43,462 bases of DNA from Bacteroidaceae bacterium (GTDB lineage: Bacteria; Bacteroidota; Bacteroidia; Bacteroidales; Bacteroidaceae). The position numbers were made by a program, and so were the translations under genes. Below the pieces are notes generated by a model. It was not told the DNA's origin. It was given only the letters and a program-made list of their open reading frames with translations, and did not search any database. Positions 1-43,462 of the stretch are shown here, one piece after another. The stretch is taken from contig JAFUVE010000083.1 in assembly GCA_017483765.1 (NCBI GenBank), positions 1-43,462 on the forward strand. The letters are read 5' to 3'. Every line of letters starts with the position of its first letter. Position 1 is the stretch's first letter.

Positions 1-824
1 AGCTGCGACTAAGGTACGACGGATATCATTTCTCAAAAAACTCAAAGGCCGTATATAACCCATACAGTCTTTTCAACGCATTATCAGACAGAGACCTGCA
101 AAACTATTGGTTCAGTACGGGCACTCCCCGTTTCCTCTTCAGCCAGATGGCGCATTTCCATACCGACATCACAGCCATGGACGACATCGAAACCGACTCC
201 ACACAGTTCGACGTGCCCACCGAGGCGATGAATTCCGCCCTGCCACTGCTGTATCAGTCGGGGTATCTCACAATAAAAGGGTATGACGCTGAAAGTGATG
301 TCTACACACTGAGCATCCCGAACAAAGAAGTGCGTGTGGGCTTCACACAGGGACTGCTACCGGTATATATCGGAATGGAGAGCGCGCCAGTGAAATTGGG
401 CTTCGCCCTGAAATTCTGGAACGCCCTGAAGAAACAGGACATCGAGCTGGCCATGCAGGAGATGCGCAGCTACCTCGCCCAGCTGCCCTACATCGAGGGA
501 TTCAAGAAGAAACTCGCGGAGGTGAGCAATGTGGAAGGATTCTACGAGTGGTCGCTCTATCTGATTTTCTCCATGCTCAACGTCTATGTCGTCACGCAGC
601 AGAAATGTGCAGGCGGACGTGTCGACATGGTGGTCCACATGCCCGACACCATCTACGTCGTCGAACTCAAAATCAACGGAACCGCCCAGGACGCGCTCGA
701 CCAGATCAACTCCCGCAACTACGCCCTCCAGTATGCCACATCCGACAAAAAGGTAGTGAAAGTGGGTGTCAGCTTCTCAACAGAGAGCAAGACCATCGAG
801 GACTGGATTATAGAGAACACATAG
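1..824 (+). CDS. AAA-ATPase-like / PD-(D/E)XK nuclease family protein, 5' truncated
   Basis: The reading frame is open to the left edge (first full codon at base 3), so only the C-terminal part of about 273 residues is present. The first residues, containing YNPYSLFNAL and NYWFSTGTP, look like the end of the AAA-ATPase-like domain typical of this large Bacteroidota family. The C-terminal half carries a PD-(D/E)XK core: an Asp in GRVDMVV, then VELK as the E-x-K, then a Gln/Tyr-rich helix (the PDDEXK_9/DUF1703 type). Such proteins are numerous per genome in Bacteroidota and their job is not known; nuclease activity is only inferred from the fold. An internal ATG at 147 is not a credible start because conserved sequence continues upstream of it. 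Family assignment is fairly sure, function is not. Confidence 0.85.
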   Translation, partial: LRLRYDGYHFSKNSKAVYNPYSLFNALSDRDLQNYWFSTGTPRFLFSQMAHFHTDITAMDDIETDSTQFDVPTEAMNSALPLLYQSGYLTIKGYDAESDVYTLSIPNKEVRVGFTQGLLPVYIGMESAPVKLGFALKFWNALKKQDIELAMQEMRSYLAQLPYIEGFKKKLAEVSNVEGFYEWSLYLIFSMLNVYVVTQQKCAGGRVDMVVHMPDTIYVVELKINGTAQDALDQINSRNYALQYATSDKKVVKVGVSFSTESKTIEDWIIENT

Positions 825-884
825 AAACACACCCATAAACACCCTCATCGCCGAAACGCTCCCGAATCGCAAGCCGCATAGGAG

Positions 885-904
885 CCGACGTCTCCAGGCG
901 TCGG
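885..904. repeat. Small intergenic hairpin
   Basis: Arms CCGACG (885-890) and CGTCGG (899-904) enclose an 8-base loop. It lies in the 180-base gap between two convergent genes, upstream of a palindromic repeat copy at 979-1009. There is no T-run, so a terminator role is doubtful. Confidence 0.3.
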
Positions 905-978
905 AAGCAGAATGCTCGTAGGTTCGAAGTGAGCCCAATCGAAGATATCTTAACGTATATGATGTTGGACTTTTTGAG

Positions 979-1009
979 GTTACAAGACGCCCCACGGGGC
1001 GTCTCTACT
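979..1009. repeat. Palindromic repeat element, copy A
   Basis: This is one of four near-identical copies in the window (also 2707-2737, 31231-31260 and 36076-36105). The core is AGACGCCCC, a 2-3 base loop, GGGGCGTCT, flanked by a constant AGT on one side and a constant TGTAA on the other. Here the TAG at the start of the element (read on the minus strand) is the stop codon of the GH29 gene. The hairpin could also end transcription, but no T-run follows it. Confidence 0.8.
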
Positions 1010-2624
1010 TGCTGATCCTCAGGACTGGTGCGATTTTATTGGTTGGTTCAGGGAGATGGATGGTAAGTCCATCGGCGGTTTGCTCCGCCTTCAGTTTGCC
1101 ATACCCCAGAAGAAAGACATTGCTGATTTTTTTCTTGAAGTAGTTGTTGCCTTTGGCGAGCGACTTGATGACGAGTGTTCCGCTTTCCGGCCATCCCATT
1201 GCAGTGACATAGAGGTATTTGTCCGTCTGGTTGAAGCGGATGTCACGGTAGTCCATCTTTCCGAAAATCTCGTCGTTGAATCCCTGTGCGTTGAGTTTTA
1301 TGGTCTTTTGAGCCACAGGTCCCTCGCCGAAGATATGCCATGGGCGCGTCTTGAAGATGCTCTCACCGTTGACCGACATCCATGCCTCGAGCTCGTCGAG
1401 TATCACCTCCTCCTTCTCGTCGTAGGTGCCGTCAGCTCTCAGGGGAATATTCAAGAGAAGGCATCCGTTCTTGCTGACGATGTCGACCAGCTGGCGGATG
1501 ACAGTGCCCGCAGTCTTATATCCGTTACGCTCGTAGATGCCGGTGTTGTAGTGCCATCCCCCGATGCAGTTGCAGGTCTGCCACGGCTCTGGCACAATCT
1601 CGTTCGGTGCTCCCCGCTCCACGTCCCATGTGATGGCTTTTCGCTGCTCCTCGTTGAGAATCTTTCCGAAAACGACGCTATTGTCATTCTTATTATATAG
1701 GTGTGTAGCGATACGCATACCCGCGTCGCTGATACCATAGAAAGGCAGTACGGTGACGTCGAAATAGACGAGGTCGGGATTGTATCGGTTGATGGCGTCG
1801 AGGGTTCGGTCATAGAAATTGGTGACGAACTCCGATGTAGGCAATGCCGCTCCGTTATCCCATCCCCACTGGTTATGGATGCTTCCGTTCCACCAGCTTT
1901 TCTCACTCATGGGATGGTTCTGTGCATAGAGTTGTTGCGGGTCGTATCCTTCCCACCATTTTCCTTTTCCGTCAGCCTTGGTAAGATGTCCGTCGTAATA
2001 GACTCCCGCCTTCGGTCCGTTAAGGTCGTAGCGTTGAGCGGTCTCATACCAAGTCCAGGCGTGGTCGGCATGAAAGCTGATGCCGAGAGGAAGTCCGTGC
2101 TTCTTAGCCGCTTTCGCCCATCCGTCGAGAATGTCCATATGAGGTCCGATGTTCTTGGAGTTCCATGGCTGATATTGCGAGTCCCAGAGGTCGAAGTTGT
2201 CGTGGTGGTTGCCCAGCACGAAGAAATACTGTGCTCCGCATCGCTTATATCGCTCGACGAGTTTGTCGGGATCCCATTTCTCTGCCTTGAATAGCGGCAG
2301 GACGTCCTTGAATCCGAATTCAGACGGATGGCCATAGTGCTGGACATGATATTTGTATGCATCTGTCCCTTCCTGATACAGCCCCCGGGCCATCCAGTCG
2401 CCTGAGCCCTCCACGCACTGAGGTCCCCAGTGTGCCCAGATTCCGAATTTGGCATCGCGGAACCATTCCGGAGTCTGATGCTGCTGGAGCGACTGCCATG
2501 TAGGCTCATATTTTCCCTGCGCCATCTGCTCGTGGGGGTTGACGACAGGAACCACGTTGTTTTGCGCGTTGACTGAGAGAATTGACGCGAGGAGGAAAGA
2601 GAGGGAAAGAATGGATTTTTTCAT
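1005..2624 (-). CDS. GH29 family glycosidase (alpha-L-fucosidase / possible alpha-L-galactosidase), secreted
   Basis: 539 residues with a signal peptide ending near ILSVNA (residue 20). The GH29 barrel shows WFRDAKFGIWAHWG (54-67), the HHDNF variant of the HHDGF motif (140-144) and YFD (287-289), where Asp289 fits the family nucleophile. Family enzymes release terminal alpha-L-fucose, and several also accept alpha-L-galactose, which has the same ring stereochemistry apart from the 6-hydroxyl. It is the last gene of a same-strand run with an esterase, a zinc dehydrogenase, a lactonase and an aldo/keto reductase, which supports a role in feeding a deoxyhexose or L-hexose into oxidative breakdown. 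Its stop codon lies inside palindromic element A. Family is sure; the exact sugar is inference. Confidence 0.93.
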   Translation of the reverse strand: MKKSILSLSFLLASILSVNAQNNVVPVVNPHEQMAQGKYEPTWQSLQQHQTPEWFRDAKFGIWAHWGPQCVEGSGDWMARGLYQEGTDAYKYHVQHYGHPSEFGFKDVLPLFKAEKWDPDKLVERYKRCGAQYFFVLGNHHDNFDLWDSQYQPWNSKNIGPHMDILDGWAKAAKKHGLPLGISFHADHAWTWYETAQRYDLNGPKAGVYYDGHLTKADGKGKWWEGYDPQQLYAQNHPMSEKSWWNGSIHNQWGWDNGAALPTSEFVTNFYDRTLDAINRYNPDLVYFDVTVLPFYGISDAGMRIATHLYNKNDNSVVFGKILNEEQRKAITWDVERGAPNEIVPEPWQTCNCIGGWHYNTGIYERNGYKTAGTVIRQLVDIVSKNGCLLLNIPLRADGTYDEKEEVILDELEAWMSVNGESIFKTRPWHIFGEGPVAQKTIKLNAQGFNDEIFGKMDYRDIRFNQTDKYLYVTAMGWPESGTLVIKSLAKGNNYFKKKISNVFLLGYGKLKAEQTADGLTIHLPEPTNKIAPVLRISK

Positions 2625-2706
2625 GAGGAAAAAGGTTGGGGATTAAGTGAAAAGATTCTACGAAGTGAAAAGTGTATTTACTTTGTGATGAGGTAGGACA
2701 AAAAAA

Positions 2707-2737
2707 GTTACAAGACGCCCCACGGGGTGTCTCTACT
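2707..2737. repeat. Palindromic repeat element, copy B
   Basis: Same element as at 979-1009, with one C-to-T change in the right arm (GGGGTGTCT). It again provides the TAG stop codon, here of the SGNH hydrolase gene. It sits in the 108-base gap before the GH29 gene. Confidence 0.8.
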
Positions 2738-3533
2738 CGGCGAAGAGGTCGGCGGTGTTGCTGATCCAGAGGTCAGCCATGCGTCGGTGCCCGGCTGTGG
2801 TGGGATGGATGCCGTCCCAGATCCAGTAGTTGTCGCGCGGTGCCAGTGGCTGTATTGACTTGAAGAGTTCGTCGAATGGAAGGAGGACGGCATGATAGTC
2901 AGCTGCAATTTTCCGGACAATTTCCGCAAGCTGTTCCACCATCGTCTTCCGCTGTTCGAAGTTGTCGGCCTCCCCCACCCAACCGGCTTTAGCCACGAAC
3001 GGGGTGGCCAAGACGATGCGGATATCTGGATTCTGCTTTTTTATCTCATCCAGCAGCGATCTGTAGGTTTGCTCCCAACGGTTAAAGTCATAAGGCACGT
3101 CTGATTTTTCGTTGAGAAACTCATGTATGTCGTTCGTCCCGATAAGGATGGAAATCACGTCTGGTTTGATGTCCAGTGCGTCGGTCTTCCACCGTTTCTG
3201 CATGTCGTAGATGGTGTTGCCGGAAATTCCCCTATTGAAAAACAGATAGTCGCGCTGAGGGTACAGACTCAAAAAATGGGCCGCACACATCTCCATATAT
3301 CCATGTCCGAAGATATGGTTCATGTCGCCGTGGCTTCTCTCCTGGCTGGACTTGCTGGAGCCCCCGCTGTTGCCCCAGCCTCCGTCGGTGATGGAGTCGC
3401 CGATGAAGAGGATGCGCCTTGGCGGCTTTTGAGCCGTCACAAGTGATGCGGAATAAGTGCTCACCCGCTCATGAGACAGGACTGAGAGGAAGGGGAAGAG
3501 CAGAAAGACGACAAATAAGGCAAAACGGGGCAT
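2733..3533 (-). CDS. Secreted SGNH/GDSL-family hydrolase (putative carbohydrate esterase)
   Basis: 266 residues with an N-terminal hydrophobic signal sequence (about 1-20). All SGNH blocks can be seen: GDSITDG with nucleophile Ser47, RGISGNTI (block II Gly), GTND (block III Asn) and WDGIHPTTAGH (block V Asp and His). Related Bacteroidota proteins are acetyl-esterases or platelet-activating-factor-acetylhydrolase-like enzymes acting on decorated glycans. Its place between a GH29 gene and sugar dehydrogenases suggests it removes acyl groups from the substrate of the GH29 enzyme. The substrate cannot be read from the sequence. The stop codon is contributed by palindromic element B. Confidence 0.9.
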   Translation of the reverse strand: MPRFALFVVFLLFPFLSVLSHERVSTYSASLVTAQKPPRRILFIGDSITDGGWGNSGGSSKSSQERSHGDMNHIFGHGYMEMCAAHFLSLYPQRDYLFFNRGISGNTIYDMQKRWKTDALDIKPDVISILIGTNDIHEFLNEKSDVPYDFNRWEQTYRSLLDEIKKQNPDIRIVLATPFVAKAGWVGEADNFEQRKTMVEQLAEIVRKIAADYHAVLLPFDELFKSIQPLAPRDNYWIWDGIHPTTAGHRRMADLWISNTADLFAE

Positions 3534-3603
3534 ATCAGTGTTATTTTTAATTCGTTACGACAGGAATGAAAAGAGTCAGCCAAGTGGCTCTCTGCCACAC
3601 GGG

Positions 3604-3611
3604 CAAACATA
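3604..3611 (-). promoter_or_regulatory. Possible -7 box upstream of the SGNH hydrolase gene
   Basis: On the minus strand this reads TATGTTTG, a match to the Bacteroidota TAnnTTTG box, about 70 bases before the SGNH start. No TTTG lies 19-20 bases upstream, so support is weak. Confidence 0.3.
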
Positions 3612-3624
3612 AATCAAGTACAAA

Positions 3625-3646
3625 CAGCTTGCTGGAAGACAAGCTG
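3625..3646 (-). terminator. Hairpin after the zinc dehydrogenase gene
   Basis: CAGCTTG and CAAGCTG form a perfect 7-bp stem with an 8-base loop. Read on the minus strand it is followed by TTTGTACTTG, a weak T-rich tail. It could attenuate transcription between the dehydrogenase and SGNH genes. Confidence 0.35.
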
Positions 3647-3681
3647 CTGATAATATAACGAATGATATGCCGAATTATTAT

Positions 3682-4707
3682 TTATTGTGTGAAGTCAACG
3701 AGGATTCTGAACACTTTTCCCGGGTTCTGGCTCCACCACTGCATGGTTTGCAGCGCGTCCTGCGGCTTGATGACCTTTGTGATGAGTTCGTCGACTGGGC
3801 AGGTGCCTTTCTCAAGGTAGTGGATGACAGCGCGGAAGTCGGATGGCTGCGCATTGCGCGACCCCCTGATATCGAGTTCTTTCTGCACGAAATATTTGGT
3901 CTGGAAAGACACCTCCGCCTTGGCGTATCCGATGCAGATGACACGGCCTGTGAACGCCACCTCGTCGACCGCCATCTGGTAGGTCTGGGTGCTTCCCACC
4001 GCCTCGATGACCACGTCAGGGCCGAATCCAGACGTCATCTCCAACAGTCGTGAATGCACATCCTCAGTGCGTGTATTGATTACATAGTTGGCCCCCATCT
4101 TCTTGGCCAGCGCAAGTTTCTCGTCGTCGATGTCAGCCGCCACAACAGTTGCCCCACGCTGTACGGAGCGAACGACAGCTCCCATTCCGACCATTCCGCA
4201 TCCGATGACGAGCACCACGTCGATGTCGGTGACCTGTGCACGGCTGACGGCATGGAATCCGACGCTCATCGGCTCAACAAGTGCGCAAGTGCGCGGTGTG
4301 AGCAGACCAGCAGGGATGACCTTCTCCCACGGCATGATAATCAGTTCCTTCATGGCGCCGTTCCGCTGGACGCCGAGCGTCTCATTATGCTGGCATGCGT
4401 TGACACGTCCGTTACGGCAAGACGCACATTTTCCGCAGTTGGTGTAAGGATTGCAGGTGACTACCATACCAGGACGGAGCCCTTCCGGCACGTCGGGTCC
4501 CACCGCCTCGATGACGGCGCCGATCTCATGCCCCGGAATGACGGGATTGAGGGCCATGGTGTTACGTCCCATGAAGGTGTTGATGTCTGAACCACAGAAA
4601 CCTACGTAGTTCATTCTGAGAAGCACCTCGCCTCCTACAGGCTGCTGAGGTGCTGGAATATCGATAATGTTCAGTTGTTGCTGATGTGCGATTTGAATTG
4701 CTAACAT
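3682..4707 (-). CDS. Zinc-dependent medium-chain dehydrogenase (candidate L-galactonate 5-dehydrogenase)
   Basis: 341 residues, usual length for zinc MDR polyol/aldonate dehydrogenases. Catalytic zinc ligands Cys38 (GFCGSD) and His60-Glu61 (GHE) are present, as are four structural-zinc cysteines at 91, 94, 97 and 105. A glycine-rich nucleotide-binding turn, VIGCGMVGMG, follows near residue 170. The family oxidises a secondary alcohol of a sugar, polyol or sugar acid with NAD(P). With an aldo/keto reductase and a cog3618-type lactonase upstream on the same strand, the set matches the known L-galactose route (lactone, L-galactonate, D-tagaturonate), in which a zinc MDR does the third step. An L-threonine- or sorbitol-type dehydrogenase is the alternative. 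Family sure, substrate inferred. Confidence 0.9.
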   Translation of the reverse strand: MLAIQIAHQQQLNIIDIPAPQQPVGGEVLLRMNYVGFCGSDINTFMGRNTMALNPVIPGHEIGAVIEAVGPDVPEGLRPGMVVTCNPYTNCGKCASCRNGRVNACQHNETLGVQRNGAMKELIIMPWEKVIPAGLLTPRTCALVEPMSVGFHAVSRAQVTDIDVVLVIGCGMVGMGAVVRSVQRGATVVAADIDDEKLALAKKMGANYVINTRTEDVHSRLLEMTSGFGPDVVIEAVGSTQTYQMAVDEVAFTGRVICIGYAKAEVSFQTKYFVQKELDIRGSRNAQPSDFRAVIHYLEKGTCPVDELITKVIKPQDALQTMQWWSQNPGKVFRILVDFTQ

Positions 4708-4830
4708 GATTGATATTTACAATTTACTATTTACGATTTACGATTTATTTGACTATTTTTATATTCTGCCATTTGCATGCCAGACGGGGAATGACTTGTA
4801 GAAGTGCAATCCCTTTCATCTTCATCGTTA

Positions 4831-4866
4831 AACTTTAAACTTTCAACTTTAAACTTTAAACTTAAA
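4831..4866. repeat. Short-period tandem repeat (ACTTTAA, 7 bases)
   Basis: About five units of ACTTTAA, one of them ACTTTCA, end just before the stop codon of the amidohydrolase gene. A second AT-rich tract of TTTAC(G/A)A-type units lies at 4712-4748, next to the dehydrogenase start. Together they make up much of the 163-base gap. Confidence 0.6.
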
Positions 4867-4870
4867 AAAG

Positions 4871-5812
4871 TCACTCCGACATATTCTTGATGTACGGGAG
4901 GTCGATGAGATTTTGGAAACCATAGAAGCGGACTGCGTTCTCTCCGAGGACCAGCGCTTTTTGATGGTCGGTCAGCTCAGTGGATTTGGTGATGAAGTCG
5001 TAGCTCATACGGTAAGTGATGGCGGTGATGGTGCGGGGATAGTCGCTGCCCCACATGAGGCGGTCCCATCCTACGAGCTCTGCCGCTTCCTGGAAAGCGC
5101 GTACGGCCGACGGATAAGGATAGAACTCCGCATTGTAGAGCCAGGTGATACCTCCCGACTCAATCATCACGTTGTCGTGGCGCGCAAGGCGTATCTGGCT
5201 TTGCCATCCCTTGTCGAGCCAAGGTGGTGTGAGCGGGGGATTGGCCATGCCGAAATGTCCGACTGCGATTCTGAGATTCGGGCATTCCTGAATGACTTCC
5301 TCCATCTCGCCCACCTGCGTGTCGCCATCTGCAAGCGTGACGGACAGGAAGACGTCTTTCTGCTCCATAAGCTTGAACATCCGCATCATCTCGTCCGAGT
5401 TGAGGAGGACTCTTCCCTGTGGCGTGTCGAGACGGTGGCCTGGAATGGCGATGCCTTTGAATCCGCTGTCAATGAGCGTCTTTGCCTTATCGAAGAAGCC
5501 CGGCTTGAGATAGTCGGCCATACCGCAGGTGATGAATCGACCGGGGAAGCGCCTCTGCACGTCGGCAAGATAGTCGTTCTGGAGTCCGTCGATGAACTCC
5601 TGCACGACAACAGCCGCAGCGACCTGCGCATAGTCCATGTTAGAGAGGAAAATCTCCGCTGTGTTTCGTCCGTCGATGATGAAGGGCGGCAGCATCTGCA
5701 CCTCCTCACCGAAGAAAATGGAGCGTCCGTTGGTGGTGGTACGGATGGGCTTGCCGTTGAGGACTGTGTCCTGGCGGAGCCAGAGATGGGAATGAGCGTC
5801 GATGATGGGCAT
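4871..5812 (-). CDS. Amidohydrolase-2 family protein (candidate sugar 1,5-lactonase, cog3618 type)
   Basis: 313 residues. The metal-binding pattern of the amidohydrolase superfamily is clear: DAHSHLW at residues 5-11 (H7, H9), GHFGM in the middle and WGSDYPRT near the C-terminus with the catalytic Asp. No signal peptide, so cytoplasmic. The cog3618 group contains L-fucono-, L-rhamnono- and L-galactono-1,5-lactonases as well as other hydrolases. Lying directly downstream of an aldo/keto reductase that would make an aldonolactone and upstream of a zinc sugar-acid dehydrogenase, a lactonase role is the simplest reading. A 4-sulfomuconolactonase- or decarboxylase-like activity cannot be ruled out from motifs alone. 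Confidence 0.88.
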   Translation of the reverse strand: MPIIDAHSHLWLRQDTVLNGKPIRTTTNGRSIFFGEEVQMLPPFIIDGRNTAEIFLSNMDYAQVAAAVVVQEFIDGLQNDYLADVQRRFPGRFITCGMADYLKPGFFDKAKTLIDSGFKGIAIPGHRLDTPQGRVLLNSDEMMRMFKLMEQKDVFLSVTLADGDTQVGEMEEVIQECPNLRIAVGHFGMANPPLTPPWLDKGWQSQIRLARHDNVMIESGGITWLYNAEFYPYPSAVRAFQEAAELVGWDRLMWGSDYPRTITAITYRMSYDFITKSTELTDHQKALVLGENAVRFYGFQNLIDLPYIKNMSE

Positions 5813-5822
5813 GTTTATTTTT

Positions 5823-5850
5823 AGTTGAGAGTTTAGAGTTGAGAGTTTAG
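5823..5850. repeat. 14-base direct repeat
   Basis: Two exact copies of AGTTGAGAGTTTAG stand head to tail just upstream of the amidohydrolase start. Similar GTTGAGAGTTTAGA tracts occur at 37487-37560 and near 16750-16810. Confidence 0.65.
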
Positions 5851-5860
5851 AGTGAAGTTA

Positions 5861-5923
5861 CTAGGGGGACTAAATTTTCTAGTTTCTCTAGATCTCCTAG
5901 GGGTCCTAGAATTTCTAGTTATT
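5861..5923. repeat. Nonamer array with CTAG every 9 bases
   Basis: CTAG occurs at 5861, 5879, 5888, 5897, 5906 and 5915, with CTAA at 5870, so seven units are phased at exactly 9 bases. The five bases between the tetramers vary freely. It fills the gap between the aldo/keto reductase and amidohydrolase genes. Confidence 0.85.
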
Positions 5924-5930
5924 AAAAAGA

Positions 5931-6881
5931 TCAGCTGTTTTTCCATCGTACGAACATCTGGTCGCCGATGATGCCCTGCACCTCTTTGACGAGCTGCCCG
6001 TCCATGGGTTCGTTGACGAAGTTGATGTTCTTGAGTACGTTCTGGGGGTTGGCACTGCTGAAGAGTGTGGTGGCAATCTGCGGGTTGAGGCTGGTGGAGA
6101 ACTGAATGGCCAGTTTTTCTATAGGATAACCCTGCTCGGCACAGAATTGCGCTGCCTTTTCGCAGGCTTTCCGCAGCGGTTCCTCTGCCGGATGCCAAGC
6201 TGGTGCGCCTCTGGAAGAGAGCAGCCCCATGGATAACGGCGATGCGTTGATGATGCCGACGTTATGCTGTTGGAAGAAATCAATGTAGTCAGTGATGAGC
6301 GTGTCGTTGAGGCTGTAATGGCAGAAGCAGAGGATACTCTCCACGGTGCCCGGCTCGGCATGCTCCACCACCCACTTGAGGTTTTCCGGCTGCAGGTCGG
6401 TGATGCCGACATGTCCCACCACCCCCTTTTTGCGCAGCTCGACTAACGATGGAAGGGTCTCGTCCACCACTTTCTGGAGGCCTCCCGGCAGAGCGGCCTG
6501 AAACTCGATGTCGTGCACGTTGATCAAGTCGATGTGGTCGATGCCCAACCGCTCCATGCTCTCATATACACTGTCGGTGGCCCGATTGGCCGAATAGTCC
6601 CAGGTGTTAACGCCGTCCTTTCCGTAGCGTCCCACTTTCGTGGAAAGGTAATACTTGTCGCGCGGAATCTCCCGGAGCGCCTTACCGAGCACCATCTCCG
6701 CCTTGTAGTGTCCATAATAGGGCGACACATCGATGAAGTTGATGCCGTCGTCGACGGCCGTATGTACTGCCTTGATTCCTTCTTCTTCCCGAATGTCGTG
6801 GAAGACACCACCGAGGGAAGATGCCCCGAATGAGAGGTTTGACACCTTCATGCCAGTTGATCCGATTTCGTTGTAAACCAT
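5931..6881 (-). CDS. Aldo/keto reductase (candidate L-galactose / L-fucose 1-dehydrogenase)
   Basis: 316 residues, normal AKR length. The catalytic tetrad can be placed at Asp51, Tyr56 (SPYYGH), Lys82 (STKVGR) and His123 (NVHD). The overall sequence, beginning GSTGMKVSNLSFG and with DGINFIDVSPYYG, resembles the D-threo-aldose 1-dehydrogenase and plant L-galactose dehydrogenase group, which oxidises the anomeric carbon of L-galactose or L-fucose to the 1,5-lactone with NAD(P). It heads the same-strand sugar run and would supply the lactone for the next gene. Other AKR substrates are possible. The start ATG is preceded by a duplicated promoter-like segment. Confidence 0.9.
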   Translation of the reverse strand: MVYNEIGSTGMKVSNLSFGASSLGGVFHDIREEEGIKAVHTAVDDGINFIDVSPYYGHYKAEMVLGKALREIPRDKYYLSTKVGRYGKDGVNTWDYSANRATDSVYESMERLGIDHIDLINVHDIEFQAALPGGLQKVVDETLPSLVELRKKGVVGHVGITDLQPENLKWVVEHAEPGTVESILCFCHYSLNDTLITDYIDFFQQHNVGIINASPLSMGLLSSRGAPAWHPAEEPLRKACEKAAQFCAEQGYPIEKLAIQFSTSLNPQIATTLFSSANPQNVLKNINFVNEPMDGQLVKEVQGIIGDQMFVRWKNS

Positions 6882-6902
6882 ATGCTGATAGATTTAGTTG
6901 TT

Positions 6903-6937
6903 TTTGATGTTGCAAAGTTTTTGATGTTGCAAAGTTA
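6903..6937 (-). promoter_or_regulatory. Duplicated -7 region upstream of the aldo/keto reductase gene
   Basis: The 17-mer TTTGATGTTGCAAAGTT is repeated exactly head to tail (6903-6919, 6920-6936). The second copy, read on the minus strand, gives TAACTTTG (6937-6930), a perfect TAnnTTTG box; the first gives AAACTTTG. No TTTG at the normal 19-20 base spacing was found. Transcription would start near 6925, about 40 bases before the ATG. Confidence 0.45.
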
Positions 6938-6995
6938 GAGAAAAAAGACAAAACTGGTTTTCAGATAAGATACATATATTTTCGATTTTGTAGCA

Positions 6996-7111
6996 ATAGA
7001 GGGGATATAGAGGGTAACAGAAGCCATAGAGATAGAAGCAGCCATAGAAGCGATAGAAATTATAGAGGCTATAGAAAACTATAGAAACTATAGAAGCTAT
7101 AGAAGCCATAA
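6996..7111. repeat. Nonamer array with ATAG, copy 1
   Basis: ATAG or ATA falls at 7044, 7053, 7062, 7071, 7081, 7090, 7099 and 7108, i.e. 9-base phasing with one 10-base step. Less regular units continue up to 6996. The unit is close to CTATAGAAA. It belongs to the 570-base gap between the aldo/keto reductase and sbcD. Confidence 0.8.
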
Positions 7112-7172
7112 AAAATGTAGAGGATAATAAAAAAAATTTGCTGAACATGCATGGCTGCTACAAATATTTTTA

Positions 7173-7180
7173 TAACTTTG
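7173..7180 (+). promoter_or_regulatory. TAACTTTG -7 box upstream of the orphan frame and sbcD
   Basis: A perfect TAnnTTTG match on the plus strand, but no TTTG at the usual distance upstream. Transcripts from here would have a leader of about 270 bases before sbcD, containing an ATG-less coiled-coil frame and an ATAG array. Confidence 0.4.
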
Positions 7181-7370
7181 CACAAGAGAAATAAAAAAAC
7201 GGACAATTCCACTGCTTGAATCTCAACTACAATCCGCACAAGAAGAAATCATTCATTGGAAATCCGCCTATGCTGACCTAAAAGCAAGGGCTTTAAAATC
7301 GTACTATAATCAGCAAGAAGAAATATCTGATCTTAAAGAACAAATTCTAAAACTGCAACAACAAATATAG
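7176..7370 (+). pseudogene. ATG-less coiled-coil coding remnant
   Basis: A frame from 7176 to the TAG at 7368-7370 translates to about 64 residues rich in Glu, Gln, Leu and Lys, including IPLLESQLQSAQEE and ISDLKEQILKLQQQ. This is clear heptad-like coiled coil and has coding-like composition, unlike the flanking AT repeats. The frame has no ATG; a stop lies directly upstream at 7173. It is bracketed by two ATAG nonamer arrays. It may be the tail of a decayed gene (for example a transposase accessory protein) or a gene using a non-standard start. I do not recognise the family. Confidence 0.45.
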
Positions 7371-7371
7371 C

Positions 7372-7441
7372 ATAGAAACTATAGAAACTATAAAAACTAT
7401 AGAAACTATAAAATATATAAAAACTATAGAAACTATAAAAA
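7372..7441. repeat. Nonamer array with ATAG/ATAA, copy 2
   Basis: ATA cores lie at 7372, 7381, 7390, 7399, 7408, 7417, 7426 and 7435, strictly every 9 bases. The unit is the same CTATAGAAA/CTATAAAAA as in the array at 6996-7111. It ends 13 bases before the sbcD start. Confidence 0.85.
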
Positions 7442-7454
7442 ACCACAATGGACT

Positions 7455-8681
7455 ATGAGAATCATTCACACAGCGGACCTGCATCTGGGCCAGATTCTTT
7501 ATCAGAATTACAGTCGGGAGGACGAGCATAAGCATTTTTTCCGTCAGTTGGAAGGGTGGATTGAAGAGTACAATCCCGACGCACTGGTGGTGAGCGGCGA
7601 CGTGTTCGACATCCAGCAACCGGGCGTACAAGTGAAAATGTTCTTCAACGAGTATTTCGTCAGCCTTCACGAGAAGTACCCGAAGCTGAAGATCGTGATA
7701 ACCGCCGGAAATCACGACTCCCCCTCGCGACTGCATGCCGACCACTTGCTTTGGAAAGCACAGAACGTGCATATCGTGGCACAAGCTCCCCCCTACGACA
7801 TCGAGAATGCGCCCACAGGCTGGGAAGAGAATTATATCGTGCGGCTGGAGAGCGGCTATATCGTGGCGTTGCCGTTCCTGACCGGTGAGCGTCCCGTCCA
7901 GATCCAGTCATTGCTTGACTACGTGGCGAAAGAGAATGCGGAATCCAAGCCGGTGGTGATGATGGCGCATGCCGCGGTGACCGACATGGACTTCGAGGGC
8001 CATGACTTCCACGGCCAGGTCAAGACCGTGGATGCGAGCAAGATGGGCCGTGGCTATGACTACCTCGCACTGGGCCATATCCACAAGCCTCAGACCATCG
8101 GTCACAGGGACGACCAGAAGGAAGAAGTGGTCAACTACCCCGCCGGCGTGATGCGCTACAGCGGCAGCGCGCTCCACGTGAGCTGCGACGAGCGTTACCG
8201 CCACAGCGTGAGCCTCGTGGACATCGACCGGCATGGAGGCAGCGTAGGAATCCGGCAACTGTTTATCAACGAGCTGCGTCATTTCCATATCCTGCCATCC
8301 GACAAAGAGGCATACCACTCGCAGAAAGAGACGCTTGACGGGCTGAAGGCATTCATCAGTGGCGGAGGCCGAGGCTACTTCCGCCTGCATATTGACTATA
8401 AGGCCGACATTCCTTCGGACTTCAACCAGACGGTGTACAAAATGATTGAGAACGACGGCGAGCTGCGCTACAACCCAAAGACCATCTGGCGGGGCCAGGA
8501 AGAGCATGAAAAAACGGAAAAGCCGATGCCCACGTTCGAGATCGCCGACTTGCAGCAGATGACGGACCCGATGCGTTTCATCGAGAAGACCATCGACCGC
8601 TATGACGGGCTTAGCCTGGAGGACTTGAAGGCTGCATTCCAAGAAGTAGAAGAGTATTTGAAAATTGTACAAAACGAATAA
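7455..8681 (+). CDS. sbcD: SbcD, nuclease subunit of the SbcCD (Mre11-Rad50-like) complex
   Basis: 408 residues. The metallophosphoesterase motifs of Mre11/SbcD are all present: TADLHLG (7-13), GDVFD (near 48-52), GNHDSP (near 88), a later MMAHA segment and GHIHKP. With SbcC it forms a Mn-dependent, ATP-regulated nuclease that opens hairpins and trims blocked DNA ends in the cytoplasm. The sbcC start lies 6 bases after its stop, so the two are co-transcribed. The chosen ATG (MRIIHTADLH) is the conserved start of the family; an upstream ATG at 7449 is in another frame. Confidence 0.97.
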   Translation: MRIIHTADLHLGQILYQNYSREDEHKHFFRQLEGWIEEYNPDALVVSGDVFDIQQPGVQVKMFFNEYFVSLHEKYPKLKIVITAGNHDSPSRLHADHLLWKAQNVHIVAQAPPYDIENAPTGWEENYIVRLESGYIVALPFLTGERPVQIQSLLDYVAKENAESKPVVMMAHAAVTDMDFEGHDFHGQVKTVDASKMGRGYDYLALGHIHKPQTIGHRDDQKEEVVNYPAGVMRYSGSALHVSCDERYRHSVSLVDIDRHGGSVGIRQLFINELRHFHILPSDKEAYHSQKETLDGLKAFISGGGRGYFRLHIDYKADIPSDFNQTVYKMIENDGELRYNPKTIWRGQEEHEKTEKPMPTFEIADLQQMTDPMRFIEKTIDRYDGLSLEDLKAAFQEVEEYLKIVQNE

Positions 8682-8687
8682 AGATAT

Positions 8688-11600
8688 ATGGAGATATTAG
8701 CATTGCATTTGCGGAACATCGCTTCCATCATGGAGGCAGATATCGACTTCACAAAAGACTTGAAGGACGGGGTGACGGACGACCCTGCATCACTGTTTCT
8801 GATATGTGGCGACACAGGAGCCGGCAAGTCAGTAATCCTGGACGGCATATCCATGGCACTGTATAAAACGACGCCGAGAATCACAGGGGTAGCCAACGTG
8901 AGAAACAACAGAATCAATGGTGTAGAAGGCGGGAATGTGCTAATCAACGACATCCGCCAATACACACGTATCGGGATTTCCCATAAGGACCCCTGCTACA
9001 GCGAAGTGGTGTTCCGTGGAAACGACGGAGTCGTCTACCATGCAAAACTGTCGTTGGGATTCAAACGTACGAGAAGTTATAGCGATGCCGTATGGGAAGT
9101 AAAGAAAGGCGACTCCGACTGGATAAGCAGGGACTGTGAAGAGACGATTCTGCAAGCCATCGGACTCTCGTTCAATCAATTCTGCCGTATGGCGATGCTG
9201 GCACAGGGGCAGTTCGCCACCTTCCTGAAAGGCAAGAAAGAAGAGCGTACCGCGATCCTGGAGCAACTGACCAACACGGAACGCTTCACCACCTACGGAA
9301 AAGCCATCACCAGTATCTGCCAGCAAGCAAAAGAAGACAGGAACGCCAAGCAGACACAATATGACACAGAGGCCGCTCACTTGATGACGGCCGAGGAAGA
9401 AGAAAGAGAAAAAGGCGACAGGGATGTGTTTCTCAAGCAAAAGGCATTTGCCGAAGGCCACGTACAGGAAGCCGGGGAACGCCTGAGTCAGCTACAGCAA
9501 CTCATAGACAACCAGTCCATACTTGAAAAGACCCAGGGAGAGATTCATCGCTTGGAAGAGGAACAAAAAAGCGAAGGCTACAAGCTCATGGAAAAACTGA
9601 TAGGAGACTGGGAAAGCACGGTGGAAGTCCGCAGTCATCTTCGTCAGCTGACCTCAGTCCGTAAAGACAAAGCCAATGAGTCAAGAAAGTCCGGAGAGCA
9701 GGCCATGCGGTTCAGTCGTCTGACCGCTGACATTCTCTTTCGCCACGCCCGGCTCCAGGAACTGAGAGAGGAACTGAACAGACAGAGGACATGGCTTGAG
9801 AGCCAGTCCTCCCGAAAGGAGCTGTACGAGAGGTCAGGTTCCTTGGAAGAACAACTCCGGCAATTCCAGCAACTGGCTGACGACATAGCCGACAAGCAGT
9901 CCAAGCTACAAAAAGAACAGGCGAAAACCCCACTTTTGAATAGTGCCGCAGAAAAAGCCAAATCAGAGCGTGACGAAGCCGAGAAAGCCGTAAAATCCAA
10001 AGAGGCATCCATCGACGAACAGAAGAAAATACTCAACGGTTACGATCCAAAGGCCATCAACTCAGCAGTGGAGTCCGAGACCAAGAAGCAGACCACGCTG
10101 GAACATCTTCAAGAAAGATACGCCGAGCTGCAAGAAGTGCAGAAACGGCTTGCTGAGACATTAGCCGGTATTGAGCGCGACAAGGTAAAGTTATCAGGGC
10201 TGCAAACAGAGCGTGATGCCAAGGCAGAAGCCCACCAATCCGCTTCCGAAGCTTACGACAAGGCGAACCGGGAATATTCCACAATGCATGAAAGCGTGGA
10301 AGAGATGCTCGCAGATCTTCGCGCCAAGATTGTTCGTGAGGGAATCAAGACCTGTCCGCTATGCGGTCAGCAGATTGCCTCACAAATTGACATGACAGAT
10401 TTCAACCGTATACTGGAGCAGATAGAAGCGCGTGAAAAAGCAGCATTAAAAGCACGCGACACAGCTTTTGACGCCTTGAAGCAGGCAGAAAAAGCCTTCA
10501 ACAAACTGGCAGCAGAGCTGGATGAGAGAGAAAATGGGAAGGATGGCTATAAGCGTATTCATCAAGAAGCCAAGGATGCTGAGCTGATGCTGCGCGGAAG
10601 CGCTGAAAAGCTTGGGCTCACATACGACGACACCCTCTCCGCTCAGATTTCCGTTTCTTTGGAATCCACAGCCCTCACCATCAGCCAACTGAAAACCCAG
10701 CAAGATTCCGTCATCGCCCTTCAGACGCTCGTCGACCGTCTGTCTGACGAGAAGAAGCCATTAGACAAGGCCTTGAAAGAGGCAGAGAAAATGCTGACGA
10801 AGAGCGAGCAGAAAGTAAGAGACAACAAGCAGGAAATCAGCAGTCTGGAGACTCAGATAAAAGAAAATCAAGAAAAAAAGTCGAGAACATCGGAATCACT
10901 TTCCTCTGCCCTTGCGATGTTCTACCCTCAGTGGGAGTCAGCACCAATGGCCACCAAGACTACCCTCCACGGGGACAGTGCAACCTACCAGCAGAGACAG
11001 CGGGATTACGACAACAGACAGCAAGAAGAACAGAAGCATTCCACGCTGCTTGATCAGCTGGAAGGCATCTGCCAAACATTAGGTGACAGTCATCCGGAAT
11101 GGGCTCACGCAGAGACAGCTGAGTCCTACCCATGCAACGACATACTAAAAGAATGGCAGCGACTCTCAAACTCAGTGGCTGCCACCGACAAGAGCCTCGC
11201 AAATCTCTGCAAAAACGAGTCAGCTTACATGCAATCAATCGCCGAGAGTGGAAGAACAGAGGAGGAGCTGACTTCCATCCAATCGTCCGAGCATCAATAC
11301 GAGCCGTCGAAAAAGCGGGTGAATGGCGTGAGAGACAAGCTGACATCTCTGAGGGGGTCCGTCTCTACCCTCACCCAGCAGATTAAGGTGAACGTGGATA
11401 AACTCGGTATTTCATCTGCTTTAGCAGAGAAAGACGAAAACGGTCTGTCTGGCTTTGAGACATTGCTTCCGTCATACGAGGCAAAAAAAGTCAGTGCTGA
11501 GAATGAGCGGAGTTTTATTGACGGCCGATTAGCGGAGACTGAGACCAAGCTGCGCGAACAAGATAAGAACCGCGAGTGTCTCGCACGTTTCAAGAAAGAG

Positions 11601-12137
11601 CTGGAGGCCGCGACCGAGCGTCTCACCCGTTGGGATATTTTGAACAAACATTTAGGCGGCGACCGTTTCCGTAACATCGTTCAGACCTATGTTCTCCGTC
11701 CGTTGCTGAATATCGCCAACCAGTACCTGGAGCGCATCACCGACCGCTATGAGCTGACCTGCGACGAGAACAACGAGCAGCTGAGCATCCTCGTGCTCGA
11801 CCACTACAACAAGAACCAGGTGCGCAGTGCGACCGTGCTCTCTGGCGGTGAAACTTTCATGATCTCGCTGGCCCTCTCGCTCTCCCTCTCGTCGCTCAAC
11901 GCCCAGGGGATGAACGTGAACATCCTGTTCATCGACGAGGGCTTCGGCACGCTCGACGAGAAGTCGCTCGACAGCGTGATGTCTACGCTGGAGAAGCTGC
12001 AGGACATCGCCGGGCAGAGCCACCGCCGCGTGGGCATCATCTCCCACCGTGAGGAGCTGATGGAGCGGATTCCCGTGAAAATCTATGTGGAGAAGAAAGG
12101 TGAAGGCAGAAGCCAGGTGGTGGTGAAAAGTGAATAA
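8688..12137 (+). CDS. sbcC: SbcC, ATPase subunit of the SbcCD complex
   Basis: 1149 residues, slightly longer than the E. coli protein. Walker A GDTGAGKS lies at 41-48. Long coiled-coil arms surround a zinc hook CPLCG at 556-560 (Cys556, Cys559). The ABC signature LSGGE is at 1051-1055 and Walker B ILFIDEG at 1079-1085, followed by the D-loop segment TLDEKSLD. This is the full SMC/Rad50-like layout. It dimerises through the hook and gates SbcD. It follows sbcD with a 6-base gap and is followed by a hairpin terminator at 12245-12290. Confidence 0.97.
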   Translation: MEILALHLRNIASIMEADIDFTKDLKDGVTDDPASLFLICGDTGAGKSVILDGISMALYKTTPRITGVANVRNNRINGVEGGNVLINDIRQYTRIGISHKDPCYSEVVFRGNDGVVYHAKLSLGFKRTRSYSDAVWEVKKGDSDWISRDCEETILQAIGLSFNQFCRMAMLAQGQFATFLKGKKEERTAILEQLTNTERFTTYGKAITSICQQAKEDRNAKQTQYDTEAAHLMTAEEEEREKGDRDVFLKQKAFAEGHVQEAGERLSQLQQLIDNQSILEKTQGEIHRLEEEQKSEGYKLMEKLIGDWESTVEVRSHLRQLTSVRKDKANESRKSGEQAMRFSRLTADILFRHARLQELREELNRQRTWLESQSSRKELYERSGSLEEQLRQFQQLADDIADKQSKLQKEQAKTPLLNSAAEKAKSERDEAEKAVKSKEASIDEQKKILNGYDPKAINSAVESETKKQTTLEHLQERYAELQEVQKRLAETLAGIERDKVKLSGLQTERDAKAEAHQSASEAYDKANREYSTMHESVEEMLADLRAKIVREGIKTCPLCGQQIASQIDMTDFNRILEQIEAREKAALKARDTAFDALKQAEKAFNKLAAELDERENGKDGYKRIHQEAKDAELMLRGSAEKLGLTYDDTLSAQISVSLESTALTISQLKTQQDSVIALQTLVDRLSDEKKPLDKALKEAEKMLTKSEQKVRDNKQEISSLETQIKENQEKKSRTSESLSSALAMFYPQWESAPMATKTTLHGDSATYQQRQRDYDNRQQEEQKHSTLLDQLEGICQTLGDSHPEWAHAETAESYPCNDILKEWQRLSNSVAATDKSLANLCKNESAYMQSIAESGRTEEELTSIQSSEHQYEPSKKRVNGVRDKLTSLRGSVSTLTQQIKVNVDKLGISSALAEKDENGLSGFETLLPSYEAKKVSAENERSFIDGRLAETETKLREQDKNRECLARFKKELEAATERLTRWDILNKHLGGDRFRNIVQTYVLRPLLNIANQYLERITDRYELTCDENNEQLSILVLDHYNKNQVRSATVLSGGETFMISLALSLSLSSLNAQGMNVNILFIDEGFGTLDEKSLDSVMSTLEKLQDIAGQSHRRVGIISHREELMERIPVKIYVEKKGEGRSQVVVKSE

Positions 12138-12244
12138 TGAATAGTGAATAGTGTATTTACTTTGTGAATAGAGTTGATGGGCGGAATGGACTAAGCAATA
12201 TGGGGTGAAAGGACGGAATGGACATACCTTTCTGACACGAACAA

Positions 12245-12290
12245 AGCGGTGCTACTTCCTAACGGAAACTGCACCGCTATTTGTTTTTCA
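12245..12290 (+). terminator. Terminator of the sbcDC operon
   Basis: AGCGGTGC (12245-12252) pairs with GCACCGCT (12271-12278). An inner TTCC/GGAA stem shortens the loop, and a tail of ATTTGTTTTT follows. It lies 108 bases after the sbcC stop. Confidence 0.7.
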
Positions 12291-12333
12291 GCTCAAAGTT
12301 CAAAACTCAAAGATAAGACATCAAATTTCAATT

Positions 12334-12390
12334 CTCGTGCAAGCGAGAGCAGAATGAAGCTCGCTTCAATTATGCCGAGCGCAGCCGAGA
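12334..12390. repeat. Intergenic hairpin element (AAGCGAG/CTCGCTT)
   Basis: AAGCGAG at 12341-12347 pairs with CTCGCTT at 12359-12365. The element continues into CCGAGCGCAGCCGAG. From memory, similar sequences recur between genes in Bacteroidota; only one copy is in this window. Just upstream, at 12150-12167, is an 18-mer also found at 2671-2688. Confidence 0.4.
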
Positions 12391-12428
12391 ATCATGCCAA
12401 TAAACCTCAAAATTCAAATTTCAAAGTA

Positions 12429-14891
12429 TCATTGTCCTGCGATGATGTTGATGATGGCTACGATGTCTGAGATGTCGGTCTTTTGGTCCTCATTGACATC
12501 GGAGGTGTTGACATAGGTGGTGTCGCCGGCGATGGTGTTGATGACTGCCACGATGTCGGAGATATCCACTTTTCCGTCGAGGTTGACGTCACCTTTGAGT
12601 TGGGTCGGCTCCACGTACTGAATGACCACATTCCTTGAGCTTACCACTCTTCGTGAAACTCTGACCGAATAGGCAGAGAAAGTCGCATTTTCAGGTTCTG
12701 TGATCTGCAGTCCGTCTTTCAGAATCAGGTCATTCAGTGAATAGATACTTCCGGACTCACCGTACGCCTTGATGACGGTGTTCTTATTGGACGCACTCAC
12801 AGCTCCCTGATAATCCAAGGAAACCCTGCCGGCAGCCACGCCTTGTATTCCGTAATTTCCACCTGTCGCTCTCAGTTCGATGTTTTCTACGGACAGCAAT
12901 CCCCTCAGCAACACAGCCGCCTCTTTAGCTGTGGACCAGAAGACAGAACCGCCACGAGCACCTTTAAGCGTGGTATTGGCCCTGAGCACCAGCCCGCTCT
13001 TTCCTTCGCCCGATGCCATCAGCGACACGTTGTCGTTGACCAGGATGGTCAGTCCCTGGATAGAAGAGACAATGCAGTTTTCTGTATCCGAATTGATGGC
13101 CACGTTCGACAATGACAGAGTTCTGTCCTGCGGCGAGTATCTTGCCACCACCAGTTTCTGGCCTATCGGCTGGATGCCGTCTATGAAAGTGCGCAGTGAA
13201 GCGCAGTTCTTGCTGGTGACGCGGGTGCCGCAGATATAGAGGTCGTATTCTTCCACCGGCTCCACATACTGGATAATGACGTTCTGGTTCTTCACCGTCG
13301 TTCCGCTGGCATCGCACACACTGCCCGTTCCTCCAGTCAGCTGGAAGGAGGAGTTCTCAGGGTTGGTGATGGCGAGTCCGTCGTTGAGCGTGAGGCTCTT
13401 GGCCAGTGCGATACATCCGTTCAGGCTTCCGAAGGCATAGACAACGGTGTTTTTTCCTCTGACGACGATGTCACCGAAGTTGGTGCTTCCCTGAGCTGTG
13501 TAAAAGCCGGAGATGCCGTATGTGTTTCCTCTTGCCGTCAGTTCCAGTCCGCCGTTGACGTTGAGTGTGGCGTTTCCGAGATGAATGGCTGCGCCGTTGG
13601 TGGCATTCACTTGCAGGTGGTCGTCCTGCCCGTCAGTAGCTGTGATGGTAGTGTTGGAGGAGAGCTGCATACCGTTTGTGTAGCCTCTGACGACATTCAT
13701 GCCATTGGCAGCGATGGTAAGCCCGCTGATGGTGGATGACAAAGCATAGGAGTTATATGTTGAAGTGATGCTGGCGTTGTCGAGTGTAAGCTTGTTGGTC
13801 TGAGGGTCAAAGGTGACAGTGCCGTCAACTCCGTCGAAGGATGAGATATTGTCGCAGTTCTCAGTGTCGACCTGTATTCCGTCGATATAAAGTCCGTAGG
13901 CAGTGTAGCGGTAGAAATAGCCGGTGGTGGGGTTGGCATAGGCAACAGTGAGCTTCTGCGGGTCGTATGCGATGGCTCCTTTCAGTTTGGTGCAGCCAAG
14001 GAACATGGACTCAGAGGAAGATGAGGTCCATGTGTTGTTGCAGATGATTTTCGATAGATTGGAGCAGTTGGCGAACATACTTGACATATCCTGTACCTTT
14101 CCCGTACTGAAATATCTCAGGTCGAGCGACTTGATAGCGCTGCATCCGTAAAACATCGATCCCATATGCGTGGCGCTGCTGGTATCGAAGAGAGAGAGGT
14201 TCAGTCTTTGCAGGCTTTTGCATCCATAGAACATGGACGACATCCTCTGTACTTTATGGGTATAGAATTTGGTCCCCATCCTGTTGAAGAACTCGATGGA
14301 CCCCATACTGGAGCAGTTACCGAACATATTGTCCATGTTGGTGACGTTCGACGTGTTCATGTAGCTGACATCGATGGCTGGCATAGCTGAGCATGCAAAG
14401 AACATATAAGACATGTCTGTCACTTTTTGCGTGTCGAAAGACGAAAGGTCAACAAACTGCAGCGCGGTACACTCCCTGAACATCTCCTTCATGGTGGTGA
14501 CGTTTGAGGTGTTGAGATACTGCAACCCCTGGATACTCTCCAGCTTTCCGCATCTGTAGAACCATTCGAGAGTGCTCGTGGGCTTCACTTCCTGAAATCC
14601 CTGGACGAACACCACTTTTTTCACGGTGCTTCTCACTTGTATGTTCCATGCCGGCACACTCGCTGAGCCTGTGACCTCACTGCCCGTCCACACACGCGTG
14701 ACAGTCTGTCCTTCATAGGATTGTCCGGACTTGAATGACGTGGATGAATAGACAAAATAGAGAGTGGCACTGCTCTCACACCATAGAGCGTATGCTGTCT
14801 GTGCTGCTTTAGCTGAGGTTGTAAACATCATAAGTATGGCTAAAAGGGAGAACACAGCCATGCGTTTTCTGAAGTTAGTAGTAGTTTTCAT
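12429..14891 (-). CDS. Secreted BspA-type repeat protein with C-terminal dockerin
   Basis: 820 residues with a signal peptide ending near TSAKA (about residue 29). Residues of roughly 110-325 hold repeated units of the form NTSNVTxMxxMFxxC.xLxxLDLS, the BspA/DUF285 surface repeat of about 24 residues. Two related modules follow, each starting with a Y-x-LYI-x-G pattern (about 335-545 and 553-755). The C-terminus has two calcium-loop segments, DVNLDGKVDISDIV and DVNEDQKTDISDIV, which together form a type I dockerin (about 765-820). Such a protein is expected at or outside the cell surface, with BspA repeats used for adhesion and the dockerin docking to a cohesin or to an intramolecular partner. 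No cohesin gene is visible here. Domain calls are sure, role is inferred. Confidence 0.9.
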   Translation of the reverse strand: MKTTTNFRKRMAVFSLLAILMMFTTSAKAAQTAYALWCESSATLYFVYSSTSFKSGQSYEGQTVTRVWTGSEVTGSASVPAWNIQVRSTVKKVVFVQGFQEVKPTSTLEWFYRCGKLESIQGLQYLNTSNVTTMKEMFRECTALQFVDLSSFDTQKVTDMSYMFFACSAMPAIDVSYMNTSNVTNMDNMFGNCSSMGSIEFFNRMGTKFYTHKVQRMSSMFYGCKSLQRLNLSLFDTSSATHMGSMFYGCSAIKSLDLRYFSTGKVQDMSSMFANCSNLSKIICNNTWTSSSSESMFLGCTKLKGAIAYDPQKLTVAYANPTTGYFYRYTAYGLYIDGIQVDTENCDNISSFDGVDGTVTFDPQTNKLTLDNASITSTYNSYALSSTISGLTIAANGMNVVRGYTNGMQLSSNTTITATDGQDDHLQVNATNGAAIHLGNATLNVNGGLELTARGNTYGISGFYTAQGSTNFGDIVVRGKNTVVYAFGSLNGCIALAKSLTLNDGLAITNPENSSFQLTGGTGSVCDASGTTVKNQNVIIQYVEPVEEYDLYICGTRVTSKNCASLRTFIDGIQPIGQKLVVARYSPQDRTLSLSNVAINSDTENCIVSSIQGLTILVNDNVSLMASGEGKSGLVLRANTTLKGARGGSVFWSTAKEAAVLLRGLLSVENIELRATGGNYGIQGVAAGRVSLDYQGAVSASNKNTVIKAYGESGSIYSLNDLILKDGLQITEPENATFSAYSVRVSRRVVSSRNVVIQYVEPTQLKGDVNLDGKVDISDIVAVINTIAGDTTYVNTSDVNEDQKTDISDIVAIINIIAGQ

Positions 14892-14952
14892 AAGCTTTTC
14901 GTATTATAGGATTTGTAATTCTTGAGAAAAGAGCGAAAATATAATCGCTTTG

Positions 14953-14983
14953 CAAATTTACGCAATAATCTCTAAATATCAAA
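14953..14983 (-). promoter_or_regulatory. Promoter of the BspA/dockerin gene
   Basis: On the minus strand TTTG (14983-14980), a 19-base spacer and TAAATTTG (14960-14953) match the Bacteroidota promoter exactly. Transcription would start near 14949, leaving a leader of about 58 bases. Confidence 0.75.
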
Positions 14984-15078
14984 GATAAAGATAAATAAAA
15001 TGGAAAAAATCAAGATTACATTTTTAAGATATGGATTATTTCGCAAAAAAATCGTAAATTCGCAAAAAAATTTTGAAC

Positions 15079-15924
15079 ATGGGTGAGCTAGTATATATTT
15101 TCGTGTTGGCGATTGTGGTGACAATCCACGAATTCGGACATTATTTTATGGCCCGATGGATGGGCGTTCGAGTGAAGAAGATGCAGATTTTCTTCTTCCC
15201 ATTCTATTCGTTCAAGCCTTCGCCTCCCCAACAGCTAAGGGGAAAGACCTCCTGGCGCGACACCACCTATTCCTTCGGATGGCTGCCGTTCGGCGGCTAC
15301 ACCTCGTTTGAGAACCGCCCGACGGGTGTGCAGTTCACCGACCAGTACGGCCAGCGTCACACAATGGACTACGACACTTACCTGAGACTGAACGGGCAGA
15401 ACTCGTCGGCAGGCAGCGACCTGTATTACAACACAAAACCGGCATGGAAACGTTTTCTGATTTCCATAGCCGGCGTGCTGTTCAATCTGATTACGGCATT
15501 CCTGATTTATCTCCTCTTCGTGATGGTGAGCGACGCGGGCAGCTCATCCGGCTTCTGGCAGTCGCTGAGCGCCACGATGGAGTTCATCTGCTTCACTGTG
15601 GGCAACACCTTGTCCAACATCCTGTCGATGCTGGGCATCCATCTCTTTGAGCCCGTCATATCCACGGACAACTACGACATCATACTCTCGTTCTGGACCA
15701 CAGCAGAGGCGCATCCGCTGGTGAAGCACATCGCCGACCTGTCGTGCGTGCTTGCCCTGATCAACATTCTCCCCATTCCCCCACTCGACGGCGGACAGGC
15801 CACGTTCGAGGTGTACGAGATGATCACGGGCAAGGAGCCGAGTGAAGGATTCAAACGAGGTGCTTACATCGTGGGCAGCATCATCTTCATCCTTGTGTTC
15901 TGGATATTGCCGATGATACATTGA
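15079..15924 (+). CDS. M50-family intramembrane metalloprotease, PDZ-less
   Basis: 281 residues from the ATG at 15079; an upstream TTG at 15073 also keeps the frame open, but MGELVYIF begins the first membrane segment naturally. The zinc motif HEFGH is at residues 17-21 in the first transmembrane helix, and the third ligand Asp237 sits in NILPIPPLDGG within a later helix. At least two further hydrophobic segments are seen (about 130-150 and 258-278). The protein lacks the PDZ domains of RseP and is far shorter. Site-2-type proteases cut membrane-bound regulators or signal-peptide remnants; the substrate is unknown. It stands alone between a divergent and a convergent gene. Confidence 0.88.
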   Translation: MGELVYIFVLAIVVTIHEFGHYFMARWMGVRVKKMQIFFFPFYSFKPSPPQQLRGKTSWRDTTYSFGWLPFGGYTSFENRPTGVQFTDQYGQRHTMDYDTYLRLNGQNSSAGSDLYYNTKPAWKRFLISIAGVLFNLITAFLIYLLFVMVSDAGSSSGFWQSLSATMEFICFTVGNTLSNILSMLGIHLFEPVISTDNYDIILSFWTTAEAHPLVKHIADLSCVLALINILPIPPLDGGQATFEVYEMITGKEPSEGFKRGAYIVGSIIFILVFWILPMIH

Positions 15925-15963
15925 TTGGTTGAAAGTTCAATGTGGGATGTTGCGAGAAAAAAT

Positions 15964-15987
15964 AAAAGGGCCTTGTGGCCCTTTTTC
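15964..15987. terminator. Bidirectional terminator between the M50 protease gene and kdsA
   Basis: AAAAGGGCC and GGCCCTTTT form a 9-bp stem with a TTGT loop, followed by T on the plus strand and preceded by A residues that serve the minus strand. It separates two convergent genes. Confidence 0.85.
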
Positions 15988-15995
15988 TATGTGTT

Positions 15996-16745
15996 TTAAT
16001 CAAGTAATGACTTGATGACGTCTCCCAGCTGAGTGAGAGGAATCATGTTGGGTCCGTCGCTGAGTGCGTTGTCCGGATCAGGATGAGTCTCGAAGAAGAA
16101 TCCGTTTGCTCCGAAAGCCTTGGCAGCGAGTGCCATGGCAGGGATGAACTCACGGTTTCCTCCCGTCTTTCCCCCAGCTGCCCCCGGCCGCTGCACGGAG
16201 TGAGTGCAGTCCATGATGACGGTGTCGGTGAAGCGCATCATGTCGGGGATGTTCCGGAAGTCCACCACCAGGTTGTTGTAGCCATAGATATTGCCACGCT
16301 CGGTGAGCCACACGTTGTCGTTACCCGCATCGCGCACTTTCTGCACGGGATATTCCATGTCGAGACCGGAGAGGAACTGCGCCTTCTTGATGTTGACGGT
16401 CTTGCCCGTCTTCGCCGCCGCCACGAGCAAGTCGGTCTGGCGGCAGAGAAAAGCCGGAATCTGGAGTATGTCAGCCACCTTTGCCACGGGGGCCGCTTGC
16501 CAGGACTCATGGATGTCGGTAAGGATCCGTAGTCCATACTTGTCCTTCACGTCCTGCAGCATCTGAAGCCCCCGCTCCATACCCGGTCCGCGGAAAGAGC
16601 GTATTGACGTTCGGTTAGCCTTGTCGAAGGAGGCCTTGAAGATGATGTCGACACCCATTCTCTTGTTCAGTCTCACGAGTTCTTCCGCTACACAGTCAAG
16701 CAGTTGGGAAGACTCAATCACACATGGTCCTGCTATGAAAATCAT
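15996..16745 (-). CDS. kdsA: 3-deoxy-8-phosphooctulonate (KDO-8-P) synthase
   Basis: 249 residues. It condenses phosphoenolpyruvate and D-arabinose-5-phosphate to KDO-8-P, the committed step to the inner-core sugar of LPS, in the cytoplasm. Visible family motifs are AGPCVIES (5-12), FKASFDKANRTS (36-47), LTDIHE, QIPAFLCRQTDLL, VNIKKAQFLS, DCTHSVQRPG and ETHPDPDNALSDGPN. The Cys of GPCV is where metal-independent enzymes carry Asn, so this should be the metal-dependent class. It lies 66 bases behind the GDP-L-fucose synthase gene and is probably co-transcribed with it. Confidence 0.96.
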   Translation of the reverse strand: MIFIAGPCVIESSQLLDCVAEELVRLNKRMGVDIIFKASFDKANRTSIRSFRGPGMERGLQMLQDVKDKYGLRILTDIHESWQAAPVAKVADILQIPAFLCRQTDLLVAAAKTGKTVNIKKAQFLSGLDMEYPVQKVRDAGNDNVWLTERGNIYGYNNLVVDFRNIPDMMRFTDTVIMDCTHSVQRPGAAGGKTGGNREFIPAMALAAKAFGANGFFFETHPDPDNALSDGPNMIPLTQLGDVIKSLLD

Positions 16746-16811
16746 ATTATCAGTTGAGTGGTTAGAGTTGAATGTGAAGTTACTCTTTTTAGTGGAGAGT
16801 TGAGAGTGTAA

Positions 16812-17951
16812 TCAGCTTTGCTGATGGTTGATGCAGATTCCTTGAAGATACCACTGGTAGAGCCGGTGGATGCCCTCGTCGATGTCGATTTTGTGGTGCC
16901 ATCCGAGAGAATGGAGCTTTGTGACGTCGGTGAGCTTCTTGAGGGTACCGTCGGGCTTGGTGCTGTCCCAGCGCAGCTCGCCCTTGAATCCGATTTCCGC
17001 CACGATCTTCTCGGCTGCCTGCCGGATGGAAATCTCCTTGCCGGTTCCTACATTGATATGGCAGTTGCGGATTTCGTTGATATTGTCGGCATTGATATTT
17101 TCCTTGTAGGTGTCCTTGAAGTCCACGTTGAGGAGCACATGCACAGACGCGTCGGCCATTTCCTCGCTCCACAGGAACTCACGCATGGGCTTGCCGGTTC
17201 CCCAGAGGGTGACAGCCTCGCGTGTGATGCCGTAGTATGCCAGCACCTCGACGATGTCGCTTTCAGCAGACTCTGCGTTGACCACCACCTTCTCGCCGTC
17301 CTTAGGCATGCTGACTGGTCGGAGGCCTATGTCCTTGCGAACGGCGTCCCAGTCGTTCTCGTTGAGACATTTCGCAAGATAGACCTTGCGGATCATGGCC
17401 GGCAGCACATGTGAGTTCTCAAGGTGGAAGTTGTCGTTCGGCCCATAGAGGTTGGTAGGCATGACGGCGATATAGTTGGTGCCATACTGGAGGTTGAAGC
17501 TCTCGCACATCTTGAGTCCAGCGATTTTCGCGATGGCATAAGGCTCGTTGGTGTACTCCAGCGGCGACGTGAGGAGGCAGTCCTCAGGCATGGGCTGTGC
17601 GGTGTCGCGCGGATAGATGCATGTGGAGCCGAGGAAGAGGAGTTTCTTCACCCCATGCTTCCAGCTCTCTCCGATGACGTTCTGCTGGATTTGGAGGTTC
17701 TGGTAGATGAAGTCGGCGCGGTAGCGGAGGTTGGCCATGATGCCGCCAACATGAGCTGCAGCGAGAACGACGGCCTCGGGCTGTTCCTCGTCGAAAAATT
17801 TCTTAACGGCAACAGGGTCGAGCAGGTCCAGTTCTTTGTGGCTGCGTCCAACCAGGTTGTTGTATCCACGGCTTTTGAGGTTGTTCCAGATGGCAGAGCC
17901 TACGAGTCCGTGGTGGCCTGCGACATAGATTTTTGTATTCTTGTCAAGCAT
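16812..17951 (-). CDS. fcl: GDP-L-fucose synthase
   Basis: 379 residues. It is the epimerase/reductase that turns GDP-4-keto-6-deoxymannose into GDP-L-fucose with NADPH. The short-chain dehydrogenase fold shows GxxGxxG as Gly12, Gly15 and Gly18 (AGHHGLVG), with catalytic Ser109 (LGSTCIYP), Tyr138 and Lys142 (YAIAK). It is about 60 residues longer than the E. coli enzyme; the extra part is an insert around 205-240 (PKDGEKVVVNAES region), which I believe is usual in Bacteroidota homologues. No gmd gene is in the window. The product feeds fucosylated capsule, O-antigen or glycoprotein synthesis. Confidence 0.96.
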   Translation of the reverse strand: MLDKNTKIYVAGHHGLVGSAIWNNLKSRGYNNLVGRSHKELDLLDPVAVKKFFDEEQPEAVVLAAAHVGGIMANLRYRADFIYQNLQIQQNVIGESWKHGVKKLLFLGSTCIYPRDTAQPMPEDCLLTSPLEYTNEPYAIAKIAGLKMCESFNLQYGTNYIAVMPTNLYGPNDNFHLENSHVLPAMIRKVYLAKCLNENDWDAVRKDIGLRPVSMPKDGEKVVVNAESAESDIVEVLAYYGITREAVTLWGTGKPMREFLWSEEMADASVHVLLNVDFKDTYKENINADNINEIRNCHINVGTGKEISIRQAAEKIVAEIGFKGELRWDSTKPDGTLKKLTDVTKLHSLGWHHKIDIDEGIHRLYQWYLQGICINHQQS

Positions 17952-18018
17952 GATGATGTAGTAAATAGTTTATTTTACTTATTCTTGATGTTGTTCTTAT
18001 CGAAATTAAAACATATCG

Positions 18019-18042
18019 AAACAGGATTTGCAATCCCTGTTT
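18019..18042 (-). repeat. Hairpin in the fcl leader
   Basis: AAACAGG (18019-18025) and CCTGTTT (18036-18042) form a 7-bp stem around a TTTGCAAT-containing loop, within the predicted 5' leader of fcl mRNA. It may be a scattered repeat or a leader structure. Confidence 0.4.
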
Positions 18043-18055
18043 TGCAAATTAATTG

Positions 18056-18086
18056 CAAAGTTACGCATAATTTTTCAGATGGCAAA
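18056..18086 (-). promoter_or_regulatory. Promoter of the fcl-kdsA unit
   Basis: On the minus strand TTTG (18086-18083), 19 bases, TAACTTTG (18063-18056). This is an exact Bacteroidota promoter. Transcription would start near 18052, giving a leader of about 100 bases that includes the hairpin at 18019-18042. Confidence 0.78.
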
Positions 18087-18205
18087 GGGAGCAGGAATTT
18101 ATTGACAATATTTACAAAAATGGAGAAAAACGGGCAATAGACGCATTTTTTTACTTTTTGATTATTTTTTTTGAAAAATTGCTAAACATTTCGGATATTT
18201 TTCAC

Positions 18206-18213
18206 TAATTTTG
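18206..18213 (+). promoter_or_regulatory. Possible -7 box of the giant secreted protein gene
   Basis: TAATTTTG fits TAnnTTTG, but no TTTG lies at 19-20 bases. The leader would be about 245 bases. It would contain CCTGACCTGACTGAT twice, at 18301 and 18321 (20-base spacing). Nothing else was recognised between 18214 and 18462. Confidence 0.4.
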
Positions 18214-18462
18214 TAAAATAATTGAGACAGAATATACAGGCTATCCAAAGGAGATGTTTTTTCAGAAGCCTTGACACTTAGAAAATGATGACTGAAATGG
18301 CCTGACCTGACTGATGAAACCCTGACCTGACTGATCTGACAGATAAAAGAGAATTAAGAATTCAATCACGAAAAGAGATATGGTACGTAGGGGATAAATA
18401 AATCGTGCAGAATATATACAACTAAACATAATATATTAACTAATAACTTTAATTACAGACGA

Positions 18463-21400
18463 ATGAGAAGAAAACTACTACTTTTCGCTATGACATTCCT
18501 TGTCATAGGTGCATTGGGAGGGAATCTCTTTGCACAAATCTCTTGGACGTCCAAGACAGACCTGCTTCAGAATCCGTCGTTCGAGAGCAGCACAGCTGCT
18601 TCTGATCTCACCACCGGCACCTACGCCGATGGACAGTTAGACGGATGGACAGTGTCTGGTTCATGGAGCAATGCTCAGTATGGTGTGGCCAATGCCAGCA
18701 CGAAAATTCAAGGTATTGGATCATCTTTTAATCCCAGTAACGGCAATAACTACTTCTACACCCGCAACAACTGGAATGCCAACTCTACGTATCAGGTGAC
18801 ACAGACCGTTGACGGAAGCAACGGCACCCTGCCTGCCGGCTTTTACAAGCTGAGCTGCCAGACCGCCACATACTCTTCCACAGCTACGTTAGGCACCATC
18901 GAGTTGTCGCTGAAAGAGGGCGACAAGGAGGCAGCCACGACCAACGGAATTGTACTGAACGTGTGGAACGAATGGGGTGTGGTGCTTTACAAGAGCGATG
19001 CATCCACGAGCCTGACCATCACGGCTAAGATGGTGCCAGGCGGTGCAGACGGTGGCAGGCACTACTGCATGCTGCTTGACGACTTCAAGCTGGAGTACAT
19101 CTCCCCTGCTGATGCCCAGCAAGCATCCGAAAGCAACGTGATTGACTTCACAACGAAGCTAAACAATGCAGGAATCTATAACGCCACAAAAACGAATATG
19201 CCAAGAGGGTGGACAGCATACAAGTCCTCACGAGGAAATGGCAATTTCACAGAAGGAACAGGCGACACCCAGCTTGAGGGATGGTCAGGCAATAACTTAG
19301 ATATTGACTACTACCAAGCCGTAAGTTCACTGCCCAAAGGCGTGTACAGTGTGACAGCCCATGTGCATAGCGCCAACAACGTGGGCGAAGTATACATCAA
19401 CGACCAAGCCACCAACACAAAGAAAACCAGTGCCACGATAGGTGCCAATTATGCCGACATGACCACAGAATCGCTGAAGGTAACCGGTGGAAGCATCACA
19501 ATGGGCATCCAAGGTACAACAAACAGTGGCACATGGCTGACAGGCGACAATTTCCGTTTGAACTACGTGTCACCGCTGATTGAGATGGTTGCCATCGAGC
19601 TGCCCGCCAACGGCCAGATGGAGGCAGGCATTTGGTATTATGTTGATATTGCCACAGCCAGATCCGGTAAGGCTCTCAACGGAGTGGCTGTCCTCACGAC
19701 TGACGGAGAGGACATCATCTCTACAACAACCACAGAGAGTTTTACAGAAAAAGAGTTTGAGACAGGACGTTACTATGTGAAGTCTGCAGCAGCCAATGTA
19801 CTGGACTTCAGCCTGAAGCCTCTGGAAGGATGGGAAAAGCTCAATGCCCTGCCTGCTGACTTGAACGACTACTTCTACACGTTCTACAACGACCTGTCGG
19901 GCTTGAAGCTGAACACCGGAAGCAACCAGGGAACGGAATACAAGACCCTGTGGTACACGGAGGATTTGAACCCGGAAACCGACAAAGACGGACTGATGAC
20001 TATCGTTCAGAACGGCGAGTACCAGGTGGTGACCTGCGCCAACTATCCGAACTACATGCTTCAGACAGAATGGAACGCCGGCCATTTCTACCGCACCCAT
20101 GACAACGGCGGCGGAGACATCTCCTGGGGCAATATGTCCTTCCAACTGTCAGACGGCAAATGGACCATTCAAAACGGGAAATATCCAGATGCCGGCTACT
20201 GGGGACATTGGGATGACACCGATGAGATAGCCGCCAACCGGCCTACAGGCGACCTGTACGACATCCATGCCATCAAGCGCGGACAATACTTGCAGAACGT
20301 GCTGACCGCCGAGTTCTACAACCGAGAGGACGTCAGCTATGTCATCACAAACCCTGAGGCCGAGCGCCGCAGCGCAGTGGGCTGGACACTGAGTGAGGCC
20401 GATGCCTTCACCACACAAAGCAACACGTCGCTGGGCAACAAGGCCAACACCTACTATTTCGAGAAATGGCAACAAAGCGGCAACCTGAGCGACCGCTCTA
20501 TGTCGCAGACACTGACCGAGATGAAGGAAGGCTACTACACGCTCGAGGTGAACACCAACACCACAGCCACCGGTGCGTTCCTCTTCGTCAACGGCGAGCA
20601 GGTGGACCTGAGCGCGAACGAAGACGGAGTGGCCAGCGTGAAAGTCTTCGTAGAAGCTGGAGGCACACTGGAATATGGAGTGAAGCTTGAGGGCTACACC
20701 AGCAACTGGGTGGCATTCGACAACTTCAAACTCTACTACAGCACAGAAGATCCCCTTGTGGAAGACGGTATCTACTACCTCTACAACGAAGCTGACGGAT
20801 TCCTGGCACGTGGTGCAGACTGGGGAACCCGCGCAGTGGTTGACTCTTATGGAATACCTGTAGAAATCAAGAACTATGGCAACAATACAGTGACTCTTAA
20901 ATTTGTCGACACAAGTGGCTATGTATTCTCTAACGGGACCAATTTCTTTACCGACAGATTCTCAGAGGCAGAGGCAGAGAAATTTACGGCAAGCACCACT
21001 TCTGACGAGACACCTGCCTACACCTTCACACCACAATCAGCCAGCAGCGACGACCTGTTCGAAAGAAGCTGGCAATTGCTGACACCCGCCGAGCGCAACG
21101 AAATCCTCGCCGCCTACCCTTCTGCAAATGCCAAGAGCGTGGTTGAGGCGGCTGAGACAGGCGGAAAATACAGTGTATTGCCTCAGGACGAAGTCGTATA
21201 TTCCCAGTTCGACTACTGGCTCAATGCCGAATACGAGCCACAGGACGTGACAAGCAAAATCGGAACGCCCACCTTCGCAGGCGGAGCCCTTGGCAGCTGG
21301 ACATATACAGAAGTCCGTAACGGCAATCCCGGCTTCGGCAGTGGTGTCGTTGAGCTCTATCAAAAGGTCGGCACCTTCAGCCAGACCATCACCGGGCTGG

Positions 21401-24400
21401 ACGAAGGCATCTACAAGCTGACTGTCAACGCCTTCGAGCGTCACAGCAACAGCAATAACGACATCGCATTCGGCAATGCCTACGGCAACATCGGCAGCGC
21501 CTACATGAGCGCCAACGGCGAGAAAGTGCATATCGCAGCATGGCATGAGGCCTACAGCGGTACGAACGACCCTAACAGCATGGAACAGGCTGCAGCCAAG
21601 TTCGAGGCAGGAAACTACGAGAACGAAGTCTTCGTATACGTGGGCAGCGACGGACAGCTCACCATCAACGTCACCATGCCCGGCTTCATGAACATGGCAG
21701 AGTGGTTCATTATGAACAACTTCACACTCACTTACTATCAACCAATAGAAAAAACCATAGCCACCCCTGAAGGCAAATACTACCTGCGGAACAAAGCCAC
21801 TGGCGAGTACATCACCTTCGACGGCTACTGGGGCACCTACTACAGCATGAGCGACGCCGGAAAGGAACTCACGCTCGAGACCAGCGCCGACGGATTCACA
21901 CTGATGCACACCACCTACCTCTCCAACTCCGACGACGTGACCTCAAGCAATGAGACGGAAAACTATTTCTACAGCTACACCAACAATCCGATGCACGCCT
22001 TCAGTAACGGTAACAGCCACGAAGGCGGCGAGAAATGGGTGTTCTATGAGGTTGGAGCGAATAGCGGTATATATCACATCATGAACTACATGACCGGCAA
22101 CTACCTGTCAGGCGAGCAAGGTTACGACAGCGAGAACCGAGGCTGGGGAGGACTGCTGAAAGAGACTGCCGACAACAGCGACGACACCGTGGCTTGGGAG
22201 CTTGTCAGCTTTGACGACCTCTATGCCGGCCTGACAGCTGATCTCGCACAATATCCGCAGAACGCCACCTTCCTCATCGGTGAACCTGACTTCATCACCG
22301 GATACAACAACGTGTATGAGGAGTTCTACCGCTGGAAAGTGCTGGGCAACGACCAGATCAAATACTCAGACTGGAACTCCAACAACATCACCACATTCCA
22401 GTACGACCGCAACAGCGGAAAGAGCGAGGGCAACTGCTCATTCGCCTACTGTGCCGCATCCGACTATCCCGACATCCTGCAGACCATCGAGAACGTGCCG
22501 GCTGGACTCTACGTCGTGGAATGCCAGGCCGTCTTCCGCGACGGAGCAGGAGGAACAGCCAGCGATGATCCGAGCACCACAACCGGCTCGTCCAGCCGCA
22601 AGAACGCCGACCGCCTGGCCGACGGAACTTACGTGAACCGCGCATACCTCTATGCCAACGAGAACATGGCAGAAGAGCCAACCGACGACGCCATGGCCAT
22701 GCGCGACCGTTCCTGGATTTACGAGAACGCACAGCTTATGCCTGTGAACATTGCTGACGACAACACCTTCGACAATGCCGGCAACACAGCCATCTACAAC
22801 CAGTTCCGCGACATGGAGCACACCGTGCAGATCCCGATCTACGTGAACGACCGCAACGGAGACGGCACCGGCACACTGACCATTGGCGTGCTGCAGGAAA
22901 TCGGTATCAACGACAACCTCCTTGTGTTCGACCGATTCCGACTCACCTACTACGGAGAGAACTACGGCGGCGACGAGGTGAAAGAAATCATGCTGGACAA
23001 TCTGCAGCGCCTCAACAGCGACTACGAGAACTATCAGCAGAACACCGTCATCGACAAGGAATACGCAAAAGTCGGGGCAGCCATCCAAGAGCTCGACGGC
23101 ATGAGCGCAACAGCCTACAACTCCAGCAGCGAGGCCGTGGAGCAGTACAACCAGGTGACCCGCGACTACGGAGAGACCTCCATCAGCTGGTATATCTATA
23201 ATGTGCTGAAGGACGACTACGACAGAGGCGCCTATACATCGGCAAGCAGCCAGGCACGCACCGACGGTCTCTATCCTTATGTAGACGAAGCAAGCAAGGC
23301 AGCAGTAGTCAAATATTTTGGCGCAGGTACGAATACCAATAATAACAAGAACATCTACACTGATGCTACCTACACTGAAGTAACATTCCCTGGCAAATAT
23401 GAAATGGGCACTCAAGGAACCCTTGAAGACCTCCGCGCCGCTATCAACGCCCTGCGCACCTACGTGGCCGCCAACGCCGAGGCCCGCTATATCGAGGACG
23501 AGAAAGTGATTGCAGGCGAAATAGAAAACACAGATGACGCCCGCGCCGAGTCTCGCATGGCCCGTATGGCCCTTCTGACAGGCAGCCCTGAGGCCATCAC
23601 GACCGAAGACGGCAAATATCCGGCCTACAAGACCAACCCGTTGATGTTCACCAACGCCGGCGTCAATATCACCGCTCCGGAATTGAACAAGATCGTGAAG
23701 AACGCGCGCTGCTGGGCACCACGCGACGCCTACGGACACCGTTTCTACGACTACACCAACTACTATCACTACGGAGACGGCAACGCAAGCAACTACGAAA
23801 TCCAGATTGACGGTCTGATGACCGGAAAATACCTCATCACCATCTCAGAGAGCCACAACAACCAGTTGTCGCACGTGACATTCAACGCATACGTTGGAGA
23901 AGGAGAAGACGAGAAGCATGTGGTGACTGACAAGGAACTCTTCAGAAGCGACGAGTCCGTATGGCAGATTTACACACACAGCTGGCAGGACGTGTCGGTG
24001 GTGGCAGAAATCAGCGACAAGTTCGAACCCGTGCGACTCACGTTCGTAGGTGGAGGTGAAGGCTCACTGGGAGGTGCAACGATGAACGTCTGCAACCTGC
24101 GCATCTACCGACTTGACGACGTGGAGATGCTGCTGCTCGACGAGAACGAGACCATCCTCGCCAAGAACGGACATAGAGACCAGCATGGGAATTATGGTGA
24201 CTACAGCTCCGTGAAGGTGCTGCTCAAGCGCGAGATGCAGACCAACCAGTGGAACACGCTCACTCTTCCTGTCAGCCTGACGAAGGAACAGGTGATTTCC
24301 GGATTCGGAGAAGGCACCATCATCGGAGTGATGGACGGCTTCGCCAGCGACTACGACGGCGAGAACCCTGACAACTGCATCCACTTCAAGACCAACGACA

Positions 24401-25140
24401 TGTCAAGTCTGAACGACGAAGACACCGCGATAGAGGAAGGCAAGGTCTATCTGATCAAGCCGACTGCAGACGCAGCAGTGGCCAAAGGCGAGACCGCAAA
24501 GTACAAGAACCCGTACGAAGGCCAGTCAGCCTATATCGACGTGGAAGGTCCTATCTACTACCTCGACTACGTGAAGTACACCCTGGGTGACGACGGAAAC
24601 GGCAACAAGGAATCCAACAGAGACGGAAACGTCGTATCGCACGGCACACCGGCCAAGGGCACACCGATAGAAGCCTCCGGCGCACAGGCAGGACATCTGT
24701 CACTCCAGATGGACGGCTCTTACGTGAAGACCGTGGTTCCTGTGGGCGAGACCGACTTTGTCTATGCATTCCAGAACCAGGGTGGCACGGTGAACGTTGT
24801 CCAGCTCGATCCTTCCAAGAGCAAGACTTATGAAGGCTTTGACGGCATCACAGGCCGTCAGTTCAAGGGCTTCCGTGGCTGGATCACCGCCAACTACGAC
24901 GGTGGCGAGGCAGCGTCAGGCGAGGTGAAGAGCGCGTTCATTGTACTGCTCGATGAAGGCGACGGAGAGGCCACACTCATCCGTGGCATCGACAGCAAGG
25001 ACGGCTATTCAGAGACCAAGATCAGCAAGAACGGCATCTACGACCTGCAGGGCCGCGCCATCGACAGCGCTCTGTTCAATTCTCCGGCATGTCCTAAGGG
25101 CGTTTACATCGTGAACGGCAAGAAAGTGTTAGTGAAATGA
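18463..25140 (+). CDS. Giant secreted multi-module protein (putative adhesin or glycan-binding protein)
   Basis: 2225 residues with a signal peptide (about 1-25, ending GGNLFAQ). I see repeated beta-rich modules of about 140-190 residues that start with a 'NPSFE...GW' pattern, contain 'LPAGFYKL', 'LPKGVYSV', 'LDEGIYKL' or 'VPAGLYVV', and end with a 'DNFRLNY'/'DDFKLEY'/'FDRFRLTY' strand. Examples are about 30-213, 225-370, 625-765, 930-1100 and 1275-1505. This is the jelly-roll carbohydrate-binding layout. Between them are ricin-like or lectin-like stretches (YYLYNEADGFLARG, YYLRNKATGEYITF). The last 40 residues hold GIYDLQGR and GVYIVNGKKVLVK, a C-terminal tail common in secreted Prevotella/Bacteroides proteins and probably a sorting or anchoring signal. 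No catalytic domain was recognised. Its TGA overlaps the start of the next gene. Confidence 0.9.
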   Translation: MRRKLLLFAMTFLVIGALGGNLFAQISWTSKTDLLQNPSFESSTAASDLTTGTYADGQLDGWTVSGSWSNAQYGVANASTKIQGIGSSFNPSNGNNYFYTRNNWNANSTYQVTQTVDGSNGTLPAGFYKLSCQTATYSSTATLGTIELSLKEGDKEAATTNGIVLNVWNEWGVVLYKSDASTSLTITAKMVPGGADGGRHYCMLLDDFKLEYISPADAQQASESNVIDFTTKLNNAGIYNATKTNMPRGWTAYKSSRGNGNFTEGTGDTQLEGWSGNNLDIDYYQAVSSLPKGVYSVTAHVHSANNVGEVYINDQATNTKKTSATIGANYADMTTESLKVTGGSITMGIQGTTNSGTWLTGDNFRLNYVSPLIEMVAIELPANGQMEAGIWYYVDIATARSGKALNGVAVLTTDGEDIISTTTTESFTEKEFETGRYYVKSAAANVLDFSLKPLEGWEKLNALPADLNDYFYTFYNDLSGLKLNTGSNQGTEYKTLWYTEDLNPETDKDGLMTIVQNGEYQVVTCANYPNYMLQTEWNAGHFYRTHDNGGGDISWGNMSFQLSDGKWTIQNGKYPDAGYWGHWDDTDEIAANRPTGDLYDIHAIKRGQYLQNVLTAEFYNREDVSYVITNPEAERRSAVGWTLSEADAFTTQSNTSLGNKANTYYFEKWQQSGNLSDRSMSQTLTEMKEGYYTLEVNTNTTATGAFLFVNGEQVDLSANEDGVASVKVFVEAGGTLEYGVKLEGYTSNWVAFDNFKLYYSTEDPLVEDGIYYLYNEADGFLARGADWGTRAVVDSYGIPVEIKNYGNNTVTLKFVDTSGYVFSNGTNFFTDRFSEAEAEKFTASTTSDETPAYTFTPQSASSDDLFERSWQLLTPAERNEILAAYPSANAKSVVEAAETGGKYSVLPQDEVVYSQFDYWLNAEYEPQDVTSKIGTPTFAGGALGSWTYTEVRNGNPGFGSGVVELYQKVGTFSQTITGLDEGIYKLTVNAFERHSNSNNDIAFGNAYGNIGSAYMSANGEKVHIAAWHEAYSGTNDPNSMEQAAAKFEAGNYENEVFVYVGSDGQLTINVTMPGFMNMAEWFIMNNFTLTYYQPIEKTIATPEGKYYLRNKATGEYITFDGYWGTYYSMSDAGKELTLETSADGFTLMHTTYLSNSDDVTSSNETENYFYSYTNNPMHAFSNGNSHEGGEKWVFYEVGANSGIYHIMNYMTGNYLSGEQGYDSENRGWGGLLKETADNSDDTVAWELVSFDDLYAGLTADLAQYPQNATFLIGEPDFITGYNNVYEEFYRWKVLGNDQIKYSDWNSNNITTFQYDRNSGKSEGNCSFAYCAASDYPDILQTIENVPAGLYVVECQAVFRDGAGGTASDDPSTTTGSSSRKNADRLADGTYVNRAYLYANENMAEEPTDDAMAMRDRSWIYENAQLMPVNIADDNTFDNAGNTAIYNQFRDMEHTVQIPIYVNDRNGDGTGTLTIGVLQEIGINDNLLVFDRFRLTYYGENYGGDEVKEIMLDNLQRLNSDYENYQQNTVIDKEYAKVGAAIQELDGMSATAYNSSSEAVEQYNQVTRDYGETSISWYIYNVLKDDYDRGAYTSASSQARTDGLYPYVDEASKAAVVKYFGAGTNTNNNKNIYTDATYTEVTFPGKYEMGTQGTLEDLRAAINALRTYVAANAEARYIEDEKVIAGEIENTDDARAESRMARMALLTGSPEAITTEDGKYPAYKTNPLMFTNAGVNITAPELNKIVKNARCWAPRDAYGHRFYDYTNYYHYGDGNASNYEIQIDGLMTGKYLITISESHNNQLSHVTFNAYVGEGEDEKHVVTDKELFRSDESVWQIYTHSWQDVSVVAEISDKFEPVRLTFVGGGEGSLGGATMNVCNLRIYRLDDVEMLLLDENETILAKNGHRDQHGNYGDYSSVKVLLKREMQTNQWNTLTLPVSLTKEQVISGFGEGTIIGVMDGFASDYDGENPDNCIHFKTNDMSSLNDEDTAIEEGKVYLIKPTADAAVAKGETAKYKNPYEGQSAYIDVEGPIYYLDYVKYTLGDDGNGNKESNRDGNVVSHGTPAKGTPIEASGAQAGHLSLQMDGSYVKTVVPVGETDFVYAFQNQGGTVNVVQLDPSKSKTYEGFDGITGRQFKGFRGWITANYDGGEAASGEVKSAFIVLLDEGDGEATLIRGIDSKDGYSETKISKNGIYDLQGRAIDSALFNSPACPKGVYIVNGKKVLVK

Positions 25141-25364
25141 AAATGATGAACCCTAAAAACAAGAAGACAATGGAAAAGAAAGCATATATTCAGCCAATGG
25201 CATTTATCTCTGATTTTAGAGTTCCCATTATGGAAGGTCCCATGATTTCGAAGCAGTTCAACGACGACGAGCACACCCCGATCGGCGAGGACGACGGCAA
25301 TGACGACTTCACGACCAAGGAGCGCGAGGACGACATTGACCCTTGGAGCAACGGACTTTGGTAA
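25137..25364 (+). CDS. Small acidic protein, translation-coupled to the giant secreted protein
   Basis: 75 residues. Its ATG overlaps the preceding TGA as ATGA, so translation is probably coupled; an in-frame ATG at 25170 (MEKKAYIQP, 64 residues) is the other candidate start. The N-terminus is basic with a KAYIQPM segment, the middle is hydrophobic (AFISDFRVPIMEGPM), and the C-terminal half is very acidic, ending DDIDPWSNGLW. From memory, short proteins with a 'Y-x-x-P' N-terminus and a charged C-terminus are frequent in Prevotella genomes, but I know of no assigned function. A strong terminator follows 30 bases later, so this is the last gene of the unit. Confidence 0.7.
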   Translation: MKMMNPKNKKTMEKKAYIQPMAFISDFRVPIMEGPMISKQFNDDEHTPIGEDDGNDDFTTKEREDDIDPWSNGLW

Positions 25365-25394
25365 GAATACAATAAAAGCCCTACCGCTATGACG

Positions 25395-25433
25395 AATCCG
25401 GACAAGCCTTCTTCAGGCTTGTCCGGATTTTTC
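25395..25433 (+). terminator. Strong terminator after the small acidic protein gene
   Basis: AATCCGGACAAGCC (25395-25408) pairs perfectly with GGCTTGTCCGGATT (25416-25429) over 14 bp with a 7-base loop, followed by TTTCT. Confidence 0.9.
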
Positions 25434-25536
25434 TGTGGCATACAGGGAAAAGGCCTCCAATCACAAATCAACGCATGAACTGTCGTATGTATTGCTTGTA
25501 TTTGTTTACATTCAAAGCTGATTGCCACACTTTTTT

Positions 25537-25578
25537 ATTGCTGCAAGCATAGCAATTCGTTTTTTTTATGTATATTTG
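25537..25578 (+). promoter_or_regulatory. Promoter region of the restriction-modification gene
   Basis: TATATTTG at 25571-25578 is a TAnnTTTG box 25 bases before the ATG. No good -33 box is seen. ATTGCT (25537-25542) and AGCAAT (25551-25556) form a 6-base inverted repeat with an 8-base spacer about where the -33 region should be; it could be a regulator site. Confidence 0.45.
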
Positions 25579-25602
25579 CAAAAATAAAGCCCAGATACCA
25601 TC

Positions 25603-28530
25603 ATGCTTACCAACAAACAACAATCAGCCGCGGCGACAAAATTCGCAAATAAATGGAGAGGCAGAGGCTATGAGAAAGGCGACTCACAGATTTTTTGGAC
25701 TGAGTTGCTGACTGAAGTATTTGGCATAGAAGATCCTAGCCGGTTCATCCGCTTTGAGGAGCAGGTGAAGATGGACAACACCAGCTTCATCGACGCACAT
25801 ATTCCCACAACCAAGACTCTTATCGAGCAGAAATCGCTGGGAAAAGACCTGCGCAAAGGCATCCAGCAAAGCGACGGATCGGTGCTGACCCCTTTCCAGC
25901 AAGCCAAACGCTACGCAGCCGAGCTGAAATACTCAGAACGGCCAAGATGGATTATAACCTGCAACTTTGAGGAATTTCTGGTTTACGACATGGAACGTCC
26001 TCACAGCGACCCAGAGCAGATTCTTCTAGAAAATCTTGGCAAAGAATACTACCGTCTTCAGTTTCTCGTTGATGAGAAGAGCGAACATCTGAAAAAAGAG
26101 ATGCAAGTGTCGATGCAAGCTGGCGAAATCGTGGGAAAGCTATATGACGAGCAGCTCAAACAATATCTTGACCCTTTCGACCCCCACACATTAAAATCAC
26201 TCAACGTACTGTGTGTAAGGCTGGTTTTCTGCCTTTATGCAGAAGATGCCGGCATTTTCGGACGGCACAATATGTTCCACGACTATCTTGACAGTTATCC
26301 AACGGATGAGTTGAGAAACGCATTGATTTCTTTGTTTAAAGTGTTGAACACCCCTATATCCAACCGCGACCCATATCTCAACGAGGCATTGCTCGCATTT
26401 CCATATACAAACGGGGGATTGTTTGCAGATGACCATATTGTCATTCCACGAATGAACAGCCGAATCCGTCAACTGCTACTGGAGAATGCCAGCATGGATT
26501 TCGACTGGAGCGAAATCTCGCCCACGATTTTCGGAGCAGTCTTTGAATCGACACTCAACCCTGACACCCGCCGCAGCAGCGGTATGCACTACACATCGAT
26601 TGAGAACATCCATAAGGTGATCGACCCACTGTTCATGGACGACCTTCTCGATGAATTCAATCACATCCTCGAAGAGAAGCAAGAGAGACAGCGCAACCAA
26701 AAGCTTGAGAGATTTCAAGCAAAACTGTCATCACTGAAATTTTTAGATCCCGCATGCGGCAGCGGCAATTTCTTAACAGAAACCTACTTGTCGATGCGGA
26801 GGCTGGAAAACGAGGTCATACGCACCCGTTACAACGGACAAACCATGATGGGCACGTTCGTAAATCCCGTGAAGGTGAGTATCAACCAATTCTACGGCAT
26901 AGAGATCAACGACTTTGCAGTCACAGTAGCCACTACTGCCCTGTGGATTTCCGAGTCACAGATGCTTGCCGAGACGGAACGCATCGTCCAGCAGGACATA
27001 GACTACCTGCCTCTCAAGAACTATACCAATATCAGGGAAGGAAACGCCCTCCTGATGGACTGGGAATATCCCGAAGTTCCATCCGAGCCCCTCACAATAT
27101 CAGCAGACATGACCTATTTGCTTTCCAGTGGAGACTCGAATACCGCAAGTGAGCCTGTAATCAAATATAATGAAATCAACCTGTTGACTTCAGGACTTCA
27201 TGTCGGGCCAAAGCCGCCAGCAAATACAATTCCTGTACATTATGACTATATCATAAGCAATCCCCCCTTTATCGGTTATTCCCTTCAAAGCAAAGAGCAG
27301 AAAGCCGACCTATCAATGGTTTGTCACGGATGCGGAAAAAACATAGACTACGTTGCGGGGTGGTATTGCAAAGCTGCAAAATTGATTTGCAACAGCACCA
27401 CTCGTGTCGCACTGGTTTCCACCAACAGCATCACACAAGGCGAGCAAGTTGCAGCCATCTGGAAGAAACTCATAGCAGACTACGGAATCAGGATTGATTT
27501 TGCCTATCGCACATTCCGCTGGGACAGCGAAGCCACTCAGAAAGCACACGTCCATTGCGTAATTATCGGTTTCAGCAGTAAGAGCGCACCTGATCGCCAG
27601 CCACATATCATTTATGACGGGGAACGTATCACTCCTACTGAAACCATCAGTCCATATCTGCTCCCCGCATCCACGATTATCGTGGAAAGCCGGAAAAAAC
27701 CACTTGCAGACATTCCTTCTATCATGAAGGGGAGCATACCCGTTGACGGTGGTAATCTGATTTTAGATACAGAGGAGTGTGAGGAAATCATCAAGAGGGA
27801 GCCATCCGCTCGGAAATTCATCCGCCGATTCATCGGAGCCAAAGAGTTTCTTCATAACCAACCACGCTACTGCCTGTGGCTGAAGGAGGCATCTCCAAGT
27901 GAACTACATCAAATGCCACTCATATACAAACGTCTTGAGAAAGTACGTGAATTCCGCCTGTCCAGCAAGAAAGCAGCAACTCGCAAATTTGCCGACTACC
28001 CCGCCCGGTTCATGGAAATCAGACAGCCACACACCAATTATATTATCATTCCAAGTCATTCATCAGTAAACCGTCGCTACATACCTATGGGCTTTATGTC
28101 GCCCGACATGATATGCGGCAATGCCAACCTGATGATTCCCAATGCCACACTCTATCATTTCGGCATTCTGGAAAGCAATGTCCACATGGCATGGATGCGC
28201 ACTGTATGCGGAAGACTGAAAAGCGACTACCGCTACAGCAACGACATCGTCTATAATAACTTCCCATGGCCGGCGCCAACAGAAGCTCAACGAAAAAAGA
28301 TTGAGGACACGGCACAGAGGATACTTGAAGCCCGTTCGAATTATCCCGACAGCAGCCTCGCCGACCTTTACGATGAGCTTACAATGCCAGAAGAATTACG
28401 TAAAGCCCACCAGCAGAACGACAGCGCCGTAATGTCGGCATACGGTTTTGACGCGAAGACAATGACTGAAAACTGTTGTATTGCAGAACTATTTCGAATG
28501 TATGAGCAATTAAGCAAAACTATTAAATAA
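25603..28530 (+). CDS. MmeI-like single-chain restriction-modification enzyme (type IIL/IIG)
   Basis: 975 residues. The N-terminal nuclease shows an Asp64 (FIDAH) and Glu75-x-Lys77 (IEQK), the D-x10-E-x-K pattern of the MmeI nuclease. A helical linker follows, then a gamma-class N6-adenine methyltransferase with motif I DPACGSGNF (382-390) and motif IV NPPF (553-556). The C-terminal region (about 640-900) should be the target-recognition domain, then a short helical C-terminus. Enzymes of this family methylate one strand of an asymmetric site and cut about 20 bases away, using one polypeptide and no separate specificity subunit. No partner methylase is nearby. The recognition site cannot be read off. 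All key motifs look intact, so it is probably active. Confidence 0.9.
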   Translation: MLTNKQQSAAATKFANKWRGRGYEKGDSQIFWTELLTEVFGIEDPSRFIRFEEQVKMDNTSFIDAHIPTTKTLIEQKSLGKDLRKGIQQSDGSVLTPFQQAKRYAAELKYSERPRWIITCNFEEFLVYDMERPHSDPEQILLENLGKEYYRLQFLVDEKSEHLKKEMQVSMQAGEIVGKLYDEQLKQYLDPFDPHTLKSLNVLCVRLVFCLYAEDAGIFGRHNMFHDYLDSYPTDELRNALISLFKVLNTPISNRDPYLNEALLAFPYTNGGLFADDHIVIPRMNSRIRQLLLENASMDFDWSEISPTIFGAVFESTLNPDTRRSSGMHYTSIENIHKVIDPLFMDDLLDEFNHILEEKQERQRNQKLERFQAKLSSLKFLDPACGSGNFLTETYLSMRRLENEVIRTRYNGQTMMGTFVNPVKVSINQFYGIEINDFAVTVATTALWISESQMLAETERIVQQDIDYLPLKNYTNIREGNALLMDWEYPEVPSEPLTISADMTYLLSSGDSNTASEPVIKYNEINLLTSGLHVGPKPPANTIPVHYDYIISNPPFIGYSLQSKEQKADLSMVCHGCGKNIDYVAGWYCKAAKLICNSTTRVALVSTNSITQGEQVAAIWKKLIADYGIRIDFAYRTFRWDSEATQKAHVHCVIIGFSSKSAPDRQPHIIYDGERITPTETISPYLLPASTIIVESRKKPLADIPSIMKGSIPVDGGNLILDTEECEEIIKREPSARKFIRRFIGAKEFLHNQPRYCLWLKEASPSELHQMPLIYKRLEKVREFRLSSKKAATRKFADYPARFMEIRQPHTNYIIIPSHSSVNRRYIPMGFMSPDMICGNANLMIPNATLYHFGILESNVHMAWMRTVCGRLKSDYRYSNDIVYNNFPWPAPTEAQRKKIEDTAQRILEARSNYPDSSLADLYDELTMPEELRKAHQQNDSAVMSAYGFDAKTMTENCCIAELFRMYEQLSKTIK

Positions 28531-28538
28531 GATAAATT

Positions 28539-29840
28539 ATGATGAAACGAATAATCACTCTTTTTCTTGCCTCTGCAATGGCAGCAGGCACATGGGCGCA
28601 GCAGTCAGCCCTGGAAGAAATCACGCAGAACCGTTTTCTCTGCGCAAGTAATTACCTCGACTACGACAACTATCCCGCCACGGAAAAACTGACGAAGACT
28701 CCGAAGGGATATGAGATGTACTATCTGAGCCATTACGGACGCCATGGTTCCCGATGGCTGCTGAACGAGAACGACTACCTCAACGTGATCCGTCCGCTGC
28801 GCGAAGGCCAGGAAGCTGGAAAGCTGACCCCGACGGGAGCAGAGGTGCTGCGAAAGCTGGAGGCCTTCTATCCCTGCACGATCAACCGCCTTGGCGACTT
28901 GACGACCGTGGGCGAGCGACAGCACCACGGCATCGGACAGCGAATGACAGAGCATTTCCCAGAGCTGTTCAAGACAAAGAACCTGCCAATCGACGCACGC
29001 AGCACGGTCGTGATCCGTTGCATCCTGTCAATGACGGCAGAATGCGAGGAGCTGACGGCATTCAACCCTACCGCCCGCGTGCATAACGACGTGAGCGAGT
29101 CGCTGCAATACTACCTGAACGCACCTTGGAGCAGCCGTCTGAAAGCGAACGGCAACAAGGCATGGCCGATTCTGGACAAATACAAGGAGAAACTGACAGA
29201 GCCCGACCGTATGCTCGGCGTACTGTTCACCGACACCGGATGGGCAAAGGAAAACCTGAAGGACAAGTCGTTCGTCAGGGCACTGTTCGACGTGGCCACC
29301 AACATGCAGAGCCACGACCAGTATGAGGAGCTGCTCGACCTCTTCACCGCTGATGAGTGCTACAAGCTGTGGCAGATCCGTAATATCGAATGGTACCTGC
29401 GCTACGGGGCAGCACCACAGACGGAGAGTGTGATGCCGTTCAGCCAGAAAAACCTGCTGAAGAACATCATAGAGACCGCCGACACGGTGCGACAGAAGCA
29501 AGCCACGCTCCGTTTCGGTCATGAAGTATGCGTGATGCCGCTGGCCTGCATCCTGGAGCTGGGAACCTGCGGCGCACAGGTGGAGAACCTCGACACGCTC
29601 GACCGAGTGTGGCGCAACTACAACATCTTTCCGATGGCATGCAACGTGCAGCTGGCGTTCTACCGGCCGAAGAAAGGCCGCGAGGGCGACATACTCGTCA
29701 AGGCATTGCTCAACGAGCGCGAAGTGAGCCTGCCCGTGCCCACCGACAACTATCCTTACTACAAGTGGGCAGACCTCAGGAAATACTACCTCGACAAGAT
29801 AGCGAAGTATGAGGACACAGATAAAGAAAACAACCCTTAA
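28539..29840 (+). CDS. Secreted histidine phosphatase (MINPP / phytase-like)
   Basis: 433 residues with a signal peptide ending near GTWAQ (residue 21). The branch-2 histidine phosphatase motif RHGSR is at 68-72 (nucleophile His69), and the proton-donor motif is GHE at 327-329. The HE form, rather than HD, is that of multiple inositol-polyphosphate phosphatases rather than classical acid phosphatases. Bacteroidota members of this clade degrade inositol hexakisphosphate (phytate) in the periplasm or on vesicles. It begins 8 bases after the restriction-modification gene and ends 14 bases before a DUF4251 lipoprotein gene, so it is probably co-transcribed with both despite unrelated functions. 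Confidence 0.88.
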   Translation: MMKRIITLFLASAMAAGTWAQQSALEEITQNRFLCASNYLDYDNYPATEKLTKTPKGYEMYYLSHYGRHGSRWLLNENDYLNVIRPLREGQEAGKLTPTGAEVLRKLEAFYPCTINRLGDLTTVGERQHHGIGQRMTEHFPELFKTKNLPIDARSTVVIRCILSMTAECEELTAFNPTARVHNDVSESLQYYLNAPWSSRLKANGNKAWPILDKYKEKLTEPDRMLGVLFTDTGWAKENLKDKSFVRALFDVATNMQSHDQYEELLDLFTADECYKLWQIRNIEWYLRYGAAPQTESVMPFSQKNLLKNIIETADTVRQKQATLRFGHEVCVMPLACILELGTCGAQVENLDTLDRVWRNYNIFPMACNVQLAFYRPKKGREGDILVKALLNEREVSLPVPTDNYPYYKWADLRKYYLDKIAKYEDTDKENNP

Positions 29841-29854
29841 CCCCTCAATCAATT

Positions 29855-30331
29855 ATGAATCGGAAAACTGTATTAACTCTAATTGTTCTGGTAATGCTAA
29901 CCGCATGTGCCAGCAATAAAAAACTCGTTGACACTCCATACAACCGCAAACACTACGTGGAGCAGAATTTGAAATCCCGTTCTTTCAGGATTTTGATTGA
30001 TTTCGTCAAGGCGCGAGGAGAAGCCAACAGTGTTGCACTAACTGAGTTTTGGCTGGAAGTGGACAAAAACCATGTAAAATCTTATCTTCCATACTTTGGT
30101 CAGGACTATAAGGAATTGAACATAAAAGAAGGAAGAAGATTTGAATCAAACATAAGAGATTACATGGAAAGGCGCAATGACCGCAAACATTACACTCTCA
30201 TCCAATTCTATGCCAACTCAAACAACGACAAGTATAATTATATACTTTGCATCTACGACAACGGAAAAGCAGAAATAGACGTACAAGCCGACCGTCGCAA
30301 AAGCATCCGTTTCTCCGGTGAGATGGAATAG
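29855..30331 (+). CDS. DUF4251 lipoprotein, first of two paralogues
   Basis: 158 residues. A lipoprotein signal with lipobox LTAC gives the mature Cys18. The body matches its neighbour at 30569 along its length: EFWLEV..SYLPYFGQ, ERRNDRKH, IQFYANS, IYDNGKAEI and a C-terminal RFSGEME. This is the DUF4251 family of Bacteroidota, function unknown. It should sit in the periplasm or outer membrane. It follows the histidine phosphatase by 14 bases. Confidence 0.85.
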   Translation: MNRKTVLTLIVLVMLTACASNKKLVDTPYNRKHYVEQNLKSRSFRILIDFVKARGEANSVALTEFWLEVDKNHVKSYLPYFGQDYKELNIKEGRRFESNIRDYMERRNDRKHYTLIQFYANSNNDKYNYILCIYDNGKAEIDVQADRRKSIRFSGEME

Positions 30332-30568
30332 TATAAGGCAGGTTCTAAAAATTAGCTTTAGGCTGTGTTTAGACTATTTTTGAGCAGATTTGCCCGCAAA
30401 CTCGCAGAAGCGTAGCGAGCTACGGTTCAAGAGGTTAAGGACAAAGATACCAAAAAGAGACAAACACAGACAAAGATAATTCTTTTGGATTTATTAATTA
30501 TTAGAACATGCCATAAGCCAAATCTTCTGACGAAAACTGATTATTAACCACCAAAAGGCCTTTTGACT
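30332..30568 (+). promoter_or_regulatory. Gap between the two DUF4251 genes, with a possible promoter
   Basis: TATTTTTG at 30375-30382 fits TAnnTTTG, with TTAG 19 bases upstream in place of TTTG. A short CGTAG/CTACG hairpin follows near 30411-30425. The second gene may therefore have its own promoter as well as read-through. No gene is seen in the gap. Confidence 0.35.
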
Positions 30569-31081
30569 ATGAACGGATTAGAAAAAGTATTAAGAAAGAT
30601 GGATATTGTGGCGGCCCTTGCTTTGGCTGGAGTGATGACAATGACTTCCTGCGCCAGCACTGCAGACAAGGCGCAACGTGCCGCACAGAACCGCCAGTAT
30701 GTGCAGGAGCAGCTGGCTGCAGAAAACTTTAAAATCAAGGTGGACTACATGTACCCCCAGCGCTACCCAAGCCGCCCCATCATGTCAGACTTCTGGCTGG
30801 AGATGAAGGAAGGGAGCGTGAACTCTTATCTACCCTACTTCGGTCAGGTGCACATGCCAAGCCTTTACAGCATTGACGAAGGTCTGAACTTTGAGACGCC
30901 AATCCAGAATTACACAAAACGGCGAAATGAACGCAAGCACAGAACAGAGATTCAGTTCAACGCCAAGTCACGGGATGACTATTATGCCTACAGCATCTAC
31001 ATCTATGACGACGGAAATGCGGACATCAGCGTCCACAGCAACCGTCGCGATGCCATCCGCTATTCTGGTGAACTCGAATAA
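30569..31081 (+). CDS. DUF4251 lipoprotein, second paralogue
   Basis: 170 residues from the ATG at 30569; a TTG at 30563 also keeps the frame, but the ATG is the better start. After a longer N-terminus the lipobox MTSC gives Cys28. It shares DFWLEM..SYLPYFGQ, KRRNERKH, IQFNAKS, IYDDGNADI and RYSGELE with the gene at 29855, so the pair is a tandem duplication that has diverged. No function is known for the family. A 14-bp-stem terminator follows at 31156. Confidence 0.85.
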   Translation: MNGLEKVLRKMDIVAALALAGVMTMTSCASTADKAQRAAQNRQYVQEQLAAENFKIKVDYMYPQRYPSRPIMSDFWLEMKEGSVNSYLPYFGQVHMPSLYSIDEGLNFETPIQNYTKRRNERKHRTEIQFNAKSRDDYYAYSIYIYDDGNADISVHSNRRDAIRYSGELE

Positions 31082-31155
31082 GTTTGAGGTTTGAAATTTA
31101 AGATTTGAGGTTTAGAGCTAAGTCAACAAATAGAAAACAGTATTTAGAACAATAT

Positions 31156-31190
31156 TCGGGCGTCAGTAGATAAATGCTACTGACGCCCGA
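31156..31190. terminator. Bidirectional terminator between convergent operons
   Basis: TCGGGCGTCAGTAG (31156-31169) pairs perfectly with CTACTGACGCCCGA (31177-31190) over 14 bp, loop ATAAATG, followed by TTTTC on the plus strand. It lies between the DUF4251 gene and the efflux operon. Confidence 0.88.
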
Positions 31191-31230
31191 TTTTCATGTC
31201 ATAAAATGATAATAACTGAAAACGTCAACT

Positions 31231-31260
31231 AGTAGAGACGCCCCGTGGGGCGTCTTGTAA
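31231..31260. repeat. Palindromic repeat element, copy C
   Basis: Same core as at 979-1009 (AGACGCCCC GT GGGGCGTCT), here in the opposite orientation, between the terminator at 31156 and the end of the PII-like gene. Confidence 0.8.
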
Positions 31261-31272
31261 TAATTCAAATTT

Positions 31273-31566
31273 TCAGATTTCTTTCTCCACGCTCCATTGG
31301 AAAGCCCGTAGTCCGAGCATCTCGTTGTTGGCGTCGAGCTCATGAAGGCGTTCCATGAGCGTGACGGCCCGTTCGTCGGGCACGATGGTGATGATTGCGG
31401 AGTTCATGGTTGGCCATGCGTGGCTTCCAAGATGCGGGTCGCCGGTCTTGGTCCCGGCACCCATCACCTGCTCAAACATGGTGTAGCCCTTGATATTCAT
31501 TCTTGACAGCACCTCCATCACGTTCTCCTGGTGCGCCTGGTCGTATGCTATAAATATTGCTTTCAT
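31273..31566 (-). CDS. PII-like protein associated with an RND efflux pump
   Basis: 97 residues. The beta-alpha-beta ferredoxin-like layout of PII-family trimers is apparent: MKAIFIAYDQAHQENVMEVL, then a KGYTMFEQVMGAGTKTG loop region, SAIITIVPDERAVTLMERL and the final strand LRAFQWSVEKEI. The T-loop segment is short and differs from GlnB, so ATP/2-oxoglutarate sensing of nitrogen is not implied. PII-like proteins beside CusABC-type RND pumps are known from surveys of the PII superfamily, with unclear roles. It is the last gene of the TolC-HlyD-RND unit, 52 bases after the pump gene. Confidence 0.75.
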   Translation of the reverse strand: MKAIFIAYDQAHQENVMEVLSRMNIKGYTMFEQVMGAGTKTGDPHLGSHAWPTMNSAIITIVPDERAVTLMERLHELDANNEMLGLRAFQWSVEKEI

Positions 31567-31618
31567 CGTTTAATCAATTTTTGTAGATTCATCTCCATAC
31601 AGATAATACAGTCACCGC

Positions 31619-34600
31619 TTACTCAGCAGGAGCTGTAGTGTCGGTCGAATGTTTCTGCTTTTTCTTCGATTTCTTGAACGTCTCCTCAGCCTTATGCTCC
31701 TTCCAGTAAGCATCGAGCTCACGCTGCTTGCGCATCTTGCGGCGGTTGTTCTTTATACCGTTGGAACCGAAGATACAGAACATCGAAGGCACATAAATCA
31801 ACGTAAGGATGGTAGATGCAGTCAGACCGCCTATCACTGATACACCGAGTGGACGCCACATCTCAGCGCCGACACCCTGTCCAACTGCCATCGGGACCAT
31901 ACCCAGAATGGTGGTAAGGGTTGTCATGAGGATAGGACGCAGACGGCTTCTTGCTGCCGCTACGGCACTACGTATAAGTCCGTATCCACGCTCACGCAGC
32001 AACTGTGTGTAGTCGATTAGCACGATACCGTTCTTCACCACGATACCGATGAGCATGATACCACCGAGCATCGACATGATGTTGAGGTTTGTGCCTGTGA
32101 TGCAAAGGGCCAGGATGATACCTGAGAATGCGAAGGGCACGGAGAGCATGATGATGAACGGATAGGTGAGCGACTCGAACTGTGCCGCCATCACGATGAA
32201 CACAAGTATGATGATGAGGATGCCGAGTGTGCCGAGGTCACGGTTAGAGTCCATCTGGTCCTCGTAAGAACCAGCCACCTGCACAGTGATACCCGCCGGT
32301 ATATCCATATTCTCATAGATGGAGCGTCCGTATTCCACACCGTCGGACAGCGCATATCCGTCCTTGAGCACAGCCGTCACGGTCGTGATACGCTGACGGT
32401 CCTTACGCTCGATGGTAGGAGGGATGGCTGACTCCTCGATGGTGGCGATATCGCGTACGCGCACATTGCCCGACTGCGTAGGAATGAGCATGTCGAGGAT
32501 ATTCTCTACCGACGTACGTGCATCAGGCTCATAGCGCACCTTGATGTCGTATTCCTCTCCGTCCTCACGGTAGAATGACATGAGCGAACCGGTGATAAGG
32601 TTTCTAACGGATGCCGATGCCGCCGACATGGTGAGGTTGAGCTTGGACAGCTTGTCGCGGTCAAAGTTGATGACGAGTTCCGGCACATAGTCAGAACGCG
32701 AGATGTTGGTCTGTCCAACCATCGGACTTTCTGCCAGTTTTGCAGAAAGGGTCTCAGCCACTTTCATCGTCTCCGTCAGGTCGTAGCCGTAGATTTCGAA
32801 GGTAGCCATGCTTTGACCACCCATATTGGAGTTACCACCACCCAGCTGAACGCGGTATTTCGCGATTTCAGGAATGCTTTTACAGTCATCACGCAACTCG
32901 TCGCAGATGACCACCAGACCTTTGTCACGTTCGTTTGACGGGACATAGTTGAGGTTGAATGAGATGATATGTGAGCCGTTGCTTTGAAGTGAGGCGAATG
33001 TGTTGTTGTCACCTGCCTGTCCAATAGTGAAGTTGCATGCTGTCAGATCCTTTCCGTAGCGTTTCATCCACTTATATGCCAGCTCGTCGGCCACCTCCTT
33101 GGCTTTTTCCTTACGCGAGCCGATAGGCAGCTCAATCGTACAGGAGACACGGCCGTTGTCGTTGGCTGGGAAATACTCACTCTTGATTCCCACAATCTTC
33201 ATGATATAGATGGACGCGATGAAGAAGAGAACTGAAGCAAGGATGATGGTCCAGCGATGGCGTACGGCCCAGTTGATCATGCGCTCATATGCATTATCGA
33301 GTCCGTCGAGCATCTTCTGGATGGGACGGTAGATGGTCTTGAACAGCTTGCTTTGCTTCTTCTGCAGTTTGAGCATCTGAGAGCAGAGCATCGGCGTGAA
33401 TGAAAGTGCGGAACTAGTGGAAATGGTCATGATGATACACATCATCCATCCGAGCTGCTTGAAGAGCACACCCGACATACCCGACACCATGGTGAGAGGG
33501 AAGAACACCGCAATCATCGTAAGCGTGGATGCGATAACGGAGATGGCCACCTCGTTGGTACCGTGGATGGCCGCCTGCTTCGGGTCGGACCCTCGCTCAA
33601 TATGCGTGGTGACGTTCTCAAGCACCACGATGGCGTCGTCGACGACGTTACCGATGGCGATGGACAGACAGGACAGGGAAATCATGTTGAGCGATCCGCC
33701 CGTGGCATACAGATAGATGAACGACGCGATAAGCGACATCGGGATGGTGATGGTGATGATGAGCGTTGCCCTCCATCTTCCAAGGAACAGGAACACCACG
33801 ATGACGACGAAGAGCATGGCGTATGAGATGGTCTCAGTCAGTGAGTGTATGGTGTTCATGATGTTATCGGACGTGTTGACCATGACGTTGAGGTTGACGT
33901 CCGACGGCAGGTTCTTACGCAGTTCGGGCAGCTGCTCCATGACGGCATTGGAAATGGCCACTGAGTTGGCACCGCTCTGCTTCTGTATGATCACAAGTCC
34001 GCCCTGTCGGCCGTTGGTGTAGGTTTGCTGAGCGCGCTCCTCCACGTCGTCCACCACTCTGGCCACATCCTTGACATACACCTTTCCGTCGCCATTGCTT
34101 GCCACAACGATGTCGTTGATTTGTCGTGAGTCGTCGAACTCACCCTCAGTTCGAACGGTGTAGGTGAGCGTACCGATATCGACCGTACCGTTGGTGGCGT
34201 TCTGGTTCTCAGCGGCGATGGCGGATGCCACCTGGGCCGCGCTGAGGTTGTACGCCTCCATCTTGACGGGGTCCATATAGACATTGATCTCACGCTCAGG
34301 GGCACCGATGATGGAGACGGTTCCCACTCCGTCGATACGTGCCAGCGGGTTGGCTACGTTGTCGTCCAGGATCTTGTAGAGCGCTTTCTGACTCTCCTGC
34401 GCCTGCACAGACAGGAGGAGAATCGGTATCATGTCGGTTGAGAACTTGAAGATGATCGGCGTGTTGGCGTCGGCAGGCAGCGAGTTGCTGACCATGTCGA
34501 GCTTGTCGCGCACGTTGTTGGTGAGGTTGTCGATGTCGTAGCCATACTCAAACTCGAGGGTCACCACTGAGACACCGTCCTTGGAGTTGGAGGTGACGTG

Positions 34601-34834
34601 CTTGAGGTGCTCCACGGAGTTGAGCGTGTTCTCCAGCGGACGTGTGAGGTTGTTCTCCACATCCTCGGCCGAGGCGCCGTTATAGTAAGTGAACACCATG
34701 ATGGTGTTTGTGTCGATGTCCGGATAGAGGTCGATAGGCAATTTCATCAACGAGAACAATCCGAAAATGATGACCGCCGTAAAGACGAGGCTGGTCATGA
34801 TCGGTCGTCTGACCGCTCCTTCATATAAGCTCAT
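31619..34834 (-). CDS. RND efflux pump permease (AcrB/MexB-like)
   Basis: 1071 residues, full length for the family. It starts MSLYEGAVRRPIMTSLVF, the typical short N-terminus plus first membrane helix. Two copies of the six-helix plus periplasmic-loop layout are visible. The proton-relay helix carries GNVVDDAIVVLENV (around 395-408) with the paired Asp residues. The C-terminal tail is very basic and charged. It uses proton influx to push drugs or other amphiphiles through the TolC partner encoded two genes upstream. The drug-type relay and loop pattern favour the hydrophobe/amphiphile class rather than metal export, but the substrate is not known. Confidence 0.95.
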   Translation of the reverse strand: MSLYEGAVRRPIMTSLVFTAVIIFGLFSLMKLPIDLYPDIDTNTIMVFTYYNGASAEDVENNLTRPLENTLNSVEHLKHVTSNSKDGVSVVTLEFEYGYDIDNLTNNVRDKLDMVSNSLPADANTPIIFKFSTDMIPILLLSVQAQESQKALYKILDDNVANPLARIDGVGTVSIIGAPEREINVYMDPVKMEAYNLSAAQVASAIAAENQNATNGTVDIGTLTYTVRTEGEFDDSRQINDIVVASNGDGKVYVKDVARVVDDVEERAQQTYTNGRQGGLVIIQKQSGANSVAISNAVMEQLPELRKNLPSDVNLNVMVNTSDNIMNTIHSLTETISYAMLFVVIVVFLFLGRWRATLIITITIPMSLIASFIYLYATGGSLNMISLSCLSIAIGNVVDDAIVVLENVTTHIERGSDPKQAAIHGTNEVAISVIASTLTMIAVFFPLTMVSGMSGVLFKQLGWMMCIIMTISTSSALSFTPMLCSQMLKLQKKQSKLFKTIYRPIQKMLDGLDNAYERMINWAVRHRWTIILASVLFFIASIYIMKIVGIKSEYFPANDNGRVSCTIELPIGSRKEKAKEVADELAYKWMKRYGKDLTACNFTIGQAGDNNTFASLQSNGSHIISFNLNYVPSNERDKGLVVICDELRDDCKSIPEIAKYRVQLGGGNSNMGGQSMATFEIYGYDLTETMKVAETLSAKLAESPMVGQTNISRSDYVPELVINFDRDKLSKLNLTMSAASASVRNLITGSLMSFYREDGEEYDIKVRYEPDARTSVENILDMLIPTQSGNVRVRDIATIEESAIPPTIERKDRQRITTVTAVLKDGYALSDGVEYGRSIYENMDIPAGITVQVAGSYEDQMDSNRDLGTLGILIIILVFIVMAAQFESLTYPFIIMLSVPFAFSGIILALCITGTNLNIMSMLGGIMLIGIVVKNGIVLIDYTQLLRERGYGLIRSAVAAARSRLRPILMTTLTTILGMVPMAVGQGVGAEMWRPLGVSVIGGLTASTILTLIYVPSMFCIFGSNGIKNNRRKMRKQRELDAYWKEHKAEETFKKSKKKQKHSTDTTAPAE

Positions 34835-34905
34835 ATGTTATAGAATGAAGAATTTTTAGTAAGAATGAAGAATGATGTTGGAACAGAAGCGTGCGATCCT
34901 GGCCA

Positions 34906-36021
34906 TTACTGAACCACTACCACTTCGCGGCCGTTGGCCAGTCGCGACATGCCGGCAACGACCACGTCGTCTCCGTCGTTCACACCAGAAATAATCTCAA
35001 ACTTGTCGCCCACGTGCTGTCCGAGTTCCACCTTGTTGTAGGACACTTTTCCGTCCTTGTAGACATAGACATAGCGGTCGCCGGCTCCGATTTGCTTTAC
35101 GATGGCGATGTCGGGCACGAGCACATGCACGGACGACGACATGTTGATTCTCGCACGTGCGTACATTCCCGGTCTGATTTGCTGCTTGTCGTTCGACATG
35201 AAAATCTCTACAGGGAAAGTGTGGGTCTGCTGGTCGATGGTGGGATACTTGGTTACGACAGTACCTCTGAACAGCTGGTCCTGATAGGCGTCGAGGGTGA
35301 CGTCAACTCCCATACCTTGCTGAACGATGTCGTAGTATGACTCCGACACCTTGATGATAAGTTTCACGGGGTTGGTCTGCTCGATGGTGAGGATAGGCTG
35401 AGCGGCATACATGTCTCCGTCGTCGTAGTTACGTGCCGTGACAATTCCGTCCATTGGAGCCACAAGGCGGGTGTTGGTGTTGAGCAGGTTGAGCTGTGAC
35501 TTCAGCACGTCGAGCTGGTGCTGTGCGTTGTCGAAGGCGATGACGGTCTGGTCGTACTGCAGTTTGGCCATATCATATTCCGACTTGGAAATGCCGCCCA
35601 CATTATACAGTTCCGCCGTGCGGTTGAACTCCACCTTCTGGTTCTCCATCTGCAGTCGGGCGTTCTCGATGGCAAGCTGCTGGTTCTGAATCTGGATGTT
35701 GCTCTGCGTGATGCTCGACTTGTCGAGGTCCACACATACCTGTCCTTTACGAACGTAATCGCCCACGTCGAAATAGATTTTTTCGATACGGTAAGGCGCG
35801 TTCGGGGAGATGTTGTTCTTCAGGTTGCTCTCCACGGTACCCGTGTAGGTCTCGGTCTGTGATACGTTCTGAGCCATCACACGCTCGATTTTCACCTGTG
35901 GTTTTTCTTGCTGAGGAGCTGCAGCTGCGGGTGCTTTTGAGTCCTCCTCTTTTTTCTGGCCACAAGCAACGGCAGCCAGTGCCATCGTTATCGCCATTGC
36001 GTTTCTGAAAAATCTATTCAT
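34906..36021 (-). CDS. HlyD/AcrA-type periplasmic adaptor lipoprotein
   Basis: 371 residues. A lipoprotein signal ends at Cys20 (LAAVAC). Then follow a barrel-sandwich lipoyl half (RIEKIYFDVGDYVRKGQVCVDL), a coiled-coil hairpin (about 105-175, rich in Gln, Asn and Leu), the second lipoyl half (RLVAPMDGIVTARNYDDGD) and beta-barrel domains. It bridges the RND pump and the TolC channel. It lies between the genes for those two proteins on the same strand, 71 bases before the pump gene. Confidence 0.95.
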   Translation of the reverse strand: MNRFFRNAMAITMALAAVACGQKKEEDSKAPAAAAPQQEKPQVKIERVMAQNVSQTETYTGTVESNLKNNISPNAPYRIEKIYFDVGDYVRKGQVCVDLDKSSITQSNIQIQNQQLAIENARLQMENQKVEFNRTAELYNVGGISKSEYDMAKLQYDQTVIAFDNAQHQLDVLKSQLNLLNTNTRLVAPMDGIVTARNYDDGDMYAAQPILTIEQTNPVKLIIKVSESYYDIVQQGMGVDVTLDAYQDQLFRGTVVTKYPTIDQQTHTFPVEIFMSNDKQQIRPGMYARARINMSSSVHVLVPDIAIVKQIGAGDRYVYVYKDGKVSYNKVELGQHVGDKFEIISGVNDGDDVVVAGMSRLANGREVVVVQ

Positions 36022-36075
36022 AACTATAGTTGAGAGTTTTTTGTTGAATGTTTATAGTTTAAAATCGAATGATGC

Positions 36076-36105
36076 AGTAGAGACGCCCCGCGGGGCGTCT
36101 TGTAA
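36076..36105. repeat. Palindromic repeat element, copy D
   Basis: AGACGCCCC and GGGGCGTCT with a CG centre, so this copy is a perfect uninterrupted palindrome. It lies inside the efflux operon between the TolC and adaptor genes, 40 bases after the TolC stop, so if it ends transcription it would lower pump relative to channel. Confidence 0.8.
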
Positions 36106-36145
36106 CTGAATCCATCCGCATATCCGCATGATAAAGTTCAAAGAC

Positions 36146-37483
36146 TCATTTCAAATATGTCTCCTTTCCGAGCGTGTAGTCGAAGTCCGACTTGCTGGTG
36201 AGGTAGTCATAGATGGACTGGTTGTAGGTGAGCTGGGCCTGGGTGAGTGCCGTCTGGCTCTGGTTCACCTCGAGGATGGTGCCCCGCCCCACCTCATATC
36301 GTTTGTTGGATATTGACAATGCCTTTTCTGCCTGAGCCACGGCGATGGAGTTGCTGTTCACCTGTGCGAGGCTCGACATCATGTTGGTGCGGTAGCTGTC
36401 AGCTGCCATGTTGAGGTTGCGCAGCGTGTTCGTGCGGTTGTCCTCCAGCTCAGCCATCTGAAGCTTTATGTTTTTCAGTCTCGACCAGTTAGATGCCCTG
36501 AATATAGGCACTGACACGTTGATAGTGAACGATGCACTTGGCGAGTAGCTGTAGTTCCAGAACTCCCAGTTGTTGTTGTAGAGCGACTGGTATTGAGCCG
36601 CCAGAGTGAACGAGACGGTAGGCAGGAAAGCCGCTTTTGCCACTTTGTATGAGCGGTCGAGCAGGCTCTGGCTGAGGTCGAACTGGCGCATGGCGGAGTT
36701 GTCGAGCAACTGGCGTTCCTGGTCGAGCAGTTGTGGTATGACGATTTGTGCCTCATAGTTTTCAAGTCGGTCGTCGATGGCCAGACGGATGTTGGCTGTG
36801 ACGCCCATGAGGACTTTGAGCTGGAGCATGGCCAGTGTCTCTCCGTTTTCGGCCGAAACCATGGATGAGTTCATCGACCTCATCTGAACCTCAGCCGACA
36901 ACTTGTCGTACTCGCTGACTTTTCCCACGCGCTCGCGCTCGCTGATGATGTCGTAGTTGAGCTTCGAAGTCTCGTAGCTCTGCTTCATCACGAGATAGGA
37001 GTCCTTCGCCAGCAGGGCCTGATAGTATGCTTTTGTCACCTGGTTGATCAGTTCCAGTTTTGAGCCGCGTGCTTTCTCCTGAGCCAGCTTGATGTCCTCC
37101 TTGGTGAGCTTCATGTTCTGATAGACCGTCGGGGCGAATATGGGCACGTTGAGCGATGCTCCGACATTGACGGTATTGGTGTTGTCGCGTCCCATCTTGA
37201 AGCTGTTGTCGCCCAGCTTCATCTCGGCGGCGAGCAGCGTGTGCTGAAGCGATCCGTTCACTGCAATCTCGGGCAGAAGTGCCTGCCAGGCTTCTTCGTC
37301 GGCGAGCACCTTCAGCTCCACTTCTTTCTCAGCCACGCGTATGGTGGGATTCTCATCGAGAGCGATGGCTATGGCTTTCTCGAGGTTGACATGCAGCATG
37401 CCGTCGTTCGAGCTGTAAGACTGTTGGGCCGATGCAGTCAGCACCGACGCCGTCATGAATATTCCCAAAAACAAAGATTTCAT
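36146..37483 (-). CDS. TolC family outer-membrane efflux channel
   Basis: 445 residues with a signal peptide (about 1-19, ending TASAQ). Two homologous halves of long amphipathic helices with Gln, Asn and Ala are visible (about 35-225 and 245-440), as in OEP/TolC proteins. The repeat starts LEKAIAIALDENPTIRVAEKE in the first half, and the second half ends RGTILEVNQSQTALTQAQLTYNQ. It forms the trimeric exit duct for the RND pump. It is the first structural gene behind the TetR regulator, 136 bases away. Confidence 0.95.
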   Translation of the reverse strand: MKSLFLGIFMTASVLTASAQQSYSSNDGMLHVNLEKAIAIALDENPTIRVAEKEVELKVLADEEAWQALLPEIAVNGSLQHTLLAAEMKLGDNSFKMGRDNTNTVNVGASLNVPIFAPTVYQNMKLTKEDIKLAQEKARGSKLELINQVTKAYYQALLAKDSYLVMKQSYETSKLNYDIISERERVGKVSEYDKLSAEVQMRSMNSSMVSAENGETLAMLQLKVLMGVTANIRLAIDDRLENYEAQIVIPQLLDQERQLLDNSAMRQFDLSQSLLDRSYKVAKAAFLPTVSFTLAAQYQSLYNNNWEFWNYSYSPSASFTINVSVPIFRASNWSRLKNIKLQMAELEDNRTNTLRNLNMAADSYRTNMMSSLAQVNSNSIAVAQAEKALSISNKRYEVGRGTILEVNQSQTALTQAQLTYNQSIYDYLTSKSDFDYTLGKETYLK

Positions 37484-37486
37484 ATG

Positions 37487-37560
37487 TTTAGAGTTGAGAG
37501 TTTAGAGTTGAGTGTTTAGGGTTGAGAGTGAAGTTGCTTTGAATTCAGCGGAGAGTTTAG
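37487..37560. repeat. GTTGAGAGTTTAGA-type tandem tract
   Basis: Three to four imperfect units of about 14-15 bases fill much of the gap between the TetR and TolC genes. The same sequence type occurs at 5823-5850. Confidence 0.55.
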
Positions 37561-37619
37561 AGCTCCTTATGGATTCTCACAGCCTGATACCGTCTTCACG
37601 ATTATTTGCTGCGACACGC

Positions 37620-38426
37620 TCACGTGGATTTGGTTTTTTCAATGATGCGGTCGAGCATTTCGAGTCCTTTCTCCGTGCAGCATCCCCTGAAGGATATGAT
37701 CTGCAACGTGTTGAGCATGTCGCTCAGCTTGTATTTCTTGTAGAGTTCCAGTTTGACGATGCTCATGAACTGTGCTCCGTAGGCCTCGAGCAGCATGGGG
37801 TAGTTGAAGTCTGGAATGAGATATCCGTCGTTCACACACTTCTGAATCACCTCCATCGCACGGCTGTTGCGCTCCTCCGTGGTCTCCTCGAAAAAGCGCA
37901 TCAACTTGGGATATTTGAATGCCTCGGAGAAGAAGACAGGATTGACATTTTCCGATTCTTTTATTCGTTCGGCAAAAAGTCGCACATAGGTCTCGAGACT
38001 GAGAGTTGTCTCACGGTGGATGAGCTCCACCTCCTTGTGCTTGGCATCAAACCTGTGTCTGAAACACTCCACGATGAGCGTCTCCTTGTCCTCAAACATC
38101 TCATAGAGTGTGCGCTTGGAAATGGAGAAATGTGATGAGATGTCGTCCACCTTCACCTTCTTCAGTCCCAAACGGATAAATTCCGTCCACGCATAGTCCA
38201 ATATGTCGCGGCGCAGCTCTTTCTGGCTGTCTGAAATGTGTTCCAAGTTAAAACTCGTCTTTTTACAAATCTTTTTACTAATCAATCCCTTAGTTGCACC
38301 GGCACATGAATTCTCCGTATCTGAACATGGTGAGCACCAGTCGTAGAAGCCAAAGGAACGGCTTTGTCTTAGGCTCTCAGTCCGACAAAAAAAACGCCGA
38401 CAACAACCGGGAAAATGCCTTTGCAA
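37620..38426 (-). CDS. TetR/AcrR-family transcriptional regulator of the efflux operon
   Basis: The helix-turn-helix is clear: ILDYAWTEFIRLGLKKVKVDDISSHFSISKRTLYEMFEDKETL, with the recognition helix at SISKRTLYEMF; a variable helical ligand-binding domain follows. The start is uncertain. The only in-frame ATG is at 38426, which gives 268 residues, 60-70 more than usual, with an N-terminus containing seven Cys including CSPC (31-34) that does not look like a TetR protein. TTG codons at 38285 and 38246 would give more typical lengths (about 221 and 208). However, the promoter at 38453-38483 places the transcript start only about 20 bases before the ATG. It probably represses the downstream TolC-HlyD-RND-PII genes and itself. 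Confidence 0.85.
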   Translation of the reverse strand: MQRHFPGCCRRFFCRTESLRQSRSFGFYDWCSPCSDTENSCAGATKGLISKKICKKTSFNLEHISDSQKELRRDILDYAWTEFIRLGLKKVKVDDISSHFSISKRTLYEMFEDKETLIVECFRHRFDAKHKEVELIHRETTLSLETYVRLFAERIKESENVNPVFFSEAFKYPKLMRFFEETTEERNSRAMEVIQKCVNDGYLIPDFNYPMLLEAYGAQFMSIVKLELYKKYKLSDMLNTLQIISFRGCCTEKGLEMLDRIIEKTKST

Positions 38427-38452
38427 TCCTTTGCCCAGGCCTTTTTGAATTG

Positions 38453-38492
38453 CAAAGTTACTCAGAAAACTTTTAACGTCAAAAAAGTTTTC
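38453..38492 (-). promoter_or_regulatory. TetR gene promoter with overlapping operator-like inverted repeat
   Basis: On the minus strand TTTG (38483-38480), 19 bases, TAACTTTG (38460-38453): an exact Bacteroidota promoter. GAAAACTTTT (38465-38474) and AAAAGTTTTC (38483-38492) form a perfect 10-base inverted repeat with an 8-base spacer that covers the -33 box. This is the right size and place for an autoregulatory TetR operator. It is inference that the neighbouring TetR binds here. Confidence 0.7.
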
Positions 38493-38519
38493 AATGTATT
38501 TATTACACTATTGTGAAAA

Positions 38520-38533
38520 TTAACGTTCGTTAA
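38520..38533. promoter_or_regulatory. Second small palindrome upstream of the TetR gene
   Basis: TTAACG-TT-CGTTAA is a perfect 14-base palindrome 28 bases beyond the inverted repeat at 38465-38492. It lies between the divergent TetR and LOG genes. The rest of the gap up to 38751 shows no gene. Confidence 0.45.
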
Positions 38534-38751
38534 CAGAGGCGTTTCGCACTTCTTCTGCTGCCATTAGCAATATTGCAGCAGTTCGTTTTTTCGTCCACGG
38601 CAGCGGTTTACTTTTATTGATAAAACAGAAATCAGAGGCATAGGCAGTCCCTGCTGCCTAAACCGAGAGGAAAAAACAGCTTGTTTTTGACAAAACCGTG
38701 AGGATAAGACTGAACTTGGTTTATGTGGACAAAAGGTTTTTCTGGCTTGGA

Positions 38752-38783
38752 TTTGTATTTCTCATGATAGTTTCGTAACTTTG
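38752..38783 (+). promoter_or_regulatory. Promoter of the LOG-family gene
   Basis: TTTG (38752-38755), 20 bases, TAACTTTG (38776-38783). Transcription would start near 38788, giving a leader of about 60 bases before the ATG at 38850. Confidence 0.7.
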
Positions 38784-38849
38784 CACAGAGATAAATTCAC
38801 CTAATAAAATGACAGCAAGCGCCTGTCCGTCCTAAATCCTCATACCACT

Positions 38850-39833
38850 ATGATCAACGACATCAACACCAGCAACATCATGTCCGTCATCGACTATCTG
38901 AAGGGCGTACCGTTCAATGTGAACCGAAAAGGTCTTTATTCCCCGTTTGAGCTCTACGAGGGATTCGACCCGGATGACGCATCCACATTCAACACTTGCT
39001 ACGACACACGAGTATACCGACATTTCATCGACAGAGGCAAGCGTGCACGCAGCGTGGAGGAGTCGCTGGCACGCACGCTCCACGACCACGGAATTCACAC
39101 TGCCCTCGACGAGTTCTTCAGCAAGCACGACCATCTGCTCTGCATCGGCGTGATGGGAGGCCACGCGCTGCTGCGCACCGACCCCATGTTCCGCAACGTG
39201 GCATGCCTGAGCAAACGGCTCACGCAGATGGGGTTCTTCATGCTGAGCGGCGGGGGTCCAGGCGCAATGGAGGCAACGCACCTCGGCGCATGGATGGCAG
39301 GCTGCCACGACGAGGAGTTGGACGATGCCTTGCAGATGCTGGCGGTGGCCCCGAGCTTCAAGGACGAAGGATGGGTGGCGTCGGCTTTCCGTGTGATGCG
39401 GAAATACCCTCAGAGGAAATACGTGAGCCTGGGCATCCCCACATGGCTCTACGGGCATGAGCCGTCGACACCATTCGCCACACACATCGCAAAGTTCTTC
39501 GAGAACAGCATCCGAGAAGACAGCATCCTAACCCTGGCGTACGGAGGAATCATCTACACACCAGGCAGTGCCGGGACGATGCAGGAGATATTCCAAGACG
39601 CTGTGCAAAACCACTATCTATCATTCGGATTCTCCAGCCCGATGGTGTTCTTCGGGCGTGAGTTCTGGACCGAGGAAATGCCGGCATACACTCTGCTGAA
39701 AGAATTGGCAGAACGGGGAAAATACAAGAACCTGCTGTTGAGCCTGACAGACGACCCGGAGGAAGCTATCGCAGAACTCATCAAGTTCCAGCATCAGGCG
39801 AATGTCTATCCCGACAAGTTCGAACTGAAATAA
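38850..39833 (+). CDS. LOG-family nucleotide phosphoribohydrolase-like protein
   Basis: 327 residues. The Rossmann-like fold of the LOG/'lysine decarboxylase-like' family shows VMGGHALLR, SGGGPGAMEA (133-142) and PGSAGTMQEIFQD (238-250), a variant of the PGGxGTxxE motif with Ser in place of the second Gly. Family members split nucleoside 5'-monophosphates into base and ribose-5-phosphate. This one is longer than minimal LOG proteins (about 190 residues), with an extra N-terminal part of about 90 residues. It is not followed by an obvious partner gene. Cytoplasmic. Family sure, substrate unknown. Confidence 0.88.
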   Translation: MINDINTSNIMSVIDYLKGVPFNVNRKGLYSPFELYEGFDPDDASTFNTCYDTRVYRHFIDRGKRARSVEESLARTLHDHGIHTALDEFFSKHDHLLCIGVMGGHALLRTDPMFRNVACLSKRLTQMGFFMLSGGGPGAMEATHLGAWMAGCHDEELDDALQMLAVAPSFKDEGWVASAFRVMRKYPQRKYVSLGIPTWLYGHEPSTPFATHIAKFFENSIREDSILTLAYGGIIYTPGSAGTMQEIFQDAVQNHYLSFGFSSPMVFFGREFWTEEMPAYTLLKELAERGKYKNLLLSLTDDPEEAIAELIKFQHQANVYPDKFELK

Positions 39834-39945
39834 GGCAGAAGTAGGAGTAAAAGTAGGAGTAAAAGAGGAAGAAAAAGAAGAAGTAGAAGAAGGAAGTAGA
39901 AGAAGGGAGTAAGAAAGATGGATAGTCCGAAACTGACACGATGTA

Positions 39946-39979
39946 TAGAAAAAAGAGGTACTTTCACAAGCACCTCTTT
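39946..39979 (-). terminator. Strong minus-strand terminator
   Basis: Read on the minus strand, AAAGAGGTGCTT (39979-39968) pairs with AAGTACCTCTTT (39963-39952) with one G-T pair and a GTGA loop, and the last T residues extend to a run of six. In the plus direction the same site has a mismatch and a poor tail. It would end transcripts from the 41509-40135 unit and from any promoter in between. Confidence 0.8.
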
Positions 39980-40028
39980 ATCTCAATAAGTATTAATTTT
40001 TTTAAGGTAAAAAGATTGTTTTTAGGAT
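39946..40028 (-). ncRNA. Candidate small RNA between convergent genes
   Basis: CAAAGTTA at 40033-40040 reads TAACTTTG on the minus strand, with a TTGG 20 bases further upstream (40064-40061). Transcription from there would start near 40028 and meet the strong terminator at 39979-39946, giving about 80 bases of RNA with no open frame. It could instead be just the 3' end of the upstream gene's transcript. The plus-strand DNA from 39838 to 39920 is a purine-rich (AGTAGAAGAAGG-type) tract with no gene. Confidence 0.4.
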
Positions 40029-40134
40029 ACTGCAAAGTTACGGCAAAGATTCGTGCCGTGCCAATGAATTTTTGTGTTATAAAACATATGTTTACGCACA
40101 CAACAAAAAAATTCCATACTTTTTTATCCTAAAA

Positions 40135-41088
40135 TTACATTTTTTCGATAAACACCGACCAAGAATCGGTGTCCGCGAGACGTTCGAGCGTGGCCCGCTT
40201 GCGCTGAACAACGGACTCGAACCGCATGAGCCTACCTTTCTGAGCCACCAGCTGGAAGCCGGCACGCGACAGGTCGTAGAGGAAGACGTTACAGTCACAA
40301 CGGTAGATGTTGAGACGCACGTTCTTCACGAGGCTGTCAGCAGAATTGAGAATAAGGGCAGAGTAAGGTATGCCCTCGTTGTCGGCCGACGGCTTATATT
40401 TAAAAGGAGAAGTCTCGCCGTCGAGCTGACATCCATGCAGGTAATAGTGGGTATGTCCGCGGGTGAGCGCATCGTCGTAACCTATCGTCAGCACCTTCTG
40501 CCTTGCCTCGTCGAGCGGTATGCCCACCATGGCGATGGCGTCGGAAGGAGCAAGCATGTCGGATGCCACGGTCGGGAACGCCACATGATAGCTCACTGTG
40601 AGCATGCTGCTCTCTTCGTCCTGAGTAATCAGGAAATCGTCGTTACCCCCCACCTGAACAAACACCTGCGGAGAGGCTTCCAAGTCAGGACAGACGAAGC
40701 CTGCGAGCGGTACAGTCTGACGGTAATAGTCAATCATGGCCATGTTTTTCAGCAGAAGGTCGGCTGTCACCCTGCCGTAGGCCGACACCTGAAGAACCTG
40801 GGCATCTGGTCCCTGGAAGTCATAGACAAATCCGCCGGGAATCTCCTTCAACCCCACATTCTTGGCATAAACCCATTCGGTCTCGCTGCAGCTCACCTGC
40901 TTAAAACCAACGGGAGCGAGCGTCTGATCCAGATAGTCAGCCACGGAAAACAAGTTGGCATTATCCCCCATCAGCTGCACACGCAGGCATATGCTCCTCA
41001 AAAGCTGAGGACTGACAGAGGGGGTCTGCGACCTTGCTGACGAAAAAGACAGCGCACAGACAAGGAAGAGAAAAAAACGGCTTATCAT
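40135..41088 (-). CDS. Secreted protein of unknown function
   Basis: 317 residues with a signal peptide (about 1-20, ending SARSQ). The mature part is a mixed alpha/beta sequence without repeats or a motif I recognise. Features are an N-terminal helical RSICLRVQLMGDNANLFSVADYL stretch, a GVFVQVGGNDDF-like strand region, and one cysteine-rich spot IYRCDCNVFLYD near the C-terminus. It follows a winged-helix-like gene by 46 bases on the same strand, so the two are probably co-transcribed. A terminator lies 156 bases downstream. No function is proposed. Confidence 0.75.
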   Translation of the reverse strand: MISRFFLFLVCALSFSSARSQTPSVSPQLLRSICLRVQLMGDNANLFSVADYLDQTLAPVGFKQVSCSETEWVYAKNVGLKEIPGGFVYDFQGPDAQVLQVSAYGRVTADLLLKNMAMIDYYRQTVPLAGFVCPDLEASPQVFVQVGGNDDFLITQDEESSMLTVSYHVAFPTVASDMLAPSDAIAMVGIPLDEARQKVLTIGYDDALTRGHTHYYLHGCQLDGETSPFKYKPSADNEGIPYSALILNSADSLVKNVRLNIYRCDCNVFLYDLSRAGFQLVAQKGRLMRFESVVQRKRATLERLADTDSWSVFIEKM

Positions 41089-41134
41089 AGTTTTTCACGC
41101 ATTCAAAAGTTCTCAATCAAAAAAAAGCCAGAAA

Positions 41135-41509
41135 TCATAGCATACCGGCAAAGAGATCCTGCATCAGGGGCTCGGCTGCCTCGCTCTTTTTCGGCCGCTG
41201 CAGGCGCGCAGGGTCGAGGTCCTCGTCGTCCCAGTCGTCGAAAGTCAGCTCCAGCTGCACGACAAAATGAGGCTTGAGGGCATACCTCCCCCACCCTCTC
41301 CGCTCGAACGGAGAACGCTTGCGACGGCTTTGCGTCCATAGGAAACGTGAGAGCGAAGCATGGATCCTGCGGAACTTATCCCCTGCGTCGAGGTCAAAGA
41401 GGCTCACCTCCCCGTTGTAGATGTAGCGGGCGATTTTTCTGACACGGAGTCCATCAGGATTATCCATGAGTAGGCGGACCATCTCGTTGTAGTGAGCATT
41501 CTTCATCAC
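41135..41509 (-). CDS. Winged-helix-like small protein (HARE-HTH-like), unknown role
   Basis: 124 residues. Residues of about 8-80 read like a HARE/winged-helix domain: NEMVRLLMDNPDGLRVRKIARYIYN, then FRRIHASLSRFLWTQ, then the wing-like SPFERRGWGRYAL. The remainder is an acidic strand/turn region (DDWDDEDLD) and a short tail LMQDLFAGML. HARE-type domains are linked to DNA binding or chromatin and restriction proteins, but the match is by eye. A perfect promoter ends just 3 bases upstream of the first ATG, so the mRNA may be leaderless or start at Met10 (41482). Confidence 0.65.
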   Translation of the reverse strand: MMKNAHYNEMVRLLMDNPDGLRVRKIARYIYNGEVSLFDLDAGDKFRRIHASLSRFLWTQSRRKRSPFERRGWGRYALKPHFVVQLELTFDDWDDEDLDPARLQRPKKSEAAEPLMQDLFAGML

Positions 41510-41511
41510 TG

Positions 41512-41542
41512 CAAATTTAAATCTTTTTACTCAAATCACAAA
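41512..41542 (-). promoter_or_regulatory. Promoter of the winged-helix/secreted protein pair
   Basis: On the minus strand TTTG (41542-41539), 19 bases, TAAATTTG (41519-41512). The predicted transcript start (about 41508) falls on the annotated ATG at 41509, which points to a leaderless message or a later start. Confidence 0.72.
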
Positions 41543-41561
41543 ATATATCAAATAAAAGATG

Positions 41562-41569
41562 TAAATTTG
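41562..41569 (+). promoter_or_regulatory. Possible -7 box of the C1 peptidase gene
   Basis: TAAATTTG fits TAnnTTTG, but no TTTG is found 19-20 bases upstream. The leader would be about 130 bases and would carry the GTCAGAC array. Confidence 0.4.
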
Positions 41570-41615
41570 CAGAAATTTTTTTGAACTTAGATTTTTTATT
41601 ATATGCTTTGAGTAA

Positions 41616-41678
41616 GTCAGACGAGTCAGACAAGTCAGACAAGTCGGACAAGTCAGACTGGTCAGACCAGTCCGACTG
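41616..41678. repeat. Nonamer array with GTCAGAC
   Basis: Seven units start at 41616, 41625, 41634, 41643, 41652, 41661 and 41670, exactly 9 bases apart; consensus GTCAGACAA with GTCGGAC and GTCCGAC variants. Units 5-7 can fold through ACTGGTC/GACCAGT. It stands directly before the C1 peptidase gene. Confidence 0.9.
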
Positions 41679-41705
41679 ACAAAAAGCACTCAACTCCACA
41701 TAAAA

Positions 41706-42788
41706 ATGAGACTAAAATTCATCCTTTTCGGACTGCTCTCAGCTGCAAGCCTCACAATGGCAGCCCAAGGCCAAGGACTCCCGAAGTTCACGACTGTAAA
41801 AGCAAACCCGATCACGAGCGTGAAGGACCAGCACCGCAGCGGCACATGTTGGTGTTACGCCACGCTGGGATTCATCGAGAGCGAGATTCTGCGCCAAAGC
41901 GGCAAGACCTACGACCTGTGCGAGATGTTTGTCGTGAACCACGACTACATGGACTGCGCCACCCACCATATGCGCATGCACGGCCTGAGCGACTTCACGG
42001 AAGGTGGGTCGGCCGACGACGTGTTCGACGTGATACGCCAGCACGGCATCTGCCCGGAGGAGGCCATGCCCGCTCCTGGTTCGCTCTGCGGCGACACGCT
42101 GGCTAACTTCACGCAGTTCCACCCCGAACTGACAAAGATGGTGAAAGCATATGCGTCGACAAAGGAGCCACATCCCGACCCGCTGTGGAAAACCACCGTG
42201 CAGAGTTTCATCGACCAGCACGTGGGAGAAAGCCCCAAAGAATTCGTCTATGAAGGCAAGACATACACCCCCCAGACTTTCGCCCAGAGTCTCGGCATCG
42301 ACTGGGACAACTACGTGAGTCTCACCAGCTTCACCCACCACCCCTTCTACCAGGATTTTGTGATTGAGGCACCCTACAAATGGAGGCTGAAGCCCAGCTA
42401 CAACATCCCCGTCGACCAGCTGATGGAGGCGCTCGACCACGCGCTGCTGAACGGATTCTGCGTGGACTGGGGAGGCGACGTGAGCGGAGACTTCTACTAT
42501 GAGGGTATCGCCATGCGCTCTGACTCAGCGGAGGTGACCCAGGAAATGCGGCAGCAGCAGTTCGACGACTGGACCTTCACCTACGACCATGTGATGCTCA
42601 TCTATGGAATCGCCCACGACGAGCATGGAAAAAAATACTACATGGTGAAGAACTCCTGGGGAAACAGGGGACATAAAGGCACATGGTATATGTCGGCCGA
42701 CTACATCAAACTCAACACCACCTACATCTACCTCTGCAAAGACGCCCTGACAGAGAATCTGAAGTCGAGAATAAACAACAGAATGTGA
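41706..42788 (+). CDS. Secreted C1-family (papain/bleomycin-hydrolase type) cysteine peptidase
   Basis: 360 residues with a signal peptide (about 1-20, ending LTMAAQ). The catalytic residues can be placed: Cys48 in SGTCWCYA, preceded by the oxyanion Gln of KDQHRSG; His295 in YDHVMLIYG; Asn316 in VKNSWG. The layout, with DLCEMFVVNHDYMD and an insert before the His, is that of aminopeptidase C/bleomycin-hydrolase-like proteins (C1B), here exported. It probably trims peptides in the periplasm or outside the cell. A 9-base array lies on each side of the gene. A DUF5020 gene follows after 128 bases on the same strand. Confidence 0.92.
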   Translation: MRLKFILFGLLSAASLTMAAQGQGLPKFTTVKANPITSVKDQHRSGTCWCYATLGFIESEILRQSGKTYDLCEMFVVNHDYMDCATHHMRMHGLSDFTEGGSADDVFDVIRQHGICPEEAMPAPGSLCGDTLANFTQFHPELTKMVKAYASTKEPHPDPLWKTTVQSFIDQHVGESPKEFVYEGKTYTPQTFAQSLGIDWDNYVSLTSFTHHPFYQDFVIEAPYKWRLKPSYNIPVDQLMEALDHALLNGFCVDWGGDVSGDFYYEGIAMRSDSAEVTQEMRQQQFDDWTFTYDHVMLIYGIAHDEHGKKYYMVKNSWGNRGHKGTWYMSADYIKLNTTYIYLCKDALTENLKSRINNRM

Positions 42789-42812
42789 AATAAAATTTGA
42801 GATTAGTAAAGA

Positions 42813-42893
42813 GTCCGACCCGTCCGACCTGTCCGACCCGTCCGACCCGTCCGACCTGTCCGACCTGTCCGACCTGTCTGACCTGTCCGACTC
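42813..42893. repeat. Nonamer array with GTCCGAC
   Basis: Nine units start every 9 bases from 42813 to 42885; consensus GTCCGACCT or GTCCGACCC, one GTCTGAC. It fills the gap between the C1 peptidase and DUF5020 genes and is clearly related to the array at 41616-41678. Confidence 0.92.
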
Positions 42894-42916
42894 ACCAATA
42901 ACAAAAAATCAAAAAA

Positions 42917-43462
42917 ATGGTAAAAAGATTTTTAGCCGCAGCGCTGCTGACATGCAGCCTGGCAACGCAGGCACAGAACGTGCAGCTGCACTACGACATG
43001 GGCCACACCCTCTACGGAGAACTGAGCGGCCGCCCGAACGTGACCACAACAATCGAGATGTTCAAACCCGACAAATGGGGATCCACATTCCTATTCACAG
43101 ACATCGACTACTATCAGGACGGAGCAGCAGGAGCCTATTGGGAGATTGCACGGGAGTTCAACCTGACAAAGAACAGGCAGTGGGCTGCCCATGTGGAGTA
43201 TAACGGAGGAGCAACAAGCATCGAGCACACACCCGTGGCATCCCGATTCCAGCATGCTCTGCTGGCTGGAGGTGCATGGAACTGGGCAAGCAAGGACTTC
43301 AGCAAGACATTCTCACTGCAACTCATGTACAAATATTATTTCAAGGGCATGAACCGAGGAGCTTTCAACGGATTCCAGGCCACATGCGTCTGGGGAGACA
43401 CCTTCGCCCACGGACTCTGCACTTTCTCTGGATTCCTCGACGTGTGGTACGACAAGGACGTG
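42917..43462 (+). CDS. DUF5020 / Tsx-like outer-membrane protein, 3' truncated
   Basis: The frame starting at ATG 42917 runs open to the right edge (182 codons). A signal peptide (about 1-20, ending LATQAQ) is followed by alternating aromatic/polar strands typical of a beta-barrel: NVQLHYDMGHTLYGE, WGSTFLFTDIDYY, AYWEIAREFNL, ALLAGGAWNW, FSLQLMYKYYF, QATCVWGDTF. This resembles the DUF5020 family, related in form to Tsx nucleoside channels. The end of the barrel lies outside the window. It may be co-transcribed with the C1 peptidase gene. Confidence 0.8.
   Translation, partial: MVKRFLAAALLTCSLATQAQNVQLHYDMGHTLYGELSGRPNVTTTIEMFKPDKWGSTFLFTDIDYYQDGAAGAYWEIAREFNLTKNRQWAAHVEYNGGATSIEHTPVASRFQHALLAGGAWNWASKDFSKTFSLQLMYKYYFKGMNRGAFNGFQATCVWGDTFAHGLCTFSGFLDVWYDKDV

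Follow-up and report, generated by a model that had tools for sequence, protein, structure and literature searches.

GTCNGAC nonamer arrays as candidate dispersed minisatellites in the intergenic DNA of a Bacteroidaceae genome

Two tandem arrays of nine-base units stand on either side of a C1-family (papain-like) peptidase gene in a draft Bacteroidaceae genome, and the question they raise is whether they serve that gene or belong to a wider population of repeats. We examined them in the window, which here means the whole stretch of 43,462 nucleotides that was analysed, as well as in its source genome and in related and distant genomes. Our preferred answer, to which we assign a probability of about 50%, is that they are dispersed long simple-sequence repeats (minisatellites) lying in gaps, with fast unit turnover and no dedicated function for the peptidase gene. 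The family of arrays, its placement, the differences in unit number between sister genomes, and near-fixed arms combined with a free N and a free spacer are direct observations.

The source assembly (G000) is a 105-contig draft of 3.13 Mb (3,134,341 bases; completeness 69.9), and was compared in most detail with a sister of the same genus (G012) and a relative from another genus (G027). Array reading in the source genome drew on 519,611 of its 3,134,341 bases, ~17% of the genome and partly chosen by matches, while period and spacing statistics were computed on 380,381 sampled bases. The reading gave 34 arrays of 4 to 22 units each, 385 units in all, with a finder seeded on two perfect adjoining units, a bias toward intact arms; one array list of this genome omits arrays whose outer degenerate unit still starts with G.

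The peptidase locus and the repeat unit

The first-pass annotation had described two related arrays flanking the peptidase gene, of seven and nine units at an exact 9-base spacing, and these coordinates and counts hold (Table 1). It had further read them as seven GTCAGAC and nine GTCCGAC, which is right for the number of units but not for their composition: five GTCAGAC, one GTCGGAC, and one GTCCGAC in the first array, and eight GTCCGAC and one GTCTGAC in the second. Array 1 sits between a divergent ORF (41135-41509) and the peptidase start, 29 nt away, and array 2 lies 24 nt past the peptidase stop and 25 nt ahead of the next start. A promoter-like element, TAAATTTG, resembles TAnnTTTG, the consensus of the Bacteroidetes -7 promoter element, and if it is a real -7 element, then array 1 would lie inside the 5′ UTR. 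The peptidase has a 97% identical orthologue in the sister genome and is an ordinary neighbour of the arrays. Detection in the window by TRF (score 45 or more) and a lag scan returned four period-9 arrays, the two beside the peptidase gene and those at 7040-7110 and 7372-7441, fewer than the five or more of equal period that had been claimed for these 43 kb; neither method found a separate CTAG array in the window, although one had been reported, and CTAG nonamers are present elsewhere in the genome.

Table 1. Coordinates of the arrays, genes, and promoter-like element in the window
Feature	Positions	Strand	Basis
Array 1, 7 units GTCNGAC + 2-base spacers	41616..41676	.	sequence, TRF, lag scan
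Array 2, 9 units GTCNGAC + 2-base spacers	42813..42891	.	sequence, TRF, lag scan
C1-family (papain-like) peptidase gene, 360 aa	41706..42788	+	Pfam PF03051 2.4e-14, PF00112 7.2e-14
DUF5020 gene, truncated by window end	42917..43462	+	Pfam PF16412 1.5e-66
TAAATTTG, promoter-like element	41562..41569	+	sequence; unchanged in G012
Further period-9 array, ATAG/CTATAG type	7040..7133	.	TRF, lag scan
Further period-9 array, ATAGAAACT type	7372..7441	.	TRF, lag scan

The true unit is a degenerate palindrome, GTC-N-GAC, plus two free bases. Exact three-unit matches number 255 in the 3.13 Mb of the source genome, against 0 for the reversed pattern, and successive GTCNGAC sites (380,381 bases) that are no more than 60 bases apart give 77 spacings, of which 68 equal 9 and six others are multiples of it. 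All four bases occur at N, and in 317 comparisons of adjacent units a difference is seen at N in 55% and at the spacers in 51-52%, as against 0.3-6.6% for the arm columns; transitions account for 150 of the 176 changes at N. Positions 3 and 5 (C3 and G5) each deviate in a single unit out of 385, and positions 1, 2, 6, and 7 in 13 to 22. The within-array pattern of the sister resembles that of the source genome, while the outer columns are looser in the other-genus relative (37% of adjacent units differ at the outer G and 8.5% at the other outer column), because CTC and GAG are frequent endings of its short arrays. By strand type the arrays of the source genome were 17 Y, 9 R, and 2 mixed (n = 28) and those of the sister 10 Y, 10 R, and 1 mixed (n = 21), and no strand preference common to both was found. 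Two candidate rules found no support: avoidance of RY spacers, which are rare in the three genomes (2/278 in G000, 3/150 in G012, and 0/65 in G027) yet common in some others, and a palindromic core as a general property of nonamer arrays, which reaches the 0.05 level in column shuffling for 7 of 9 GTC arrays vs 0 of 7 CTAG arrays.

Placement, turnover, and spread of the arrays

The coding share of the G000 sample is 86%. Because array DNA is stop-poor and lengthens ORFs (unmasked calls place 11/34 arrays inside an ORF in G000, 10/27 in G012, and 16/37 in G027), final ORF calls were made with the arrays masked with stops, and coding was checked by asking for a frame open for 60 codons at either side of the array. 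Such a frame is present on both sides of 2/34 arrays in the source genome, 3/27 in the sister, and 5/37 in the other-genus relative. Coding of a tandem-repeat protein (an SDX reading) found no support in the source genome, given this scarcity of open frames, TAG spacers, and a fixed GAC that does not alternate with GAT, column 7 differing in 3.2% of comparisons vs 55% at N. At one locus (L017, 16475-16616; partner L078 in the sister, 11224-11275), an ORF enters the array and ends shortly after it in both sisters, and as the unit numbers are 16 vs 6, the array may form a variable protein tail.

An ORF on either side was called for 33 arrays of the source genome; the pair is co-directional for 28 of them, convergent for 3, and divergent for 2, where intergenic bases are 70% co-directional, 10% convergent, and 20% divergent. 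The co-directional arrays lie close behind stop codons: for 20 of the 28 the upstream stop is at most 25 nt away or is overlapped (8.7 expected under uniform placement in the gap), and for 3 the next start is that near. Median distances are 11 nt from the stop and 63 nt to the start, and the upstream ORF runs into the array in 4 of the 28. Placement is less biased in the other-genus relative (19 co-directional, 9 convergent, and 9 divergent).

Partners at the same place in the sister were retained for 24 of 34 arrays, after three of 27 flank-matched pairs were dropped since one flank matched over just 32-49 bases; the matched flank stretches, these three pairs included, are 95.6% identical over 9,257 bases. 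A change in copy number on genome comparison, which the first-pass annotation had proposed as a check, is borne out, with unit number equal in 4 and different in 20 of the 24 pairs, and with 7 vs 5 and 9 vs 14 units (G000 vs G012) in the two peptidase-flanking arrays. Such differences in array length between sister species may mislead short-read assembly. End units of the pairs differ at 13/288 arm, 7/48 N, and 34/96 spacer positions; the arms differ from N (p 0.014) but not from nearby intergenic bases (75/1303; p 0.48), and an ungapped count over 15 outer bases (125/720) was set aside as inflated by indels. Strong purifying selection on the arms between species finds no support in this comparison: arm constraint is seen inside arrays, and a between-species excess over intergenic DNA is unsupported.

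Among 60 relatives, three-unit matches occur only in the sister (168) and the other-genus relative (28), and family-wide in 11 of 399 genomes (255, 168, 28, 14, 13, 6, 4, 2, 2, 1, and 1 matches). Composition-matched controls in the same 399 genomes gave CAGNCTG in 2, GACNGTC in 1, and CTGNCAG in 1, one match each, so motif specificity is established for the bacterial family, in which these controls were run. Of 395 genomes drawn Bacteroidota-wide, only the source genome has four-unit matches. One region of another genome (G249:C6:2678201-2688794) holds one and the same three-unit match four times at intervals of 2.6-5.4 kb, which may reflect a repeated larger element.

A five-unit scan of 84,980 species genomes found at least 117 stretches, and among the matches listed there are 144 runs of at least 4 units under 77 assembly labels, 22 of which carry more than one run (where an array is interrupted it may be counted twice). 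The labels among these matches include Lentisphaerae, Verrucomicrobia, Planctomycetes, Hydrogenedentota, Deltaproteobacteria, Chloroflexi, Myxococcota, Sumerlaeota, Bacteroidetes, and others, so that the idea of a repeat-making activity private to this lineage is not supported; most of the matches are MAG contigs whose phylum is taken as labelled, whereas Prevotella ihumii (Marseille-P3385), with ten runs in nine loci, is a named strain. Masked ORF calls, here crude and lenient, place 62 of the 144 listed runs between co-directional, 30 between convergent, and 20 between divergent ORFs, with 29 lacking a neighbour on one side and 3 resembling split genes, and by this lenient test an ORF runs into the array in many cases. 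Of the listed runs, 46/144 have an open frame that extends 60 codons to either side, or 51/144 when four-unit cores are taken, in part because many of those genomes are G+C-rich; roughly two thirds of the runs clearly fall outside long frames, and up to a third may be inside.

Viral contigs gave 69 stretches of GTCNGACNN, 54 of the control CAGNCTGNN, 9 of GACNGTCNN, and 11 of CTGNCAGNN, along with 2 at period 10 and 5 at period 8. As a control the viral contigs are equivocal, and not a fair one, because 60/83 of their GTC arrays have an open frame reaching 60 codons to either side, and several encode collagen-like GPT or SDX repeats. The result nevertheless goes against motif specificity: arrays without a 60-codon frame amount to 23/83 for GTC and 39/60 for CAG, and those without a 30-codon frame to 12/83 and 18/60. 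What sets GTC apart in viral contigs is the degenerate unit, as N varies in 38/83 GTC arrays vs 8/60 CAG, 0/11 GAC, and 0/14 CTG arrays.

Candidate explanations and known systems

The minisatellite reading would work through gain and loss of units by strand slippage or unequal recombination, in which only units with GTC and GAC arms that still pair or align would join the amplification; arm mutants would drop out, and N and the spacer, outside the amplification, would drift. Slippage alone, however, would not lead one to expect a single motif at tens of loci that are unrelated, or the same motif again in distant genomes, and composition-matched units of like pairing potential are nearly absent in the family genomes. 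GTC arms rank 24th of 64 in modelled hairpin energy, as RNA and as DNA, on which hairpin energy was rejected as the reason for GTC; with the matched units nearly absent as well, the strength of pairing is not what singles out the motif. The arms of end units, which diverge no slower than nearby intergenic bases, and the variable outer G of the other-genus relative also count against this reading, and the slippage model does not account for the choice of GTC/GAC, the period of exactly 9, or the recurrence in distant genomes. If repeat biology is all there is, the arrays offer a minisatellite whose fixed and free unit positions are separated, so that amplification and selection could be told apart experimentally.

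Comparison with known repeats places the arrays among the intergenic long simple sequence repeats, as a variant. That class, units of 1-11 nt (Mrazek et al. 2007, via PMC4679880 and PMC4692102), shares with ours the unit length, the tandem order, and a lineage-specific abundance, and both head-to-tail iteration beyond chance and unit-number variation between relatives are found here; its members are perfect or near-perfect iterations, whereas one third of the GTCNGAC unit is free and the rest nearly fixed. We speak of a variant because placement, turnover, and dispersal closely match the GGGAATC heptamers, and because units that differ this often at N and the spacers fall short of near-perfect identity. 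The GGGAATC / GGGGA(C/T)T heptamers form many dispersed intergenic arrays in Xanthomonas and Nostoc and, like ours, lie closer to the 5′ neighbouring ORF, mostly in co-directional gaps, are under-represented between divergent ORFs, and recur at the same genes in related species with varying length and sequence (PMC4692102); they differ in having period 7, G-quadruplex formation, and a strand preference near ORFs, against a period of 9, a palindrome, and three free positions per unit. TAACTGA direct repeats of Beggiatoaceae, Cyanobacteria, and Bacteroidetes (PMC4679880) are likewise one short tandem intergenic motif, patchy over distant lineages, but are an exact heptamer found mainly beside start codons in the best-studied genome, in contrast to a degenerate nonamer mainly behind stop codons. 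The BrickBuilt MITE minisatellite of Porphyromonas gingivalis (PMC4596501) is also intergenic and from Bacteroidales, and P. ihumii arrays too lie within inverted repeats; its unit is 23 nt, and around the arrays of the source genome no inverted repeats were seen. REP elements and GTAG- and CGTC-tagged palindromes (PMC3733652, PMC12306157) are short palindromic intergenic DNA in many copies, but are tagged stem-loops of 20-40 bp where ours are 9-bp tandem arrays. The earlier view that no described system is of this kind may stand for the unit itself, since none of the papers listed by the literature search, 20 of 549 for the search by sequence, describes a GTCNGAC nonamer in its title or abstract, but not for the type of repeat, as similarly placed long simple sequence repeats are described in two reports (PMC4692102, PMC4679880).

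Among the alternatives, we consider it rather unlikely that the half-sites GTC/GAC, as TCNGA or GACNNGTC palindromes, are bound with a 9-bp register by a sequence-specific protein; this putative protein would insulate, silence, or organise short gaps and be patchy in distribution or horizontally moved. The specificity of the motif against three composition-matched controls in the 399 family genomes, a palindromic unit with no consistent strand preference, the near-invariance of C3 and G5, and the strict register are all consistent with such a protein. Yet no candidate protein emerged from a search that covered the IS200-type transposase, the arrays are seldom near starts, unit number varies freely between sisters, and viral contigs hold the control CAGNCTGNN nearly as often as GTCNGACNN; 3-bp half-sites at a distance of 1-2 bp would, moreover, be very dense for known dimeric binders. 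That up to one third of those in other genomes may fall within frames weighs against this reading and against the form of it that follows. In that related form, GTCNGACNN arrays would be a recurrent element read by a widespread putative factor through GTC/GAC half-sites in a fixed 9-bp register, which we hold to be unlikely, and the same doubt attaches to its corollary that the arms are kept in gaps of several phyla while N, spacers, and unit number drift. Should a factor indeed read the arrays, they would represent a new kind of dispersed binding array common to several phyla.

The first-pass annotation had also suggested transcript-end structure, and long, regularly mismatched hairpins in transcript-end or intercistronic RNA could act as terminators or protect mRNA 3′ ends, an explanation that we judge improbable and for which the tests gave no support. 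The arrays do lie close behind stop codons, and in the two window arrays each of the four strands folds more stably than shuffles (z -3.9 to -6.3), although the palindromic pattern alone would give this stability. Complementarity between mirror units (N and spacers), on the other hand, is at chance level in G000 and G012 and suggestive at most in G027, where the observed level is attained by 87 and 81 of 1000 shuffles. In each of the three genomes, complementary neighbouring N are scarcer than after shuffling within arrays. Flank complementarity around the arrays is at chance in G000 and G012 and weak in P. ihumii, neither window array has an intrinsic terminator (a stem-loop followed by a T run), Rfam gives zero matches at the arrays, and strand preference is not consistent between genomes.

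Least probable of all, in our view, is that the arrays are remnants or cargo of a MITE or REP-like mobile element spread by a transposase: a minisatellite within a MITE is known from P. gingivalis (PMC4596501), and in P. ihumii the left arm AACCCAAATC is found at 7/9 loci, 6 of which also have the right arm GATTTGGG, but flank complementarity around the arrays of G000 and G012 is at chance, orthologous array flanks match between these two genomes, the IS200-type transposase (PF01797) is unmatched in array-bearing G027, G168, and G207, and in G000 it is not near the listed arrays (the array list being incomplete). PF01797 has 2 matches each in G000, G012, and G269, and also occurs in 7/10 array-free genomes searched. 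No empty site was found at the one locus examined in genus mates, and those that carry the peptidase are not syntenic at the window locus. As specific candidates, REP/RAYT finds no support in the form of the repeat, a 9-bp tandem array and not a single tagged stem-loop, or in the Y1 transposase, unmatched in three array-bearing genomes, and MITE terminal inverted repeats find none in G000 and G012, where they are at chance level, though present at 6/9 P. ihumii loci. At those P. ihumii loci (L128, L135, L161, L171, L212, and L240), the GTC array lies inside a long inverted repeat, AACCCAAATC...GATTTGGG, and at L135 and L240 it stands directly behind a terminator-like hairpin as judged by eye.

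Neighbouring repeats of other periods

The first-pass annotation had asked for a genome-wide excess at lag 9 and had treated the arrays as being of equal period. The excess is present in the source genome, both in the count against the reversed pattern and in TRF results for 380,381 bases, where 125 arrays include 22 of period 9, whereas a single first-order Markov resample gave 3 arrays, all periods counted. Equal period does not hold, as period 7 (n = 37) outnumbers period 9, and of the other periods that were to be compared in number, 7 is thus commoner, while 8 (n = 9) and 10 (n = 2) are rarer. In this TRF sample 9 of the 22 nonamer arrays are GTCNGAC, and 10 of the 13 others have common CTAG or CTATAG-like cores by eye. 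In 100-kb samples, two genus mates have 12 period-7 and 0 period-9 arrays (G006) and 12 and 2 (G007), and a genome of another genus (G014) has zero arrays of period 7 to 10; from the counts in the two mates we infer that heptamers are the older genus trait and the nonamer excess the newer.

Period-7 arrays in the window lie at 4715-4747, 4821-4867, 5823-5853, 12123-12153, and 37486-37529 (ATTTACG, TTAAACT, AGTTGAG, GTGAATA, and GTTGAGA), and some GTC arrays directly adjoin heptamer arrays, e.g., at L021 and L043. Nonamer arrays with a constant CTAG, usually a rare tetranucleotide in bacteria, and a locus-specific filler were seen at L016 9343-9385, L017 238-307, L020 993-1023, L025 4416-4477, L029 34-63, L030 15306-15351, and L033 12489-12538. 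Period-8 arrays of the AAGACNAG type occur at L016 204-237, L017 5708-5737, L023 3657-3690 and 15944-15969, L024 9008-9034, and L025 70-103, and similar flanks (CTATCGTC...AAAAC) in most of these six suggest that they may be a dispersed element. In the other-genus relative, TCAGCTGA palindromes and CCTTATTG units stand beside GTC arrays at the intergenic loci L089, L091, and L095. Other arrays in array-bearing genomes (L149 4365-4475 and 6227-6261; L141 2067-2103; L192 5075-5146 and 6498-6574) comprise CCGGAANNC and TCCGGATAT nonamers in a Prevotellaceae MAG and GTCCGTACAA and CCCATCCGTA decamers in Lentisphaeria/Lentisphaerae.
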